Positions 1 through 64,000 of a DNA stretch of 64,000 nt are shown piece after piece. Each line of letters opens with the position of its first letter. Positions within the stretch are counted from its first letter, which is position 1. The translations under genes and the position numbers were made by a program. The notes beneath the pieces were generated by a model. That model had not been told where the DNA came from, did no database searches, and saw only the letters and a list, made by a program, of their open reading frames with translations. This DNA comes from Natronorubrum sediminis (GTDB lineage Archaea; Halobacteriota; Halobacteria; Halobacteriales; Natrialbaceae), in NCBI RefSeq assembly GCF_900108095.1, contig NZ_FNWL01000002.1:974748-1038747 (forward strand), written 5' to 3'.

Positions 1-315
1 CTCGAGCGTGGGCAGATCGGCCGCGACGGTCAGAACTGGCGTCGAAATCTCAGGGCGCTCGAGGAGTGTCAGTAAGTCGGATACGTAGCCGTCTCCCGGC
101 GTTTCGATAGTCGTAAGCGAGGCATCGTTCTCGAGGTGTGCTCGCGTCTCGGGTGCGTTCTGTGAGGCGGCGGCGTAGATCGTCTCGATTCGACTCTGCT
201 CGAGGGCCTGGCAAACGCGATCGACCATCTCGACGCCGTCGATCGGGTAGAGAGGCTTTTCGTATTGGCTGTCGAGGCGTGTGCCTCGCCCCCCGCACAT
301 CACAAGAGCGTCCAC
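1..315 (-). CDS. cobY: Adenosylcobinamide-phosphate guanylyltransferase (3' end missing)
   Basis: This gene runs off the left edge, so only the N-terminal 105 residues or so are present. It starts at a GTG at 315 and reads V-D-A-L-V-M-C-G-G-R-G-T-R-L, the nucleotide-binding start of the MobA/CobY nucleotidyltransferase fold, followed by a KPLYPIDG segment that fits the family. CobY transfers GMP from GTP to adenosylcobinamide phosphate, giving AdoCbi-GDP, the substrate of CobS. The start overlaps the 3' end of cobS by 16 nt, so the two are almost certainly cotranscribed and translationally coupled. An ATG at 300 is a possible later start, but it would remove the first beta strand. Naming rests on the motif plus the cobS/cbiB context; other small-molecule nucleotidyltransferases share the motif. 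Confidence 0.85.
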   Translation of the reverse strand, partial: MDALVMCGGRGTRLDSQYEKPLYPIDGVEMVDRVCQALEQSRIETIYAAASQNAPETRAHLENDASLTTIETPGDGYVSDLLTLLERPEISTPVLTVAADLPTLE

Positions 316-1061
316 GCGATCACCCCCGCGTGAAGCCCGGCGAGGCGGCCGATTTCGTTCGCCGCGCCGAAAACGTCGCCGGTAACCCCCTCGAGGTGTC
401 GTCTCGCCCACAGCCAGGGGAGACACGCCCCGGCGGTGGCCCCCAGCAGCGTCGCGGCGGCGACCGGCTCCGGCCACGAGAGGAAGGCCACGGGAACGGC
501 TGCGACGGCGGGTGCGACGACGGAAGCGGGGGCGGCTTCGGCCGTGAATTGGCTGCCCATCCCGTCGTGGCTCGCTCGAGCGCCACAGGCCATCGCGGAC
601 ATCCCGAGTTTCGCGCCGACTTCGGCGGCGACGACGACTGCGAGCGCAGCGGCGAGGGGGAGGGCGGCGACGCCGAGGGCACCGAGTGCGAGGCCGGCGA
701 CGGCGAGCGAGACGGCGAGCAGGGCCCCGACACCGGTCGTGGTATCTTTCAGCACCTCGCGTCTTCGGGCCGAGTCGCCGTGGACGACGAATGCGTCACC
801 GAGGTCGGCGACACCGTCGAGGTGGTGGATCCCCGTGACGGCGTAGACTGCGAGCAGGTAGCCGAACGCGATGGTTGGAGCGGGGAGCGCGTTTGCTGCC
901 AGGAGTGGAATCGCTGCGATCGCGCCTGCGATTGCGCCAACGATCGGAAAGACGACCGGCCGTGCGCGAAACGCGTCCCAGTCGCCCTCGCACGTAGTGA
1001 CGGGCAGTCGGGTTAAAAACGCGAGTGCCCCTCTGAGGGCTGCACTCGATGCTGGGCTCAC
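300..1061 (-). CDS. cobS: Adenosylcobinamide-GDP ribazoletransferase
   Basis: A 253-residue integral membrane protein, the usual size for CobS. It joins AdoCbi-GDP with alpha-ribazole (or its phosphate), the last assembly step of adenosylcobalamin. The reading frame is open much further upstream, but the extra N-terminus is arginine-rich and unlike any CobS. I therefore place the start at the GTG at 1061, which overlaps the cbiB stop by 3 nt and gives VSPASSAALRGALAFLTRLP, the typical CobS beginning. The GIHHLDGVADLGDA segment and the later GAANEIGRLAG segment are family signatures. The rest is mostly alanine-, valine- and leucine-rich membrane helices. It sits between cbiB and cobY with overlaps on both sides, so it is in one leftward operon. 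Confidence 0.93.
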   Translation of the reverse strand: MSPASSAALRGALAFLTRLPVTTCEGDWDAFRARPVVFPIVGAIAGAIAAIPLLAANALPAPTIAFGYLLAVYAVTGIHHLDGVADLGDAFVVHGDSARRREVLKDTTTGVGALLAVSLAVAGLALGALGVAALPLAAALAVVVAAEVGAKLGMSAMACGARASHDGMGSQFTAEAAPASVVAPAVAAVPVAFLSWPEPVAAATLLGATAGACLPWLWARRHLEGVTGDVFGAANEIGRLAGLHAGVIAWTLL

Positions 1062-2095
1062 CGGATCACCTCGAGAGCCGGTTCGAGGGCGAACGAGTCG
1101 AGTGCGAGCAAGAGGGGAGACGAGCCGAATAGTTCGTATTCGAGGGACTCGAGTGCCCTCGTCACGGCGAGTGCGAGGACGATTGCGGCGACGATCGTGA
1201 CGACGCCGGCCGTGGCGACGACCCGAACCGCGCGCTGGCCGTCCTCGACGGTCGGCAAGTCGGCACTCGGGTTCAGGTCGTACGCGCCCGGCTTCGTGAG
1301 TCGGACCGAGAGGACGGTGGCGAGCGTCGCCATCGGCCACCCGGAGTTCGGCGACGGCGGGGCGCGTGCCCAGCGTCGAGCGTCGCCGAGGGCGAACGCG
1401 TCACTGCCGGCGATCGCAATCGTGAGCGCCGCGAATCGAGCCGGGAGCCACATGACGAGATCGTCGAGGAGTGCGCTCGCGGTGCCGTGGGGTTTCGACG
1501 GGTAGCCGAGCATCGAGTCCAGGGTGTTGACGCCCTTGACCCACGCGGCGGCTGCTGCCGCTGCCGGCAGCGAAATCGGTGCCAGGAGTGCAAACGGCAA
1601 GAGCGGGGCGATCAGCCCGTCTGCGAGGTTCTCGCTGACGCTCTCGACGGCCGCGCTCCGGAGTTCGGCGGCCGAGAGATCGGTGGTGTCTCGGCCGACG
1701 AGACCACGGATCTGCTCGCGCGCCGGCTCGAGGGCGTCGGATTCGCCGTCGGGCGTCGGCTCCGTCGCGTCGACGACCGTCCGCGTCAACTCGAGCAATG
1801 AGCGGAGGCTCGTCGAGGCGAAGAGCACGACGGCCGCGGCGACGGTTCCGAGGAACGGCGAGTACACGAGTAGGGCGAACACGCCCACACCGGCGAGTAG
1901 CGCCGGCAGCAATGGCGCGAAAAGTGCAATCGCGACGCCGGCCAGTCGCTGGCCGCGGTCGCTCTCTGCGTAGGGTCGATCGAGTCGCGCGACGAGACGG
2001 CCGAACCAGGCCACGGGGTGGAGCGTGTTCGGTGGCTCGCCGATCAGGACGTCGAGGCTGAACGCCAGCACGAACAACGCGATCGTCGTCAACAT
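1058..2095 (-). CDS. cbiB: Cobalamin biosynthesis membrane protein CbiB/CobD
   Basis: A 345-residue membrane protein that attaches aminopropanol (phosphate) to adenosylcobyric acid to form adenosylcobinamide (phosphate). The N-terminal helix followed by DVLIGEPPNTLHPVAWFG is the CbiB hallmark. SVSENLADGLIAPL and VKGVNTLDSMLGY are further conserved loops, and the C-terminal half has several hydrophobic helices. I prefer the ATG at 2095; a GTG three codons upstream at 2104 is also possible. The stop overlaps the cobS start. In the order of action CbiB feeds CobY and CobS, so this run of genes covers nucleotide-loop assembly. No cobalamin riboswitch-like structure is recognisable in front of the gene. 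Confidence 0.93.
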   Translation of the reverse strand: MLTTIALFVLAFSLDVLIGEPPNTLHPVAWFGRLVARLDRPYAESDRGQRLAGVAIALFAPLLPALLAGVGVFALLVYSPFLGTVAAAVVLFASTSLRSLLELTRTVVDATEPTPDGESDALEPAREQIRGLVGRDTTDLSAAELRSAAVESVSENLADGLIAPLLPFALLAPISLPAAAAAAAWVKGVNTLDSMLGYPSKPHGTASALLDDLVMWLPARFAALTIAIAGSDAFALGDARRWARAPPSPNSGWPMATLATVLSVRLTKPGAYDLNPSADLPTVEDGQRAVRVVATAGVVTIVAAIVLALAVTRALESLEYELFGSSPLLLALDSFALEPALEVIR

Positions 2096-2190
2096 CCCAG
2101 CCACCGGCTCTCAGCGTCGGTCGGCGACGAGGTGCGTTCTCGAGTCGGTTCCGTCGAACGCGTCGTGTCTTCGATAGTCGTCGGCGTCAT
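2089..2190 (-). CDS. Possible 33-residue coupled ORF between the HAD gene and cbiB
   Basis: This small frame starts with an ATG that overlaps the stop of the HAD gene (ATGA) and ends with a TGA that lies just inside the start of cbiB. It therefore bridges the only gap in the cobalamin run with overlaps at both ends. The predicted peptide begins MTPTTIEDTTRSTEPTRERT and is hydrophilic, rich in Thr, Arg and Glu, ending in Cys. I know no family for it. It could be a translational-coupling leader rather than a functional protein, or chance. There is no homology-type evidence, only the precise overlaps. Confidence 0.25.
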   Translation of the reverse strand: MTPTTIEDTTRSTEPTRERTSSPTDAESRWLGC

Positions 2191-2822
2191 GACTTCGGTG
2201 GCCATCGTGTCGCCAGTGCCGCCGGAATCGTCTCGAGAGGGTGGTCCTCGAGCAACAGCGGCGTTCCGTCGACAGCCTCGACGCCGCCGTCTGCGTCTGC
2301 GTCGTCACCGACGTGAATCAGCGTCGATGGCGGAATCTCGAGTTGGGACGCGGTGAGTTCGAAAATTTGGGGCGCGGGTTTTCGCCAGCCACAGCCAACG
2401 CTCGTGACGATGGCGTCGAAGTCCGATCGGTCGAACGCGGAGCGAACGAGCGTGCGACCGACCAGTTCGGGAACGCTGCAGTTCGAGCAGATCGCGACCG
2501 GGCCGCGTTCGCGGGCGGCTTCGACGGCCGCCTCGGCCCCGTCTCTGGTCTCGACCGTCGGATCGAACGCGGAGACGACCGCCCGTCGCGGGGCGTTTCC
2601 GTCGAAGTCGACGCCGCGACTCGCAAGCGCTCTCGAGACGTGTGCCGGGAGCGGAATCTCCGCGCCCTCGGGGGCGTCCACGTGGGCCTCCGCGTACGCG
2701 TCGGCCCAGTCGTCGGGGACGGCCACGTCGCGAGCCTCGAGTTCGGTCGCGACGGCGGCGGCTGGATTGGCTGGCTTCTCGGCGCTGACGAGCGTCCCGA
2801 AGAGGTCGAACGATACTCCCAC
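2187..2822 (-). CDS. HAD-superfamily hydrolase, possibly acting in cobalamin synthesis
   Basis: A 211-residue haloacid dehalogenase-like phosphatase. The nucleophile motif is at the extreme N-terminus (FDLFGTLV), motif II is ICSNCS near residue 130, and the metal-binding motif IV is HVGDDADADGG near residue 185; an alpha-helical cap lies between motifs I and II. It is followed at once by cbiB, cobS and cobY in the same direction. From that context it could be the phosphatase for alpha-ribazole phosphate or adenosylcobalamin phosphate, a step whose enzyme is not uniform across archaea. That assignment is inference; the sequence itself only shows a small-molecule HAD phosphatase. The promoter probably lies in the roughly 180 bp upstream. 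Confidence 0.8.
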   Translation of the reverse strand: MGVSFDLFGTLVSAEKPANPAAAVATELEARDVAVPDDWADAYAEAHVDAPEGAEIPLPAHVSRALASRGVDFDGNAPRRAVVSAFDPTVETRDGAEAAVEAARERGPVAICSNCSVPELVGRTLVRSAFDRSDFDAIVTSVGCGWRKPAPQIFELTASQLEIPPSTLIHVGDDADADGGVEAVDGTPLLLEDHPLETIPAALATRWPPKS

Positions 2823-2939
2823 GGCTATGTGACTAGCCCAATCTACCTTTAATTTCGCGGTTGGTTCCGCTGGGTCGCTGATCGTCGACAGATCTCGAAG
2901 GAGTTGGAACTCGAGATCGAGAGCGCACCACAGCAGAAG

Positions 2940-2986
2940 GGAGAATGCAGAGAGTGCGACGAGGAAAGGAGAACGCAGAGAGTGCG
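2940..2986. repeat. Purine-rich imperfect direct repeat
   Basis: Two 19-nt copies (2940-2958 and 2968-2986) read GGAGAAYGCAGAGAGTGCG and differ at one base, offset by 28 nt. They lie in a purine-rich gap between two leftward genes, just beyond the stop of the aIF2-beta-like gene and before the HAD gene promoter. No ORF covers them convincingly. They look like slippage or a short duplication; a regulatory role is not evident. Confidence 0.6.
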
Positions 2987-3005
2987 GAGCGAGAGGGAGA
3001 CGCGA

Positions 3006-3617
3006 TTACTCGCGGCGAGCGAACGCGAGGTTCCCGGAGATGTTCTTGATGTAGATCTCGACGACGTCGCCTTCCTCTGCGCCGGGGACGAAGATCGTGT
3101 ACTTGCCTTTCTCGGCGACTCCGTCGCCCTTGCGGCCGGTACCGGTGATCTCGACGGTGTAGGTCTTGCCCTCTTCGACTGCTTCGGCCTGTTGTTGCTG
3201 TTGGCTGCTCGAGGAGCGCTTCGTAACCGGACGGAAGGCACCACAGGCGTCACAGCGAAGCATCGGGGTGCGATCCTCGCGGACGAGGCGGGTGTCCGGC
3301 AGGCCACACTCCGAGCAGAGGACGTACTCGTCGACGTAGGCCTCGACGGCCATGTTGAAGTCCCGCTCGGAGAAGGTGCCGTTGTAACGACCGCGGCCGT
3401 CCTCGAACTTGCCGCTGGTCCCCATCTCACGCTGGATGAATCGGTGGAGGTGTTCGTCCTCTCTCGAGAGGACGTCCGCGATCTCCCCCAGGTTGGTAAA
3501 TCGGGTGAACGCGCCGTCCTTTTGGGTCTGGGCGTCGGGAATCTGCAGTCGCTCTTCGCTGCCCGCGATGTCGGGTACGTCGTCCATCGCTCGGTCGAGG
3601 CTCGCTTCGTAATCCAT
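3006..3617 (-). CDS. Translation initiation factor aIF2-beta-like protein with C-terminal TRAM domain
   Basis: A 203-residue protein. Residues about 1-135 match archaeal aIF2-beta: the N-terminal helix region, the central alpha-beta domain, then a C-terminal zinc ribbon with CSECGLPDTRL and MLRCDACGAFRPV (two CxxC pairs). aIF2-beta joins the alpha and gamma subunits to deliver initiator tRNA. After a short linker of serines and glutamines (about residues 144-152), residues 155-203 form a TRAM domain (KTYTVEITGTGRKGDGVA), an RNA-binding beta-barrel. This fusion is known in haloarchaea, which usually also carry a TRAM-less copy elsewhere, so this may be the paralog rather than the core subunit. 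The alpha and gamma genes are not in the window. Confidence 0.88.
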   Translation of the reverse strand: MDYEASLDRAMDDVPDIAGSEERLQIPDAQTQKDGAFTRFTNLGEIADVLSREDEHLHRFIQREMGTSGKFEDGRGRYNGTFSERDFNMAVEAYVDEYVLCSECGLPDTRLVREDRTPMLRCDACGAFRPVTKRSSSSQQQQQAEAVEEGKTYTVEITGTGRKGDGVAEKGKYTIFVPGAEEGDVVEIYIKNISGNLAFARRE

Positions 3618-3763
3618 ACGCGAAACCAGGCGACGGTGACGTAAATCCGTTCTGCTATCAGAATCGGGCGACTAAACCGCCCGTCGATAGCGCCCGGGGA
3701 GTGCCTCGAGTGAGTCTGGACGACCCAGCGAGTAATGGGTCCGGACAGCCGCGACGGAGTGAC

Positions 3764-4150
3764 TTAGAGCGCGTCACTCCCGCGGTCGCTGGGCGAGCCC
3801 TGTGTCTCCTCGTCCAGACTCGAAAGGTCGCGTTCGGGGTTGGCCTCGTTCGGGCTGCCGGCTTCGCCGGTGACCTCGCCGTGGACCGCCTCGCGGACCT
3901 CCTCGGGCGAGTCGTACTGCTCGCCGGCCAATCGGTCGAAAACGCTGCCGAGTGATTCGGTTTCGTTGGGCATGTCGATCGGATCGGTCGCGTACTCCGC
4001 GGCGAGTTCCTCACTCGAGACGGGATACTCGAGGCTGCCGAGGTCGCGTTCGACGGACTCGAGGATGGATTCGGCGTTGTCGGCACGCTCGGATTTTCGG
4101 GATTCGGCGCGATCCTGTGCGCGGTCGCGGCTCGGGCCGTCGTTGCTCAT
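3764..4150 (-). CDS. DUF5789 family haloarchaeal protein
   Basis: A 128-residue, very acidic soluble protein. The N-terminus is charged and probably disordered (many Arg, Asp, Glu and Ser). The middle carries LGSLEYPVSSEELAAEYA and the segment YDSPEEVREAVHGEV, which match the haloarchaeal DUF5789 proteins as I remember them; their function is unknown. It has no membrane segment and no cysteines. It is transcribed away from the pilin region and is separated from the aIF2-beta-like gene by about 145 bp, so it is probably its own unit. The ATG at 4150 is the only reasonable start. Confidence 0.75.
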   Translation of the reverse strand: MSNDGPSRDRAQDRAESRKSERADNAESILESVERDLGSLEYPVSSEELAAEYATDPIDMPNETESLGSVFDRLAGEQYDSPEEVREAVHGEVTGEAGSPNEANPERDLSSLDEETQGSPSDRGSDAL

Positions 4151-4891
4151 GTGCGTGGCTATCCTGAGGGAAGGGAAAAGCGACTGGCCTGTGCTCGCCT
4201 GTGGCGGGGTGGTCGGGGAATCGTCGGCTCTCGTCGGTACCTGATCGTGTTTGCGTCGGTGGACGAGTTGGGAGAGACTCGAGCAGACGGGGTTAGCCTC
4301 CAGCGGATCACATCCGAGTGGACCACCAGCGGGACTCGAGCAGCGGCGAAATCGGCCGTCGCTCGAGCTCGGAGCGATCCGGCGAGAATTCGGTTCGGAT
4401 ACAAAGGCGTTGTGGCCGGAAACGATAGTTTCACGGACGATTTAGGCCATTTTGGTCGAGAGAAACCCTCTCGGAAACGGGCTCGATGGGACTCGTTCAA
4501 CCCGTCCTTGGAAGCTACGCGGAGCGTTTATTCCGGTCTAATTTTCTGAGCAATCAGAAGCGGTGTGTTTGGGCTCAGAAATCGGTTCTCGCGACTCCAT
4601 CGCTTGAGACGGGATATTTCGACCACCTGAGGGACTTCAAGGCGTTACTGGAACCGCTCTACGGTCGCCTGATTCTCAACATTGAAAGTCACATCAGTCG
4701 GAGGGACTTTCACGATACTGTACTTATTTATGCACTTACTGTCGACAGTTGCTCGAGCACCAACTGCGAACGGAACGGATGGCTGACGTGTGCTGACGAC
4801 GAGGTGGTGTGGTTATCACCCGCGGTGGGCACGCGAGGGGCGGGTTCCCTCGAGACGAAGCGTTCGGGCTGTTCCGGGTGCGTGACAAAAC
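4151..4891. other. Long gap upstream of the pilins, no convincing gene
   Basis: About 740 bp without a credible coding frame. Open frames here are basic or run into the pilin out of frame and lack haloarchaeal composition. The last 250 bp hold an AT-rich promoter-like stretch (around 4720-4735, TACTTATTTATGC) and the motif GAGGGACTT occurs twice (about 4631 and 4700). The region between 4800 and 4890 could be an untranslated leader of the first pilin. A small RNA cannot be excluded. Confidence 0.5.
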
Positions 4892-5362
4892 ATGGATTTG
4901 AAAGAATACCGAAACAAGTTAGTCGGAAACGAGGAGGAGCGTGCTGTCTCCCCGGTTATCGGCGTCGTATTGATGGTCGCAATTACCGTGATCCTCGCCG
5001 CTGTGATCGCGGCGTTCGTGATGGATATGGGCGACGACATGGGGCAATCTGCGCCAGCGCCGTCAATGGATGCTGAGATAGCTGGAGACGGTGACGATGA
5101 ACTACACCTAAGCCACGATGGTGGTGATTCATTCGAAGCTGATGATATTACAGTTCAAATTTCAAATGGTGATAGTGATAATCTCCAAAGTGAGACCTTT
5201 TCCGACGATGGTGTAGAAAATGGTGAAGAAGTTAGCGCTGGAGACACAATAATTATTGATGAAAGTGAGGGTGATGATATCACTAACTTTGACGGTGATA
5301 TAGAAGAAGTGAGTGTTATTCACGACCCAAGTGACAGTATTATCTACGATACGGACCTCTAA
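4892..5362 (+). CDS. Type IV pilin (PilA-like), first of a tandem pair
   Basis: A 156-residue archaeal type IV pilin. The N-terminus has a short charged class III signal ending in EEER, then the prepilin peptidase (PibD) site before [19 protein letters not shown], the conserved hydrophobic assembly helix of haloarchaeal pilins. Two further Met-Asp-rich turns follow (MDMGDDMG). The remaining 105 residues are acidic, with a repeated Asp/Ser/Gly character and no cysteines. It would be exported, cleaved, and built into an adhesion pilus. The second half of the gene is clearly richer in A and T than its neighbours. The next gene is a paralog 11 nt downstream, so both are probably cotranscribed. 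No pilus assembly ATPase or membrane platform gene is in the window. Confidence 0.93.
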
Positions 5363-5373
5363 GGTGTGAAAAT

Positions 5374-5988
5374 ATGGATTTAAAAGAATACCAAAAGAAA
5401 CTAGTTGGGGACGAAGACGAACGAGCAGTATCGCCGGTAATTGGTGTTGTCTTGATGGTTGCAATCACAGTTATCCTCGCTGCAGTGATCGCTGCGTTTG
5501 TGATGGACATGGGTGACGATATGGGTGACTCAGCACCGAGTGCAAATTTTGATGTGGAGGCCGACTCAAGTTGGAATGGTGATTTTGACGATGATGACGC
5601 CGAACCTGTTGCTACACTAAGTCATGATGGTGGTGATGCAGTCGATGAAAGCGAACTCCAAATACAAATTGAGGGTGCTAATGGAACTGTAACATTAGAT
5701 GAAAGCGAAGGATTTGTTGATCCCACAACAGACGATTGGAGTGATGATATTGATGAAGATGATGTTGCCATCGCTAGCCCAGATGGTGAACTGAGCACTG
5801 GCGATTCAATCGGCATTTTTGCTGAGGAGATCTCCTTTGACGAAGAAACGGAAAACCTCGGTGATGCTGATGACACACCAAGTGAAGGAGTCATTGCAGG
5901 TGAAGACTACGAAGTCACTCTCATCCACGACTCGAGTGACAGCATCATTTACGAGACTGAATTCACTGCACCAGAAACCAGCAGCTAG
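5374..5988 (+). CDS. Type IV pilin (PilA-like), second of a tandem pair
   Basis: A 204-residue paralog of the preceding pilin. The first 50 residues are nearly identical to it at protein level (same EEER/EDER cleavage site and [19 protein letters not shown] helix), while the DNA differs at many synonymous positions, so the duplication is old and the signal/helix is under strong constraint. The middle is unrelated and longer, acidic, rich in Asp and Glu. The last 15 residues again resemble the first pilin (V-x-L/V-I-H-D-x-S-D-S-I-I-Y), pointing to a conserved C-terminal strand. It is likely a structural or minor pilin used alongside the first. AT content is high through the gene. Confidence 0.93.
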
Positions 5989-6377
5989 TCTCGAATTGAA
6001 CTTCCTTTTCTTCGTGTCTGTGGTCCAATAGTAACTTCTCTCGAGTCATCCATTCAGTTCGCTCTCGTTATGCTGGGGGCTTTGAGTGCACCGTCGCAAA
6101 CACACCATGCCTCGAGTCTGAGCCAGTAGTCGAAATCTGTAGCCGTAGACGGTGGACAAAACGATTCGCGCCCAGAAAGGCTTCTCGACCATTTGATGAG
6201 AGAACCCCGGTAACACAAGACGAACACATACTAGTCAAGAACAAGAGATTGACATATACATCCTATGCAGAAACAGGGGCCTCAAGTCTGCTACCACTAC
6301 CCAACCTAATCACCTTGTTTGTTTATCAATTTCAAGAAGACATTTAACGTACAGTGATACTCTCTGTAGACAACTAA
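5989..6377. promoter_or_regulatory. AT-rich gap with predicted promoter of the protease gene
   Basis: A 390-bp stretch with no credible gene. The nearest promoter-like element to the protease start is ACATTTAACG at 6341-6350; a start of transcription about 26 nt further would leave a leader of only a few bases before the ATG at 6378. The part around 6230-6330 is unusually AT-rich. No clear inverted repeat was found. Confidence 0.5.
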
Positions 6378-9300
6378 ATGCGAGTTGGCGGTCTTGGAAT
6401 CACCTGTTTGATTCTCATCATCCTGTTAGGTGGAGTAACCGGCGTCGTCGGCAGCGACACGCTGAATCTGAGTGACAACGAGTCCGAACTGGAGGCGAGC
6501 GACCACGATATCGAGATCGACGCCACACTCGAGGAGGGCGACGGCGAAACAACCGTCCTCGTCCATCTCGAGGATCGATCCGAGATCGCGGTGCAGACGA
6601 CGGCCGACGAACACCAGGTCGAGTCGATGCAATCGCACGCGAACGACACGCAGACGCCGTTCGAGCGATTCGCCGCGGGCAATCCACACGTCGAAATCGA
6701 ACGCCAATATTGGATCACGAACGCCGCACTGGTCACCGTCGACACCGATCGCGTGCCACTCGAGCGCCTCGGAACGGTCGATCACGTTACCGACATTCAC
6801 GACAACTTCGAGGTGGAGAGTCACCACAGCACTTACCCACCCGACGGAGCCACGGTATGCAACGAAACCGATGACGATGAGACCGTCGACGTCCCCGATC
6901 CCGAGCCGGACGACGATGTGACTCCACACACCGGAGACCACACCTGGGGGCTCGAGCAGATCGACGCCCCCGACGCGTGGGAGACGTTCGATACTCGCGG
7001 CGAGGGCTCGAGCGTTGCCGTCCTCGACACCGGCGTCGACGGAGACCACCCGGACATCGATATCGACGACGAGAACTGGCGGGATTTCGACGACGAACCC
7101 GCCAGCGACCCCCACGACTACGATAGCCACGGCACCCACGTCAGCGGAACCGTCGCCGGCGGAAACGAGAGCGGCGAATCCATCGGCGTCGCGCCCGAGA
7201 CGGAGTTACTCCACGGGGCGGTCCTGACCAACTGCGACGATGGGGCGTGTTCGGGCACCGTCGCCCAAATCTTAGACGGGATGGAGTGGGCGCTCGAGGA
7301 AGATGCCGACGTGATCAGCCTGAGCCTGGGGTCGGAAGGCTACACGGACCTGTACATCGACCCCATCCGAAACGCCGAGTCCGCCGGAACGCTCGTCGTC
7401 TCCTCGAGCGGAAACGACGGCCCGGACACGAGTGGCTCACCCGGAAATGTCTACGAGGCGTTCAGCATCGGCGCGTCTACTGAGGAGGGGGACGTCGCGG
7501 GGTTCTCGAGTGGCGAAACGATCGATACGAGGAGTGACTGGGGAAGTGTTGCGCCCCTCGACTGGCCGGCATCGTACACCGTCCCGGACGTCACCGCACC
7601 GGGTGAGGACATCAGAAGCGCGGTACCCGTGGATCACCCGGAATTCGACGACGAGTACAGATCAACGAGCGGAACCAGTATGGCCGCACCCCACGCCTCT
7701 GGGTCCGCAGCGATCGTCCAGTCGTCGACCGAAGACGAACGCTCGCCCGCAGAACTCCGGTCGACGCTCGAAGACACTGCGACTTCGCTCGACGAAGACG
7801 AGGAGAGAGCGGGCGCCGGGCAGATCGACGTCTACAAAGCCGTGTTACAGACGCTCGAGGATACCCTCGACCCCGAAATCGAGGTCGAAACGGCCCAGGT
7901 CGGCGAGTCGACGGCCGTCTCCGTCGAAGCCGATCACACCTTCGAGTCCTACGACTGGGAGGTCGGCGGCGAATCCACCGAGGAAGACGGATCCCAAATC
8001 GAATACACGTTCGACGAGGTGGGTGAGGAATCGATCGACGTGACCATGTCGGACGGGGCAGACCTGGAACTGACGACATCCACAGCGATCGACGTGATCG
8101 ACGAACGCCCACCCACCGCGGCTCTCGAGGGCAACCGGACCGAGGACGTCGAAGTAGGGATTGACGCTGTCGAATTCGATGCAAGCGAGTCAACAGACAA
8201 CCACGGAATCGCGGCGTACGAGTGGTCGGTCGACGGCGAACGTTTCTCGAACACGACGGATCCGACGATCGATCACGCGTTCGACGAACCTGGAACGCAC
8301 GCCGTAAACGTCACTGCGATCGACGAATCAGGGAACGAGAACACGACATCAGTCCCCGTCGACGTCGTGGACACGACCGATCCTACACCGGCGCTGGACG
8401 CGCCGGAGAACGTCAGCGCCGACTGGGACGCGCCGTTCGATGCGAGCGATTCGACCGACAATCACGAGATAGATACCTACACGTGGGACTTCGGCGACGG
8501 AACGACGACGACCACGACGGACGCCGTCGAGAATCACTCGTTCGACGACGTCGGTTCGCATACGGTGAACGTAACCGCCGCCGACCCGAGCGGAAACGAT
8601 GCTGCCGTCGAAGAAACGGTTCGAGTCCACGACCCACCGTCGATTTCTCTCACGGAGCCTGCGAACGATGCGGCGACGAACGAGTCGAACGTCACCGTCG
8701 AGTACGGCCTCGAGAACACGAACGTGGCCGACGCAGCCGGCGTCGAACATCGAGTACTCGACGCCAATAGCACCGACGACGCTGCCGACGAGTGGACGGA
8801 CGGCGAGTTCACTGAAACGGGCACGTCGAACACCTCCACGTTCGCCGCGACCACTGGCGACCTGGACGATGGAACCTACGAAATCGAACTTCGCCTGGTC
8901 GACGAGGAGGGAACACCACTGCCCCACGAAAACGCAACTGACAGTCGGACCGTGACCGTCGACACGACCCCACCGACCGTCACCCTCGATGTCGACCCGG
9001 CTGACGAGAGTTACGACGAAATTGGTTCAGCAAATCCAGCGTCGATGAACGTGAACGCTACGGACGAGAATCCCGAGTCGACAACGGTCGAAATCACTCC
9101 CGCCGATGAAGACACGGAAGACACGGAAGACACGGAAGCGGCGGTTAAGAAGTGGGACCTCAGCGACGCCACCGGCGGGGAGGAATCGACAGCGATCGAG
9201 TGGCCCGCAACCGACTCGAGCGACGAACCGGTCGACAGCGGAAACTACACGATCACGCTCTCAGCAACCGATATCGCTGGTAACGAAAACGCCACGTCGG

Positions 9301-11246
9301 AATCGGTGACTGTCGACACCGATGAACCGACCCTTTCGTTCGAAACCATCGTCGACGAATCGGGCGACGAATCGGGAGAGGTCGTACACGCGAACGACTC
9401 GAGTGAGATAACGGTAACGGGGGAGACGACTGACGGACGAAGTACCACGGGGTCCGTCTCCGATGTGTCAGTGAGCCTCGAGTCGACAGACACGACGTAC
9501 CGACACGAAGTCCCCGCTGAATACGACGAAGCCGCCCACGAGTGGAACGCGACGATCGAAGCCGCCGACATCCCGGACGACGGCCGGTACGTACTCGCCG
9601 CCACCACGGAGGACTCGGCGAACAATACGGTTCGAGAGCGCGCTGACGGGCCGGAAGTGGACATCGACCGAACCTCGCCAGCGTTGACCGCAGTAGTATC
9701 CGACGTCGACGACTCTGAAGCGGTGGTGGACGTCCACTCGAGCGAAGCGCTCGACGGAGATCCGACGGTCGACGTAACTGACGCCGACGAGACGAACACG
9801 ACGGTCGAGAATCTCACGCAGGAGTCCGACCACCAGTGGAATGGCTCGATCGACGTCGATTCAGACGGCCGTTACGACCTGACGGCGTCCGGTACCGATC
9901 TCGCCGGAAACGCCGGGAACGAAACGACGACGGTGTCACTCGAGACGAACGCAACGACAGACGACGGAACGGTGACCATCTACAACGAGCAATCGGGTGC
10001 CTTCCTCACAATGAACACGACGGAGGACGTTTCAGCGTCGCCCCTCGCTCTCTCAGAGACCGACTCCGCACCGACCAATCTCGACTCGAGTCGACTCGGC
10101 GTGGAGTTTCTAACCGCCGGAGCAGGTGTCACAGTAGACAGAAACATGGAGAACGCGACGATTGGGATTCCGACCGACGAAGCGCAACTCCCGGAGGGAG
10201 TCAGTGTCGACGACGATACCGTTAGGGTACAACAGTACGACGAAGAGACCGGCCAGTGGGATGAACGGAGTGTCGACATAGAATCGTTCGAAAACGACCA
10301 GGGGCCAGTTGGTGGTACCGACTCGGTCAATGGTGAGTATTGGATTGCAACCGTTGACGACGTGTCAACGTACGGGATTACGGTCGAAGACACTAGTTCG
10401 CCGAATTTTGTCGAGAGCACACCGGAAAACGGAACTACGATCGACAAAGCCGAGGAAACGGTGAACATCGGGTTCGCGTACGAAGATAACGTCACTGGGA
10501 TCGACGCCTCCTCGGTCGACCTCTCCGTCACTCCAAAAGAGGGGTCGTCGACTGATCTCACAGACGACGACGCGACGCAGATCACCACTACCGAAACCGT
10601 TCACGATGACTTCGACGTCGAACCCAACTCGACGTACACTGCAACACTCACCGTTTCCGACCACGCCGGTAACGAAGCCGGCCCCGACGACGGGTTCGAG
10701 ACCACGTTCGACGTTGCCTCAGAAGACGACGGCGATGACGATGATGACGATAGCGGTGGCGGCGGCATGCCCCTACCAGCTCCGGACGAGTCAGACGACG
10801 ACGATGACGACCCCTCGGCGGAGATAACCATCGACCAAGAGGCGGCAACCGTAGACGACGAGGTAACGTTCTCGGCGAGTGACTCTTCGTACGACGGCGG
10901 AGACATTGCAGAATATACCTGGGAAATCGACGGAGAGACGTACGACGGAGAAACGGTAACCGAGCGCTTCTCAGCGGACGGAACGATCGACATCCACCTC
11001 GAGGTCTCAACTCACGCGGGCGATAGTGATCGCGTGACGGACACGTTATCGGTCGAAGAAGCCGATTCATTCGATTCCGATGCTGACGATGCTGAAGCCA
11101 CCACCGACGATGAAGGAGACGATACCGGTTCGGACGACGATAGTGACGATGGAATCCCAGGTTTCGGCGTGGTGAGTGCGATCGTCTCGTTACTCGCCGT
11201 GATAACCCTACTCAGACGGCGATACGGAGTGGACTCGCCGGGTTAG
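6378..11246 (+). CDS. Secreted multidomain S8 (subtilisin-like) protease with PKD repeats and PGF-CTERM anchor
   Basis: A 1622-residue surface protease. In order: a Sec signal peptide (about 1-26), an I9-type propeptide (about 35-150), and an S8 catalytic domain (about 205-495). The catalytic triad is visible as Asp217 (VAVLDTGVDGDHPD), His251 (DSHGTHVSGT) and Ser434 (SGTSMAAPH), with the oxyanion Asn in SSSGNDGP. Then follow PKD-like domains (about 500-760), further Ig-like repeats (about 760-1190), a PGF-pre-PGF type domain (about 1195-1335), another PKD-like unit (about 1470-1560), acidic Asp-rich stalks, and a C-terminal tripartite signal (IPGFGVVSAIVSLL then RRRY). PGF-CTERM proteins are processed and lipid-anchored by archaeosortase ArtA. 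Predicted N-glycosylation sequons are frequent. It follows the pilins on the same strand but has its own promoter region. The substrate is unknown. Confidence 0.95.
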   Translation: MRVGGLGITCLILIILLGGVTGVVGSDTLNLSDNESELEASDHDIEIDATLEEGDGETTVLVHLEDRSEIAVQTTADEHQVESMQSHANDTQTPFERFAAGNPHVEIERQYWITNAALVTVDTDRVPLERLGTVDHVTDIHDNFEVESHHSTYPPDGATVCNETDDDETVDVPDPEPDDDVTPHTGDHTWGLEQIDAPDAWETFDTRGEGSSVAVLDTGVDGDHPDIDIDDENWRDFDDEPASDPHDYDSHGTHVSGTVAGGNESGESIGVAPETELLHGAVLTNCDDGACSGTVAQILDGMEWALEEDADVISLSLGSEGYTDLYIDPIRNAESAGTLVVSSSGNDGPDTSGSPGNVYEAFSIGASTEEGDVAGFSSGETIDTRSDWGSVAPLDWPASYTVPDVTAPGEDIRSAVPVDHPEFDDEYRSTSGTSMAAPHASGSAAIVQSSTEDERSPAELRSTLEDTATSLDEDEERAGAGQIDVYKAVLQTLEDTLDPEIEVETAQVGESTAVSVEADHTFESYDWEVGGESTEEDGSQIEYTFDEVGEESIDVTMSDGADLELTTSTAIDVIDERPPTAALEGNRTEDVEVGIDAVEFDASESTDNHGIAAYEWSVDGERFSNTTDPTIDHAFDEPGTHAVNVTAIDESGNENTTSVPVDVVDTTDPTPALDAPENVSADWDAPFDASDSTDNHEIDTYTWDFGDGTTTTTTDAVENHSFDDVGSHTVNVTAADPSGNDAAVEETVRVHDPPSISLTEPANDAATNESNVTVEYGLENTNVADAAGVEHRVLDANSTDDAADEWTDGEFTETGTSNTSTFAATTGDLDDGTYEIELRLVDEEGTPLPHENATDSRTVTVDTTPPTVTLDVDPADESYDEIGSANPASMNVNATDENPESTTVEITPADEDTEDTEDTEAAVKKWDLSDATGGEESTAIEWPATDSSDEPVDSGNYTITLSATDIAGNENATSESVTVDTDEPTLSFETIVDESGDESGEVVHANDSSEITVTGETTDGRSTTGSVSDVSVSLESTDTTYRHEVPAEYDEAAHEWNATIEAADIPDDGRYVLAATTEDSANNTVRERADGPEVDIDRTSPALTAVVSDVDDSEAVVDVHSSEALDGDPTVDVTDADETNTTVENLTQESDHQWNGSIDVDSDGRYDLTASGTDLAGNAGNETTTVSLETNATTDDGTVTIYNEQSGAFLTMNTTEDVSASPLALSETDSAPTNLDSSRLGVEFLTAGAGVTVDRNMENATIGIPTDEAQLPEGVSVDDDTVRVQQYDEETGQWDERSVDIESFENDQGPVGGTDSVNGEYWIATVDDVSTYGITVEDTSSPNFVESTPENGTTIDKAEETVNIGFAYEDNVTGIDASSVDLSVTPKEGSSTDLTDDDATQITTTETVHDDFDVEPNSTYTATLTVSDHAGNEAGPDDGFETTFDVASEDDGDDDDDDSGGGGMPLPAPDESDDDDDDPSAEITIDQEAATVDDEVTFSASDSSYDGGDIAEYTWEIDGETYDGETVTERFSADGTIDIHLEVSTHAGDSDRVTDTLSVEEADSFDSDADDAEATTDDEGDDTGSDDDSDDGIPGFGVVSAIVSLLAVITLLRRRYGVDSPG

Positions 11247-11380
11247 GTAGGAGTCGATTCAGTGTCTTCGTTGGAATTGTCTGGGTAGGCGGTGACTCTC
11301 GGTCGTTCTACGGGTTTTGAGGTGTTTGTGAGGTATCTCGAGTAAACCGCCGTGAGATGAGTTCACTCGAGCGAAAAAGC

Positions 11381-11528
11381 AAGTCCACCCTCCCCGATTT
11401 GAACAGGTGAGAGACGGTCTCGCTCACTTCGTTCGCGAGCGTGCGACTCTCATGTTCAAAATCGGGTCGTGATTTCCGTTTCGTGATTCCAGCGACTCGC
11501 TTCGCTCGTCGGTTTGAATCACGAAAAG
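11381..11528 (-). repeat. tRNA-derived hairpin module downstream of tRNA-Tyr
   Basis: Just 3' of tRNA-Tyr (which reads leftward) lies a 148-bp module. Its far end (11381-11404) repeats the last 24 bases of the tRNA locus (11526-11549) with one mismatch. That copy is one arm of an inverted repeat: 11393-11413 pairs with 11447-11466, containing CCCGATTTGAAC and its near-complement plus TGAGAG/CTCTCA. The loop is CTCACTTCGTTCGCGAGCG-like. A second perfect inverted repeat, TCGTGATTC (11481-11489) and GAATCACGA (11516-11524), directly abuts the tRNA. A related module follows tRNA-Ser at 53161-53324. It could be an attachment-site remnant, a miniature mobile element, or a processing or termination structure. 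Confidence 0.75.
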
Positions 11529-11602
11529 TCCGCCCTCCCCGATTTGAACGGGGGGCAAGTCGATCTACAGTCGACTGCTCTACCAGTCTGAGCTAAGGGC
11601 GG
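11529..11602 (-). tRNA. tRNA-Tyr (anticodon GTA)
   Basis: A 74-nt cloverleaf on the minus strand. The acceptor stem pairs CCGCCCT with AGGGCGG, followed by discriminator A. The anticodon stem GTCGA/TCGAC encloses the loop CTGTAGA with anticodon GTA. The T arm contains GTTCAAATC. The initial C-C pairing partner is typical of archaeal tRNA-Tyr. There is no intron and no encoded CCA. It is divergent from cdrL, with about 130 bp between them that must hold both promoters. Confidence 0.97.
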
Positions 11603-11730
11603 TCGCATATCAACGTAGCCGCTCTGTGTAACATAAGGGTTATTATTCGAAGCCGAAAATGCGATACTCACCACCGAATCGGGAGTATGATTGATATAGG
11701 AGTATGTTGAATACAAGTACACTCTCGAGC

Positions 11731-12327
11731 ATGAGTAAGATTACGTTCCGCGCCGACGACGACCTCGTCGAGCAACTCGAGGCCCTCGAACTCTCGAAGA
11801 GCGAGGCGATGCGGGAGGCTCTTCGCGAGTACCTCACCGCGTCGAGTCAGACGGAGGGCACTCGAGGCGCGGACTCATCGATGGCCGAGCGTGACGCGAC
11901 GCAGGCCATCGACGACCTGATCCGCCACCGTGTCGACACACTCCTCACAGCGCGTTCGGACACGAGCGAACACGCACGCACGGAAACACACACACCCGAC
12001 GTAAACGTTACCGTCACACTCGAGGACGAGCGAGCCACGACTCGAGTCACCGAGGAGTCTTCGCCCACGCGCGAGGACACGTCGTCGGACACGACGTCCC
12101 ACGACGCCAATCGTCGATCTCTCGAGGACGAATCGACGTGTGAGTGTAATCAGTGTGGCGAGCACGTCGACGACGAGCACGTTTACTGCCCGAACTGTGG
12201 GGAGAAAACCTCGCGGCGACTCTTTTGTGAGTGTGGCGACGAAATCCGTTCGGACTGGTCCTTTTGCCCCGGTTGCGGTCGTCGGACCCCGGCTGCAGAC
12301 GTACTCACGCGTGAGACACAGCCGTAA
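11731..12327 (+). CDS. cdrL: CdrL-like ribbon-helix-helix regulator with C-terminal zinc ribbons
   Basis: A 198-residue protein with an N-terminal ribbon-helix-helix DNA-binding domain (MSKITFRADDDLVEQLEALE, then SEAMREALREYL), an acidic Ser/Thr-rich linker (about 50-135), and a C-terminal double zinc ribbon with four cysteine pairs (CNQCGE, CPNCGE, CECGDE, CPGCGR). In Halobacterium, CdrL is the longer RHH protein encoded beside cdrS-ftsZ2 and is reported to act on that locus; the arrangement here is the same. A TATA-like TGATATAG at 11692-11699 predicts transcription from about 11722, which rules out the upstream in-frame start at 11704 and supports the ATG at 11731 with a short leader. It is 194 bp ahead of cdrS on the same strand. 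Confidence 0.88.
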   Translation: MSKITFRADDDLVEQLEALELSKSEAMREALREYLTASSQTEGTRGADSSMAERDATQAIDDLIRHRVDTLLTARSDTSEHARTETHTPDVNVTVTLEDERATTRVTEESSPTREDTSSDTTSHDANRRSLEDESTCECNQCGEHVDDEHVYCPNCGEKTSRRLFCECGDEIRSDWSFCPGCGRRTPAADVLTRETQP

Positions 12328-12365
12328 CGACCAGTGTAAGACACGGACAGTCACTGTCGCCGAAA

Positions 12366-12503
12366 CCTTTATTATCTAAGCCAGTATTCGACTTATTCGC
12401 GTAAGACGGTCGTCTTACAACGTTCGGTGAAAGCCGAAATCGCCCGATGGCGGGCATCGCGTGTAAGACAGACCGCGTCTGACAGGGGCGCGCGCCGTCT
12501 TAC
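12366..12503 (+). promoter_or_regulatory. cdrS-ftsZ2 promoter with inverted GTAAGAC/GTCTTAC sites
   Basis: The gap before cdrS holds a TATA-like TTTATTAT at 12368-12375, predicting a transcript start near 12397. Immediately after it, GTAAGAC (12401-12407) and GTCTTAC (12412-12418) form a perfect inverted repeat with a 4-bp spacer. Further copies follow: GTAAGAC at 12463-12469 facing GTCTGAC at 12477-12483, and GTCTTAC at 12497-12503. One more GTAAGAC lies upstream at 12336-12342. An RHH dimer reads short inverted half-sites of this kind, so this is a good candidate operator for CdrL or CdrS. Binding is inferred, not shown. Confidence 0.65.
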
Positions 12504-12521
12504 CCCAGAGGGAATACAATA

Positions 12522-12701
12522 ATGGAGCGTGTGACACTGCGAATTCCGGAACAGCAGATCGACGAGGTCGAACAGCTGGTCGACTCGGGCGAGTTTCCAA
12601 ACCGGAGCGAGGCAATCCGGTCGGCCGTCCGAGAGATGATCAACGAACAACACGACGCCACGAGCGAGCGCACTGGCAAACGTAACTGGGCCAAGGTTTA
12701 A
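12522..12701 (+). CDS. cdrS: CdrS, short ribbon-helix-helix cell-division regulator
   Basis: A 59-residue protein that is nearly all ribbon-helix-helix: beta strand [10 protein letters not shown], helix one [13 protein letters not shown], turn PNRSEAI, helix two [11 protein letters not shown], and a short basic tail. CdrS in Halobacterium controls ftsZ2 and cell division, and it is cotranscribed with ftsZ2. Here ftsZ2 starts 3 nt after the cdrS stop, which fits a two-gene operon. RHH proteins bind as dimers with the strands in the major groove. The inverted repeats in its own leader suggest autoregulation or control by CdrL. The start is the ATG at 12522, just after AATACAATA. Confidence 0.92.
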
Positions 12702-12704
12702 ACG

Positions 12705-13886
12705 ATGCAGGATATCGTACAAGACGCACTCGAGAATGCAGAAGAAGAGGCCCAAGAGATGGACGCCGACATGGATGGCGACGAGTTCGGCGATCCACGA
12801 ATCGTCATCGTCGGTGCCGGTGGCGCGGGGAACAACACGATCAACCGACTGTACAACATCGGCGTCGACGGTGCCGATACCGTGGCGATCAACACGGACA
12901 AACAGCACCTGAAGATGATCGAAGCCGACACGAAGATCCTCGTCGGCAAGTCGCTCACCAACGGACTCGGTGCTGGTGGCGACCCATCGATGGGCGAACG
13001 CGCCACTGAGATGGCTCAGGGAACGATCAAAGAAGTCCTCGGTGACGCAGACCTCGTCTTCGTGACCGCAGGTATGGGTGGCGGAACCGGTACCGGTGCC
13101 GCCCCCGTCGTCTCGAAAATCGCCAAAGAGCAGGGCGCAATCGTCGTCGGCATGGTCTCGACGCCGTTCAACGTTGAGCGTGCCCGGACGGTCAAAGCCG
13201 AAGAGGGTCTCGAGAAACTCCGCGATCAGGCGGACTCGATCATCGTCCTCGACAACAACCGGCTGCTCGATTACGTCCCGAACCTGCCAATCGGCAAGGC
13301 GTTCTCGGTCATGGACCAGATCATCGCCGAAACCGTCAAGGGTATCTCGGAGACGATCACCCAACCGAGCTTGATCAACCTGGACTACGCGGACATGTCC
13401 ACGATCATGAATCAGGGTGGCGTCGCCGTCATGCTCGTCGGCGAGACCCAGGACAAGAACAAGACCGACGAAGTCGTCAAGGACGCGATGAACCACCCGC
13501 TGCTGGACGTCGACTATCGCGGTGCATCCGGTGGTCTCGTCCACATCACTGGCGGCCCCGACCTCACCCTCAAAGAGGCAGAGGGCATCGCAGACAACAT
13601 CACGGAACGTCTCGAGGCCTCCGCGAACGTCATCTGGGGCGCTCGCATTCAGGAGAACTACAAGGGCAAGGTTCGCGTCATGGCGATCATGACCGGCGTC
13701 CAGAGTGCCCAGGTACTCGGTCCAACGACCCAAAAGCAAGCGGACAAGTCCCGACAGAGTATCGAAGGCGTCAGTAGTGCCGACTTCGACGCGAGCAAGA
13801 ACGCCGAAGAAGCCGGCTACAACGCCCACAGCGACGGCGGACGCGACGAACTCGAGAAAGAAAACGGCGTCGACGTGATCCGGTAA
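12705..13886 (+). CDS. ftsZ2: Cell division GTPase FtsZ2
   Basis: A 393-residue tubulin-superfamily GTPase. An acidic N-terminal extension (1-28) precedes [18 protein letters not shown]; the tubulin signature GGGTGTG is at 125-131; the T7 loop region NLDYADM is near 224. The C-terminal tail is short and acidic. FtsZ2 forms the ring that drives constriction in haloarchaea, acting with FtsZ1 and the anchor SepF, whose gene lies at 62.5 kb in this window. Assignment to FtsZ2 rather than FtsZ1 rests on the MQDIV start, on the cdrS operon, and on the neighbouring ncsA gene, an order I know from Haloferax volcanii. The gene is convergent with ncsA across about 240 bp. Confidence 0.97.
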
Positions 13887-14124
13887 CCGCAGGCGGACTT
13901 CGACCGGCGTTCGGAGAGCCACACCACACCATCGACACACCACTGACACACCACCGCGCTCTCCTCGCCGTCGATTTTTCCGTTCTCCACGAGTCGAATA
14001 GCGACCGCTCGATTCGACGAGATCTCGAGGAAACATCGCCTTCGCCAGTCAACTACCAGTGCTAAACAAACCACATACCTCGTTTACGGGCGTATACGGG
14101 CCTCGAAACGAAGTTCGTGTGACA

Positions 14125-15084
14125 TTAGACGAGTGACTCGAGAAGCGAGCACTTTCGGCAAATCTCTCGCGTCGTGGTCGACCCACACTCGCCACACTCG
14201 CGCAAATCAGCGCCGTCCTCGCCGCTGAATTCCTCGGAGGTGATCGCACCGAGTTCTTCGTAGCCTGAGAGAATCGAGTGGCGAGTACCGGGGTGATTCT
14301 CCTCGAGATCGTAGAGTAACTGCTGTATCTCGCCGCGGTAGGCTTCACTCGAGTGGGGACACTCGGTAATGTGGGCAGGAAGGTCGTTGACGTGGGCGTA
14401 CAGGGCGACTTCCTTCTCTGGAACGTCACGAAGGGGCTTGGCACGCGGGACGAACTCGTCCTGTTCGTCGCGTTCTGAGAGTGGCCCGAGACTCGCGTCG
14501 AAGTGTTTCGCGACCTGCTCGACGTCTCCTTCGAGGAAGTTCATCAGGGCGGTCTGGGCCTCGTCGTCCAGATTGTGCCCGGTCAACAGCAAGTCGGCCT
14601 CGAGTTCGTCGGCGTAGCGAGAGAGCACGTCTCGCCGGAAGACACCACAGTAGGCACAGGCGGCCATGTTTTCGGGGTCGTCTTCGACCACGTCGTCCAT
14701 CTGGATGCCAAACTCCTCTTCGTAACTGACGACTTCGTGGGGTATCCCGAGGTCCTCGGTGAGGTCGACACAGGCCTCGAGGCTCTTATCGCGATAGCCC
14801 TCGATACCCTCGTGAATCGTCAACCCGACGAGTTCGATACGGGGATCGTCGGCGAACGTCTCGGAGAGTATCTGTGTGAGGACGACGCTGTCCTTGCCAC
14901 CGGAGAGGCCGATTACCCACGTCTGGGGGTTCTCCGGCGTCGCCTCGTGAGGGACGAGGTCGTCTCGACGTACCCGTCTTCGCACCCGCTTTTCGACCGA
15001 CTCGCGAAAGTGATCGGGACAGAGATGTGCCCCGGAGTACGCCGCGTGCATGATCGCGTCCTCCCCACACCGGTTGCAGTCCAT
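14125..15084 (-). CDS. ncsA: tRNA 2-thiolation protein NcsA (TtuA/Ctu1 family)
   Basis: A 319-residue adenylating enzyme that activates U34 (wobble position) of Lys, Glu and Gln tRNAs for thiolation; in haloarchaea the sulfur comes from ubiquitin-like SAMP2. The N-terminal zinc site is CNRCGE with a later C and H (LCPDHF); the PP-loop is SGGKDS near residue 60; ACAYCGVFRR and a downstream TGHNLDDEAQT carry the central cysteine and ATPase motifs; a C-terminal zinc ribbon is CGECGS with CRKC. All expected cysteines are present. Length is normal for the family. It is convergent with ftsZ2, and the next leftward gene upstream is an alpha/beta hydrolase about 70 bp away. Confidence 0.93.
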   Translation of the reverse strand: MDCNRCGEDAIMHAAYSGAHLCPDHFRESVEKRVRRRVRRDDLVPHEATPENPQTWVIGLSGGKDSVVLTQILSETFADDPRIELVGLTIHEGIEGYRDKSLEACVDLTEDLGIPHEVVSYEEEFGIQMDDVVEDDPENMAACAYCGVFRRDVLSRYADELEADLLLTGHNLDDEAQTALMNFLEGDVEQVAKHFDASLGPLSERDEQDEFVPRAKPLRDVPEKEVALYAHVNDLPAHITECPHSSEAYRGEIQQLLYDLEENHPGTRHSILSGYEELGAITSEEFSGEDGADLRECGECGSTTTREICRKCSLLESLV

Positions 15085-15153
15085 CGGGGGGACGTTACCG
15101 ACGGATGCGTATGTCCGTTTCGTCTCGAGAACTCGCGCGAACGTAAAATCGTC

Positions 15154-15894
15154 TTAGGCGGGGACGTGAGCCTGCTCGTCCGTGTCGTCGGGCTCCTCGA
15201 CGACGACGGCACCGTCCTCGAGTGCGGCGAGGAGGGTGTCGATGTGTCGCTCGCGGCTCGCGGAGGAGAAGAGTTCGTGACCGCCGTCGTAGAGGACAAC
15301 GTGCTCGGCGGGAACGCGAGTTCCAATCGGTCGCAGACTGACGACCGGGTCACGAAGCGAGCAGAAGACGACAGCATCGTGATCGATCGTCAGCAGATCC
15401 TGCTGGGCGAGACGGGTCTCTCGGACGAACGCGGGCGAGACCCAAGACGGCGTCGTCGCGATCTGGTGGTCGGTCGCGCGTTCGCCGAGTGCCTCCCGAT
15501 CCATCTCACCGACCGGCAGACACGGCAACGTCGTCGGGACTGTCGAGACGGCCTCGAGTAACGGTTCTGGGTAGGCGTCGCTGTATCCCCACCACGGGCT
15601 GAGATAAACGTGATTCTCCGCGCCGTCGAGGGCCTGAGCGACGAGCGCGCCTGCGCTGTGGCCGAGGAGTTGGTACTCCTCGTCGAACTCGACGACGTAT
15701 TCGGCGATCGGCTCGAGCCAGTCGGCTTTGAAGTCGCCGATGTTCGTCGGGAGTTCGAACGCGTGGACCCGGTAGCCGGCGTCAGTCAACTTCCCGATGA
15801 GCCAACTCACGTTCTCGTGGGTCCAGCGGTTGCCCCAGCCCATAACGAACACGAGTTCCGACTCGCCGTCTTCGTTGAAGATCCGGTGTCTCAT
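15154..15894 (-). CDS. Alpha/beta hydrolase
   Basis: A 246-residue soluble alpha/beta-hydrolase. The first strand region FVMGWGNRW supplies the oxyanion loop, the nucleophile elbow is LGHSAGA near residue 100, a late Asp (about 191, CSLRDPVVSL) and the His in YDGGHELF complete a plausible triad. The frame remains open upstream of 15894, but the ATG there (MRHRIFNEDG) is the natural start; upstream residues are arginine-rich and implausible. Substrate is unknown. It sits about 70 bp upstream of ncsA in the same direction and could be cotranscribed, but no functional link is evident. A lid domain is small or absent. Confidence 0.82.
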   Translation of the reverse strand: MRHRIFNEDGESELVFVMGWGNRWTHENVSWLIGKLTDAGYRVHAFELPTNIGDFKADWLEPIAEYVVEFDEEYQLLGHSAGALVAQALDGAENHVYLSPWWGYSDAYPEPLLEAVSTVPTTLPCLPVGEMDREALGERATDHQIATTPSWVSPAFVRETRLAQQDLLTIDHDAVVFCSLRDPVVSLRPIGTRVPAEHVVLYDGGHELFSSASRERHIDTLLAALEDGAVVVEEPDDTDEQAHVPA

Positions 15895-16222
15895 ACGATT
15901 CCCTTCGCAACGAACCGATAAAAAAGGTGCTCTCCTGACACGAGGGCGCGTCGGTCGGTCGAGAACTCGAGTGCACACCGAACTCGTGAGTGTGGGCCGA
16001 CCGACAACACGTCGAGAACAATACCCCACCCAACGGACGCCACTCGAGACTCAATGGTGAGTCGAACCGAGCAGTAGCGAGTCCGTCGGAGTACGACCCA
16101 CTGCGAGCAGTTTGGTCGGTAGATACGACACGACCCGATAGGTTGTCAGACAATGTCATACATTCGCCGTTCGGCTGGACGGGGAAGAAACCGTTTTGCG
16201 ACTCGAGGTCCGAGTTTCGCCA

Positions 16223-16891
16223 ATGACTGGCTTTGCCCGCCACGACGCGGTCGACCGTCTCGAGACGCTGGTCGACACGGTCGAAGACGAGCGGATGCCG
16301 GTTCCAGTGCGAGAGGTCTGGGCCGTCGGCGACGTTGCACTCGGACTCGACCCCGTCGAGCGCCTCGACGTCTACCTGACGAAGGATATCCTGTTGGGCG
16401 ACGAGAGTGCGGCCGACGATGTCCTCGAGTCTGCCTCAACCTCGGAGGTCGACGGTGTCGAGGGCGTCGGGAAGTCGGTGCGTGCTGACTGGGCCGCCGA
16501 GTACCCCGAGTACCTCCGGGCGAACGCGAACGGCCACGCCGCGCCGGAGCAGTGTCTTGCAGCGCACCTACTCGAGGACGACGAGCCGATTCACCTCGAG
16601 GTCTGCAACGCTTCGTTCGAGGACAACGTCACTCAGCGCCTGCGCGGGGCGAAGCTACGCGAGGACTATACCCAACTCCTCGACCCGCGCGGCGTCTGCC
16701 TCTGGGCGGCAGGGACGCGCAGCGAGGAGGCATTCCGAAAGCTCCGGGAGAGTGAACTGGCGTTGCCGACACTGTCGGCAGCACTCGAGATGCTCGGCAT
16801 GGACGAGGACGAAGCGACGACGGCTGCACGAGAAGTACACGCGTGGCGGAAAGACCAAGACGGCATCACGGTTCGTGGCGACGTCGTGTAA
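16223..16891 (+). CDS. Conserved haloarchaeal protein of unknown function
   Basis: A 222-residue soluble acidic protein. It begins MTGFARHDAVDRLETLVDTV and has a strand-rich middle (REVWAVGDVALGLDPVERLD VYLTKD pattern, split here for length) that looks like a nucleotidyltransferase- or ferredoxin-like fold start, though I can point to no catalytic motif. The C-terminal third is helical (LPTLSAALEMLGMDEDEA). It has two cysteines that are not paired in a CxxC. The start at 16223 is chosen over a TTG at 16196. The stop directly abuts the stop of the convergent gene. I recognise it as a lineage-wide haloarchaeal type but not by function. Confidence 0.7.
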   Translation: MTGFARHDAVDRLETLVDTVEDERMPVPVREVWAVGDVALGLDPVERLDVYLTKDILLGDESAADDVLESASTSEVDGVEGVGKSVRADWAAEYPEYLRANANGHAAPEQCLAAHLLEDDEPIHLEVCNASFEDNVTQRLRGAKLREDYTQLLDPRGVCLWAAGTRSEEAFRKLRESELALPTLSAALEMLGMDEDEATTAAREVHAWRKDQDGITVRGDVV

Positions 16892-17254
16892 TCAATCGAT
16901 CCCCGTCCAATCGGTATCCGCGCGTTCGTGTTGTATCTCCTCGACCGTCAGTCGAATCGAATCGAGCGCACCGTCCAGAAGTTCGTAGTTAGGACTGATT
17001 CGTTCCGCAACCACGTCGTACTCGAGGAGTCCCGTGTCGGCCAGTTTCGGGAGGTGCACGTGACGAAGTTTCGTTTGCACGTCAGTGAGGTCGAGAGGAC
17101 CGACGACACGATCTGTGAGTGCGGTAGCGAACTCGTCGACGAGAAACGTGCCCGATCGGTATCGTGTGGCATATTGGGCGAAAAATCGACGCCACGGATG
17201 AGAGAGTACGACGACTGCAGTTTCGAGCAACTCGTCCTCGCCGTGCGATGTCAT
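16892..17254 (-). CDS. Winged-helix DNA-binding protein (DUF7344-like)
   Basis: A 120-residue regulator-like protein. It has the haloarchaeal pattern of a helix with VVLSHPWRRFFAQYA, then a winged-helix core (FATALTDRV, DVQTKLRHVHLPKLADTGLLEYD) where HVHLPKL is the recognition-helix signature common to many haloarchaeal wHTH proteins, then an acidic tail. The ATG at 17254 (MTSHGEDELL) fits best; an in-frame start at 17269 is possible. It is divergent from an HTH_10 regulator, sharing a 126-bp promoter region, so the two may cross-regulate. The ligand is unknown. Confidence 0.75.
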   Translation of the reverse strand: MTSHGEDELLETAVVVLSHPWRRFFAQYATRYRSGTFLVDEFATALTDRVVGPLDLTDVQTKLRHVHLPKLADTGLLEYDVVAERISPNYELLDGALDSIRLTVEEIQHERADTDWTGID

Positions 17255-17380
17255 ACCAGTATCCGGCATTGGTCACTAGTGGTGAGATCTGTCGGATAAG
17301 GCCATCGCGTAAGTATTCACGTCGTTTATAACGTGGCCGTAACCGAGTTATAGTATTGGTTCTTACCAACGGTATCTCGA
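17255..17380. promoter_or_regulatory. Divergent promoter region of two regulator genes
   Basis: A TTTATAA element at 17325-17331 can serve the leftward wHTH gene. TTATAGTA at about 17348-17355 predicts a rightward start near 17378, almost at the ATG at 17381, so that mRNA is probably leaderless. The two elements are only about 20 bp apart, so initiation in one direction may hinder the other. Confidence 0.5.
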
Positions 17381-18043
17381 ATGTTGCTCAGTGTTTTTTG
17401 GATCGACAACCCAATTTTGCGTCATACGCTTTCAGTTGCGCCGTCCGTAACCGTCCGATGGGAGAAGTCCGACATCACCGTCGATGGTGTCCACCAGTTG
17501 CTCGTTTGGGTGCACGCCGATGAGTACGAGGCGTTCGAAGCGGGACTCGAGGGCGACTCGACGATCAAAGAGCCACACCAAATCGTCTGCTTAGACGACC
17601 GTCGACTCTATCGCCTCGAATTGACGTGTGAAGGCCACCAGGCGAGCGTCTATCCGCTCGTCGTCGAGGTTGGTGGGGTACTCCAAGAAGTGACGGCAGA
17701 TCACGACGGGTGGCGATTTCAGGCGGCATTCCCATCTGAGGACGCCCTCGAGCGCTTCCATCGCTTCTTTCGTGAACGTGATTCTGGCATCGAACTCCGT
17801 CGGCTGTACGAAGAACGGGAGGCGAGCGGACGAATGTGCCACGGCACAACCGAAGAACAACGCGAACTGCTCGTCGGAGCCGTCGACGAGGGGTATCTGG
17901 ACATTCCGCGAGCGTGCTCACTCGAGGAACTCGGCGCGGAGTTCAGTATCTCCTCAAACGCAGCCTCCGAGCGCTTTCGGCGCGGCGTGAGCACGCTCGT
18001 CGAGAACACGATTCATCCGTCCTCGAGTCCCCATCGATACTGA
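17381..18043 (+). CDS. HTH_10 (bacterio-opsin activator-like) regulator
   Basis: A 220-residue protein. The C-terminal 55 residues are the HTH_10 domain of haloarchaeal Bat-like regulators: TEEQRELLVGAVDEGYLDIP, then SLEELGAEFSISSNAASERF as the helix-turn-helix. The N-terminal 150 residues resemble the beta-rich domain that precedes HTH_10 in these proteins (HRFFRERDSGIELRRLYEER just before it). There is no PAS or GAF domain and no membrane segment. It is a probable transcription factor of unknown signal. Promoter spacing supports the ATG at 17381. Confidence 0.83.
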   Translation: MLLSVFWIDNPILRHTLSVAPSVTVRWEKSDITVDGVHQLLVWVHADEYEAFEAGLEGDSTIKEPHQIVCLDDRRLYRLELTCEGHQASVYPLVVEVGGVLQEVTADHDGWRFQAAFPSEDALERFHRFFRERDSGIELRRLYEEREASGRMCHGTTEEQRELLVGAVDEGYLDIPRACSLEELGAEFSISSNAASERFRRGVSTLVENTIHPSSSPHRY

Positions 18044-18144
18044 CGGCACGAGTCGGCGTCGAGTGCACCCTGTTCGAGCCCAAATTAGCGTCATTGCAGA
18101 CGTCTACGAACGCGGAACCCGATCGCCGTCGACGATATCGACGG

Positions 18145-18939
18145 TCAGTTGATGTCTCGTCGACTGAACCAGTACTGGGCGACGAGCAGACAGGCGAGCG
18201 TCATCGTGAGGAGCACAACGACGTTCGTGAGGTCGTACGTGCTCTCGAGGATGACCTCGTTCGGATCGAAGTAGCGCATCGGAGCGATCGCTCCAATCGA
18301 TTCGTAGTCGGTGTCCACGAGGAGCGACTCGAGCATGAAGAGGCCGAACGTGGCGCCGAGAGCAATGCGCTGGGCGATGCTCGTCCGATCGACGGCGACA
18401 GAGGCGATCACGCCGATGCCGGCACAGGCGAACAGGTACGGAATCGAGAGCGCGTGGAGCGCAGCGAGATCCGCGGCGGAGAGCGATTCACCGACGGCCA
18501 GTGCCGCCGCGTAGACGACGACCGGCGTGATGACGTTGACGGCAACGATCGGAACGGAAAGCGAGAGGAACTTCTCGGTGACGACGCGAGTCCGGGAGAC
18601 CGGCATCGAAAGCAGAATGTCCATGCGTCCGCGTTCAACGTCGTCGGCGATCGATCCTGCGCCGAGGTAAGCGAGGTAGAGGCCGAGCAGAATAACCCAC
18701 CCGAAGATGTAGAGTTCGAAGGCGAGAAATCCTTCGAGCGACGTCATCGTCTGAATGTCGAAGAGTTGGATGATCTGATCGGGGTACGCCTGCAGAAACT
18801 CCTCGTCGACGTCCTCGAAGGAGTCGCTGAACGAGGGATAGATCCAGATGACGACGACGGCCAACAGCGACATCGCGATCGAGAGGTAGATACTTCCCTT
18901 CAGCCGGTGACGGCCGTCGTATCGCGCGAGTTCAAGCAT
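18145..18939 (-). CDS. ABC-2 type transporter permease
   Basis: A 264-residue membrane protein with six predicted helices. It has the typical start (MLELARYDGRHRLKGS), a large extracytoplasmic loop after helix one, and the coupling-type stretch ADDVERGRMDILLSMPVSR that ABC-2 permeases of the haloarchaeal natA/nosY type carry. It overlaps the ATPase gene upstream by 8 nt, so the two form one exporter. Substrate cannot be read from the sequence; relatives include drug, sodium and copper/NosY-type exporters. Confidence 0.9.
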   Translation of the reverse strand: MLELARYDGRHRLKGSIYLSIAMSLLAVVVIWIYPSFSDSFEDVDEEFLQAYPDQIIQLFDIQTMTSLEGFLAFELYIFGWVILLGLYLAYLGAGSIADDVERGRMDILLSMPVSRTRVVTEKFLSLSVPIVAVNVITPVVVYAAALAVGESLSAADLAALHALSIPYLFACAGIGVIASVAVDRTSIAQRIALGATFGLFMLESLLVDTDYESIGAIAPMRYFDPNEVILESTYDLTNVVVLLTMTLACLLVAQYWFSRRDIN

Positions 18940-19936
18940 CGTCGCTCACCCCCGAGTTGGCCGAGTGCTGCTCGGCGTTCGCCCCCTCACTCGCTCCCTC
19001 CGCTTCCTCACCGTAAAATCGCATGAAAACGTCCTCGAGCGGCGCTTCTTCGATCGAGAGGTCCTGGAGCGGATACTCTCGAACGCGCTCGAGCAACGCG
19101 TTGACGTCGCCAGTGAACGTAAACGTACACTCGGTAATCGTCGCTTCCGAATCGCCTCCGTCGACATCGTCGCGTTGTCCGTCGAGTCTGTTCGTCGTCG
19201 CCTCGAGGTCGTGGACGCCGTCGAACGCGAACGTCTCGATCGGGATTCCCTCGACGGCACGAACCCGGACGACCTTCCCGCTTCGATCAAGGAGGGATTC
19301 CACCGGTTCGACGGCGACGAGACGACCGTTTCGAATAATCCCGACGCGATCACAGAGCCGCCTAACTTCGCCGAGCACGTGCGAGGAGAAAAAGACCGTC
19401 ACGCCCCGCTCGCGCTCGCGTCGGAGAAACTCGGCGAATCGGTGTTGCATCAGCGGGTCGAGGCCGCTCGTGGGCTCGTCAAGAATCACGAGTTCCGGTT
19501 CGTGCATGAACGTGGTCACCAACCCGAGTTTTCGAACGTTTCCGTGTGAGTACTCGCGGACGAGCCGATCGAGTGGCGGATCGAACAACTCGAGGAGGTC
19601 GTCGCTGCGTTCGTCGCCGGTGATCGAGGCGTGTAACTCGAGGATCTCTCGCCCGGTCGCGGTTTCGTCGAACGACGGGGTGTCGGGGAGATAGCCGAGT
19701 TTTCGTTTCGCTTCGATAAGTTCGGCTTCGTTCGTTACGTCGTGACCGAGCAATCGACCCGTGCCGGACGTCGGCGAGAGTAAGCCCAAGAGCGTGCGTA
19801 TCGTCGTGGTCTTCCCGGCACCGTTTGGCCCGAGGTAGCCGAAGATTTCGCCGCGCTCGACGCTGAACGTCACGTCGTCGTTCGCACGAACGTCTCCGTA
19901 GTGTTTCGACAACCCCTCGAGTTCGATCGCAGCCAT
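18932..19936 (-). CDS. ABC transporter ATP-binding protein
   Basis: A 334-residue ATPase partner of the permease downstream. Walker A is GPNGAGKTT near residue 39, the signature is YSHGNVRKLGL (a form common in ABC-2 exporters rather than LSGGQ), Walker B is LVILDEPTSGLDP, and the H-loop is FFSSHVLGEV. A C-terminal extension of about 110 residues is acidic and may bind the permease. The ATG at 19936 gives MAAIELEGLSKHYGDV, the standard start; an upstream frame to 19978 is less likely. It is divergent from a small membrane protein gene. Confidence 0.93.
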   Translation of the reverse strand: MAAIELEGLSKHYGDVRANDDVTFSVERGEIFGYLGPNGAGKTTTIRTLLGLLSPTSGTGRLLGHDVTNEAELIEAKRKLGYLPDTPSFDETATGREILELHASITGDERSDDLLELFDPPLDRLVREYSHGNVRKLGLVTTFMHEPELVILDEPTSGLDPLMQHRFAEFLRRERERGVTVFFSSHVLGEVRRLCDRVGIIRNGRLVAVEPVESLLDRSGKVVRVRAVEGIPIETFAFDGVHDLEATTNRLDGQRDDVDGGDSEATITECTFTFTGDVNALLERVREYPLQDLSIEEAPLEDVFMRFYGEEAEGASEGANAEQHSANSGVSDDA

Positions 19937-20046
19937 ACTCCACCCACGTTCCCCGTTCACATGTATCCTGACACTCACTCACTCCTGAGTTACTCGAGTC
20001 GTTGACGACAACAACGGCTATTACCCGTTGGCCCACTGCTGCGTGT

Positions 20047-20247
20047 ATGAACGATTCGTCGGCCCTCGAGTGGGTTCGCTCGCCACAGGTCGCGTTGCTC
20101 GCGAACGTCGCTCTCGTCATGACGGGGTCGGTGCTCGCCCTGTTCGCACTCGTCGACATCGTCACCGGAATCATCCTCGTTTCCATCGGTTTCGTCGGCA
20201 TCGCGGCGTCGTTACTCGGACAACGCGAAACGCAGACGAACGAGTAA
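20047..20247 (+). CDS. Small two-helix membrane protein
   Basis: A 66-residue protein with two hydrophobic helices (VALLANVALVMTGSVLALFAL and IVTGIILVSIGFVGIAASLL) joined by a short turn, with short charged ends. It starts MNDSSALEW at 20047; the in-frame upstream extension is arginine/threonine-rich and improbable. Many haloarchaea have such small two-helix proteins and their function is not known. It is convergent with the methyltransferase gene, ending just before a tandem duplication. Confidence 0.7.
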   Translation: MNDSSALEWVRSPQVALLANVALVMTGSVLALFALVDIVTGIILVSIGFVGIAASLLGQRETQTNE

Positions 20248-20252
20248 ACCTC

Positions 20253-20296
20253 GACAGTGACGTTAGACGCGACCGACAGTGACGTTAGACGCGACC
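20253..20296. repeat. 22-bp tandem duplication covering the end of the methyltransferase gene
   Basis: Two identical 22-bp units (20253-20274 and 20275-20296) begin GACAGTGACGTTAGACGCGA. On the minus strand they spell the last coding triplets and the stop of the methyltransferase (V-x-V-G-R-V-stop), so the C-terminal coding end has been copied once past the stop codon. The degenerate first copy of the same phrase continues to about 20310. It looks like a slipped-strand duplication that extends the 3' end without altering the protein. Confidence 0.8.
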
Positions 20297-21187
20297 AACG
20301 GTGACGTAGAACGGAACGGATTCGCTGCGACGATACGCACGGTCGTCCATCTGCTCGACGACGGTTCGGCCCATCTCTCGCCACGCACCGCGCAACTCGT
20401 CATATTCGGGTTCGGTCAGCGGTCCCGACAGGAGCGTCTCGCGGTCGTCGGCTAATCCAGCCCCGGTCGCTTTTCGTCGCGCCGCGAGCAGTGCGCCCTC
20501 GCTGTAGGGCGGTTCGACCGTTCGAACGTGATCGTAGCGTCGCGTTCTACACACCTCGAGTCCGGCGGCCGCGAACGCCTCGCGCGCGTCGGCACCCAAC
20601 GCCACGTCGGTCGAGACGCCCGCCAGATAGGCTCGTCTGGCTCGTCGCTCGAGAGAATCTTCCGCGGGCACGCTCGAGTCGATGCTCACGTCGGCGTTGT
20701 TCGGTTCGACGGCCGCGACCAGGTCACGTGAGACGCGGGCGAACTCGGCGAGTGCGGCCGTGGGATCGGGGAGGTTGATCAACAGCGCCTGACAGACGAC
20801 GAGGTCGAACGTGTCGTCGGGAAACGGCAATTCGAGTGCGTTCCCCGCGACGAACGAACTCGAGTCGGCCCCGCGGTCGGCAGCCACCTCGAGTAAATCC
20901 GTATCGACGTCACAGCCGACGAGAGTTGCCCCACGGGCCGCCTCCGTACGCAACACGCGGCTCAACTCGCCGGTCCCACAGCCCACGTCGAGGATTCGGT
21001 CGTGGGACTCGAGCGAGAGGGCCTCGAGCGCTTCGCGAGAGTCGTCCCACATGCCCTCGCGGGTTCGGCGAAGGTAGTCCTCGGAGAACTCGCGCACGGC
21101 CGGGAATTCGAGTGTCGTGAGTAAAAACGGGTCGGTTCCGCGTCGGTTCCAGAGGCGAGTACGGTATCGCCTCGGGCAGTGAGTCAT
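20285..21187 (-). CDS. Class I SAM-dependent methyltransferase
   Basis: A 300-residue methyltransferase of the UbiE/Methyltransf_11 type. Motif I is ILDVGCGTGELSRVL (about residues 64-79), the acidic strand-two end is LVGCDVDTDLLE, motif post-I is FDLVVCQALLINLPDP. The C-terminal 120 residues are a variable substrate domain. I keep the start at 21187 because it lies 3 nt downstream of the DoxX gene stop, which fits a tight operon; a GTG at 21097 is an alternative. Substrate unknown. Confidence 0.85.
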   Translation of the reverse strand: MTHCPRRYRTRLWNRRGTDPFLLTTLEFPAVREFSEDYLRRTREGMWDDSREALEALSLESHDRILDVGCGTGELSRVLRTEAARGATLVGCDVDTDLLEVAADRGADSSSFVAGNALELPFPDDTFDLVVCQALLINLPDPTAALAEFARVSRDLVAAVEPNNADVSIDSSVPAEDSLERRARRAYLAGVSTDVALGADAREAFAAAGLEVCRTRRYDHVRTVEPPYSEGALLAARRKATGAGLADDRETLLSGPLTEPEYDELRGAWREMGRTVVEQMDDRAYRRSESVPFYVTVGRV

Positions 21188-21190
21188 CGA

Positions 21191-21688
21191 TCAGTCGGGA
21201 GAGTCCTCGAGGTGGCCTCGATAATCGTCCCTGACGGTCGAACCGATCACGAGCGCGGCCCCGATGATCACGAGGTTCTTGACGATGTACTGTCCCTCCA
21301 CCGTGAGCGCGTAGGGGAACGAGACGAAGACAACGTCCGGGAGGAGGATAATCGGCAGAAAGGTCCCCGGAAGCTGGAAGAAAAGGAGGAAGAGCCCCAC
21401 TCGGATCAGCGGGCGATAGAGGAGACACAGTCCGATCAGCACCTCCCAGACGCCGAGGATCGGAACGAAGAGATCTGCCGGAACCAGATAGACGGTCGCA
21501 GCGACGAGATCTCCCGCCGGTGATACCTCGAAGATCTTGAGCGCGCCGAACCAGATGAAGACGATCGCGACCGCGCCACGCAGTATCGTCATTCCCCAGC
21601 GGTCCATCTGAGCTGCGATCGCGGCGTCGAGTTCGTCGAATTTCCGTCGGTATCGTCGCGCTCGCTCGCTCGTGAGCGTGGGTAACAC
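21191..21688 (-). CDS. DoxX-like membrane protein
   Basis: A 165-residue protein with four predicted helices: ILRGAVAIVFIWFGALKIFEV, LFVPILGVWEVLIGLCLLY, VGLFLLFFQLPGTFLPIILL, and IVKNLVIIGAALVIGS. The pattern of GALKIF in helix one and a VKN before helix four matches the DoxX/SURF4-like superfamily. Such proteins are linked in other organisms to quinone or sulfur redox chemistry, but no redox site is evident here. It is the first gene of a pair with the methyltransferase. Confidence 0.8.
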   Translation of the reverse strand: MLPTLTSERARRYRRKFDELDAAIAAQMDRWGMTILRGAVAIVFIWFGALKIFEVSPAGDLVAATVYLVPADLFVPILGVWEVLIGLCLLYRPLIRVGLFLLFFQLPGTFLPIILLPDVVFVSFPYALTVEGQYIVKNLVIIGAALVIGSTVRDDYRGHLEDSPD

Positions 21689-21827
21689 GGTAATCTGCTA
21701 CGTGTACGGTATCCAACCGTGATAAAACCTCTCGCCGACGGGGTCGTACGAACCCTTCGAAGCTGACTCGGGCACACAGCTGAGTAAACGGAGGAGAGAC
21801 CCGTCGAATCAGCCATCAACGGACGGT

Positions 21828-22700
21828 TCAGCCGTCGTCCCGAAGCTCTTTGACCGTCTCGATATTCCAGGCGAAGCCGCGGCCATCCTCGGTCGGCGTC
21901 TCGAGCGCGAACGGCAACTCGCGAAGGTCGGGGTGGTTCACGATGGCTTTCATGCCGTCCTCGCCGATGTAGCCCTCGCCGATGTGGGCGTGTTCGTCCT
22001 TGTGCGTGCCCACATCGTGTTTCGAGTCGTTGAGGTGGATGTACTCGAGGTGTTCGAGGCCGACCTCGTCGTCGAAGCGGCCGACCGTCTCGTCGACGGC
22101 CTCGGGGGTCGTGAGGTCGTTGCCCGCGACGAGCGTGTGAGCGGTGTCGATACAGATACCGATATCGGTCTCGGTGCGATCGATGATACCCGCGAGTTCG
22201 GAGAACTCGCCGCCGAGTTTCGTGCCACTTCCCGCGTCGGATTCGATGAGGATCTGGACACCCTCAGGAACGTCGAGTTCGTCGATGAGACTCGCCGCGT
22301 TGTCGAGGCCGCCTTCGACGCCGGCACCAGTGTGTGCGCCGAGGTGGACGTTGACGTACGGAATGTCCAGTCGCTCGGCGGCGTCGAGTTCCGCCTGCAT
22401 GCTCTCTTTGGACTTTCGTCGGAGGTCGTCTTTCGGCGTACAGAGGTTCACAAGATAAGACGAGTGGATCACCCACGGTCCCTCGAGTTCCTCGTCGGTT
22501 TCTGCTTGAAAGCCCGTGGCGGCTTCGTCGCTGATCTCGGGTTGTGCCCAGACCTGTGGGGAGGTGGTAAAGACCTGTCCACAGTTGCCGCCAAAGGCGA
22601 GTTGTCGGTGGACCGCGTTCCGAATGTCGTCGTATGGCGGTGTTTCGTCGTCGGACGAGACGCGCGAGCCGGAGATGGATACGTGTGCGCCGACCTTCAT
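21828..22700 (-). CDS. nfo: Endonuclease IV (AP endonuclease)
   Basis: A 290-residue DNA repair enzyme that cuts 5' of abasic sites. It begins [12 protein letters not shown], the family start. The trinuclear zinc site residues are recognisable along the chain: [46 protein letters not shown] and FALETPT. Length is slightly above bacterial Nfo. It stands alone and is transcribed leftwards. The haloarchaeal form is intact with no missing ligand. Confidence 0.95.
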
Positions 22701-22874
22701 GGTCGCCTGTCAGTACCGGTTCGTGATAGGGATACTGATTTCTCGAACCGCTCGAGGATCGTTCGACGCGCCATCCGTAAGAGTAGTGTCAACGGTGTTA
22801 AGAGCGAATAGCCGATTCCCACCGCAATAGAAACGACCGACGCTTCACTTACCTGTGATTCGTACGTTTACTCG

Positions 22875-22997
22875 ATGTCGTTGAGTGAGATCCTCAATGG
22901 AGAGAGTATGACTGGAAAACAGGCGGCCACGGTATTCTTCCTGTGGCTGGGATTAGTACTGACTGCCGGCTTCTTGCTCGTTCTTACCGTCCCGTAA
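22875..22997 (+). CDS. Small single-helix membrane protein (40 residues)
   Basis: This frame begins MSLSEILNGESMTGKQAATV and continues with one hydrophobic helix (VFFLWLGLVLTAGFLLVLTV) ending in Pro-stop. Codon third positions favour G or C, and the design (short polar head, single helix) is typical of small haloarchaeal membrane proteins. A later ATG at 22908 would give 29 residues. No function can be named. It lies in the gap between nfo and the next gene and would explain an otherwise empty 390 bp. Confidence 0.5.
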   Translation: MSLSEILNGESMTGKQAATVFFLWLGLVLTAGFLLVLTVP

Positions 22998-23094
22998 TCC
23001 GGTCGGCCCGCCTTAGGAGGCGAGCGCCGTTCACGAATCCGCTCGTTTTCCGCTTCACAGGTATCGTACACGAAAATACACCCGTTATCGACAC

Positions 23095-23370
23095 ATGGAT
23101 ACATCACCAGACATCCTGAAACGCTTCGATATCGACGCGACGGACGCGGTCGTAAGAGCCCACCTGCAGACGGCGTTCGTCGACCACCCGACGCGAGGCC
23201 CGTACGTCACCTCTCGAAAGCTGTACGAGGACGTCGAGGGAGAGATCGACGAGCGATTCTCGGTCGAACTCTTCGGCATGTTCTGTGAGAGTCGACCCTA
23301 CCTGGAGTTGTGGTCGCGCGGATACAGCGGTGCGTATCGCTACCGGATCCTCGAGACCGAACTCGAGTAG
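23095..23370 (+). CDS. Conserved haloarchaeal protein, unknown function
   Basis: A 91-residue soluble protein starting MDTSPDILKRFDIDATDAVV. It has alternating helices and strands, a HPTRGPYVTSRKLYED segment, and a C-terminal aromatic stretch (YLELWSRGYSGAYRYR). The layout suggests a small winged-helix-like fold, but I cannot point to a sure recognition helix. The start sits shortly after an AT-rich GAAAATAC at about 23073, so the transcript has a very short leader. It precedes the OBG-family GTPase by 90 bp. Confidence 0.65.
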   Translation: MDTSPDILKRFDIDATDAVVRAHLQTAFVDHPTRGPYVTSRKLYEDVEGEIDERFSVELFGMFCESRPYLELWSRGYSGAYRYRILETELE

Positions 23371-23460
23371 TCGTCAATAGCCCCGTTCGTGCTATGGGTC
23401 CCCGTAGCAATCTGCTACCGGAAGGAAACGCGTTTAGCGAGGGCGTACGAGAGACGGCTA

Positions 23461-24660
23461 ATGAGCAAGAGTTACCGGATCGGACTCGTCGGCAAACCCT
23501 CCGTCGGCAAGTCCTCCTTTTTCAACGCGGCGACGATGAACGACGTGCCCGAGGGCGCGTATCCCTTCACGACCATCGACCCGAGCGTCGGCGAGGCCTA
23601 CGTCCGCGTCGAGTGTGCGGCCCCTGAATTCGACGAGGAGTGCACGCCGAACGTCGGCTACTGCCAGCACGGTACCCGCTTCGTTCCGACGAAACTCGTC
23701 GACGTCGCCGGATTGATCCCCGGCGCTCACGAAGGAAACGGGCTTGGCAACCAGTTTCTCTCGGATCTCAACGAGACCGACGTGCTCGTCCACGTCGTCG
23801 ACTTCTCGGGCCAGACCGACCTCGAGGGCGAACCCACCGAGGGCCACGACCCGCGCGACGACATCGCCTTCCTCGAGGAGGAACTCGACCAGTGGTACCT
23901 CGGCGTCCTCGAGAAGGGGATCAATAGATACGAGTCGGGGTACACGACCGAAGACGACGCCATCGAGGAAGAACTCGCCGAGCAGATGAGCGCGTTCAAG
24001 ACGAACGAAGACGAGATCAAGCGCCTGATCCGGCGCACGGACGTCGGCTTCGAACCCGAAGAGTGGGACGACGAGGACAAACTCGAGTTGGCTCGCGAGA
24101 TTCGCAAGGAGACCAAGCCGATGGTCATCGCGGCGAACAAGATGGATACGCCCGACGCACAGGACAACTACGAGGAGATCACGAGCGACCCCGATTACGA
24201 GCACCTGACGATCGTCCCCTGTAGCGCACACGCCGAGAAAGCGCTCAAATCGGCCGAGAAAGCCGGCGTTATCGACTACCGGCCCGGTGACGACGACTTC
24301 GAGATTCTGGGCGACGTCTCGAGCGAACAGGAAGACGGCTTAGAGCAGATCCGCGACTTCCTCGACGCCTACGGCGCGACGGGCGTCCAGGCGGCCCTCG
24401 AGACTGCGCTCTTCGACGTACTCGGCGTAACGCCGGTGTTCCCCGGTGGGGCGAACGGATTGGGGAACGAACGCGGCGAGGTGCTTCCCGACTGCTACCT
24501 GATCCCGCCGAACTCGAGTGCGGAGGACTTCGCGTACAGCCTCCACTCCGACATCGGCGACGGCTTCCTCCACGCCATCGACTGTCGGAGCAACCGCCAA
24601 CTCGGGAAGGACTACGAGGTCGAGTCTCGAGACGTCATCGAGATCATCACGACCAACTAA
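23461..24660 (+). CDS. OBG/YchF-family GTP-binding protein
   Basis: A 399-residue P-loop NTPase of the archaeal Obg-like group. G1 is GLVGKPSVGKSS, G3 is DVAGLIPGAHEGNGLGN, G4 is ANKMD; a long helical insertion (about 120-210) follows G3; the C-terminal TGS domain runs from about 310 (PNSSAEDFAYSLHSDIGDGF). These proteins associate with ribosomes and translation; the bacterial YchF prefers ATP. MSKSYRIGL at 23461 is the natural start, although the frame is open from 23389. It is a single-gene unit. Confidence 0.93.
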   Translation: MSKSYRIGLVGKPSVGKSSFFNAATMNDVPEGAYPFTTIDPSVGEAYVRVECAAPEFDEECTPNVGYCQHGTRFVPTKLVDVAGLIPGAHEGNGLGNQFLSDLNETDVLVHVVDFSGQTDLEGEPTEGHDPRDDIAFLEEELDQWYLGVLEKGINRYESGYTTEDDAIEEELAEQMSAFKTNEDEIKRLIRRTDVGFEPEEWDDEDKLELAREIRKETKPMVIAANKMDTPDAQDNYEEITSDPDYEHLTIVPCSAHAEKALKSAEKAGVIDYRPGDDDFEILGDVSSEQEDGLEQIRDFLDAYGATGVQAALETALFDVLGVTPVFPGGANGLGNERGEVLPDCYLIPPNSSAEDFAYSLHSDIGDGFLHAIDCRSNRQLGKDYEVESRDVIEIITTN

Positions 24661-24832
24661 CCGGAGGCCTTCTACCGCCACTGAGACGATGCCAACGAAA
24701 CCGGTTCCGCGTAAACGGGTGGTCTCGTTCCTCGAGTGGCTGTATATCGGGTGTTCGAAAAGAGGATGGACCGACCGTGACTCGCTCGGACAACGCGAAC
24801 GGCGAGCGACGGTGTTCGAGTAGCGAATCCGA
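24661..24832. other. Gap with only a doubtful 44-residue frame
   Basis: A rightward frame 24689-24823 would begin MPTKPVPRKRVVSFLEW, but the product is basic, unlike the acidic proteins around it, and there is no promoter evidence. I treat it as probably non-coding. Confidence 0.3.
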
Positions 24833-25066
24833 CTACGACGGGGGCTTTCGTTCGCGAACGTGACCGGTTGCCTCGAGGAACATCACGAGCGTGAACAGCG
24901 TCGGGATGCCGGCGAAGATGAGGACGGGGAGGCCGACTTCGATCGTTCCGGCCATCTCGAGTGGCAGTTCGGCCGGTATCGGAATCGAAACCGTCTGTCC
25001 GTTCATCAGCCAGACGCCGGGCAACAACAACGCGAGCATCGCGACCGCGCCGAAGGTTCGTTTCAT
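24833..25066 (-). CDS. Small two-helix membrane protein coupled to the ATP-grasp gene
   Basis: A 77-residue protein with two helices (FGAVAMLALLLPGVWLM and VLIFAGIPTLFTLVMFLEA) around a hydrophilic loop with PIPAELPLEMAG. Its ATG overlaps the stop of the upstream fused ligase gene (ATGA), so it is translated with it. That coupling suggests an accessory subunit of the same membrane system. No family is recognised. Confidence 0.75.
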   Translation of the reverse strand: MKRTFGAVAMLALLLPGVWLMNGQTVSIPIPAELPLEMAGTIEVGLPVLIFAGIPTLFTLVMFLEATGHVRERKPPS

Positions 25067-27132
25067 CGGTCGTTCACCCCTCGAGAGTCGCCGACGGTGT
25101 TCTCTGGGGCGGAATCGGTCGCCTCGCTCGAGGACGACTCGTCGGCGCTTCCGTGTTCACCGTACATGGTGAGTTCGACCGCGGGCTGGCCTCGCCCGTC
25201 GTCGTCGAGGTCGGCGTAGACGCCGCCGACCATGTCGCTGGGTGGTTCGACGGGAAGGTCACCGTCGCGTTCCCACTCGGGGGCGTCCCAGCGTTTGGCC
25301 AACTCGATACCGTTTTCGTGCCAGTTCGCCGCGTCCCACTGACGCGCCAGTTCGATCTTCTCCTCGGGGGATTTGAGATCGAAGGAATCCGGCAGCGACT
25401 CGATGAAGGAGGTTCGCTTGAGGAGTCCGTTGAACGTCGAGTTCTGGATCCCGAGGCCGGGTCGAGCGTTGATCTCGAGGACCATCGGTCCCTCGTCCTC
25501 GTCGATAACGATGTCGACACCGGTGTAGCCGAGTCGGGAGACTTCGGCCGCTTTGACGGCCGTCGAGAGCACTGACGACCAACCGGGGATAGCGAACGAC
25601 TCGAGGTCGACTTCGGTGTCGGGGTGCTCGTTGAACCACTTGTTCGTACTCTGGTAACCACCCTGTGCCTGGCCGTTGGCAACGTCGAGACCGACGCCGA
25701 CGGCACCCATGTGGAGATTCGCCGCACCCTCGGACTCTTCGGTCGGTAGCCGGGTCATCGCCATGATCGGGAACCCTTTGAAGATGATCACGCGGATGTC
25801 CGGAACACCCTGTCCGGCGATCGAGAGCAGGTGATCGTCCGGATGGATCAGGCCCTCGATGACGGCAACTCCCTCGAGTCCCATCGGGTCGTACTGCCCT
25901 TCAGTGATCGACCGGACGTGAGCGAGCAACTGGTCCGGCGATTTGAGTCCCTTCGAGGTCTCGAAGTCGCCGGCGTCGGTTCGGTCCGTGACGACGATGA
26001 TCCCTTCACCGCCGTAGCCGCTGTCCGGTTTGATGACGAACTCGTCTTTCGTCTCGAAGATCGCTTCGGCGTCCTCGAGTTCGGACGGAGATTCGACGAG
26101 CGCGTACGTCTCCGGCGTTGGGACGCCGGTACCGTGGAACGCGCGCTTCATCGAGGCCTTGTCGAGTTCCGGATTGAGGTGGGGCGGATTGTACTCCTTG
26201 ATGAGTCGGTTCCGCCGGTTCATCGACATGACTTCGGAAGGTTCGACGCGCGAGGCGTCACTGCCGACCAGCCGTCGGACGGGAACCGTAATATTGTGGA
26301 GTTTCGCGCGGATTGTACTGGCGACGGCTCCGAGCCGTGAGCCGCCGTATACGTTCGAGAATCGAAGGTACTCCTTGACGCGCATGGACGACTGCGTGCC
26401 GAGATAGACGTTCGCTGCGAGAATAACGGCCCACGTCTCCGGCGTGTCCATAATCCAGGTGATCAGCGTCTCGTTGCCGATGATGGCTGCGGCGATTATG
26501 ATCGAGACGACCGTCCAGGAAAACCGTACTGCGGGTGCACGCCAGCCGCGTTCGGAGAGTTCACGCGCGAAGCGGTCCGCGTACCAGGCGGTGACGATCG
26601 CTGGGAAGAACACCTGTAGGGCGTCGATCTGCTGTGGCAATACGCCCGTATCGCTCATGACGTGAAACGACGTGATCCCGATGGAGACGACCATGACGAG
26701 CCCACCGATTCGGTGGGCCGTCCCGAGTCGGAACGGCTCGAGGATGAGGTACGTTCCGAGCGCGAGCAAGAAGACGTTGGTAAACAAGACGAGTCCCCAG
26801 AAGATTCCGCTTTCGACCAGGATGAACGAGATAATGATCGGCCCGAACATGCCATACGTGACGAGTCCGACCTTACTCCGGAGAACGGCGATGATGAGGC
26901 CGGCAATCAGCAACTCGAAGAAGATACGATAGGGCTCGAGTGGCTGTTGTGCGAAATCGAGTTGGTATCTAAACTCGACACCAAGAATGACAATAGTCGC
27001 GAGTAACCCGATAAGTGGGGCGTACTTCGCAAACGCCGAAGCGAGTGCAGACGAGATGCGCGATCCGTCTGTCGCCGATCCGACGCCGCTATTTCGGAGT
27101 GACATTACCGGATCGTCGGCAAAGTTAGTCAT
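25063..27132 (-). CDS. Membrane protein fused to an alpha-L-glutamate ligase-like ATP-grasp enzyme
   Basis: A 689-residue protein. The N-terminal half (about 30-290) has seven or so membrane helices, resembling the 7TM part of bacterial proteins described as inactive transglutaminase with 7TM. The C-terminal half (about 330-620) is a RimK/glutamate ligase-like ATP-grasp domain: VIKPDSGYGGEGIIVVTDR, RVIIFKGFPIMAM, and the Mg-binding LEINARPGLGIQN. In bacteria these two modules are usually separate neighbouring genes; here they are one chain. An acidic tail of 60 residues follows. It probably adds an amino acid to a membrane-associated acceptor, which is inference. I use the ATG at 27132, after an AT-rich GATACAATTTT; the frame stays open to 27264, but that DNA is AT-rich and promoter-like. 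Confidence 0.85.
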   Translation of the reverse strand: MTNFADDPVMSLRNSGVGSATDGSRISSALASAFAKYAPLIGLLATIVILGVEFRYQLDFAQQPLEPYRIFFELLIAGLIIAVLRSKVGLVTYGMFGPIIISFILVESGIFWGLVLFTNVFLLALGTYLILEPFRLGTAHRIGGLVMVVSIGITSFHVMSDTGVLPQQIDALQVFFPAIVTAWYADRFARELSERGWRAPAVRFSWTVVSIIIAAAIIGNETLITWIMDTPETWAVILAANVYLGTQSSMRVKEYLRFSNVYGGSRLGAVASTIRAKLHNITVPVRRLVGSDASRVEPSEVMSMNRRNRLIKEYNPPHLNPELDKASMKRAFHGTGVPTPETYALVESPSELEDAEAIFETKDEFVIKPDSGYGGEGIIVVTDRTDAGDFETSKGLKSPDQLLAHVRSITEGQYDPMGLEGVAVIEGLIHPDDHLLSIAGQGVPDIRVIIFKGFPIMAMTRLPTEESEGAANLHMGAVGVGLDVANGQAQGGYQSTNKWFNEHPDTEVDLESFAIPGWSSVLSTAVKAAEVSRLGYTGVDIVIDEDEGPMVLEINARPGLGIQNSTFNGLLKRTSFIESLPDSFDLKSPEEKIELARQWDAANWHENGIELAKRWDAPEWERDGDLPVEPPSDMVGGVYADLDDDGRGQPAVELTMYGEHGSADESSSSEATDSAPENTVGDSRGVNDR

Positions 27133-27260
27133 TGCTATCAACGAGATAAGCGAACATACGAAAATTGTATCAACGTCTGCAAACAGTTGCAAAGTTTGAA
27201 AGTGTTGACTGGCCTCCACTAACTGTTCGTTAGCAGATAATAGCCTCGGGCGCGAATCGC

Positions 27261-27449
27261 TCACCGATTCCAGACGAAACGGGTCGTCGCCCGCTCGAGT
27301 TTGCTCGTCAGCTTCGAGAGCCAGAATCCCGGAGAAACGTAGCGGAGTTCTCGTTCCTCGACCTCGATTCGCTCACCACTGTACGGGCCGTACTCACCTT
27401 CCTCGTCGGTCCCCTGGTGTGCACGCACGACGTCGACCGCAACCGACAT
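27261..27449 (-). CDS. Small acidic/basic protein of unknown function
   Basis: A 62-residue frame starting MSVAVDVVRAHQGTDEEGEY and ending with an aromatic, basic stretch (SPGFWLSKLTSKLERATTRF). Codon third positions are GC-rich as in real haloarchaeal genes. It lies upstream of the fused ligase in the same direction, with the ligase promoter region in between or overlapping its end. The frame remains open to 27485. No function or family can be named. Confidence 0.5.
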   Translation of the reverse strand: MSVAVDVVRAHQGTDEEGEYGPYSGERIEVEERELRYVSPGFWLSKLTSKLERATTRFVWNR

Positions 27450-27645
27450 TGAACAGCGGCCACACGATTCACGGTCGGGTGCCATATCGGACGTACGCTC
27501 GCTCGAAGCAAAACCATTGTGTCCCAGTCAACATTCTGTATCGATTCCCAGACGATCACGACAACAATAGCTGTCAACTACATTTTAGATTTCCCTTAAG
27601 CCCCGACGCCGACGCACTTTTCCCCTCCCCGTGGTATCACCAGCC

Positions 27646-28311
27646 ATGGACGGAACCGACCGCGACTCGCCGGTCGAACACGAGGCGTCCGAGCAGACTG
27701 GGTCTGAGGAAACCGAGTGGGACGAGTCGACGGTCCCACCCGAAGTCGTCGAAAACGTCCCCGTCTGGGACGACGAGTACCTCGATCGCGTCAGCGACCG
27801 GCTCATGCACACCTACGACCTCGAGAAGGACGTCCAAGTCGACGGCGAGTCATTCGACCTGTATGGGGAACTTCGCGTCGAGAGCAGCAAACACCTGTTT
27901 CACCCCTCAGTTCAGTACGCGAACCACCACATGCGTGAGTATCTCTACGCGGATCGTCGCTCGAGCGTCTCGCTCGCCGACCTCGAACGCCTCGTCGAGT
28001 TCGGCCACGAACTGGCGGACGAACGCGTCGAACCCAACGACCAACATCGAGCGACGGAGTTTACGTTCGTCCTAATCGTGCCGGAAATTTCTGAGGACGT
28101 CCACTCGTTCGTCAGGGGATTTACGGACCGAACGCTCCTTCGTTTCGGGTTTCACGGTCACTACGAGATTCATTGCTGTGTCGTCGCACCCGAGGAAAAA
28201 CGACTCGTCGCGAGCAAACGCACGGAGATCGACGACGCGTTTCGACTCTGGGAGCGAATCGACAACAAAAGAAGCGTGTTCGAACAGCTGCGAGCAGCTG
28301 TCTTCCGTTAG
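27646..28311 (+). CDS. Conserved haloarchaeal protein, unknown function
   Basis: A 221-residue soluble protein. An acidic N-terminal 45 residues is followed by a folded part with VPVWDDEYLDRVSDRLMHTYDL, a strand-rich region (FTFVLIVPEISEDVHSFV), and GFHGHYEIHCCVVAPE with adjacent cysteines. The ATG at 27646 is preferred over a GTG at 27631. It could be a cytosolic stress or sensing protein; nothing specific is visible. Its stop overlaps the stop of cstA by a few bases in convergent orientation. Confidence 0.7.
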   Translation: MDGTDRDSPVEHEASEQTGSEETEWDESTVPPEVVENVPVWDDEYLDRVSDRLMHTYDLEKDVQVDGESFDLYGELRVESSKHLFHPSVQYANHHMREYLYADRRSSVSLADLERLVEFGHELADERVEPNDQHRATEFTFVLIVPEISEDVHSFVRGFTDRTLLRFGFHGHYEIHCCVVAPEEKRLVASKRTEIDDAFRLWERIDNKRSVFEQLRAAVFR

Positions 28312-30158
28312 TCGTCGTCGTCTGCACCCGGCGCTTGACTACCGGGATCGGAGTCGAGGAGGTCGTCTCGTTGTTCTTGCAGGTTCGCATATCCCAGTCG
28401 GATGATCGCGATCGCGAGCCAGATTAACACGAGTGCGATAGCCATTCGCAGGCCACTCGAGACGAGTTCGAGTATCGTCGCGTCGGCCCGTGCGTCGGCG
28501 TCGAGAAACATCTGGAAGAGGTTCTCGTAGACGACGAGCCAGAGCAGTCCGATGATCGTGATGACCGTCATCACGGCAACCGGGATCCCAGTGCTCAGTA
28601 GCTGTTTCGTGTCCTTCCAGTTCGCCAGCCAGATGGTCGCTGTCAGCAAGGCAAGTGCGGCCAGGAGCTGGTTCGCACCGCCAAAGAGCGGCCAGAGTTC
28701 TTCCCACTGTCCACTCGAGACGAGCAAGAAGGCGGCGAACGTCGCCAGGCCGGTGTTGACGTACTTGTTCGCGGCCGTTTCTTCGACTCCCGTCTCGGGC
28801 GTGCCGACCAGTTCTTCGATCATGTACCGACCGAGTCGAAGGCCGGTGTCGAGGCTGGTCAACAGGAAGCTCACGAAGACGAGCGCCATGAAAATCTCAC
28901 CGTACTCGAAGGGGATGCCGAGACTCGTCAGGATGAGTCCACCACCCTCCGCGAAGTTCGGGAGTGCGGCGTCGATGCCGCCGATGTCGTCGACGTCCGT
29001 AATCGCGACGACGGACACCGCTGCGAGCGCCGTTGCCGCGAGCAGCCCCTCGGCGAGCATGCCGCCGTAACCGATCAGACGTGCGTCGCTCTCCTTGTTG
29101 AGTTGCTTCGCCGTCGTCCCGGAGGAGACCAGCGAGTGGAAGCCACTGATCGTCCCGCAGGCGATGGTGATGAACAACAGGGGGAACAACGGCATCGCAG
29201 CGGGTGCGAGGTCGCCGCCCATGAAGCTCGTATATGCAGGAAGTTCGGCCGTCAGCGGTTCCTCGGACGTTCCGAACGCCGTCCCGACGAAGACTGCGGT
29301 GATCGCTCCGCCGACACCCGCGTAGAGCAGGAACGACGAGAGATAATCTCGCGGCTGGAGCAGGATCCACACGGGAAGGATACTCGCGACGAACGCGTAG
29401 CCCAGCGAGACGATAATCCACGCGGCGGTGTTCGCGCCGAAGAGCGCTTCACCGGGCACCCACGACGCCAGGTCGGCCGGCAGGAGTACCGTGGTGTCGC
29501 CGGCGAATCCGGACGGCTCGAACAGTGCAATCGGGAACTGAATCCCCGCCCAGATGCTCGCGAACACACCGAGAACGAACAGGACCGTCCCGCCGATGAA
29601 CGAGAGGTTGAGCTGGTACAGCCAAACGCCGGCGAACAGCGCCAGCGTGATGTACAACAGGCTCGCGGTCGCCGCCGGTGGGTAGGCGTCCAGAATCACT
29701 GCGACGAGCAGTGAGAACACGGCGACGACGAGGATGATCACGAGGAACGCGAACCAGAGGAACATGTTCTTCCCCCGTTCCCCGATGTACTCGCCGATCA
29801 CGAATCCGATCGACTTCCCCTCGTGGCGAATGCTCGAGGACAGTGCCATGAAGTCGTGGACGGCACCCATCAGCGGGTTTCCGATCGCGACCCACAACAG
29901 CGCTGGGAGCCATCCCCAGACGAGTGCTGCGGTGACCGGGCCAGCGATCGGTGCCCCACCCGCGACGCTCGAGAAGTGGTGTCCCAGCAAGACCGGTTTT
30001 TTCGCCGGAACGTACTCTTGTCCGTCTTGATACTTGTGGGCCGGCGTCTCACGTGAGTCGTCGAGTTCGACGAATCGCGAGAGATACCTCCCGTATCCGA
30101 TGTAGCCGACGGTGAACAACACGACCACCGTCGCGACGATCCAGATTACCCCTGTCAT
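28308..30158 (-). CDS. cstA: Carbon starvation protein CstA-type peptide/pyruvate transporter
   Basis: A 616-residue membrane protein with about sixteen helices. The conserved KPVLLGHHFSSVAGGAPIAG near residue 60, WGWLPALLWVAIGNPLMGAVHDF, and GTISGFHSLVSSGTTAKQL are CstA signatures. Bacterial relatives take up peptides or pyruvate, so the substrate here is probably one of these. A TATA-like TTTATATT centred at about 30192 (minus strand) predicts a transcript start a few bases before the ATG at 30158, ruling out the GTG at 30170 as the main start. The C-terminal tail is acidic. Confidence 0.93.
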   Translation of the reverse strand: MTGVIWIVATVVVLFTVGYIGYGRYLSRFVELDDSRETPAHKYQDGQEYVPAKKPVLLGHHFSSVAGGAPIAGPVTAALVWGWLPALLWVAIGNPLMGAVHDFMALSSSIRHEGKSIGFVIGEYIGERGKNMFLWFAFLVIILVVAVFSLLVAVILDAYPPAATASLLYITLALFAGVWLYQLNLSFIGGTVLFVLGVFASIWAGIQFPIALFEPSGFAGDTTVLLPADLASWVPGEALFGANTAAWIIVSLGYAFVASILPVWILLQPRDYLSSFLLYAGVGGAITAVFVGTAFGTSEEPLTAELPAYTSFMGGDLAPAAMPLFPLLFITIACGTISGFHSLVSSGTTAKQLNKESDARLIGYGGMLAEGLLAATALAAVSVVAITDVDDIGGIDAALPNFAEGGGLILTSLGIPFEYGEIFMALVFVSFLLTSLDTGLRLGRYMIEELVGTPETGVEETAANKYVNTGLATFAAFLLVSSGQWEELWPLFGGANQLLAALALLTATIWLANWKDTKQLLSTGIPVAVMTVITIIGLLWLVVYENLFQMFLDADARADATILELVSSGLRMAIALVLIWLAIAIIRLGYANLQEQRDDLLDSDPGSQAPGADDDD

Positions 30159-30279
30159 AGGTTTCCACACAGTGGATTAGAGTAGCACAATATAAATCGT
30201 GTGGTACAACGAGTCGTTCGACTCTCACAGAAGTTGATACTAGAAACACCGATCGGGGAATAATCAGAAATCTCGGAGC

Positions 30280-31230
30280 TCAGGTGTCGATCTCGAGTTC
30301 TGACGCGACAGTCGCCAACGAATCGCGGCGTACTTCGCTGACGCGCGATTCGATTTCGGCCACGACCGGCGGCGAGAGTGTCGTCCGGGCGGTCTCGAGG
30401 CGATCTCGCTCGGTTTCGACTCGCGATCGGAGATAACGTGCACCCCGTCCCTCCTCGTCGGAGTCGGGCTCGGGAGTCAGTTTGTTCGCGACGAGTCCTC
30501 GGACCTCGAGGCGGTGTGAGTCGAGTTCGTCGATCGCGCGGCCGGTTTCCCGAATCGAGAGCGAATCCGGGTTGAATACGAGGAAGAACGCGGCGTCCTC
30601 GCGCAGCGTCTCCCCGGCGTACTCGAAGAACTCCTTTCGATTTTGGAGATGGGCGAGGACGGGATCACCCTCGAGCACTCGTCGGGGCTCTCGATTCCCC
30701 AGTGCGGCCTTCTCGTAGAGATCGATGCTCTTGCGGCGTTTGGCCATCAGCCGGTCGATCCAGCCCTCGAGGTATTCGGGTAGCGAAAGGAGGCGCAACG
30801 TCCCCCCGGTCGGCGACGTGTCGAAGACGATTCGGTCGAAGGCGTCGGCCTCGCGCATCACGTCGACGAACCGATCGAACAGGGCCGCTTCGTACGCTCC
30901 CGGCGTACCGTGGGCCATCTCGATCTGTCTGTCGACTTCGTTGACCATCGCCGCAGACACCTGCTCCGAGAGCTGTCGCTTGACTGATTGGAGATGATTC
31001 GACACCTCCTCTTCCGGATCGATCTCCATCACGTGGAGGTTCTCGACGCCGTCGACGGCTCGCGGTTCGTCGGCGAACGACTGTTCGAAGAGGTCCCCCA
31101 TCGAGTGCGCCGGATCGGTCGACACGACCAGCGTCTCGAGGCCAGCATCGGCACACTTGTGTGCGTACGAGGCCGAAACCGTCGTTTTCCCGACACCACC
31201 CTTCCCACCGAAGAAGACGTGTCGGTCCAT
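30280..31230 (-). CDS. ArsA/Get3-family ATPase
   Basis: A 316-residue single-domain ATPase of the ArsA/TRC40 family. It has the deviant Walker A GGKGGVGKTT, switch I DPAHSMGDLF, switch II FDTSPTGGTLRLL and the late NKLTPE. There is no ArsB, ArsD or ArsR nearby, and the two-domain pump layout is absent, so a Get3-like role with membrane proteins is more likely than arsenite export. Its ATG overlaps the stop of the upstream small gene (TAATG), so the pair is coupled. The frame is open far upstream, but MDRHVFFGGKGG is the clear start. Confidence 0.9.
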   Translation of the reverse strand: MDRHVFFGGKGGVGKTTVSASYAHKCADAGLETLVVSTDPAHSMGDLFEQSFADEPRAVDGVENLHVMEIDPEEEVSNHLQSVKRQLSEQVSAAMVNEVDRQIEMAHGTPGAYEAALFDRFVDVMREADAFDRIVFDTSPTGGTLRLLSLPEYLEGWIDRLMAKRRKSIDLYEKAALGNREPRRVLEGDPVLAHLQNRKEFFEYAGETLREDAAFFLVFNPDSLSIRETGRAIDELDSHRLEVRGLVANKLTPEPDSDEEGRGARYLRSRVETERDRLETARTTLSPPVVAEIESRVSEVRRDSLATVASELEIDT

Positions 31231-31526
31231 TAGAAGTGATACTGGCGACCTTTGCGCTCGACGAGCGACCCTCGATCCCACAGTCGACGCTCCCAGGCTT
31301 CGAACTCGTCCTCTAAGTACGGCAGCAGTTCCGACGTGTAGTAGGAGACGGGCGACGGAACGCCGAAGGCGTCCGGGAAACAGGCCAACATGAACGTATC
31401 CTCGTGATCCTCGGCTGCCGCTTCGATCTTCTCGTAGGCAGGGTGAGAGAACATTCCGTGATAGAGCCCGCGGAGCCACTCCTCGAGGTCGGTTCGAAAC
31501 GCGGCGATCCGGTTGGCGAGTGTCAT
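31230..31526 (-). CDS. Small protein coupled to the ArsA/Get3 ATPase
   Basis: A 98-residue soluble protein beginning MTLANRIAAFRTDLEEWLRG, with a helical first half, a central FMLACFPDAFGVPSPVSYYT, and an aromatic-rich end (EFEAWERRLWDRGSLVERKG). The stop overlaps the ATPase start by TAATG. The same pairing with an ArsA-type ATPase would make it a functional partner, but I know no name for it. No membrane helix or metal site is seen. Confidence 0.75.
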   Translation of the reverse strand: MTLANRIAAFRTDLEEWLRGLYHGMFSHPAYEKIEAAAEDHEDTFMLACFPDAFGVPSPVSYYTSELLPYLEDEFEAWERRLWDRGSLVERKGRQYHF

Positions 31527-31683
31527 CGTCGGTCATGCTCGGCCCCGAAGACAAAAAGATGTCGCGTGCGTTCGGCCTCGAGGGCCAGAGACGCGCCACT
31601 GCGTCGAAACCGAAACCGTCGAGGTGAAAAGACGGTGACACGAATACCACAGTTCTTGACGCTCGAGTCACAACCGCCACGGT

Positions 31684-32988
31684 ATGCAACTCGACTCCGG
31701 TGGGATTCCCGTCACCGTGCTCTCGGGCAGCCTCGGTGCGGGGAAGACGACGCTGCTCAATCACCTGTTGGAAACCGCAGGCGATCACGACCTCGCCGTG
31801 TTGGTCAACGATATGGGTGAAGTGAACGTCGACGCCGAACTCGTCGCCGAAGGCTCCGACCTCGATACGGACGGCGTCACCGAACTCTCGAACGGTTGTA
31901 TCTGCTGTGAACTTCAGGACGACCTCGAGACCGCCGTCGTTCGACTCGCCCGAAACAGGGAGTTCGACCACCTGCTCGTCGAATCGTCAGGCATTTCGGA
32001 GCCCGAACCCGTCGCCCGACTGTTTACGACGTCCTCACGCGTGGCCGCGAGTTACGACCTCGACGCGCTCGTCACCGTCCTCGACACCCGGCTCTTTCTC
32101 GACGCCTTCGCGGGCGAGGACGTCCCAGAACGGCAGGTCGACCCCGAGGCAGCCGATGTCGATGCGAACGCCGAGGCTGCCGAGAACGAACCACGTCCCC
32201 TCTCGGACCTCCTCATCGAGCAACTCGAGGTAGCGAACCTCGTCTTGCTCAACAAGAGCGATCTCTGTACCGACGACGAACTCGAGGAAGCCACGGCGCT
32301 CGTCCGAGCGCTCCAGCCCGATATCGAGACGATTCGCACCGAGTTCAGCGCCGTCGATCCGGATCGCCTCCTCGGCGTCGACTTGTTCGACGCCGACCGA
32401 ATGGGCGAACTGGCGGGCTGGCAACGCGCGCTCGAGGAAAATGGGGACGACGACCACGAGCATGGCGACCACTCCAAGCCCGGTCATGAGGACCATTCCA
32501 AGCAGGGCCATAGCGACCACGACGATCACGGCCACCGCCACCCCGACGAAGTCTACGGCGTCGAATCGTTCGTCTTCCGATCGCGTCGCCCGTTCCACCC
32601 GGACCGATTCGACGCCTTCCTCCGAGCGCTCCCGGAGGAGATCGTTCGATCCAAGGGAACCGCGTGGATCGCCGGCCGAGACGTGAAAGTCGAACTCTCG
32701 CAGGCTGGGCCGTCCATCCGCGCGAGCGTCATCGGTCCGTGGATCGCCTCGCTCTCGGATGCCGACCAACAGCTCTATCGATCGAATCGACCCGGCCTCG
32801 AGTGGCACGACGATCACGGCGACCGACAGACAGAACTGGTCTTCATCGGCACCGAACCCGAGGAAGACGCGCTGCGAGCCCACCTCGAGGACTGTCTTGT
32901 CATCGACGAGGAGTGGAACGACGCGAGTGACCTCGAGAACCCGTTCCCCGGCGAGGCGGACGAAGAAGTGGTCGTTCGCGAGCCCTGA
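31684..32988 (+). CDS. CobW/ZNG1-type G3E GTPase, probable metallochaperone
   Basis: A 434-residue GTPase of the COG0523 group. Walker A is GSLGAGKTTLLNHL near residue 15, the metal motif CxCC is in NGCICCEL, a second switch follows (LLVESSGISEP), and G4 is NKSD. A histidine-rich loop between about 255 and 290 (HEHGDHSKPGHEDHSKQGHS is part) is typical for zinc or nickel handling. The C-terminal domain begins at VYGVESFVFRSRRPFHPDRF. Such proteins deliver metal to target enzymes; the target here is unknown. It is divergent from the ArsA pair. A cobalamin role is unlikely. Confidence 0.9.
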   Translation: MQLDSGGIPVTVLSGSLGAGKTTLLNHLLETAGDHDLAVLVNDMGEVNVDAELVAEGSDLDTDGVTELSNGCICCELQDDLETAVVRLARNREFDHLLVESSGISEPEPVARLFTTSSRVAASYDLDALVTVLDTRLFLDAFAGEDVPERQVDPEAADVDANAEAAENEPRPLSDLLIEQLEVANLVLLNKSDLCTDDELEEATALVRALQPDIETIRTEFSAVDPDRLLGVDLFDADRMGELAGWQRALEENGDDDHEHGDHSKPGHEDHSKQGHSDHDDHGHRHPDEVYGVESFVFRSRRPFHPDRFDAFLRALPEEIVRSKGTAWIAGRDVKVELSQAGPSIRASVIGPWIASLSDADQQLYRSNRPGLEWHDDHGDRQTELVFIGTEPEEDALRAHLEDCLVIDEEWNDASDLENPFPGEADEEVVVREP

Positions 32989-33030
32989 GGACGGGTATCC
33001 ACCACCTCGCTTTCGGCCGCTGACCCGGAC

Positions 33031-33444
33031 TTAGCTGAACGCCGCCTCGAGTTCCTCGAGTGCGCGGTTCAACTCGCCCGTGCGCTTCCAGGCAGCGATT
33101 CGGTCGCCAAAGGGCAGCGGAGCGGCGAGCGAGACCGACGAGCGAATCGTGACGACGGTTCCGGCCCGTTCTTCCTCGAGTTCGATCCACGTCTCCATGT
33201 GCGAAAACGGCCCGCGTTCGCCCTCCTGCGTGTAGTAGATGGCTCCCTCACGGTCCTCGAATCGCAGCGGCAATTGCATTCCCGGCCCACTGGCGACGAC
33301 GAGCGTCGCGTCCTCGTCGTCGGCGTCCTCGACGTGGTCGACGGTGAAACTCCCCTCCGCTTCGACGATCGTCTCCGGCTCGAGCCACGCTGAAACCGCT
33401 GCAGCTGAAGCGTCGACCGCTCGAGACACCGTAACTTCCCGCAT
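33031..33444 (-). CDS. SRPBCC-family ligand-binding protein
   Basis: A 137-residue START/Bet v1-like protein (MREVTVSRAVDASAAAVSAW, a first strand-helix typical of the polyketide cyclase/SRPBCC fold; strands continue through TYTQEG-like and VVTIRSSVSL segments; final long helix ELNRALEELEAAF). These bind hydrophobic ligands. No catalytic residue can be assigned. It stands alone. Confidence 0.78.
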   Translation of the reverse strand: MREVTVSRAVDASAAAVSAWLEPETIVEAEGSFTVDHVEDADDEDATLVVASGPGMQLPLRFEDREGAIYYTQEGERGPFSHMETWIELEEERAGTVVTIRSSVSLAAPLPFGDRIAAWKRTGELNRALEELEAAFS

Positions 33445-33534
33445 ATCGTCACTATTCGACTCGGCCGATATAAATGCCGGCGGCCGAATCCGCGCAGGGA
33501 AACGGCTAAGTGGGAGACGGACCCGTATTCAGCC

Positions 33535-33762
33535 ATGACGAGTGCCGACAACAACCAACGCGGCTTTCGCGACGGGCTCGAGTCCTCTCGAGGCGACCCT
33601 CGCATACTGGCCGTCATCAACGCGATCCTCTCGACGTTGTTCGCCTGGCTCGCGGTGTTCGCGAGCGATATCGTCGGCATCGCCTCGCTCACCGCCACGA
33701 ACGTGATCGTCGTCGCAATCGGCGTGTTCCTCCTCACGCACGTCATGACGCGAAGTAGCTGA
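33535..33762 (+). CDS. Small two-helix membrane protein
   Basis: A 75-residue protein with a charged N-terminus (MTSADNNQRGFRDGLESSRG) and two helices (VINAILSTLFAWLAVFASDIV and ATNVIVVAIGVFLLTHVM). This haloarchaeal design is common and unexplained. Its promoter lies in the short gap divergent from the SRPBCC gene. Confidence 0.75.
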   Translation: MTSADNNQRGFRDGLESSRGDPRILAVINAILSTLFAWLAVFASDIVGIASLTATNVIVVAIGVFLLTHVMTRSS

Positions 33763-33880
33763 GCGCCGATCTCAGAGCGCAGCTGGTGGGGTGGGGTGAG
33801 GTGTCATACCCGAGTACCGCGTTCGCGCCCGTCGCGTCGAGCCGACAGGTACTCACCGCCCGACCGTTTTCGAACAGGCA

Positions 33881-35566
33881 ATGGACGCGCGGACCGTCGC
33901 GAACTATCGGCCCACGAAACCCGAACTCGCCGTCTTCGTCTCGGGTGTCACCAGTATGGGCCTCGAGATTCTCGCCGTTCGCCTCATCGCCCCGCAGTTT
34001 GGCAATCACATCTACACGGTCGGTGGCATCCTCACGGTCGTCCTCGCTGCGTTGAGCCTCGGCTACTGGCAGGGTGGCAAACGGGCCGCCACCGCGACGA
34101 ACCGGGAGATGTCGTGGCTCATGCTCGCCACGGCGGTCTACGTCGCCGTCGTCATCTACGCGAGCGAGTTCCTCATGCAGTACACGGCGACGCTCGCGTT
34201 GCCGCCCCGGTACGCGTCGCTCCCCGCCGCGATCATCCTCTTCGGCCCGCCGACGTACTTACTCGGGTTCATCAGCCCCTACGCTGCCGAACTCTCACAG
34301 AAACGCGGAACCGGCGAAGCCTCGGGCCACGTCTACGCCCTCGGGACGATCGGAAGCATCCTCGGATCCGGAGCGACGACGTTCGTCCTCATCCCACAGC
34401 TCAGCATCGACGGCATCGGCCTCCTCTTCGGCGTGATGCTCGTCGGAACCGCACTGATCCTCGTCTCGCCTTCCTTCCCTCGAAAGCCCGTCCTCACGAG
34501 CGTCGTCGTCGTGGTCTTACTCGTCGCCGCGACCGGTGCCGGCCCCGTCGCGATCGATCACCGCGGGGACGTCGTCTACCAGACCCAGACGGCCCACCAG
34601 GAACTCGAGGTCGTCGACGACGGCGACGAGCGAACGATGTACTTAGATGGGGCCCGCCACAGCGCGATGGACCTCGAAGATCCCGACCGACACGTCTTCG
34701 CCTACACCGAGTACTTTCACCTGCCGATGCTCGTGAACGACGATCCCGACGACGTCGACGACGTCCTGTTCATCGGTGGCGGCGGCTACACTGGTCCACA
34801 GGACTTCGAAGAACACTACGATGCGGACGTCGACGTGGTCGAAATCGATCCCGAAGTCACCGACGCCGCCGAGGACTACTTCGGCCTCGAGCACGGCGAG
34901 AATATGACCTCCCACGCCGAAGACGGCCGGCAGTTCCTCCAGGATACCGACCAGACGTACGACGTGATCGTCCTCGACGCATACAAACAAGATCAGGTGC
35001 CGTTTCACCTGACGACGGAGGAGTTCATGGAACTCGTCTCCGATCGACTGGCCGATGACGGCGTCTTACACGCGAACGTGATCGCCGCACCGAGTGGCTC
35101 AGCCGCCGAGTTCTATCACGCACAACAGGAGACGATGGACGCCGTCTTCCCCGATACGTACGCATTTCGGACGTCAGACTCGAGTTCCATCCAGAACATT
35201 CAGGTCGTCGCGACCAACGACGAAACGGGCCTTTCTGCGGACGACCTCCGCGAGCGAAACGACGAGCGAGAGATCGGCGTCGATCTCGCGGACGCCATCG
35301 ACAACAAACTCGGGGACCACGACGCCGACGCGCCTGTGCTCCGGGACGACCGCGGCGAGGTCGACACGCTGCTCGATCCGATGCTCGGCCAGCGCTACGT
35401 CATCGAGGAGACGGACGGTGACACCGAGAGCGGGGGCACAGGTCCCGCTGAACCAGCAGCGGTGATGGCCCCAGAGCCGGGTGTCTCGTCGCTCGAGACG
35501 GACTCGCCGTTGCTCGAGGGTGGTGTCTCGTCGCTCGATTCGGACGCGATTTCCGTTCAGGAGTAA
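33881..35566 (+). CDS. Membrane protein fused to a spermidine synthase-like domain
   Basis: A 561-residue protein. The N-terminal 215 residues form about six or seven membrane helices beginning ELAVFVSGVTSMGLEILAVR, the usual start of fused spermidine-synthase transporters. The following domain (about 225-450) has the polyamine synthase Rossmann fold: LFIGGGGYTGPQDF, VDVVEIDPEV, HAEDGRQFL, YDVIVLDAYKQDQVPFHLTT. The C-terminal 110 residues are acidic and repetitive (two GVSSL-x segments) and likely disordered. Whether it makes polyamines is uncertain, as some relatives act in other aminopropyl or methyl transfers. No other polyamine gene is nearby. Confidence 0.85.
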   Translation: MDARTVANYRPTKPELAVFVSGVTSMGLEILAVRLIAPQFGNHIYTVGGILTVVLAALSLGYWQGGKRAATATNREMSWLMLATAVYVAVVIYASEFLMQYTATLALPPRYASLPAAIILFGPPTYLLGFISPYAAELSQKRGTGEASGHVYALGTIGSILGSGATTFVLIPQLSIDGIGLLFGVMLVGTALILVSPSFPRKPVLTSVVVVVLLVAATGAGPVAIDHRGDVVYQTQTAHQELEVVDDGDERTMYLDGARHSAMDLEDPDRHVFAYTEYFHLPMLVNDDPDDVDDVLFIGGGGYTGPQDFEEHYDADVDVVEIDPEVTDAAEDYFGLEHGENMTSHAEDGRQFLQDTDQTYDVIVLDAYKQDQVPFHLTTEEFMELVSDRLADDGVLHANVIAAPSGSAAEFYHAQQETMDAVFPDTYAFRTSDSSSIQNIQVVATNDETGLSADDLRERNDEREIGVDLADAIDNKLGDHDADAPVLRDDRGEVDTLLDPMLGQRYVIEETDGDTESGGTGPAEPAAVMAPEPGVSSLETDSPLLEGGVSSLDSDAISVQE

Positions 35567-35596
35567 CGCGGTTTCGCCTCGAGGGTGTCGGGACGG

Positions 35597-35926
35597 TCAC
35601 GATCCGCCGCCCCGAAACAGTCGAATCACCGCGGCGATGGGGCGGACCACGTACAACGCTGCGTCGGCGATGACCAGGTCCCGTTCGTGGCGACGGTCGT
35701 AGATGTACAGTCCAAGCGTGAGGGCGGCCGGGAAGATCACCACGACGGCCGCACTGATCGCGGGATCGACCCACTCGAGCACCTCCGGTCTGAGCCAGGA
35801 AACGCTGAATACGACCAGAATCATCACCGCGGCGGTAATCCCGACCGAATAGGCTACTCGAGTCGACTCGAGCACGACGCTCCGGCGGGGATAGCCGAAG
35901 ATCCGGTCGGTCTCTCTCCGTCCCAT
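35597..35926 (-). CDS. Membrane protein of unknown function
   Basis: A 109-residue protein with two helices (VAYSVGITAAVMILVVFSVSW and AISAAVVVIFPAALTLGLYIY) separated by a short polar loop, and a third amphipathic region at the end (YVVRPIAAVIRLFRGG). Basic rather than acidic at both ends, consistent with cytoplasmic ends. It is convergent with the spermidine synthase-like gene across 30 bp. Confidence 0.65.
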   Translation of the reverse strand: MGRRETDRIFGYPRRSVVLESTRVAYSVGITAAVMILVVFSVSWLRPEVLEWVDPAISAAVVVIFPAALTLGLYIYDRRHERDLVIADAALYVVRPIAAVIRLFRGGGS

Positions 35927-36058
35927 CGATCCTCGTTTCCCACGACGGGACCGATCGACGTAGTTCTAGCGGCGCGCTGGGCGTACTCGAGGGTTGGTAC
36001 CGACCGTTTGTGGTGTCGTTCCCACCCGGAGAAGTAGCGTGACGTGTACCTGAGAGCC

Positions 36059-36478
36059 CTATCCGCCGCCCGTCACGACGACCGGACGGTCGGTGTTCAA
36101 GATCACCGACTGGGTGACGCTGCCGAAGACGGCCTTTCCGACGGGAGAGCGTTTGCGGCCGCCGAGAACGATGGAGTCGACGTCGTACTCCTGGGCCGTC
36201 TCGAGGATGTCGCCGTCTTCGACGGTACCGCTTTTCTCGAGGATGGTGACGTCGACACCGTTGTCCTCGAGGTGGGTGTTTGCCCGTCGAACGGATCCGA
36301 TCCGGGACGCGGATTTGTACTGCTCGAACTCCTGTGGTAAGTCCGCACTCTCCTCGTCGAAGATGAAGAGGACGTAGGCCTCGACGATTTCGCTCGCGTC
36401 GGGCAGTGAGGCGACGTACGATGCCTGTTCGAGCGCTCGATCTTCGTTCGTGTCGACGGGGATGAGAACGCGGTGCAT
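36059..36478 (-). CDS. Universal stress protein (UspA family)
   Basis: A 139-residue UspA protein. It begins [19 protein letters not shown] and ends with the ATP-binding signature [20 protein letters not shown] then RPVVVTGGG. The G-2x-G-9x-G-S/T pattern is intact, so it probably binds ATP. The frame is open further upstream, but the ATG at 36478 is the obvious start. Stand-alone. Confidence 0.93.
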
Positions 36479-36850
36479 AGCGAAGCATTCACACAGCGAG
36501 CTAATAAAACCGACTTCAGTTGTCACGTCGCTGGAAGTGCGAGCGTCTCGTTCCTTCTCGTCGCGAAGCGCGCGGCGTTGAATCTTGCCGCTCGATGGAC
36601 GTCGAACGAGTCGGTCTCGAGGGCGTTCGGGCCGTCGTACTGGCGCACGATGGTCTCGACAGACGCCGGGATTTCGGGGCCAGCACGTAGCGTGTTTTAA
36701 CACGTCACGTCACACGCTGATCGTTGGGCCGTGGGTCGCTACCACCCTCAGTGTAAATACCGCTTGATCGAGTGACACGACAGTCGGAATTGGTGCAACA
36801 GTGGGAAGTCACTGAACAACTATCCACAGAAGGCGTGATCGTTCGGTCTG
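36479..36850. other. Gap of 370 bp, no gene supported
   Basis: Frames here are arginine/serine-rich and lack haloarchaeal composition. The end near the metallopeptidase gene (about 36750-36790) is more AT-rich and probably holds its promoter (GTAAATACCGC at about 36753). The end near the stress protein must hold that gene's promoter too. I see no inverted repeat. Confidence 0.45.
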
Positions 36851-37705
36851 ATGATCCCTCACTCGAGACGAAACGTACTCAGAGCAGTCGGCGCTAGCGG
36901 CCTCGGTCTCGCCGGCGTCGCCGGAACCGCGAGTGCAACCTGCCAACCCGAACCTGCGGGACAACGCTACGAGGTACAGGTGTTCGTCACCGACGCGCTC
37001 TACGAGCACTGCGCTCAACAGTACGGCGACGGATTCCGCGCGAGAGACCGGGCCGAGACCTGGATCGAAGGTGCCTTCGATCAGGTCAACCAGGAGGTCA
37101 CGGTTCTCTCGACCAACGAAGTGATCCCCGCGCCGGCCGAGATTATCCGCGGTTCGGATGCAGTGTGCGTGCAAAACCCGTGTGGCTCGACAACGACGTG
37201 TTACCCGTCGGTGCTCCAGTGGTGGCGAGACTACGCGTGTCAACTCGAGTCGCCGCTCGCGGCCGATTCGAACGTGTTGCTCACGGCGGCGCTGAGCACC
37301 GCTGGAAATCGACTGCTGAGCGGCGGCCGGGCTTACCGCGGCGGTAATATGGCCGTCGCGTACACCGGTCGGGCGGCGGCGGACGCCGGCGAGACGTACA
37401 GCGAGATCGTCTCCGCACCGAATGCCGGCGCAAACGGCATGCACACGGTGCTTCACGAACTGGGTCACACGCTCCAGATGACGAACGGCGAGGCGGGGGC
37501 CACACACGGGAACGACGGCTACGACGTGCACAACGTCGGCGGCGCGACGACCGCCTCGGGCGGGTTCGTTCCGACGACGGCGGTCAGTCCGCTCGCCGAT
37601 CCGACCGCATCGACTAGCGAGTGTGGCTGTGGAATCGGCGACCGCGACGCGTTCTTGATGCGCTGGACTGGCTGTAGCATCTCCTACTGGGGTGACGCAC
37701 GATGA
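36851..37705 (+). CDS. Tat-exported HExxH metallopeptidase-like protein
   Basis: A 284-residue exported protein. The twin-arginine signal is SRRNVLRAVGASGLGLAGV with an alanine-type cleavage site near residue 29. The zinc motif is LHELGHTLQM (His202, Glu203, His206); His219 in GATHGND is the likely third ligand, farther away than in classical metzincins (HExxHxxGxxH is not matched). Nine cysteines occur in the mature chain, a high count for a haloarchaeal exoprotein, including NPCGSTTTC and ECGCG; several disulfides are likely. The overlapping next gene implies joint expression. Peptidase activity is inferred from the motif only. Confidence 0.78.
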   Translation: MIPHSRRNVLRAVGASGLGLAGVAGTASATCQPEPAGQRYEVQVFVTDALYEHCAQQYGDGFRARDRAETWIEGAFDQVNQEVTVLSTNEVIPAPAEIIRGSDAVCVQNPCGSTTTCYPSVLQWWRDYACQLESPLAADSNVLLTAALSTAGNRLLSGGRAYRGGNMAVAYTGRAAADAGETYSEIVSAPNAGANGMHTVLHELGHTLQMTNGEAGATHGNDGYDVHNVGGATTASGGFVPTTAVSPLADPTASTSECGCGIGDRDAFLMRWTGCSISYWGDAR

Positions 37706-38274
37706 ATCCAAATCCGATCGAACTCGAGGTGTTCAACAACACCGCTCACCCGCGGACGGTGACGGTGTTACTGACACCCTACGACGAGGACGACTCTGTC
37801 GTCGACGAACGAACGGTTCGCGTTCCACGGATGCCCGAACCCCTGCAAAATGGGTCGGTCAGCGGAAGCGTTCCTCGGGACCAGCTCCCGAATCACCGCG
37901 TGATTCGCCTCGAGTCCGGCGAGAACGAGTCGCTCACCTGCCGCGTCGACGTGCCATTCGAGGACGGAACGGAGTCGCGTTCTGCATCGGTCCCAATCAC
38001 GGTCGACCAGGAACCCGACGAGGCGACGACCGTCGCCTCGCTCGAGGCCGAAGACAACGGCCTCGAGGCTGAGGAAACCGACGGAGAGAGCGTCGATATC
38101 GACCGTGGCAAGCACGAGGACGCTGAACCGGGGCGTGGCCGTTCGAAAGGCGACGGAAATCCCGGCAAGAATCGAGTGAAACGGTCCACACGGACGAAAG
38201 CAAACGACGGCCGAAGCGACGACGAGGTCGTACTCGTGCTCGAGCGATTCGTCTACTGCGATACGGTGGCGTAA
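37702..38274 (+). CDS. Unknown protein coupled to the HExxH protein
   Basis: A 190-residue protein whose ATG overlaps the previous stop by 4 nt (ATGA). Residues 1-100 look like a beta-sandwich (IELEVFNNTAHPRTVTVLLT, then DERTVRVPRMPEPLQNG), and the rest is a disordered charged tail that changes from acidic (100-145) to basic (GRGRSKGDGNPGKNRVKRST), then ends in ERFVYCDTVA. There is no signal peptide, so it likely stays in the cytoplasm. It could be a chaperone or inhibitor of the exported partner; that is inference from the overlap. Confidence 0.65.
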   Translation: MNPNPIELEVFNNTAHPRTVTVLLTPYDEDDSVVDERTVRVPRMPEPLQNGSVSGSVPRDQLPNHRVIRLESGENESLTCRVDVPFEDGTESRSASVPITVDQEPDEATTVASLEAEDNGLEAEETDGESVDIDRGKHEDAEPGRGRSKGDGNPGKNRVKRSTRTKANDGRSDDEVVLVLERFVYCDTVA

Positions 38275-38422
38275 CCACCCGTCGGTGATTCTGTCACCTC
38301 GATTCGGCACAAAGGCGCGTTCGATCCACACTCGAGGGGCCTTCGAGACCTCCCTAAAACCCAGCCGAGACGCGGACGAATCGACGGGTACCGTTATGGT
38401 CTCCGACCACCACGGTCGAGGT

Positions 38423-39550
38423 ATGTCACAGGACGTCCTCGAGAGCGGGCTCTTCGAGCGAGCCCCGGACGACCCAATTCGGGTGCTCGACAGCGACGGC
38501 GAGGTCGTCTCGCCCGACCTCGAGCCGGATCTCGACGTCGAAACGTTGCTCTGGATGTACCGGGATATGCGATTCTCCCGTCGATTCGACGAGCGAATGA
38601 TCAGCCTGCAGCGACAGGGACGATTGGGGACGTACGCCTCGCTCGCCGGCCAGGAAGGCTCCCAGATCGGCTCGACGTACGCGCTCGCGGACGACGATCT
38701 GCTGTCCTACCAGTACCGAGAACACGGCGCAGTTATCGCTCGAGAGCTCCCCTGGGAGTACCTGCTCTACTGGATGGGGCACGAGGACGGCAACACGGCG
38801 CTCGCCGAACTGGACGTCTTCCCGCTCAATATCTCCATCGGCGGGCACCTCCCACACGCCGTCGGCTGGTCGTGGGCGGCGAAGCGAAACGACGACGAGC
38901 GCGTGAGCGTCGTCCACTTCGGAGACGGCTCTACGTCGGAAGGCGACTTCCACGAGGCGATGAACTTCGCGGGCGTCTTCGATACGCCGACCGTCTTCTT
39001 CTGTAACAACAACCAGTGGGCGATTTCGGTCCCGCGAGGGGCACAAACAGCCAGCGCAACGCTGGCCCAGAAGGCCGACGCCTACGGTTTCGCGGGCGTC
39101 CAGGTCGACGGCATGGACCCTCTCGCGAGCTACGTCGTCACGGCAGCCGCCCGAGAAAAGGCGCTCGAACCCGGCGACGGGCAGTTACGCCCGACGCTGA
39201 TCGAAGCGATCCAGTATCGATACGGCGCGCACACGACCGCCGACGACCCGTCGGCCTATCGCGACGACGACGAGGTCGAACAGTGGCGCGAGCGCGATCC
39301 AATCGACCGGTTCGAAGCCTACCTGCGCAATCGAGACCTGCTCACCGACGATCGGATCGAATCGATCGACGAGGAGATCGACACGACGCTCGAGGATCTC
39401 CTCGAGCAGGCCGAAGGGGCCCACGCGGATCCTCGAGAGCTATTCGAGTACACCTACGAGACACCCACTCCGCGACTCGAGGAACAGCGAACCGAACTCG
39501 AGCGCCTCCGAGAGGTGCACGGAGACGAGGAGTTACTCGAGGACGAGTAA
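38423..39550 (+). CDS. Pyruvate/2-oxoacid dehydrogenase E1 component, alpha subunit (orphan)
   Basis: A 375-residue thiamine-diphosphate enzyme subunit. The ThDP motif is GDGSTSEGDFHEAMNFAGVF then NNNQWAIS; the active-site region is HLPHAVGWSWAAK and the phosphorylation-loop region RYGAHTTADDPSAYR. It decarboxylates a 2-oxoacid together with a beta subunit. No beta, E2 or E3 gene follows, so the complex must use subunits encoded elsewhere, or this is a stand-alone paralog; branched-chain versus pyruvate specificity is undecided. A GAGGT precedes the ATG at 38423, which I prefer over upstream in-frame starts at 38396 and 38285. Confidence 0.9.
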   Translation: MSQDVLESGLFERAPDDPIRVLDSDGEVVSPDLEPDLDVETLLWMYRDMRFSRRFDERMISLQRQGRLGTYASLAGQEGSQIGSTYALADDDLLSYQYREHGAVIARELPWEYLLYWMGHEDGNTALAELDVFPLNISIGGHLPHAVGWSWAAKRNDDERVSVVHFGDGSTSEGDFHEAMNFAGVFDTPTVFFCNNNQWAISVPRGAQTASATLAQKADAYGFAGVQVDGMDPLASYVVTAAAREKALEPGDGQLRPTLIEAIQYRYGAHTTADDPSAYRDDDEVEQWRERDPIDRFEAYLRNRDLLTDDRIESIDEEIDTTLEDLLEQAEGAHADPRELFEYTYETPTPRLEEQRTELERLREVHGDEELLEDE

Positions 39551-39627
39551 CGCCCGAGTCCCACGGATAAAGCCGACACTGGGACAGGGAAACGACTACC
39601 CCTGATTCGTGTGCATCCACGCATACG

Positions 39628-40143
39628 ATGGAACTCGAGCAGTCGGCACGTGAGCCGACGCAGTCGGGACAGGCTCGCTGGGACGGGACGGTTCCCAGCG
39701 CGATCGATGCGCGAATTCTCGGACTCGTGGTAGTGACCGCGGGAGTGGCTGCATCCGTGAACATCCCCGCTGGTGGCGTGATGGTTGCCCTCGCAGCCTT
39801 CGCGTTGCTCGCGAGTGCGGGCGTCGTCGTTCACCTCCTCGGCGAGCGGAAACTGCGTCGAATTACGGACGAACTCGTCGAGCGCTGGGTCGCCGCTGGC
39901 GGCGAGATTACCGACGTGACGCGCACGTCGGCGGGGATGCGGACGGAGTGGACGATCGAGACGCCCGACGGCGAGGTTACCGTCGGCGGAATCGCACTGG
40001 TTCCGGTCGCGCAATTTTTCGTCGAGTGGCAGGGCGTCGGCGACTCGATGGCCGCGAGCGAAGCGGAAGAAAACATCGACGCGTTGGCCGAGAGCCTCTA
40101 CGAGGAACTCTTCGAGATCGGCTCGGCACCCCAGCGATCGTAA
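39628..40143 (+). CDS. Membrane protein with a cytoplasmic domain, unknown function
   Basis: A 171-residue protein. After a hydrophilic 28-residue head there are two helices (ARILGLVVVTAGVAASVNIP and VMVALAAFALLASAGVVVHLL), then a soluble alpha-beta part (ERKLRRITDELVERWVAAGG, a tandem of strands with GEITDV and GEVTVGG). No family is recognised. Its stop is followed at once by a 23-bp tandem repeat. Confidence 0.65.
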   Translation: MELEQSAREPTQSGQARWDGTVPSAIDARILGLVVVTAGVAASVNIPAGGVMVALAAFALLASAGVVVHLLGERKLRRITDELVERWVAAGGEITDVTRTSAGMRTEWTIETPDGEVTVGGIALVPVAQFFVEWQGVGDSMAASEAEENIDALAESLYEELFEIGSAPQRS

Positions 40144-40146
40144 TCG

Positions 40147-40238
40147 GCGAACGGGGCAGTCATCTATCTGCGAACCGGGCAGTCGTCTATCTGCGAACCG
40201 GGCAGTCGTCTATCTGCGTACGGCCCAACCACCTATCT
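40147..40238. repeat. 23-bp tandem repeat, four copies
   Basis: Four head-to-tail units of 23 bp (40147-40169, 40170-40192, 40193-40215, 40216-40238) share GCGAACCGGGCAGTCGTCTA plus TCT. Units 2 and 3 are identical; units 1 and 4 are degenerate. There are no spacers, so it is not a CRISPR. It lies between two rightward genes just after a stop codon and could be a slippage array or a multi-site regulator region. Confidence 0.85.
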
Positions 40239-40365
40239 TCGAACGACCGTTTCGGTCGAGGAAACCCTCGTTTTCGAGTCCGAACGCGGACTCGAGTCGG
40301 ACGTGGGGAGAACTCATGTCAAATCGTCCGAAAGGTATTTGGCCCATATCATGGTGAGTCATGGC

Positions 40366-40629
40366 ATGGCAATTGGCCGATACCGTGACATCCCCGCCGA
40401 GATGGACGAAATCGAGCGCGAAGTCGCCGCTGCACAGTACCCCGAAGGTGGCCTCGTCGTCGGACTCGGCATCGGCATCGTGCTCCCCTTGGCACTCGCC
40501 GAGATCCTTCTCTTGTTCGCCCCGCTCGTGGGAGGAATACTCGGTTTCGCACTCGGGCGTCGGCTCAGAGACTACAAGATACGCCGTCGGCTGGCAAAAC
40601 GCCGCCTCGAGCATGAGCGACACCACTGA
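40366..40629 (+). CDS. Small membrane protein overlapping the permease
   Basis: An 87-residue protein: a charged head (MAIGRYRDIPAEMDEIEREV), a glycine/leucine-rich double helix (GLVVGLGIGIVLPLALAEIL and a following LLFAPLVGGILGFALG), and a very basic tail (RRLRDYKIRRRLAKRRLEHE). The tail suggests a positive-inside anchor. A GGTGAG about 7 nt upstream fits the ATG at 40366; 40351 is an alternative. It overlaps the permease start by 17 nt, so it may be a permease subunit. Confidence 0.7.
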   Translation: MAIGRYRDIPAEMDEIEREVAAAQYPEGGLVVGLGIGIVLPLALAEILLLFAPLVGGILGFALGRRLRDYKIRRRLAKRRLEHERHH

Positions 40630-41998
40630 CAGCGGGTCGACGACGCTCTCCTCGAGCATCGGGCTGGTGGGCGTGCTCGCGTTGCTCGTCGGAAACGCGA
40701 TCGCCGTGCCGATCTTCGTGTTACCGGGTCCACTGGCCGGGACGTCGGGACCCTCGCTCGTGTTGGCCATCGTGCTGGCGGCGATTCCGGCGAGTTTCGT
40801 CGTGTTGTACAACGCGTTGCTCGGCTCAGCGATGCCTGTCGCTGGGGGTCTGTACGTCTATATTTCGCGGCTGACAGCGCCCTACTGGGGGTTTCTGGTT
40901 CCGTTTACGATCCCGCTCGTGGCGTGGGCGTCGCTTCTGATCACGGCGACGGGGTTCGCCGAGTACACGCGCATCTTCTTCGACGTGCCGTCGTTGTTGC
41001 TCATCTACGTCTTGCTCGGGTTCGTACTCGTGATCAACCTGATCGGACTCAGGATGGTCGCACAGGTACAGATCCTATTTTTCCTCGGACTCGTCGTCAC
41101 CCTGCTCGTCTTCATCGTCCCGGGGCTGGGGTCCGTCGAGACGGCCAATTACACGCCATTTTTCCCCGATTACGGCGCGTTCGCGCTCGCCGTCGTCGCC
41201 CTGTTCTACCCGTTTCTGGGCTTTGGCTTGCTCATCGAACTCGGTGAGGAGATCGAAGACCCCGGCCGGACGATTCCCCTCGTCCTCGGATTCGGAATCG
41301 GGATCGTCGCGCTGTTCTACGTGTCGCTCATCGCGGTTCTCGTCGGCGTCGTCCCCTACACGAATCTCGGCAGCGAAGCCGACCTCGCGCTCGCCGCCGC
41401 GACGTTCCTCCCCTGGTGGGGCGAGTACGTCGTCGCCACTGGCGCACTCTTCGCGGTCGTGACCACGGTGAACACGACGCTGCTCGTCTTCTCGAGAACG
41501 CTCATGCGAGCGAGTCGCGACGGCATCTTCCCCGAGTTCCTCGCGACGATCCACCCGCGCTTCGAGACGCCCCACTACGCGATTTTGGTCCTCGGTCTCC
41601 CGCCGTTCGTGCTCGTGCCCCTCGCCGGCGAAATCGTCGGCCTATCGACGTTCATCGGTCTCGCCAGTCTCACGGCGTACTTCTTCTGTGCGATCGGCCT
41701 CTGGAACCTTCCTCGAGAATTCCCCGAGCACTACGCGAACGCCCCGTTCAGACTCCGCCGATACCGCGGACTCCTGTTCGCCGTCGTCGGCGGCGGGGTC
41801 GTTACGGGCGCGTTCTGGCTCGTCACGCTCTTCCAGCAACCCGTCGTCGGCATCGTCTTGATCGGCTGGTTCATCCTCGCGTACTGCTACTATCGCTATC
41901 GGCTGCGGAATAGCGACCGAGCGGCGGTCTACCGGACGATGACGACGCTCGACGTCCACGAACGAGTCGATACGTCGGGAGAACACGGTGACGATTGA
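40613..41998 (+). CDS. APC-family amino acid permease
   Basis: A 461-residue transporter with about twelve helices. It begins MSDTTDSGSTTLSSSIGLVG, and the first helix region ALLVGNAIAVPIFVLPGPLAG carries the unwound glycine-rich binding site of APC transporters; further sites are AAIPASFVVLYNALLGSAMP and FYPFLGFGLLIELGEEIEDPG. It exchanges or imports an amino acid or amine. The C-terminal tail is short and hydrophilic. Substrate is not predictable. The small upstream gene overlaps its start. Confidence 0.9.
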   Translation: MSDTTDSGSTTLSSSIGLVGVLALLVGNAIAVPIFVLPGPLAGTSGPSLVLAIVLAAIPASFVVLYNALLGSAMPVAGGLYVYISRLTAPYWGFLVPFTIPLVAWASLLITATGFAEYTRIFFDVPSLLLIYVLLGFVLVINLIGLRMVAQVQILFFLGLVVTLLVFIVPGLGSVETANYTPFFPDYGAFALAVVALFYPFLGFGLLIELGEEIEDPGRTIPLVLGFGIGIVALFYVSLIAVLVGVVPYTNLGSEADLALAAATFLPWWGEYVVATGALFAVVTTVNTTLLVFSRTLMRASRDGIFPEFLATIHPRFETPHYAILVLGLPPFVLVPLAGEIVGLSTFIGLASLTAYFFCAIGLWNLPREFPEHYANAPFRLRRYRGLLFAVVGGGVVTGAFWLVTLFQQPVVGIVLIGWFILAYCYYRYRLRNSDRAAVYRTMTTLDVHERVDTSGEHGDD

Positions 41999-42182
41999 GC
42001 ACAGTGGAAATTGAACAGGAGACGCTCTTGCACTCGGACGAATACACACGGAAGTCGAATCACGGGAACAACCACGAAGAACACCGGCACGTCGACTGAT
42101 TTCCGTACTCGACAACGGCGCCACGGTTCCTATCAGTTGATCGTGTAATCACAGTTAAGGGATAGGGCAGGGATGTTGTACT

Positions 42183-43118
42183 ATGACAACATCGTACACA
42201 CCGACCGAGATGATGAACCGGGAGTCCCGGTCCAATCGCTACTATCGAAACGCAGTCGAACGCCACTGGGATCCCGGCGAAATCGACCTCGAGCGAGACG
42301 TCGAGCACCTCCTCGAGTACATCGAGGGAGCGGAGAACTACGACGAACAGTCGTGGGATCGGACGCTCAATGGCATCGCGAAGTTCGGCGCGGGCGAGGA
42401 CGCCGTCACCGAGGACCTCGCGCCGCTGGCGACGGTACTCGAGGATATCGACGACCAACTGTTCTTGACGACCCAACTTTACGAGGAGGCCAAACACGCC
42501 GACTTCTTCGATCGCTACTGGCGCGAAGTCGTCTGGGCGGTCGAGGACGAACTCGGCTGGGAGCGCTCAAACCCGCGAGACGACAAGTGGTTCAACGAGC
42601 CCTACGTCGAACTCTTCGATCGGAACAAGAAGGCCCAGTATCGCCTGCTCGAGGACGACACTCCCGAAAACCGCGCGAAGGCGTACTGTCACTACCACCT
42701 GACGGTGGAGGGCATCCTTGCCCAGACGGGCTACTACGGCATGCAGACCTCCTACGGCGGCGAGTTCGAGGAGTTACCGCACTTGCCGGGGCTCGTCGAG
42801 GGCTTTACGAAGATCAGAAGCGACGAGGGCCGACACGTCGGCTTCGGCATGAACCAGCTGAAGACGCTCATCAAAGAGGAGGGTGTCGAACCCGAGTTGA
42901 TCGAGAACACCGTCAACGAACTCTTGCCGCTCGTCCAGGGAATCACCGAGGACAACCGATACCAGCCCGACGAGGACGAAGAGCGCGTCGGCCTGCAAGA
43001 CGGCGAACTGGCCGCCTACGCCGTCGACAAGCACACCGATCGAATGCAACAGATCACCGACGCTGCGGCCGAGATCCCCGACGTCGATGAACTGGTTCGA
43101 CTCGAGGGCGACGACTGA
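42183..43118 (+). CDS. R2-like ligand-binding oxidase (Mn/Fe)
   Basis: A 311-residue ferritin-like protein of the R2lox type. All six metal ligands of the family are present: Glu72 (GEDAV), Glu102 and His105 (EEAKH), Glu176 (TVEGILA), Glu215 and His218 (DEGRH). The Val-Tyr pair that becomes an ether cross-link in R2lox maps to Val75 (three after the first ligand) and Tyr171 (five before the fourth); both are present. It therefore should form the heterodinuclear Mn/Fe site with a bound fatty-acid-like ligand. No reductase large subunit is nearby, which also argues against ribonucleotide reductase. The natural substrate of the family is unknown. Confidence 0.9.
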   Translation: MTTSYTPTEMMNRESRSNRYYRNAVERHWDPGEIDLERDVEHLLEYIEGAENYDEQSWDRTLNGIAKFGAGEDAVTEDLAPLATVLEDIDDQLFLTTQLYEEAKHADFFDRYWREVVWAVEDELGWERSNPRDDKWFNEPYVELFDRNKKAQYRLLEDDTPENRAKAYCHYHLTVEGILAQTGYYGMQTSYGGEFEELPHLPGLVEGFTKIRSDEGRHVGFGMNQLKTLIKEEGVEPELIENTVNELLPLVQGITEDNRYQPDEDEERVGLQDGELAAYAVDKHTDRMQQITDAAAEIPDVDELVRLEGDD

Positions 43119-43160
43119 CCGGACGGACACCTCGATACACGGGGTGGAATTTTCTGCGCG

Positions 43161-43919
43161 TTAGATATCGATGGCGTCAGCGTCTTCGTCGTCTTCCTGG
43201 TCGTCGCCATCTGAGTCGTCGTCCGATCCAGCATCATCATCGTCACTATCACCGTTGCCACCATCACCATCCATCTCGTCGACGTCTTCGATGACACCGT
43301 CGATCAGCGAGCGGACGTTTGCTTCTTCCTCCGCTTGCACGTACTCGGGGTAGACGCCGATTGCAATCAACAGATCGTCGTTGCTCTCGACGGCCTCAGT
43401 GACGTGTAGATAGACGTCGACGTCGGTACCGTCGAACGTCGCTTCTGCACTGAATCGAGATTGAGTCGTGTCTTGCTCGAGCAAGGAGATGTCGTCGTCT
43501 TCTTCGTGAGTGATGTTGCTGATGTCGTCGTAGTTGTCTTCGACGAGTTCGACCAGTTCTTCGGTATCCATCTCTTCAACGGGGTTGAATTCCTGACCAG
43601 CGACGCTCACCTGCGGCGTTGTCAACAGCAAGAACACGGCACCCTGCTGGCGGCCTGCTGGCCCCATGTCGACTGTCTTCTCGTGTTCGGTAAGGTGGTT
43701 CAACACGGTGACGCTCTCCTCGTACAACAGGAGATCGACGCCCTCGTCGATTCCGATTTCCTCGACGTCACTGTACTCGTATCCCGTGTCATCGCGGACA
43801 GCTTCCTCGACACCAGCAGGCGAGGAGGCGTGTTCGTCGAGTCCAATCACACCTAAACAGCCGGAAAGGCCTACGAGGCCGACCGTTCCAGCACCGGCGA
43901 GGACGGTTCTTCTGTTCAT
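43161..43919 (-). CDS. Tat lipoprotein, DUF6517-like
   Basis: A 252-residue exported lipoprotein. The signal is NRRTVLAGAGTVGLVGLSGC, twin-arginine and lipobox, so the Cys is diacyl-modified or similar at the cell surface. The mature part is acidic with repeated strands and helices and ends in a long Asp/Gly/Ser tail (from about 215). The match to haloarchaeal DUF6517 proteins is from memory. The start is the second Met at 43919; others upstream are in frame. Its TATA-like CCTATAAAC is near 43955. Confidence 0.78.
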   Translation of the reverse strand: MNRRTVLAGAGTVGLVGLSGCLGVIGLDEHASSPAGVEEAVRDDTGYEYSDVEEIGIDEGVDLLLYEESVTVLNHLTEHEKTVDMGPAGRQQGAVFLLLTTPQVSVAGQEFNPVEEMDTEELVELVEDNYDDISNITHEEDDDISLLEQDTTQSRFSAEATFDGTDVDVYLHVTEAVESNDDLLIAIGVYPEYVQAEEEANVRSLIDGVIEDVDEMDGDGGNGDSDDDDAGSDDDSDGDDQEDDEDADAIDI

Positions 43920-44307
43920 CATGTTCAGAATTGCTTTCAAGTTTACTTTAGTTTATAGGTTCGGTATTGTAGACACTCCGAGACGAACGACCGTCGGACT
44001 ACTCACAACTCGCTTTCATACGCCCTGGCAGTTGATCCGTCGGACGATTCGCGTCCGCAACGCGTGAATGCAACAGCAACACCCATACGAGAGCTGCGAC
44101 GAATACCCGCACTCTCCGAGTACCGGTCGGTCGGGTGGGTTTCGAGGTCGCTAAGGCGTCCGTACCCGACGTGACACTCGAAACAGCGATCACCGTCTGA
44201 CGGTCAGATACAGCGTATTTCAGGAGAGATATCCACTCGAGTTCGTTCTCACCTGGGTTCGTCGGTCCAAACGTTCAAATCCCTGTCCGCCAATGTTTGC
44301 CACAGCC
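43920..44307. other. Gap between divergent genes
   Basis: About 390 bp without a credible gene. The left end holds the lipoprotein promoter (around 43950-43960). The right end has little AT-rich sequence before the acyl-CoA synthetase, so its promoter is not obvious. I see no repeat. Confidence 0.4.
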
Positions 44308-45951
44308 ATGATGGGTGTTCAGTTAACACTTGACAAGATTATCGAGCGAGCGGTCGACCTCTTTCCGGAGCGAGAACTCGTGACGAAACTGCCAGATGGG
44401 AGCACGCACCGCTACACCTACAGCGACGCGTACGAGCGAATCTGCCAACTCGCTCACGGACTCGACGAGTTGGGACTCGAGGACGGCGCTCGCGTCGGCG
44501 TAGTCGCGACGAACCACTACCGACACTTCGAACTCTACTTCGGCCCGGCGTGCTCGGCGCGGTCGATTCACATGTGCAACATGCGACTGCCAGACCACCA
44601 CTTCGTCCACACGGTCGAAGACGCCGAGGACGAGGTGATCTTCGTCGATCCGGCGCTCGTCGAGAAGGTGGAGGCGAACGCGGACGAACTCGAGACGGTC
44701 GAACAGTACGTCGTCCTGTGTAGCGAGGACGAACTTCCCGAAACCGACCTCGAACCGGTGGTCGCCTACGAGTCGCTGCTCGCCGGCCACCCGACCGAGT
44801 ACGAGTGGCCCGACATCGACGAGGACCGAGAGTACGGCATGTGTCACACCTCGGGGACGACGGGGCTCCCAAAGGGCGTCCCCTACACCCACCGGGCGAT
44901 GTACCTCCACAGCATCATGTGTGGGCACGTCGACGCCAACCAAGTGAGCGAGGGCGACGTCGCCTTGCCGGTCGTGCCGATGTTCCACGCAAACGGCTGG
45001 GGAATCCCCTACGCCGCGACGTTCGCCGGCGCAAAACAGGTCTTCCCGTCCGTTCACACTGACCCCGAGTCGCTCGCGCACCTGATCGCCGACGAGGATG
45101 TCACCGTCTCGGCGGCCGTCCCGACCATCTGGCTCGAGATGGCGAACTACCTCGATGAGAACCCGGAAGTCGACATCTCCAACATCGACCGCCTGACGGT
45201 CGGGGGCTCCGCGCCGCCGGAGTCGCTCATCCGCAAGTACGACGAGGAGTACGACGCGCCGATTATCCAGGGCTGGGGAATGACCGAAACGTCGCCACTC
45301 GGCACGCTCAGCACGCTCCGAACGGAAGTCGAAGCGCTCTCACCCGAAGAACAGTACGAGTACCGGACGATGGCCGGCTTCCCCGTGCCGGGAATGCAGG
45401 TCCGTGTCATCGACGACGACGGCGAGGAAGTCCCCCGAGACGGCGAGACGATGGGCGAACTCGAGGTTCGCAGCCCCTGGGTGACAGACCACTACCACAA
45501 CCGTCCGGAGGAGAACGAGCAGGCGTTCACCGACGACGGGTACCTCAGAACCGGTGATATCGCCGTACGCGACGAACTGGGCTACGTCGACGTCGTCGAC
45601 CGCGACAAGGACGTGATCAAATCGGGCGGCGAGTGGATCTCGTCGGTCCAACTCGAGAACGACCTCATCGCCCACGAGGATGTCGCCGAGGCGACGGTCG
45701 TCGGCGTCGAACACGAACGTTGGCAGGAACGGCCCCTCGCGATCGTCGTTCCGACGGCTGATGCGGATCTCGCGGCGGACGACCTCGCGGACCACCTCGG
45801 GGAGACGTTCCCGGACTGGTGGCTGCCGGACGCCTACGAGTTCATCGACGAAATTCCGAAGACCTCGACCGGGAAATTCGACAAGAAACGCCTCCGCGAC
45901 CGCTTCGATATCGTGCTCGAGGCACCCGACGAGGAAGAAGCGGAACTGTAA
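44308..45951 (+). CDS. Medium/long-chain acyl-CoA synthetase (AMP-forming)
   Basis: A 547-residue ANL-family ligase that activates a carboxylic acid to its CoA thioester through an adenylate. The phosphate-binding loop is HTSGTTGLPKGVPYTHRA, the aromatic A5-type motif is GWGMTETSP, the A7 motif is YLRTGDIAV, and the A10 lysine is in KTSTGKFDKKRL. FPERELVTKLPDGSTHRYTY near the N-terminus matches FadD-type ligases. The preferred start is ATG at 44308; one at 44293 is in frame. No beta-oxidation genes adjoin it. Confidence 0.93.
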   Translation: MMGVQLTLDKIIERAVDLFPERELVTKLPDGSTHRYTYSDAYERICQLAHGLDELGLEDGARVGVVATNHYRHFELYFGPACSARSIHMCNMRLPDHHFVHTVEDAEDEVIFVDPALVEKVEANADELETVEQYVVLCSEDELPETDLEPVVAYESLLAGHPTEYEWPDIDEDREYGMCHTSGTTGLPKGVPYTHRAMYLHSIMCGHVDANQVSEGDVALPVVPMFHANGWGIPYAATFAGAKQVFPSVHTDPESLAHLIADEDVTVSAAVPTIWLEMANYLDENPEVDISNIDRLTVGGSAPPESLIRKYDEEYDAPIIQGWGMTETSPLGTLSTLRTEVEALSPEEQYEYRTMAGFPVPGMQVRVIDDDGEEVPRDGETMGELEVRSPWVTDHYHNRPEENEQAFTDDGYLRTGDIAVRDELGYVDVVDRDKDVIKSGGEWISSVQLENDLIAHEDVAEATVVGVEHERWQERPLAIVVPTADADLAADDLADHLGETFPDWWLPDAYEFIDEIPKTSTGKFDKKRLRDRFDIVLEAPDEEEAEL

Positions 45952-46081
45952 GGCGTTCGACCGAGGCCGCGATACAGGCCATTACGACGACCAGCTACAG
46001 TGAGTTCGTGCTCGAAAAGGCGAGTGAGTACGTTACCGACGCGTTCCGAACACAGGCGAGTACACGCAACGATCTCTCGAG

Positions 46082-47047
46082 TTACGTGAGTTTGGGAAGT
46101 ACTTCTTCTCCGAAGTCCGCGATGAAGCGCGATTGCGAGCGAGCGACGTTGTGCAGGTAGATTCCGTCGACATTGAGCGCGCGGTCGCGCTCGAGCCACT
46201 CGATGTGGTCCTCGAGATCGCTCGAGACGCGAACGTTCGCTTCGACCTCCTCGCGAGTGATCGACTCGCCGAGTTCGTCGTACTCCTCCGGTGTTCGAAG
46301 CTCCTGCGTGACGGGCCCCGGAACGCAGTTCGTCCGCCACTGATCGTACGCGCCCTCGAGTGCCGCGTCGTCGTCCGTGTCGTAGGACAGTTGCACCTTG
46401 AGAAAGACCGATTTGTCGGGCGCGTGCTCGCGGAAGGCTTCGACGCGGTTTTCGACGCCCTCGTGATCCGGCGTCGCGATGGTAATCAGGCCGTCGACCC
46501 ACTCACACGTTCCGAGCCAGCGAGCAGTCTCTTCGGAGAGGGCCGCACCGATTACCGGCGGCGGCGTCTCCGGGCGCGAGTACAGTTTTGCCCGTTCGAC
46601 CGTAATCTGACCGTCGTGGGTCAGTTCCTCGCCATCCCAGAGCCGCCGCATGATCCGTGCGGATTCCTCGAGACGGGCATTGCGGTCGTCCTTGATCGGC
46701 CAGTTGGTGCCCGTGATCCCCTCGTTGAGCAACTGGCCGCTACCCACGGCGAGCCAAAATCGCTCGGGATACGTTTCCCGAAGCGTCGCCGCTGCTTGTG
46801 CGATGATTGCCGGGTGATACCGGTACCCCGGCGCGTTGACGGTCCCGAATGTCATCGACGTCCGCTCGAGTGCCGATCCGAGCCAGGACCAGACGAAGCC
46901 GGACTCACCCTGTCGTTCGCTCCAGGGGTGGAAGTGATCCGAGGCGAGTGCAGCCTCGAAGCCGTGTTCGTCGGCCTGTTCGACGTACTCGAGCAGCGTC
47001 GAGGGTGAAAACTGTTCGTGGGAGGCGTGGTATCCGATGAAACTCAT
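46082..47047 (-). CDS. F420-dependent LLM-class oxidoreductase (TIGR03557-type)
   Basis: A 321-residue luciferase-like TIM-barrel enzyme. MSFIGYHASHEQFSPSTLLE, ASDHFHPWSERQGESGFVWS and the later WLAVGSGQLLNEGITG match the subfamily related to F420-dependent glucose-6-phosphate dehydrogenase. It would use F420 to oxidise or reduce a small molecule; the substrate is not known. The region 47048-47448 upstream contains its promoter. Confidence 0.88.
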   Translation of the reverse strand: MSFIGYHASHEQFSPSTLLEYVEQADEHGFEAALASDHFHPWSERQGESGFVWSWLGSALERTSMTFGTVNAPGYRYHPAIIAQAAATLRETYPERFWLAVGSGQLLNEGITGTNWPIKDDRNARLEESARIMRRLWDGEELTHDGQITVERAKLYSRPETPPPVIGAALSEETARWLGTCEWVDGLITIATPDHEGVENRVEAFREHAPDKSVFLKVQLSYDTDDDAALEGAYDQWRTNCVPGPVTQELRTPEEYDELGESITREEVEANVRVSSDLEDHIEWLERDRALNVDGIYLHNVARSQSRFIADFGEEVLPKLT

Positions 47048-47448
47048 AGCTGACAGTCGCGGCGAGTGTGACGACCGTCAGTTCCAGACCGAGACACTTC
47101 GACGCTCGCCCGGAACGTGTAAGCAGCGCCACGGCCCGACCGTTCGTCGATCGGTCCGTTTCAGTCTCTGCTCCGGCGGAATCGACGCGAGGACACCGTT
47201 GCTGGGCGCTCGTCGGCATTCTCGGCGACTCGATACGTTGCTACCCCCGACTCGTCGGTCACTCGGGTCCCTCGGCGGTACGTATTCACTCCAAGAGGGA
47301 GCCACACAGAAACGCGATATCGTGTCCAATCAGTCGGTATTCGAGACTGGCGTACAATCGGTGACCAAGGAGCCAAGAACCGATTGAAAGCCCAATCAGC
47401 AAGAAAACCCACCCAGTCGAGAATCGTCGAGAGCGACAGTATCGGAAC
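47048..47448. other. Gap between the oxidoreductase and glnA
   Basis: About 400 bp without a confident gene. A minus-strand frame just after the glnA stop encodes a short hydrophobic stretch (LLIGLSIGSWLLGHRLYASL), which could be a small membrane protein starting at a TTG, but there is no proper ATG or promoter and I leave it uncalled. It also must hold the oxidoreductase promoter. Confidence 0.35.
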
Positions 47449-48804
47449 TCAGAACGTCTCGAGGTAGCGATCGAGTTCCCACTCGGAGACGTCGATGAGG
47501 TACTCTTCGAACTCCTGGCGCTTGGCTTCGACGAACTTCTCGCCGATGTGCTCGCCGAGTGCGTCGAACATCGCGTCGTCTTCCTCCAAGGCGTCGACTG
47601 CCTCGCCGAGGTTCGCCGGCAGCGTGTCGATGCCGTACTCTTCGCGTTTTTCCTCGTCGAACTCGTAGATGTTCTCTCGAACCGGATCCGGACACTCGAG
47701 GTCCTGTTCGATGCCGTCGAGACCCGCGTGGATCATGACGGCGATGGCGAGGTAGGGATTACACGAGGGGTCGGGCGAGCGAAGTTCGACGCGGGAGGCT
47801 GCAGGGACGCGAGCAGCCGGTTTGCGGATCAGCGACGAACGGTTGCGGTCGGACCAGGCGACGTAGACGGGCGCCTCGTAGCCGGGGACGAGTCGCTTGT
47901 AGCTGTTGACCGTCGGGTTCGCGACCGCCGTAATCGCCGGTGCGTGCTCGAGGATACCGGCGGTAAAGGCGCGGGCTTCCTCGCTGAGGTTGAACTCGTC
48001 GTCCTCCTCGTGGAACGCGTTCTCGCCGTCTTCGGTGAACAGCGAGATGTGCGTGTGCATACCCGAGCCGTTAATCTCCGGAATCGGCTTTGGCATGAAC
48101 GTCGCGTGGTAGTCGTGTTGGGCGGCGATGGCCCGAACGACGGTGCGGAAGGTGGCGACGTTGTCGGCTGTGGTGAGCGCGTCGTCGTACTCGAAGTTGA
48201 TCTCGTGTTGACCTTCGGCGACTTCGTGGTGGCTCGCTTCCACTTCGAAGCCCATGTTCTCGAGGCCGTAGATGATGTCACGTCGGACGTCGCTCGCGAG
48301 GTCTTTCGGTGCGAGGTCGAAGTACCCGCCTGCGTCGTTGGTCGTCGTCGTCGCACGGCCCTCTTCGTCTTCCTCGAAGAGGAAGAATTCGGGCTCTGGG
48401 GCGGCGTTGACTTTGTAGCCCATCTCGTGAGCACGGTCGAGTGCGTTCCTGAGCACGCGACGCGGGTCGCCCTCGAATGGCTCGCCCGAGGTCGTGTTGT
48501 AGACGTCACAGATCATTCGAGCGGATGCACCATCCTCGCGGTTTCGCCATGGAAGGATAGCAAAGGTGTTCGGATCCGGAACTAATCGCATGTCCGATTC
48601 CTGAATGCGAACGAAGCCTTCGATCGACGATCCGTCGAAGTAAATTCCCTCGGCGAACGCTTTTTCGGCCTGTCGGGCTGGCACTGAGACGTTTTTTACA
48701 GTGCCAAGAATATCGGTAAATTGCAGTCGCAGGAAGTCGATATCGTTCTCCTCAATTTCGTCGAGTACGGCCTGTTCGGCCTCAGTGATGTTTCCGCTTG
48801 TCAT
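47449..48804 (-). CDS. glnA: Glutamine synthetase (type I)
   Basis: A 451-residue enzyme making glutamine from glutamate, ammonia and ATP. Visible signatures include [17 protein letters not shown], the metal/glutamate site [31 protein letters not shown], and [20 protein letters not shown]. The length and lack of an adenylylation loop fit the short GSI-alpha type of archaea. It is divergent from an lrp-type gene, an arrangement known in Halobacterium where Lrp controls glnA. No glnB/amtB is in the window. Confidence 0.97.
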
Positions 48805-48929
48805 CTTCTCGTCGTCCTACCCAAGTAACTCTGCTACTAAAACCCTACTGCTCCAAGCAAATCTTCTCTCTCCCCTCTGGAATTGTATATTCGTAAAGTT
48901 CTAAAGGGTCGAGTGAGAGGGTAGATGTG
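48805..48929. promoter_or_regulatory. Divergent glnA/lrp promoter region
   Basis: A TATA-like TGTATATT at 48884-48891 serves lrp, predicting transcription near 48915 and an ATG at 48930. The glnA side has a weaker AT-rich stretch near 48836. Only about 125 bp separate the genes, so a bound Lrp could act on both. Confidence 0.5.
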
Positions 48930-49391
48930 ATGACGTACGAAAATCTCGATGCAAAACTAGTGAATGCACTCTTGGGTGACGGTCGCGCGAGCCTCCGTAG
49001 CCTCGCCGAAGAGCTCGACGTTTCTGTCACCACGGTTTCGAATCATCTCTCGGATCTCGAGGAGGATGGCGTAATCGAGGGCTATACACCGCGTGTCGAT
49101 TACGATGCGGTCGGATATGACGTCACCGCCGTTATCCAGCTTCAAGTCGAAGGGAACGCGCTTCCAGACATCACCGAAACGCTTCGCGATCACCGCCAGA
49201 TGACCAGTGTCTACGAAGTGACCGGCGACTACGACGTGATCGCCATCGGCAAGTTCAAAGACACCGACGGGATGAACGATCAGATCAAGGCGTTGCTCAC
49301 CGACCCGGATATCAAAGCATCGAACACAAGCGTCGTCCTCAACGCCGTCAGCGAAAACGAGCAGTTCGAACTCGACGTTACCGATACCTAA
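48930..49391 (+). CDS. lrp: Lrp/AsnC-family transcription regulator
   Basis: A 153-residue regulator. The N-terminal winged helix contains [20 protein letters not shown] and [19 protein letters not shown]; the C-terminal RAM (ACT-like) domain begins [12 protein letters not shown] and ends EQFELDV. It should bind an amino acid or glutamine and form octamers. Its divergence from glnA suggests control of nitrogen assimilation, as shown for the Halobacterium homologue. I take the ATG at 48930 rather than the GTG at 48927. Confidence 0.92.
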
Positions 49392-49537
49392 TCGACCGGC
49401 AACCGATCGAAGGGCGGTTTTACCGTACGTTCCGACCACGGAGCGACTGCTACTCGAAAACTTCGGCCTCGAGTCCGTTCTCGATACGACACGTCGGTCA
49501 ATCGCGAGCGTTCGAATAGTTACGAGAGAACTCGACG

Positions 49538-49678
49538 CTACCGGAGATACAAGATTAGGAGGCCGAGTGCGAGAAGCATGAGTCCCCACCACAGCGAATC
49601 ACCGGGAAGAACGATCAGGACCAGCGTGACGATACCCGATGAAAACAACGACCAGCCGATGGTAGTTTGATACGCCAT
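49538..49678 (-). CDS. Small two-helix membrane protein
   Basis: A 46-residue protein, MAYQTTIGWSLFSSGIVTLV then a PGDSLWW turn and a second helix (LMLLALGLLILYL). The second helix ends at the C-terminus. The upstream in-frame extension to 49726 is cysteine/arginine-rich and unlikely. Typical of haloarchaeal small membrane proteins; no function known. Confidence 0.6.
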   Translation of the reverse strand: MAYQTTIGWSLFSSGIVTLVLIVLPGDSLWWGLMLLALGLLILYLR

Positions 49679-50059
49679 AGGCGGCGTACGCGAGCGAGTA
49701 CAAACAACCACCGGCTTGCAACGCAAGTACGGTGTGACAGCAAGCAGATTCGGGAGGACTCGAGTCAGTGAACGGTTGCTCGAGCGGTCGTAATCGCTAT
49801 GCTGTTATCGGCGAGTGAGCGTTCGGCAAACCTCAATCAGTGCTGTTCGCCGAGCGCTTCGGCCTGGACCGACGACTGATGTGGAATGCGCGGCGCTACG
49901 AGCCGCTACGACCAAGCGAACGGCGCAGCCGTAAACTGAGAACGTTCCGCGTCCCCTAACGGAAGAAAGAAGCTTTTGCACTGAATTTTGCTCGCGGGTC
50001 ACTGCGCTCCCCGCTCGCTCTCAGCGATTCTCGTTCATCGCGGTCGCTCCGAATCGCTC
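49679..50059. other. Gap downstream of the thermosome gene
   Basis: About 380 bp with no supported gene. Frames are short and arginine/serine-rich. It receives the 3' end of the thermosome transcript from the right and the promoter of the small membrane gene on the left. A short purine-rich stretch (GGAAGAAAGAAGC near 49961) is the only notable feature. Confidence 0.4.
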
Positions 50060-51721
50060 CTACATCATGCCGCCCATGCCGCCGCCCATGCCGCCCATGC
50101 CGCCGCCGGGTGCGCCTTCTTCGTCGCCACCCTTGTCGGTGGAGAGGTCGCCGGCGGAGATGATGTCGTCGATTTTGAGCACGAGGTTGGCCGCTTCGGA
50201 CGCGGAGGTAACGGCCTGCTCTTTGGCGTGTGCCGGCTCGACGACGCCTGCTTCGTACGTATCCTCGATATCGCTCGAGAAGACGTTCAATCCGGCCTGC
50301 ACGTCGCCGTCGTCGTGTGCTGCACGCAGGTCGACGAGCGTGTCGATGGAGTCGAGGCCGGCGTTCTCGGCGAGCACGCGGGGGACGAGTTCGAGCGAGT
50401 CCGCGAAGGCCTCGACGGCGAGTTGCTCACGACCGGAGACGGAGTCGGCGAAGTCACGCAGTCGGGACGCCAGTTCGACTTCGGTTGCACCGCCGCCTGC
50501 GAGCACGCGGCCGTCGGAGACCGTCTGTGCGACGACGTCGAGGGCGTCGGTGACGCCGCGCTCGAGTTCGTCGACGACGTGGTCGGTCGAGCCACGGAGG
50601 AGGAGTGTCACGCCGTGGGCGTCCTCGCCTTCGACGTAGAACAGTTCGTCCTCGTCGTCACGAGTAACGTCGCCGTAGCCGAGGTCGTCCTCGCTCGCGC
50701 TCGTGAGGTCGGAGACGATGCTCGCACCGACGACTTCCGAGAGGAACTCGAGGTCGCTCTTCTTCGCGCGGCGGATGGCGAGGATGCCTTCCTTCGCGAG
50801 GTAGTGCTGTGCGAGGTCGTCGATCCCCTTCTGACAGAAGACGATGTCGGCGTCGAGGTCGACGATCTGCTGAACCTTCTCTTTGAGCTGTTTCTCCTCG
50901 CGGTCGAGGAACTGCTGGAGTTGGTCGGGGTCGGTGACGGAGACTTCCGTATCGACGTCAGCCTCTTCGACCTCGATGGACTGGTTGAGCAACAGGATGT
51001 CGGCGTCCGTCGCCTCGGTCGGCATGTTGTCGTGGACGGGGTCCTTGTCGACGATGCCGCCCTCGAGGAGGTCGGATTCGCCGGTTGCGCGGCCGGTCTG
51101 GGTCTCGATGTTGAGGAACTCGAGGTCGACGACGTTGTCGCCATCCTCGGTTTCGACGGTGACCTGACTGACAGCGTCGACGATGAGTTGGGCGAGGTGT
51201 TCCTTGTTGACCTCGGTGCCCTTGCCGGTCATCGACGTTTCGGCGGTCTTCCGGATGAGTTCCTCATCCGTCGTGTCGATGTCGGTTGCGATATCGTCTA
51301 CTTCCTCGCGAGCCTGCTCTGCGGCCATGTGGAAGCCTTTGATGATCGCCGTCGGGTGAATGTCCTGCTCGAGGAGGTCCTCCGCGTTCTTGAGGAGCTC
51401 TCCGGCGATTGCGACGGCCGTCGTGGTCCCGTCACCGGCTTCGTCTTCTTGCGTTTCGGCGACTTCGATGATCATCTCGGCCGTCGGATTGTCGATGTCC
51501 ATCTCCTGGAGGATGGTGACGCCGTCGTTGGTGATCGTTACCGATCCCATCGAGTCGACGAGCATCTTGTCCATCCCTTTCGGGCCGAGTGTCGAGCGGA
51601 CGGCCTCGGCGACTGCACGGGCCGCGCTGATGTTGTAATCCTGCGCGTCTTTGTCCTTGACGCGCTGGGAGTCTTCGCTCATCACGATCATCGGCTGTCC
51701 CTGCTGCATTCGCTGGCTCAT
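50060..51721 (-). CDS. Thermosome (group II chaperonin) subunit
   Basis: A 553-residue subunit of the archaeal chaperonin. Motifs include [29 protein letters not shown], the catalytic [15 protein letters not shown], and [13 protein letters not shown]; the C-terminus is the glycine-methionine repeat [15 protein letters not shown]. It forms an ATP-driven folding ring. A TATA box at 51749-51755 predicts transcription near 51726, so the ATG at 51721 ([10 protein letters not shown]) is the start, and the in-frame ATG at 51736 lies upstream of transcription. It stands alone. Which subunit (alpha, beta or gamma) cannot be decided from one gene. Confidence 0.97.
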
Positions 51722-51746
51722 AGTCAGCTGATTCATTGATTGCCCT

Positions 51747-51756
51747 TCTATATATG
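51747..51756 (-). promoter_or_regulatory. Thermosome promoter TATA box
   Basis: On the minus strand this reads CATATATAG, the clearest TATA box in the window, about 30 nt before the chosen start. The spacing to the ATG at 51721 leaves only a few bases of leader. Confidence 0.65.
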
Positions 51757-51883
51757 TTCTTCGCTATTCGATACTGCTACACGATACCATTCAAAGGCCG
51801 GTACTGCCGGAGAACCCCCGTAATGGACGCCGACCGCCGTCATCACGTGCTCAGTGAAACCAGTTCACAAAACCCGTGACGAA

Positions 51884-51911
51884 ACGGGACCATCCCGTAT
51901 ATTTAAATACA
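51884..51911. promoter_or_regulatory. Palindrome next to an AT-rich box
   Basis: ACGGGA (51884-51889) and TCCCGT (51893-51898) form a perfect inverted repeat with spacer CCA, directly followed by ATATTTAAATAC. This looks like an operator beside a TATA element, or a hairpin at the end of the SRAP transcript. No gene starts at the expected distance, apart from a possible upstream promoter for the thermosome. Confidence 0.4.
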
Positions 51912-51967
51912 AGTTAGATTGCGGTCACACCGGAACGAACAGCACGACACGGAGACGCCCCCCGACG

Positions 51968-52732
51968 TCAGGACTCGAGCGGTTCGACTAAGGAACGATC
52001 GTCGACTGTCGGGTTGTTGACCGCCGTGGAGACGGGATACGCGCGCATGTCGGTTGCGGAAATCGGCTCGAGCAAATCCGACGGATCGTCGGCCGTCAGC
52101 CACTCCCGTTCGGCCGTTGGCTCGAGAATAACGGCCATTCGATGGTGCACGTCCTCGACGACCGCGTTCGGCTCCGTTGTGATGATAGTAAAGGTCTCGA
52201 GTGGACCGTCGTCGTCTACCTCGGTTTCGACACCGCCACCGAAGCTGTCGAGACCGGCTTGTGTCGTCTCGTCGTCCGGTTCCCAGCGCGTCCAGAGACC
52301 TGCCAGCGCGAACACCCGATTGTCCTCGTAACAGACTCTGTAGGGCTGTTTTCCGTCGTCGGTCTCGACCCACTCGTAGAACCCATCCGCGGGAACCAGA
52401 CACCGACCCGCCGACGGCGTGTCGTGCTCGCCGTCGCGTTGCTCCGAAGCGCTCGGGCGGCGTTCGTACGCATCTCGAAAACTCGGTTTTTCGGCGACGG
52501 TCTCCGCACGTGCGTTGATGATCCCGTCGCTGTCGTCGTCGGCCCAGGACGGAATCAGCCCCCACTCGAGTCGCCGAATCGTCTCGGGTGCGTCGTTCGT
52601 GATCACTGGCAGGTGCTGGCCCGGTGCCATGTTGTAGCGGGGACTGAATCCGCCACTCGAGTCCACAAACCGCGCGTCGAATCGGTCCTCGAGTTCAGTT
52701 TGCTCGACGAATAGCGTGTAGCGCCCGCACAT
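51968..52732 (-). CDS. SRAP-domain protein (HMCES/YedK family)
   Basis: A 254-residue protein that forms a covalent cross-link to abasic sites in single-stranded DNA. The catalytic Cys2 is at the start (MCGRYTLF), followed by the family motifs YNMAPGQ, WGLIPSWA, INARAET, RCLVPADGFYEW and HHRMAVIL. The essential Asn, Glu and His residues are present. It stands alone with its own promoter; endonuclease IV at 21.8 kb handles the same lesion. Confidence 0.95.
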   Translation of the reverse strand: MCGRYTLFVEQTELEDRFDARFVDSSGGFSPRYNMAPGQHLPVITNDAPETIRRLEWGLIPSWADDDSDGIINARAETVAEKPSFRDAYERRPSASEQRDGEHDTPSAGRCLVPADGFYEWVETDDGKQPYRVCYEDNRVFALAGLWTRWEPDDETTQAGLDSFGGGVETEVDDDGPLETFTIITTEPNAVVEDVHHRMAVILEPTAEREWLTADDPSDLLEPISATDMRAYPVSTAVNNPTVDDRSLVEPLES

Positions 52733-52907
52733 ATCCGAGTCTTCGCTCGCGACGCGTATAGCGTTGGTCGCTTCTCACTCAGGTACTCGCGTCGATCCGT
52801 TGCACCACGCACAACTCGGCCGGTATGGGCCTCGTACCGACTCGAACGGCGTCGGTAGGTCCCGTGTTACGATACCCGATCACGACGGATCTGTCGACGA
52901 GACTCCC

Positions 52908-53021
52908 ATGACGGATCGATACGAACTCCTGGTGTGTGAGGACGGCCAACTCGAGATCCGCGACCCGGACGACCCTTGTCGCTGGATCACGACCGATTCG
53001 CCCATCGAGATCAGACGCTGA
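52908..53021 (+). CDS. Small haloarchaeal protein (37 residues)
   Basis: A 37-residue acidic protein, MTDRYELLVCEDGQLEIRDP then DPCRWITTDSPIEIRR, predicted as a three-strand fold with two cysteines. This short type is familiar in haloarchaea, usually with an unknown role. The in-frame extension upstream to 52764 is implausible. Confidence 0.6.
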   Translation: MTDRYELLVCEDGQLEIRDPDDPCRWITTDSPIEIRR

Positions 53022-53065
53022 CCGGACGATGGATATCGGCCGACAGTGACGTCGTTACGCTCGGA

Positions 53066-53324
53066 TGTGCTCGATTTCGTTCACTCCGTGAACGATGACT
53101 TCTCGAATCCAAATCCCGTCGTCGGGTAGCCGTTGCTCACGAGTTTGTTCGCGACAGAAGACGCCAGGACAGGGATTTGAACGACGCGAAGACGTTCCGG
53201 GCCTGCGGCCTCACTCCGTTCCGGGGCTGCGACTTCTCTCATTCAAATCCCGCTTTGTTGCGTTTCGCAATTTCGAATAACTCGCGTCGCGATGCGCCGC
53301 TCGTTGGTAGTGAAATCACGAAAA
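53066..53324 (-). repeat. tRNA-derived hairpin module downstream of tRNA-Ser, plus a second remnant
   Basis: Downstream (leftward) of tRNA-Ser, 53161-53182 repeats the last 22 bases of the tRNA locus (53324-53345) exactly. This copy is one arm of an inverted repeat: GGGATTTGAA at 53172-53181 pairs with TTCAAATCCC at 53242-53251, with GAAG/CTTC inside. The loop has CTCACTCCGTTC, and the part touching the tRNA contains GCTCGTTGG and TCACGAAAA. The same order and words occur after tRNA-Tyr (11381-11528), although the tRNAs differ. A further decayed copy of the loop and right arm (TCACTCCGT, GACTTCTC, CAAATCCCG) lies at 53081-53118, so the module seems to have arrived or duplicated more than once here. 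Confidence 0.75.
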
Positions 53325-53405
53325 CGCCAGGACAGGGATTTGAACCCTGAATCCCAAAGGGAACACGCTTTCCAGGCGTGCGCCTTACCGTTCGGCCATC
53401 CTGGC
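53325..53405 (-). tRNA. tRNA-Ser (anticodon GGA)
   Basis: An 81-nt class II tRNA on the minus strand. Acceptor GCCAGGA pairs with TCCTGGC; discriminator G. The anticodon stem CACGC/GCGTG encloses CTGGAAA, anticodon GGA. A long variable arm (TTCCCTTTGGGATTC) pairs with itself, as expected for serine tRNA. The T arm has GTTCAAATC. No encoded CCA, no intron. Confidence 0.97.
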
Positions 53406-53465
53406 TCAAGTGAACGTAACCGCGTCCGTCGTTTAACTCTTACTTTTACTGTCGCCGCCGTGTGA

Positions 53466-53711
53466 TTAGGGGTCATCCGACACGCGGCCGGCCGTCCACG
53501 CGAGGATTCGATACTCGAGTGCGTACGCACCGACTGCAGTGACCACACCGACGCACATCGCGACGAACGCTCCCTGCGTGATCGACACCAGTGGCTCGAC
53601 GACGAGGGCGTACCCTTGCACGAGGGTCAGAAACGCCATGAAGCCGACGGCACCCCACAAGATTGCCGACATCACACGCGAGCGGTCGGTCGGAGTGTTT
53701 GGAGCGAACAC
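53466..53711 (-). CDS. Small two-helix membrane protein
   Basis: An 81-residue protein with two helices (VMSAILWGAVGFMAFLTLVQ and GAFVAMCVGVVTAVGAYALE) and a short cytoplasmic tail (YRILAWTAGRVSDDP). No family is certain. It ends before tRNA-Ser and begins 10 bp from the end of the RidA gene, so it may be cotranscribed with RidA. Confidence 0.7.
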   Translation of the reverse strand: MFAPNTPTDRSRVMSAILWGAVGFMAFLTLVQGYALVVEPLVSITQGAFVAMCVGVVTAVGAYALEYRILAWTAGRVSDDP

Positions 53712-53721
53712 GCTCGAGCGC

Positions 53722-54102
53722 CTACTCGAGCGTCGCGACGGCTTCGATTTCGACGCCGACGCCCTTCGGTAGGGCCGCGACCTCGAGTGCGCTACGCGCC
53801 GGTGGTTCGTCGTCGAAGTACTCGGCGTAGGTCTCGTTCATCGCCTCGAAATCGTCGATATCGTCGAGGAAGACGGTGACCTTGAGGACGTCCTCGGCCG
53901 TCGCGCCGTCGGCCTCGAGCACCGACGTGAGGTTGTCCAGTGCCTGCTCGGTCTGGGCTTCGATCGGTTCGTCCGCGAGGAGTTCGCCGTCTGTCGTCAG
54001 GGGAATCTGTCCGGCGGTGAACAGGAGTGACCCGTCGGTGGTTGCCTGGCTGTACGCGCCGACCGCAGCGGGTGCGTCGTCGGTCTCGATGATGCGTTTC
54101 AT
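53722..54102 (-). CDS. RidA/YjgF-family deaminase
   Basis: A 126-residue enzyme that hydrolyses reactive enamine/imine intermediates such as 2-aminoacrylate. MKRIIETDDAPAAVGAYSQA, FTAGQIPLTTDGEL and the late R-SALEVAALPKGVGVEIEAVA with the substrate Arg (PPARSAL) match the family; the Arg that holds the carboxylate is present. It forms trimers. Threonine deaminase, which generates these intermediates, is at 57.5 kb, not in the same unit but close. Confidence 0.93.
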   Translation of the reverse strand: MKRIIETDDAPAAVGAYSQATTDGSLLFTAGQIPLTTDGELLADEPIEAQTEQALDNLTSVLEADGATAEDVLKVTVFLDDIDDFEAMNETYAEYFDDEPPARSALEVAALPKGVGVEIEAVATLE

Positions 54103-54334
54103 ACGGTACCCCTCTCGGCGAGTTGGCTTAAAAGAACGCGGAATACCGTGACAACTGAAACGAATTATACACTGACCACCGAGCGGTCTGTCGATCAGGT
54201 GGACACCGACGTACAGCGGCTACTATAAATTCACCGAGCGGACGACGGTTCCCATCGCTGGGATTCGCTCTGAGTATCGGTATTCAGGGACAATCGCCGG
54301 GGCGCTTATACAACTCGATGGCTTGTTTGCCCGT

Positions 54335-57300
54335 ATGAGCGAGCAAGTCGGCGAGGTCAACCGGACGTTCTGTGAAGACGATTCCGGAACCCACGAGCGT
54401 TGTCGTGCATTGATAAACGCGGTGGGAGACGGGATTGTAACCGTCGACGCCGACGGCGAACTGGCGTTTGCAAACGAACGTGCGGTGGAAATTCTCGGTC
54501 GGTCCTCCGACGAACTCACTGAATTCTCCTACGACGACTCCCGCTTGGACCCTGCCGACGAGGACGGAAACCCACTCGAGACGGGTACGTTTCCGTTCGA
54601 TCGGGTTCGTGAGCAAGGTGAGCCCCTCTCCAATCGAATTATGGGGATTCGACGCCCAACAGGAGGGCGCGTCTGGCTGTCGGTCAACGGAGCACCACAG
54701 TGGAGCGAGGACGATGCGTTCGACGGTGCCGTCTTCACGTTCGAAGAGATCACCGACCAACGTGACGCGGAAAGCGAACTCGAGGAGATTCACGGCCGAG
54801 TGACCGACGGCTTCTACGCGCTCGACGAAAACTTTCGATTTACACACGTCAACGAACGTGCCGAGGAAATGATCGACTTCGATGATACGGGGTTGGTTGG
54901 GGAGCACGTGTGGGAGACGTTCGAGTGGGCAGCTACCTCGAAAATCCAAGAAGAGTACGAACGGGCGATGGAAACACAGGAGGCTACCTCGTTCGAGGTT
55001 TTGTATCCTGACCCCCTCGACGCCTGGTACGAGATCAACGCCTACCCGTCGTCGACCGGCCTGTCGGTATACTTCCAAGATATTACCGAGCGCAAGGAGC
55101 GAGAATCCGAGCGAGAGCGGATGATGGGTGAAGTACGGGACAGCGAAGAGCGATTACAACTCGCACTCGAGGCCGGCGAGATGGGGACGTGGGAACTCGA
55201 CTTGCAGACCGAAGAGTCCGCCGTGCGCTCACCCCAGCACGATCGGGTTTTCGGGTACGAGTCCCCAGTCGAAGAGTGGGGATTGGAAATCTTCCTCGAT
55301 CACGTTCACCCCGACGACCGTGCGGACGTGAGACAGCGCTTCGAAGACGCCTACGAAACCGGTTCGTGGGAGTTCGAGTGTCGGATACACCGAGTCGACG
55401 GCGAACAGCGGTGGATCACGGCACAAGGGGAGTTCGACTTCGACGACGACGGAACACCGATCCGCGCAGTGGGAGTTGTCCAAGATATCACCGAACGGAA
55501 GGAACGCGAACAGGCGCTCGAGGAATCCGAACGGCGCTATCGCACGCTCGCGGAGTACTTTCCGAACGGTCTCGTCACGTTGTTCGATCACGGACTCGAG
55601 TACACGTTAGCGGCGGGGCAGGGATTCGACCGAATTCCCGTCGATCCCGACGATCTCGAGGGCCACCAGTTCCACGACGTTTGGCCGGACGAGACAGTCG
55701 CCGAACTCGAACCAGCGCTTCAGTCGACACTCGACGGGGAGGAAGCACGGATCGAACTCGAGTACGCAGGTCGGGAGTGGGTGCTTCACGCGGTGCCGAT
55801 CACCGACGAACAGGGCAACGTCTTTGCCGGAATGACGATGGCACAGGATATCACTGAGCAGAAAAACCGCGAGCAGTATCTGGAAGAGGCCAAGACACAA
55901 CTCGAGGCCGCGACCGAAGCCGGTGCTGTCGGGACCTGGGAGTGGCACATTCCGGAAGACCAGTTCGTCACGGGTGTCTCGTTTGCCAACACGTTCGGCG
56001 TCGATCCCGAAGCCGCTCGCGAAGGCGTCCCGATCGATCGATTCTTGTCGTCGATCCACGAGGACGACCGCGACCGCGTCGCTGAACAAATCGATGAGAC
56101 CATCGAACACTGCGATGAATTTGTGTCTGAGTATCGCGTCTGGAACGCAGACGACGACCTTCGATGGGTCGTCGCTCGTGGTCAGGTCGAATGCGACGAG
56201 GCAGGTGACGCCGTCAGGTTCCCCGGTGCGATCACCGACATCACGGAGCGCAAGCGAGCAGAACTCGAGGCCGAGAAGCAATCGCGGCAACTCGAGACGC
56301 TGTTTCGCGTCTTGCCCGTGGGTGTCGTGGTCGCGAACGGGGACGGATCGCTGCGCAGAGCAAACGAAACGGCGCAGGAAATCTGGGGTGGGGACGTTTT
56401 CGATTCGGAATCGGTCGGGGAGTACGAGAAGTTTTCCGCGGTATGGGCCGATTCCGGTGAGCCAGTAGGCCCGAAAGACTGGACGATGTATCAGGTCGTT
56501 CAGGGTGAAGAAGTTACGGAGCCAAACATCTTCGAAATCGAGACGTTCGACGGGCAGCGCCGAATCATCATGGAGCACGGAAAACCGGTTCGAGACGAGG
56601 ACGGGAACGTGAGCCGCGCCGTCGTTACGCTCACCGATATCACCGAACGCAGAGAGTCCCAGCGAAAACTCGAGGAGACGGTCGCAAAGCTCGAAGCGTC
56701 CAACGAACGACTCGAGCAGTTTGCGTACGCCGCCTCACACGACTTACAGGAACCGCTTCGCATGATCACGAGTTATCTCCAACTTCTCGAGGACAGATAC
56801 GGCGATAGCTTCGACGAGGACGGCCAGGAGTTCCTCGAGTTCGCCGTCGACGGAGCCGAACGGATGCGCGAGATGATCAACGGACTGCTCGCGTACTCGC
56901 GCGTCGACACGCAAGGAGGTGCGTTCGAACCGGTCGATTTGAACGCCGTCCTCGACAATGTTCGCGAGGACCTGCAGATGCGAATCGAGGAGAGCGATGC
57001 GGAGATCACGAGCGAGGAGCTTCCGCGCGTGAACGGCGACGATAGCCAGTTGCGCCAACTCTTTCAGAATCTGTTGGAAAACGCGATCGAGTACAGCGGT
57101 GACGAACCGCCACAAATCGATATCTCCGTCGAGCGAGACGGGAGGGACTGGGTCTTCGCCGTTCGCGACGAGGGTGTTGGAATCGACTCGACGGATACGG
57201 ATCGTATTTTCGAGGTCTTCCAGCGGCTGTATACGAACGAGGAGCACTCCGGGACCGGCATTGGCCTCGCGCTCTGTCGACGTATCGTCGAACGCCACGG

Positions 57301-57373
57301 CGGCGAAATCTGGGCCGAGTCGACACCCGGCGAGGAAACGACGTTCGTGTTCACGATTCCCGTCGACTCGTAA
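54335..57373 (+). CDS. Soluble histidine kinase with six PAS domains
   Basis: A 1012-residue sensor kinase. Six PAS-like domains follow each other (about 20-140, 145-260, 270-395, 400-515, 520-645 and 650-775), most ending in the PAC signature (ITERKERE or ITEQKNRE type). Then a HisKA domain with YAASHDLQEPLRMI (phospho-acceptor His802) and an HATPase with N box NLLENAIEYS, G1 DEGVGI and G2 GTGIGLAL. There is no membrane helix, so it senses cytoplasmic or diffusible signals. No response regulator or HTH gene adjoins it. I use the ATG at 54335; a TTG at 54323 is in frame. Confidence 0.93.
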   Translation: MSEQVGEVNRTFCEDDSGTHERCRALINAVGDGIVTVDADGELAFANERAVEILGRSSDELTEFSYDDSRLDPADEDGNPLETGTFPFDRVREQGEPLSNRIMGIRRPTGGRVWLSVNGAPQWSEDDAFDGAVFTFEEITDQRDAESELEEIHGRVTDGFYALDENFRFTHVNERAEEMIDFDDTGLVGEHVWETFEWAATSKIQEEYERAMETQEATSFEVLYPDPLDAWYEINAYPSSTGLSVYFQDITERKERESERERMMGEVRDSEERLQLALEAGEMGTWELDLQTEESAVRSPQHDRVFGYESPVEEWGLEIFLDHVHPDDRADVRQRFEDAYETGSWEFECRIHRVDGEQRWITAQGEFDFDDDGTPIRAVGVVQDITERKEREQALEESERRYRTLAEYFPNGLVTLFDHGLEYTLAAGQGFDRIPVDPDDLEGHQFHDVWPDETVAELEPALQSTLDGEEARIELEYAGREWVLHAVPITDEQGNVFAGMTMAQDITEQKNREQYLEEAKTQLEAATEAGAVGTWEWHIPEDQFVTGVSFANTFGVDPEAAREGVPIDRFLSSIHEDDRDRVAEQIDETIEHCDEFVSEYRVWNADDDLRWVVARGQVECDEAGDAVRFPGAITDITERKRAELEAEKQSRQLETLFRVLPVGVVVANGDGSLRRANETAQEIWGGDVFDSESVGEYEKFSAVWADSGEPVGPKDWTMYQVVQGEEVTEPNIFEIETFDGQRRIIMEHGKPVRDEDGNVSRAVVTLTDITERRESQRKLEETVAKLEASNERLEQFAYAASHDLQEPLRMITSYLQLLEDRYGDSFDEDGQEFLEFAVDGAERMREMINGLLAYSRVDTQGGAFEPVDLNAVLDNVREDLQMRIEESDAEITSEELPRVNGDDSQLRQLFQNLLENAIEYSGDEPPQIDISVERDGRDWVFAVRDEGVGIDSTDTDRIFEVFQRLYTNEEHSGTGIGLALCRRIVERHGGEIWAESTPGEETTFVFTIPVDS

Positions 57374-57496
57374 CGGAAATCGACTCGAGACGGGGAAATG
57401 GGGGAGACACGAGACGAGAGAGATACGAGACGGGGGAGACTCGAGAAATAGATAGCCACGGGCAGAGAAGAGTGACGACAACTCGCCGCTGTACGT

Positions 57497-58708
57497 TCAC
57501 GCCAGTATGTCGACGTCGTACCCCGCTTCCCGCAGATCCGAGAGAAACGCATCGACGTGATCTGGCCCGCGCATCTCGAGTTCGATCTCGACTTCCGTAT
57601 CGCTCATCTCGACCTCGCGGGACGTACGGTCGTGATGAATCGCATAGATATTCGCTCGATGTGCGGTGAAGATGTCGAGTAGGTCCTCGAGCGCGCCGGG
57701 ACGGTCTTTGAGCACCGTTCGGATCTTCAGATATCGACCCGTCTCGACGAGGCCACGGACCACGACGTTCGTCAACTGGTTGAGGTCGATGTTGCCCCCC
57801 GAGAGGACGGGCACGATCGTCTCGCCCGCGTCGTACTCGAAGGACTCGGAGAGTACTGCGGCCAGCGGAACCGCCCCTGCACCTTCGACAAGTGTCTTCG
57901 AGCGCTCGAGGAGGTAAACGAGCGTGACGGCGATTTCCGAATCCGAGACCGTGACGACCTCGTCGACGTACTCCTGTATGTACGGAAACGTGTGTTCGCC
58001 GACGCGCCGCGTTGCGATTCCGTCTGCGATGGTGTCGACGCCGTCGAGGGAGATTCGCTCGCCCTTCTCGAGTGACGACGCGGCGCTCGAGGCGCCCTCG
58101 GCTTGCACCCCGATGACGCGAGTCTCGGGGCGGCGTTCTTTGATCGCCGTTGCGATGCCGCTGATGAGGCCGCCGCCACCAATCGGGACGACGACCGTCT
58201 CCACGTCGGGACAGTCCTCGAGAATCTCGAGACCGATGGTACCCTGTCCGGCCATGATGTCTTCGTCGTCGAAGGCGTGGACGTACGTTCGGTCTTCCTC
58301 GCGTTCGATCTCGTGTGCGCGGTCGGCGGCTTCGTTGTAGTCGCGCCCGGAGAGGACGACCTCCGCGCCGTAGTTCTTCGTCGCCTTCACCTTCGAGATC
58401 GGAGCGTGTTCGGGCATGACGATCTTCGAGTCGACGCCAGAGCGCGTGGCCGCGAGTGCGACACCCTGGGCGTGATTCCCCGCACTCGCGGTGACGACGC
58501 CGGCGTCCTTTTCTGCCCTCGAGAGCGTCGCGATCCGGTTCGTCGCGCCGCGGATTTTGAACGCGCCGGTTCGCTGAAAGTTCTCGAGTTTCAGTCGAAC
58601 GTCGGCATCGGTCATCGATGAATACGTGTGTGAGTGCTCGAGCGGAGTATGTCTGGACGTTTCGCGGACCCGTTCGCGTGCCTCGAGAATATCGGCGAGT
58701 GTGAGCAT
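57497..58708 (-). CDS. ilvA: Threonine ammonia-lyase with C-terminal ACT domain
   Basis: A 403-residue PLP enzyme that converts threonine (or serine) to 2-oxobutyrate, the first step to isoleucine. The PLP lysine is in RTGAFKIRGA, with SAGNHAQGVAL and the phosphate loop GGGGLISG. Residues from about 325 form an ACT domain (RTVLKDRPGALEDLLDIF) that usually binds isoleucine for feedback. MLTLADILEARERVRET is the natural start. A palindrome and a possible TATA box upstream are noted separately. Confidence 0.93.
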   Translation of the reverse strand: MLTLADILEARERVRETSRHTPLEHSHTYSSMTDADVRLKLENFQRTGAFKIRGATNRIATLSRAEKDAGVVTASAGNHAQGVALAATRSGVDSKIVMPEHAPISKVKATKNYGAEVVLSGRDYNEAADRAHEIEREEDRTYVHAFDDEDIMAGQGTIGLEILEDCPDVETVVVPIGGGGLISGIATAIKERRPETRVIGVQAEGASSAASSLEKGERISLDGVDTIADGIATRRVGEHTFPYIQEYVDEVVTVSDSEIAVTLVYLLERSKTLVEGAGAVPLAAVLSESFEYDAGETIVPVLSGGNIDLNQLTNVVVRGLVETGRYLKIRTVLKDRPGALEDLLDIFTAHRANIYAIHHDRTSREVEMSDTEVEIELEMRGPDHVDAFLSDLREAGYDVDILA

Positions 58709-59136
58709 ACACCTGACTACTCGGGACGTAGTGTAAGACTGTCGGGGATCGGCCGGTCGGTCGCCCCACCGTTCCGACCCCGACAGAATTGTGTTGCCAA
58801 AGGCAACACGACAGGGAATACAGGAAATGCACGGCGTGTGACGTGCAGGTGAAGAAGGGTACCCGGTGCATATAAAGGTCATGGCTCCACGGTGAAAGTG
58901 AAATCGATAGAGGGAGCCGCGGAAACGCCAATGTCTGACGTTCGTCTGCCGGTCGTCATTCGTGATTTTGTACCACGGCACTTTTTGACACAAAATATGA
59001 TAGAACGGCGTCGCAAAGCGAATCCGGATCGGATCGAGCATCGGTGACTATCACATTGAGAAGATGATGCGTAGTTAGTAAATACTGAGAGTATGTTGGC
59101 CGAGGATTTAAATAAAAGATTATGTTCGACGTTAAC
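58709..59136. promoter_or_regulatory. ilvA/symporter intergenic region with palindrome and two TATA boxes
   Basis: GTGTTGCC (58791-58798) and GGCAACAC (58802-58809) form a perfect inverted repeat with spacer AAA, about 85 nt before the ilvA start. GCATATAAAGG at 58868-58878 can drive ilvA leftward (predicted start near 58846) so the palindrome would be in its leader. ATTTAAATAA at about 59106-59115 predicts a leaderless start at 59137 for the symporter pair. The rest appears non-coding. Confidence 0.5.
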
Positions 59137-59424
59137 ATGGCTTCGGGAGAAGAGGCGGCGTCTGACCCGAACGGGTCGACTCACGTTCGATACGAACAGA
59201 TAACCGCAACGACCAGCGCTGGATACAGACCGCTTCTCGGAATTTCGGCTGCGGCGATTGCTTCGTTCGTTGGATTCGTGCTCCTTGCATACTGGCTAGT
59301 AGAGAGTACGCAACTCGCATACACGTACGCAATTATCCTCTGGACCTATTCCACCGTACTGTTCGGATTCATCTACGAGTACGCCATGACGAAGAGCGAG
59401 ACCGACGAAGGTAACGGACAATGA
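59137..59424 (+). CDS. Small two-helix subunit coupled to a sodium:solute symporter
   Basis: A 95-residue protein with an acidic head (MASGEEAASDPNGSTHVRYE) and two helices (LLGISAAAIASFVGFVLLAYW and YAIILWTYSTVLFGFIYEYAM). This layout is like the DUF485/DUF4212 small subunits that accompany SSS-family transporters. The ATG at 59137 is 26 nt from the TATA box, so the transcript is leaderless; an upstream in-frame ATG at 59122 would precede it. Its stop overlaps the transporter start by 4 nt. Confidence 0.8.
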   Translation: MASGEEAASDPNGSTHVRYEQITATTSAGYRPLLGISAAAIASFVGFVLLAYWLVESTQLAYTYAIILWTYSTVLFGFIYEYAMTKSETDEGNGQ

Positions 59425-60923
59425 TCGAGCTCCTGCAAGTGACTCCGGAGATCGAAAGCACGATCGAAACTTACACTGTCATCTTGCTGTACTTCGTAGT
59501 GGTGCTGGCGATCGGTGTCTTCTTCTATCGAAAGTCCCGCGAGTCGACCGGGGACTTCTGGATCGCTGGTGGAGAGATTACGCTTCCGATTCAGGTGTTC
59601 GCAATGCTCGCGGTGGCGGTTACCGCGGGGTCGTTCTTCGGATTCGGTGGATTAGGTTACGAGTTGGGAATCGCGGCGGGGATTGTCTTTGCAGCGTCGG
59701 TAGGCGCCGGGGTATTGTTGACGCTGATGTTCGTCGCAGCACCGATTCGTCGAAGTGGCGTGTACACCGTTCCAGACTATCTCAGGGTACGCTACCAAAG
59801 CGACACCGTTCGCCTACTCGGGGCACTGATCTTCGTCATCGCGGCTTGGGCCTACCTCATCCCGCAGCTGACGGCAGCCGGGATCACCATGGACTTCATC
59901 TTCCCCGAGTTGAGCTACAGCGTCGGTGTGCTCGCTGCTACTATTGTGTTCGCGCTATACGTCTCGCTCGGAGGAATGTGGGCGGTAACGTGGACAGATT
60001 TCATTCAGGGGATACTGATTACCGTGCTGGCGGTTCTTCCGGTGCCGTATATCCTTCTCGAGTTCGGAAGTCCGGGTGCGGTTATGAGCGAGGCGACAGC
60101 CAACTCCCCAGCGGTCGCCGGCACCGAGGCGCCCTGGTTGTTGCTTCTCGGCCTCGCCGTCGTGTGGATCTGCGCCTCTGGTGCCCTTCCCCATGTGGGC
60201 CAGCGCATCATGGCCAGCGACAGTGATCGGACCGCCAGACGCGGGCTAATGTGGATGAACCTGATCTACATGACCATCTTCGTGTTGAACATCACCTTTG
60301 TCGTTGGCGCCGCCATGGCTATCGAACCGGACCTCGCGACGGGGGACTATTACTACTACGCGGTACTGGCCGAGTTCACAGGGCCCGTCGTTCAGGGTCT
60401 GGGAGCAGCTGCGCTCTTGGCTGCCGTCATGTCCTCGACCGATGCGCTGCTCATTGCGCTGAGTGCCGCACTCAGTCGCGATATCCCCCAATCGCTGGGA
60501 ATGGATTTATCCGAGCAACTAGAGATGCGTCTCGGGGCGCTAACAGTCTGGCTCAGCGCGCTCACTGCGGCGGTCGTCGCGTTTGACCCGCCAGCGATCA
60601 TCGGAGCCATGATCACCTTTATCGCTGGCGGCGTCGCAAGCGGCCTCTTCCCGGCGATGTTCCTCGGAACCTGGTGGAAGCGCGCCAACCGACAGGGTGC
60701 GCTCGCCTCGATGATCATCGGCTTTGGCGCGTACGGCGTCTTGTTGGCCGCTGGCGTAATGCCGTATGACTTTACAGAAGCACTGATTACCGTTCCGCTA
60801 GGTATCGCCGTCCTCGTCGGTGTCAGCCTCGCGACCGACCGTCCGACTGTCGAGGAGCTGACGGGGTTCCAAGCGTTCCACGAGCGGGAGGCCCAGCCGG
60901 ACGCAGTCCCGGACGATGACTAA
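59421..60923 (+). CDS. Sodium:solute symporter family protein
   Basis: A 500-residue SSS-family transporter with about thirteen helices. STGDFWIAGGEITLPIQVFA near residue 42, GGLGYELGIAAG, and VPDYLRVRYQSDTVRLLGAL are signatures; GALPHVGQRIMASDSDRTAR and the Ser-rich helix MSSTDALLIALSAALSRDI (the sodium site) follow. Substrates in this group include carboxylates, proline and urea; none can be fixed here. It overlaps its small partner (ATGA) and is the second gene of the pair. Confidence 0.9.
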   Translation: MIELLQVTPEIESTIETYTVILLYFVVVLAIGVFFYRKSRESTGDFWIAGGEITLPIQVFAMLAVAVTAGSFFGFGGLGYELGIAAGIVFAASVGAGVLLTLMFVAAPIRRSGVYTVPDYLRVRYQSDTVRLLGALIFVIAAWAYLIPQLTAAGITMDFIFPELSYSVGVLAATIVFALYVSLGGMWAVTWTDFIQGILITVLAVLPVPYILLEFGSPGAVMSEATANSPAVAGTEAPWLLLLGLAVVWICASGALPHVGQRIMASDSDRTARRGLMWMNLIYMTIFVLNITFVVGAAMAIEPDLATGDYYYYAVLAEFTGPVVQGLGAAALLAAVMSSTDALLIALSAALSRDIPQSLGMDLSEQLEMRLGALTVWLSALTAAVVAFDPPAIIGAMITFIAGGVASGLFPAMFLGTWWKRANRQGALASMIIGFGAYGVLLAAGVMPYDFTEALITVPLGIAVLVGVSLATDRPTVEELTGFQAFHEREAQPDAVPDDD

Positions 60924-61049
60924 TCCGGCCGATAACCGTCTGAGTCCCGATCGTAGGAACAGTATTGGCCGCCTCGTTCGGCCTCTCATCGAGAATGGCG
61001 TCATCTACCGATATCGAGTGCCAAAATCGAATTGACCGACGGTGTGCCG

Positions 61050-62198
61050 TTATCGGTCGTCGAGCGAGACGAACTCCTGGTCCTGCGGTCCGGTGTATCG
61101 CGAAAGCGGGCGAATGAGCCGGTTATCCTCTTGATACTCGAGGACGTGACCGACCCAGCCGCCGACGCGGCTCATCGCGAAGATCGGCGTGTACATATCG
61201 ATCGGAATGCCGAGTTGGTAGTAGACCGAGCCGGAGTAGAAGTCGACGTTCGGGGCGATTCCTTTCTCGGCGAGTCCCTGCTCCTCAGAGAGGTACTGTT
61301 CGATGGTAGTGGTGTAATCGTACCACTTGCTGTCGCCTTCGTCGGCGAGTTCCTTGCTTCGTTCCTGCAGGATCTCCGCACGCGGGTCCTTGACGTTGTA
61401 GACGCGGTGGCCGAAGCCGGGAATCCGTCGTCCCGCTTCGTTGGCTTGCTCGACCCACTCGCGGTGATCGAGGTCGCTCTCGTCGATTTCGAAGAGGACC
61501 TCCATCACGTCCTGATTCGCTCCGCCGTGGAGTGGACCGGAAAGAGCGCTCACGCCGCCGGTGACGGCGCTGTAGATGTCGGCCATCGTCGAACCGATCA
61601 CCATCGACGTGAACGTCGAGGCGTTCAGGCCGTGGTCTGCGTGCAAGATGAGCGCCTGATCGAACGTTTCGGCGTGGATGTCACTCGGCTCCTCGCCGGT
61701 GAGCATGTAGAGGAAATTCGCCGCGAGCCCCAACTCTGGGTGGGGGTCGACGGGCTCCTCGTCGAGTCGGTAGCGCTCGAAGGCCGCGAGCGCCGTCGGA
61801 ATCTTTGCGGTGATCCGACGACCCTTTCGAAGCGTCGCCTCGAGATCTTCGGGATCGGCGTCGGTCTCGGGTTCGGACGCCGAGAACATCGAGACCGCAG
61901 TCCGGAGTGCGGCCATCGGTTGTTCGTCGGCTGCCGCGAGACGTTCCATCGTCTCGAGGACATCCTCGGAAACGTCGCGTTCTTCGTTGATCGCGGCGGT
62001 GAACGACTCGAGTTCATCTGCGCCTGGGAGTTCGCCGTGCCAGAGGAGATAGAGGACTTCCTCGTAGCTCGCGCCGCGAGCGAGTTCCTCGATCGAATAC
62101 CCTCGATAGATCAGCCGACCGGCGTCACCATCGATCGAGCTGAGCCCGGACTCTGCAACAAGGACTCCCTCCAGTCCTTTCTTGAGATCGTCAGCCAT
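61050..62198 (-). CDS. Citrate synthase
   Basis: A 382-residue enzyme condensing oxaloacetate and acetyl-CoA. It starts MADDLKKGLEGVLVAESGLS; catalytic and substrate regions are LHADHGLNASTFT, SGPLHGGANQDVM, and IPGFGHRVYNVKDPRA (His and Asp near 315), with NVDFYSGSVYYQLGIP near the end. The size is typical of the archaeal/Gram-positive type. It is not in an operon; the frame is open upstream to 62417 but that part is improbable. Confidence 0.95.
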   Translation of the reverse strand: MADDLKKGLEGVLVAESGLSSIDGDAGRLIYRGYSIEELARGASYEEVLYLLWHGELPGADELESFTAAINEERDVSEDVLETMERLAAADEQPMAALRTAVSMFSASEPETDADPEDLEATLRKGRRITAKIPTALAAFERYRLDEEPVDPHPELGLAANFLYMLTGEEPSDIHAETFDQALILHADHGLNASTFTSMVIGSTMADIYSAVTGGVSALSGPLHGGANQDVMEVLFEIDESDLDHREWVEQANEAGRRIPGFGHRVYNVKDPRAEILQERSKELADEGDSKWYDYTTTIEQYLSEEQGLAEKGIAPNVDFYSGSVYYQLGIPIDMYTPIFAMSRVGGWVGHVLEYQEDNRLIRPLSRYTGPQDQEFVSLDDR

Positions 62199-62512
62199 AG
62201 TGGGAGTTTCGCACCCCGGTGGAAAAGTATTGTCGTTTGGTCGCCGTGACCGCCTATCACGGGCGATGTTTCCGTTTCGTTCAGGATATTCGAACAATTG
62301 AGCAGTCCATTCGGGTTTGGAAGTAGACACCCGTACACCCATTAGAAGAGGGAATGGATTATTTTCATTATTTTTCGGGGAGTACACCATCACGGATAGT
62401 GACAGAAATCGCCACACTGCGGCGGTGAGAGACGGAACGATCGTTCACCACGACGGGAGACGTCGTATTCCGGGACGAGAAGAGTCGCGCTCCGAGCGCT
62501 GAGACGGTCGCG
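62199..62512. other. Gap between citrate synthase and sepF
   Basis: About 310 bp. AT-rich ATTATTTTCATTATTTTTCG at 62353-62372 stands out from the GC-rich surroundings and may be the promoter for citrate synthase with a leader, or a terminator for sepF, which reads leftward into it. No credible gene. Confidence 0.45.
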
Positions 62513-62875
62513 TTAGGATCGCTTGCCCAGTTTTTCTCGGCTGATCCGGACGCCGGTCGGCGTGATGATCATCTGATCGTCGCCTTTTCGAACGATATCG
62601 CCGTCGACTTCGTGCGCGACTTGGCGGAGTTCGTCGACGATGTGTTCGACGGTGGCGTCTTTCGTCCGCAGTCGCGTGATATCGGCGATGACGATGTCAC
62701 CGTCGTAGACGGCGTCTTTGATATCGATCGCGTCGGCCTGTCCGCTGACCTCTGCGATGTGTACCTGCATGGCTGCCTCAGCCGATTCCGACGACACGTC
62801 GTCGAGGTCCAATTCGACGTAATCCTCGGCAGCCCGCGAGTCGCCCCCGCCGAGAATTTTACTCATAAATCCCAT
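62513..62875 (-). CDS. sepF: SepF, FtsZ membrane anchor
   Basis: A 120-residue protein of the SepF/DUF552 family. MGFMSKILGGG is a short amphipathic membrane-binding helix; residues 35-115 form the SepF core (VHIAEVSGQADAIDIKDAVY, DGDIVIADITRL, VDGDIVRKGDDQMIITP). In haloarchaea SepF places FtsZ2 at the membrane and is essential for division. Its target gene, ftsZ2, lies at 12.7 kb. Unlinked from ftsZ2 but in the same window. A second ATG at 62866 is possible. Confidence 0.93.
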   Translation of the reverse strand: MGFMSKILGGGDSRAAEDYVELDLDDVSSESAEAAMQVHIAEVSGQADAIDIKDAVYDGDIVIADITRLRTKDATVEHIVDELRQVAHEVDGDIVRKGDDQMIITPTGVRISREKLGKRS

Positions 62876-63115
62876 TGGCGTAACCCACCGCCGCCGCCAG
62901 TATAGTTCTTACGTCAGACGGTCCCGCCCACCGACCACGGTCGGTGCGCACGCAGCGGACGACGACAGCCACTGTCCTCGAGAGAGCATCAGGGACACGT
63001 ATTCAGCGAGAGGGCTGTCGAGCACACGCGTCTGGTATGTGGTCTATCGAGCGCACGCGTCCAACGAGGGGTGTCGCCAGCACGTATTTATCCGAAACGG
63101 AAGTATAGTGACGCG
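62876..63115. promoter_or_regulatory. Divergent region with imperfect repeats and the DUF1028 promoter
   Basis: Phrases TCGAGCACACGCGTC (about 63014) and TCGAGCGCACGCGTC (about 63048) repeat, as do two ACGTATT segments. TATTTAT at 63085-63091 predicts transcription at about 63115, so the gene at 63116 is leaderless. The short divergent sepF promoter lies near 62900. Confidence 0.5.
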
Positions 63116-63880
63116 ATGACGTTCAGCATCTGCGTCCGCGAGCGCTACGAGACAGACGACGGGGAGAGCCACCACCGATTCGGCGTCGCCGTAACGACGC
63201 GACTCCCCGGCGTCGGCGCGCTCTGTCCGTTCGTCAGCGAACACGGAGCCGTCGCGACACAGAGTCTCGTCAACGTCGAACTCGGCGAGCGGGGAATCGA
63301 GTACGTCGACGAGGGACTCGCCGTCGACGATTCGATCGAAGCACTGCTCAATACGGACGACGGCGCGCCACAGCGACAAGTTCACGGCGTCGACCGCGAC
63401 GATTCGTTTGCATTCTCCGGCGAGGAGTGCGTCGACTGGTTCGGTCACCTCGAGCGAGACCACGCGACCGTCGCCGGGAACATGCTGACCGGCGAGGACG
63501 TCCTCGAGTCGGTCGCGACGACGTACGAGGACCAAGCGGTTCACGAGGCGACGGACCGGTCGACCGGCCCGGGTGCCGTAGTCGCCGACACCGAGAGCGA
63601 ACCGCTGGCGGAGCGACTGATCGACGCGCTCGCTGCAGGCCATCAGGAAGGCGGCGACAAACGCGAAGAGTTGATGATTCAGAGTGCAGCCGTGGTCGTC
63701 GAGTCGACGGAATCCCACGAGTGGGAGCCGCCGTACAACGACCTGCGAGTCGACGCGACCGAGACACCAATCGAGTCGCTCCGAGAGACGTACGATCTCG
63801 CGATGACGGGCTACGAGGCGACGCTCGAACGCTACAGCGACGCCTTCGAGGAGGATTCGTTAGCCGAAGCGACCGACTGA
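63116..63880 (+). CDS. DUF1028 family protein
   Basis: A 254-residue protein of the Ntn-hydrolase-like DUF1028 family. It begins MTFSICVRERYETD, then GVAVTTRLPGVGALCPFVSE and GAVATQSLVNVELGERGIE, followed by HGVDRDDSFAFSGEECVDWF and the AGNMLTGEDVLESVA signature. The family is widespread and functionally unsolved; a nucleophile is usually generated at the start, but the processing residue is not evident here. The TATA box makes it leaderless from 63116. Confidence 0.85.
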   Translation: MTFSICVRERYETDDGESHHRFGVAVTTRLPGVGALCPFVSEHGAVATQSLVNVELGERGIEYVDEGLAVDDSIEALLNTDDGAPQRQVHGVDRDDSFAFSGEECVDWFGHLERDHATVAGNMLTGEDVLESVATTYEDQAVHEATDRSTGPGAVVADTESEPLAERLIDALAAGHQEGGDKREELMIQSAAVVVESTESHEWEPPYNDLRVDATETPIESLRETYDLAMTGYEATLERYSDAFEEDSLAEATD

Positions 63881-63910
63881 AATACGGGTCAAAAACGCTG
63901 ATTCGCCGAG

Positions 63911-64000
63911 TTAGCCACTAAATTCGTAGAGGTCGTCGCCGACGTGGTGAAGCGAGTCGACTACCTTTCCTTCTTTACCGGCCATGTCCGCGCCGTCGAC
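63911..64000 (-). CDS. C-terminal end of an unidentified gene (runs off the right edge)
   Basis: The last 29 residues of a leftward gene end ADMAGKEGKVVDSLHHVGDD then LYEFSG and stop (TAA at 63911). It converges with the DUF1028 gene across 30 bp. Too little is present to name the product. Confidence 0.55.
   Translation of the reverse strand, partial: VDGADMAGKEGKVVDSLHHVGDDLYEFSG

Follow-up and report, generated by a model that had tools for sequence, protein, structure and literature searches.

The window, i.e. the whole stretch of 64,000 nucleotides that was analyzed, contains two tRNA genes with a hairpin module behind them, tRNA-Ser(GGA) and tRNA-Tyr(GTA) (Table 1). The tail of tRNA-Ser(GGA) recurs 142 nt downstream of the gene, where it forms one arm of a hairpin. 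Open reading frames inside the unit were limited to short spurious ones.

Table 1. Positions of the tRNA genes and of the parts of their hairpin modules in the window.
Feature	Positions	Strand	Basis
tRNA-Ser(GGA)	53325-53405	-	ARAGORN and Rfam
Ser tail, last 21 nt of the tRNA (G53 to base 73), the repeated block	53325-53345	-	repeat comparison
Ser hairpin 1 (hp1), directly after the tRNA 3' end	53263-53323	-	fold of 53258-53324
Ser antitail slot, GCGGGATTTGAA, T-loop/T-stem part of the tail in inverted orientation, 20 nt	53242-53261	-	inverted repeat
Ser core, class B, TGAGAGAAGTCGCAG...AACGTCTTCGCGTC, exchangeable part	53183-53241	-	
Ser tail copy, GTTCAAATCCCTGTCCTGGCG, forming the 3' arm of hairpin 2	53162-53182	-	direct repeat
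Ser decayed second unit: stretch resembling hp1, followed by a remnant of antitail and core (53097-53118); own tail lost	~53075-53161	-	
tRNA-Tyr(GTA), the other module-bearing tRNA of the window	11528-11602	-	
Tyr hairpin 1	11479-11526	-	inverted repeat 11479-11489/11516-11526; fold z=-3.95
Tyr antitail (11454-11473) and class-B core (11405-11453)	11405-11473	-	fold of 11390-11470(-), z=-6.2
Tyr tail copy	11384-11404	-	direct repeat 11381-11407/11526-11552, 93%

The exact 22-nt repeat of the tRNA-Ser tail described in the first-pass annotation was recovered as part of a direct repeat (53157-53182 and 53320-53345) identical at 25 of 26 nt, and the 10-nt inverted repeat claimed there is included in one of 13 nt (53172-53184 and 53239-53251; 92% complementary). 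The further decayed copy was found as well: positions 53097-53118 match 53231-53252 at 19 of 22 nt, with 53081-53089 in addition. Its alignment to the Ser unit (CGGGATTTGGATTCGAGAAGTC) was equalled by one of 2000 dinucleotide shuffles. The proposed likeness of the Ser and Tyr modules was borne out by an alignment score of 32, which was reached by 3 of 2000 dinucleotide shuffles and by 2 of 1774 other segments of the window. Taken alone, this pair shows a significant but modest similarity; the genome-wide family makes the relation certain. The hairpin module is real, and the phenomenon is far larger than first described.

Own-tail copies, defined by at least 16 matches out of 22 at most 400 nt downstream of the tRNA, were present after 22 of 42 tRNA genes in the focal genome, 28 of 43 in a congener and 22 of 44 in a genome of another genus. 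By the same criterion, shuffled sequence gave a background of about 0.2%, and the tails of other tRNAs matched at 7-10% because the T-loop is shared. In a set of 253 tRNA genes that was partly chosen for the presence of hairpins, 180 genes had tail copies (262 in all). The arrays behind these 180 genes consisted of one (114), two (52), three (13) or five units (1), and the unit length was mostly 70-130 nt.

Of 21 haloarchaeal genomes, 20 contained the hairpin pattern GATTYGAAN{25,55}TTCRAATC; the reversed pattern gave 0. A looser pattern with GG before TTC occurred in about 37 of 40 Halobacteria versus 4 of about 157 genomes from elsewhere in the phylum, the latter with one or two matches apiece. 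The strict class-A core pattern was detected in 99 of 145 sampled Halobacteria genomes (control, 0). A search of a named genome collection for the class-A hairpin yielded at least 120 loci, with one exception from haloarchaea or related metagenome bins. Among the matches listed, 119 of 128 class-A hairpins had a same-strand tRNA at most 600 nt upstream, with about 30 isoacceptors represented, and those without a tRNA nearby were mostly at contig edges. The exception among the listed matches, in an Armatimonadetes MAG (L228, 140-185), has no tRNA nearby and is probably due to chance. One scan of viral contigs with one class-A pattern gave 0 matches, and no phage match was obtained. With the Rfam 15 covariance models, the tRNA itself was the only match above cut-off, the hairpin family being absent from this collection. 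The loose hairpin pattern also produced a false positive within a tRNA-Ser gene (GATTCGAAATCTACTGTCC..., G001:C1:1407756-1407797 and relatives). Separately, about 14 weak tRNA matches on one strand were noted within 2.6 kb (G015:C1:2635124-2637763), resembling a tRNA cluster of the virus type.

The borders of the duplicated block were determined from 223 copies. Identity between tRNA and copy stepped up from 0.18 (position -2) over 0.71 (position -1) to 0.99 at G53, stayed at 0.96-1.00 nearly throughout the tail, with 0.90 and 0.95 at its last two positions, and was about 0.57 or lower past base 73. In 93 of 156 units, the 5' arm of hp1 follows the tail at a distance of 0-1 nt. In most units, the 3' arm of hp1 stops 18-22 nt ahead of the T-loop box; the antitail slot is therefore one tail long. 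The copy is kept to base 73, whereas the tRNA specificity of the antitail covers the T-loop and the T-stem strand and not the acceptor strand. A full-length tRNA-specific antitail was rejected, specificity being confined to the T-loop/T-stem part (median rank 0.049). The first-pass statement that the copies take on the ends of their own tRNAs applies to this part of the 5' arm of hairpin 2 and does not extend to the rest of the arm. At positions that differ between tail copy and tRNA, the antitail agrees with the copy (46:10).

Alignment of 39 class-A units gave 96.8% paired cells and 51 doubly changed ones; in 8 pairs, both partners had changed. These values were reached by 0 of 500 shuffles. 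The signal collapsed when the partner was slid by one base, a control that is favourably biased by the drawing of the structure from the same class-A sequences; the doubly changed cells are independent of this bias. As in integron-type sites, the folded hairpins are conserved in structure and variable in sequence, with many core classes. The cores of orthologous units were 95.5% identical over aligned columns versus 93% for the upstream flank, and since these values are close to each other, no strong constraint is claimed.

Covariation of this kind would be expected from a functional RNA in the tRNA 3' trailer. In a read-through transcript, hairpin 2, with an antitail that would otherwise pair with the T-arm, could tune 3' processing, termination or quality control. 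In agreement with this, folding is more stable for the tRNA-sense strand than for the reverse one (-35.9 versus -31.6 kcal/mol as RNA, p about 1e-24), unpaired bases are purine-rich, loops are of the stable CGAAG type, and a U.G beside the T-loop arm is conserved in 36 of 39 class-A units. However, the strand preference could fit sense RNA and single-stranded DNA alike, and the family is not in Rfam. Neither the tail stem (22:57) nor hairpin 1 (14:37) had an excess of sense G.U relative to A.C, the counts being 31:22 in the core, and selection for a sense-strand RNA on the basis of these mixed counts was rejected. Moreover, the acceptor part of the tail is preserved without specific pairing, and about half of the tRNAs are devoid of a module, which is gained or lost between congeners. 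A trailer RNA is regarded as unlikely.

The tail of the tRNA that precedes it was carried by 162 of 172 hairpins; the other 10 were decayed, and none had a foreign tail. Transfer of whole units between tRNAs with the tail included was rejected on these counts. Among the class-A matches listed, the acceptor part was 90.3% identical to that of the own tRNA versus 42.6% for swapped tRNAs. Near-identical cores were found behind the tRNAs for Pro, Asp and Leu in one genome (G253), and cores 98% identical behind those for Phe and Ile in another (G001), each with its own tail. The earlier proposal that the core has moved while the end is adopted from the local tRNA is supported by both observations, with the refinement that the core is exchanged separately from hairpin 1. 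The core found behind different tRNAs is bounded by the T-loop boxes, in the manner of terminal inverted repeats. Core sharing was slightly higher between tRNAs with the same T-loop and nearly independent of T-loop class; the limits of the exchanged stretch therefore lie at or within the T-loop boxes, unless these re-adapt later. General homogenization of cores within a genome was rejected. Cores of the same genome were no closer on average, so transfer is occasional.

Sites without a module, with the flanks joined right at the second tail, were identified at Ile-GAT (empty in G000, filled in G001) and Arg-TCG (empty in G000 and G010, filled in G001). At Ser-GGA, the tRNA is followed directly by an hp1-like stretch in the congeners G002, G007 and G008, an empty site as judged by hp1 similarity; this stretch resembles the one past the second tail in G000. 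At the same locus, only hp1 is present in G009, and the module is accompanied by another tail copy in G001. Empty sites thus show presence and absence from tail to tail, which may reflect gains or losses. The checks proposed in the first-pass annotation, namely an alignment of the modules, a scan of haloarchaeal genomes and searches for compensatory changes and empty sites, were all positive.

Distal tail copies were more diverged than the first one in 34 arrays and less diverged in 8 (p=7e-5). Tandem units of one array were as alike as random units (0.56 versus 0.55-0.56), and array growth by tandem duplication as the main route was rejected on this basis. Some identical tandem units exist (G304, G294). 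In the tRNA-Pro(TGG) and tRNA-Leu(TAA) arrays of G304 (L305 and L306), three near-identical tandem units were observed in each, and local tandem amplification therefore also occurs. The Val-GAC units of G000 and G001 agree at 98% in hp1 plus antitail but have unrelated cores, and the core of G001 is present in G007 behind a different hp1.

Arrays of this kind could arise as a passive by-product of replication at tRNA genes. Template switching at the quasi-palindromic T-loop would produce triplets of tail, antitail and tail, and slippage together with gene conversion would homogenize tails with the tRNA and spread cores, with no dedicated enzyme or function. Haloarchaea are polyploid. The antitail slot of exactly tail length and the start of hp1 at the tail end are what fold-back copying would leave, and the antitail follows the copy where copy and tRNA differ. 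Contraction between tandem antitails accounts for several core changes and can explain part of those at Val-GAC in the G007, G001 and G000 arrays. Core transfer between different tRNAs, however, needs an ectopic event, and exchange between different T-loops leaves a shared edge of about 3-4 nt, which is little for homologous recombination. The near-fixed core motifs across the class, together with the strong covariation, point to selection or a specific process, and the family is restricted to one class. A passive origin is considered somewhat unlikely.

Alternatively, a transposase or Cas1-like integrase might cut the T-loop, duplicate 21 bp and insert a pre-formed piece of hp1, antitail and core, similar to a CRISPR or casposon insertion at the repeat next to the leader. 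Such target-site duplication would be in line with the fixed 21-nt duplication, which is always of local sequence, with the polarity of the arrays and with the exact empty sites, and it would account for core mobility without tail transfer. In CRISPR arrays, older repeats degenerate at the distal end. The layout of repeat, unit and repeat and the degenerate distal repeats are shared with CRISPR and casposon insertions; unlike in CRISPR, the repeat is a tRNA tail, and the units are related hairpins with recurring core classes instead of unique spacers. The antitails are tRNA-specific and common to the units of an array, and therefore the inserted piece is not generic. In addition, hp1 and core are inherited separately, and no candidate enzyme was found. 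Insertion by this route appears very improbable.

Duplication of a tail at the tRNA 3' end is the hallmark of integration, and 7 integrase (tyrosine recombinase) genes are present in the focal genome. A direct repeat of the tRNA 3' end (G53-73) surrounds the insert, as would be the case in attL/attR pairs left by integrated viruses or plasmids with a deleted interior. Against such remnants stand the uniform short length of the units, with no size continuum of deletion remnants, the homologous cores behind about 30 different tRNAs, and the viral-contig scan. Furthermore, real elements are located between tRNA and module. In G000 (C1:239139-245249), two complete copies of tRNA-Ser(TGA) enclose about 6 kb with an integrase (C1:239964); the whole tRNA is duplicated here, and the hairpin module remains behind the distal copy. 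In Haloterrigena salina (L199, NZ_AOIS01000037.1, 61-908), a decayed reading frame, assigned as integrase-like by reading its sequence, and an attR-like tail lie beside an intact module with a tRNA-Val tail. No tRNA was present in the 8 kb examined; the frame and the attR-like tail sit between the expected tRNA-Val and the unit. Integrated elements and modules are therefore separate things. No complete element with hp1 and hairpin 2 at its ends and an integrase was found. In view of the uniform size, the absence of matches in the viral contigs scanned and the real elements between tRNA and module, an origin from ordinary integrating elements was rejected, and it is hardly credible.

Integron attC arrays consist of tandem hairpin sites that are conserved in structure and variable in sequence, and their growth is polarized. 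The units described here may be likened to them as tandem, structure-conserved, sequence-variable and polarized hairpins. No integrase was noticed as a neighbor of the arrays. They differ from attC arrays in being devoid of cassette genes and in having a tail specific to each tRNA, with the T-loop in place of the GTTRRRY site; the duplicated block begins G|TTC, and the T-loop GTTCAAA does not fit GTTRRRY. Archaeal tyrosine recombinases target dyad-symmetric regions of tRNAs including the T-loop (PMC8371274). As in tRNA-integrated elements (PMC8371274), the 3' part of the tRNA is duplicated from the dyad-symmetric T-loop and the tRNA is kept intact; unlike these, the units are about 100 nt long, gene-free, tandem, built of conserved hairpins and present behind about half of the tRNAs examined. 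Small mobile repeats, MITEs and the palindrome-associated elements of Haloquadratum are short, non-coding and palindromic and have no transposase of their own (PMC3119063). All of these properties are shared by the units, which, in contrast, occur almost exclusively behind tRNAs, have 21-nt local tail copies and contain arms that replicate tRNA sequence. A scatter over many unrelated insertion sites, as for MITEs, was not observed among the matches listed, in view of the proximity of class-A hairpins to tRNAs given above. The open literature searched covers integrated elements, small mobile repeats and prophage tRNA duplications (PMC3119063), and no description of the hairpin family was found in it. 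The family looks new, as its anatomy fits none of the known kinds compared; this newness rests on anatomy and not on mechanism.

The best explanation, with a probability of about 0.45, is that the units are non-autonomous recombination cassettes which are anchored to tRNAs and cross over at the T-loop. A cassette would be composed, in order on the tRNA strand, of hairpin 1, antitail, core and G53-73 tail copy. Such units (70-130 nt plus 21 nt) would pile up in tandem with the newest beside the tRNA, i.e. with gains at the tRNA-proximal end. They would be gained or lost tail-to-tail, so that any tail copy joined to the tRNA would still yield a functional tRNA. The core between the inverted T-loop boxes (GATTTGAA...TTCAAATC) would be swapped among arrays, the hairpin arms staying local. 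The T-loop, which is dyad-symmetric and used by tRNA-targeting recombinases, is the most likely crossover site, and a putative enzyme, a tyrosine recombinase of host or virus or a comparable one, may act in trans.

This reading is favored by the acceptor part of the copy, which is kept though not specifically paired; selection on the hairpin alone does not explain it. Also in its favor are the sharp borders of the duplicated block, the absence of foreign tails, the empty sites, the greater divergence of distal copies, the dissimilar tandem units, the separation of hp1 from the core at Val-GAC, the cores common to different tRNAs and the strong covariation. The preservation of the acceptor strand is best explained by the copy having served as, or having been converted from, a functional tRNA end. 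Recombination cassettes are less easily reconciled with the lack of any enzyme tied to the units, of circular or excised forms and of units in the viral contigs (one scan, one class-A pattern). Core swaps within an array could also be deletions between tandem antitails (Val-GAC in G007, G001 and G000), and the agreement of the antitail with the copy is the reverse of what a simple circle model predicts. A more specific version, in which folded hairpins swap cores at the T-loop by a dedicated site-specific recombination of Halobacteria, as a gene-free, integron-like array docking at tRNA genes, is distinctly unlikely.

In the three haloarchaeal genomes examined, roughly every second tRNA gene has such an array behind it. 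If T-loop recombination is their cause, they would represent a new class of tRNA-anchored repeat and a natural record of recombination at tRNA genes. They would then explain some of the tRNA-tail att sites that are called spuriously in haloarchaea, and they would offer a testable route to why recombinases favor tRNA 3' ends. Should the RNA of the trailer instead have a function, the biogenesis of archaeal tRNAs would gain a new layer.
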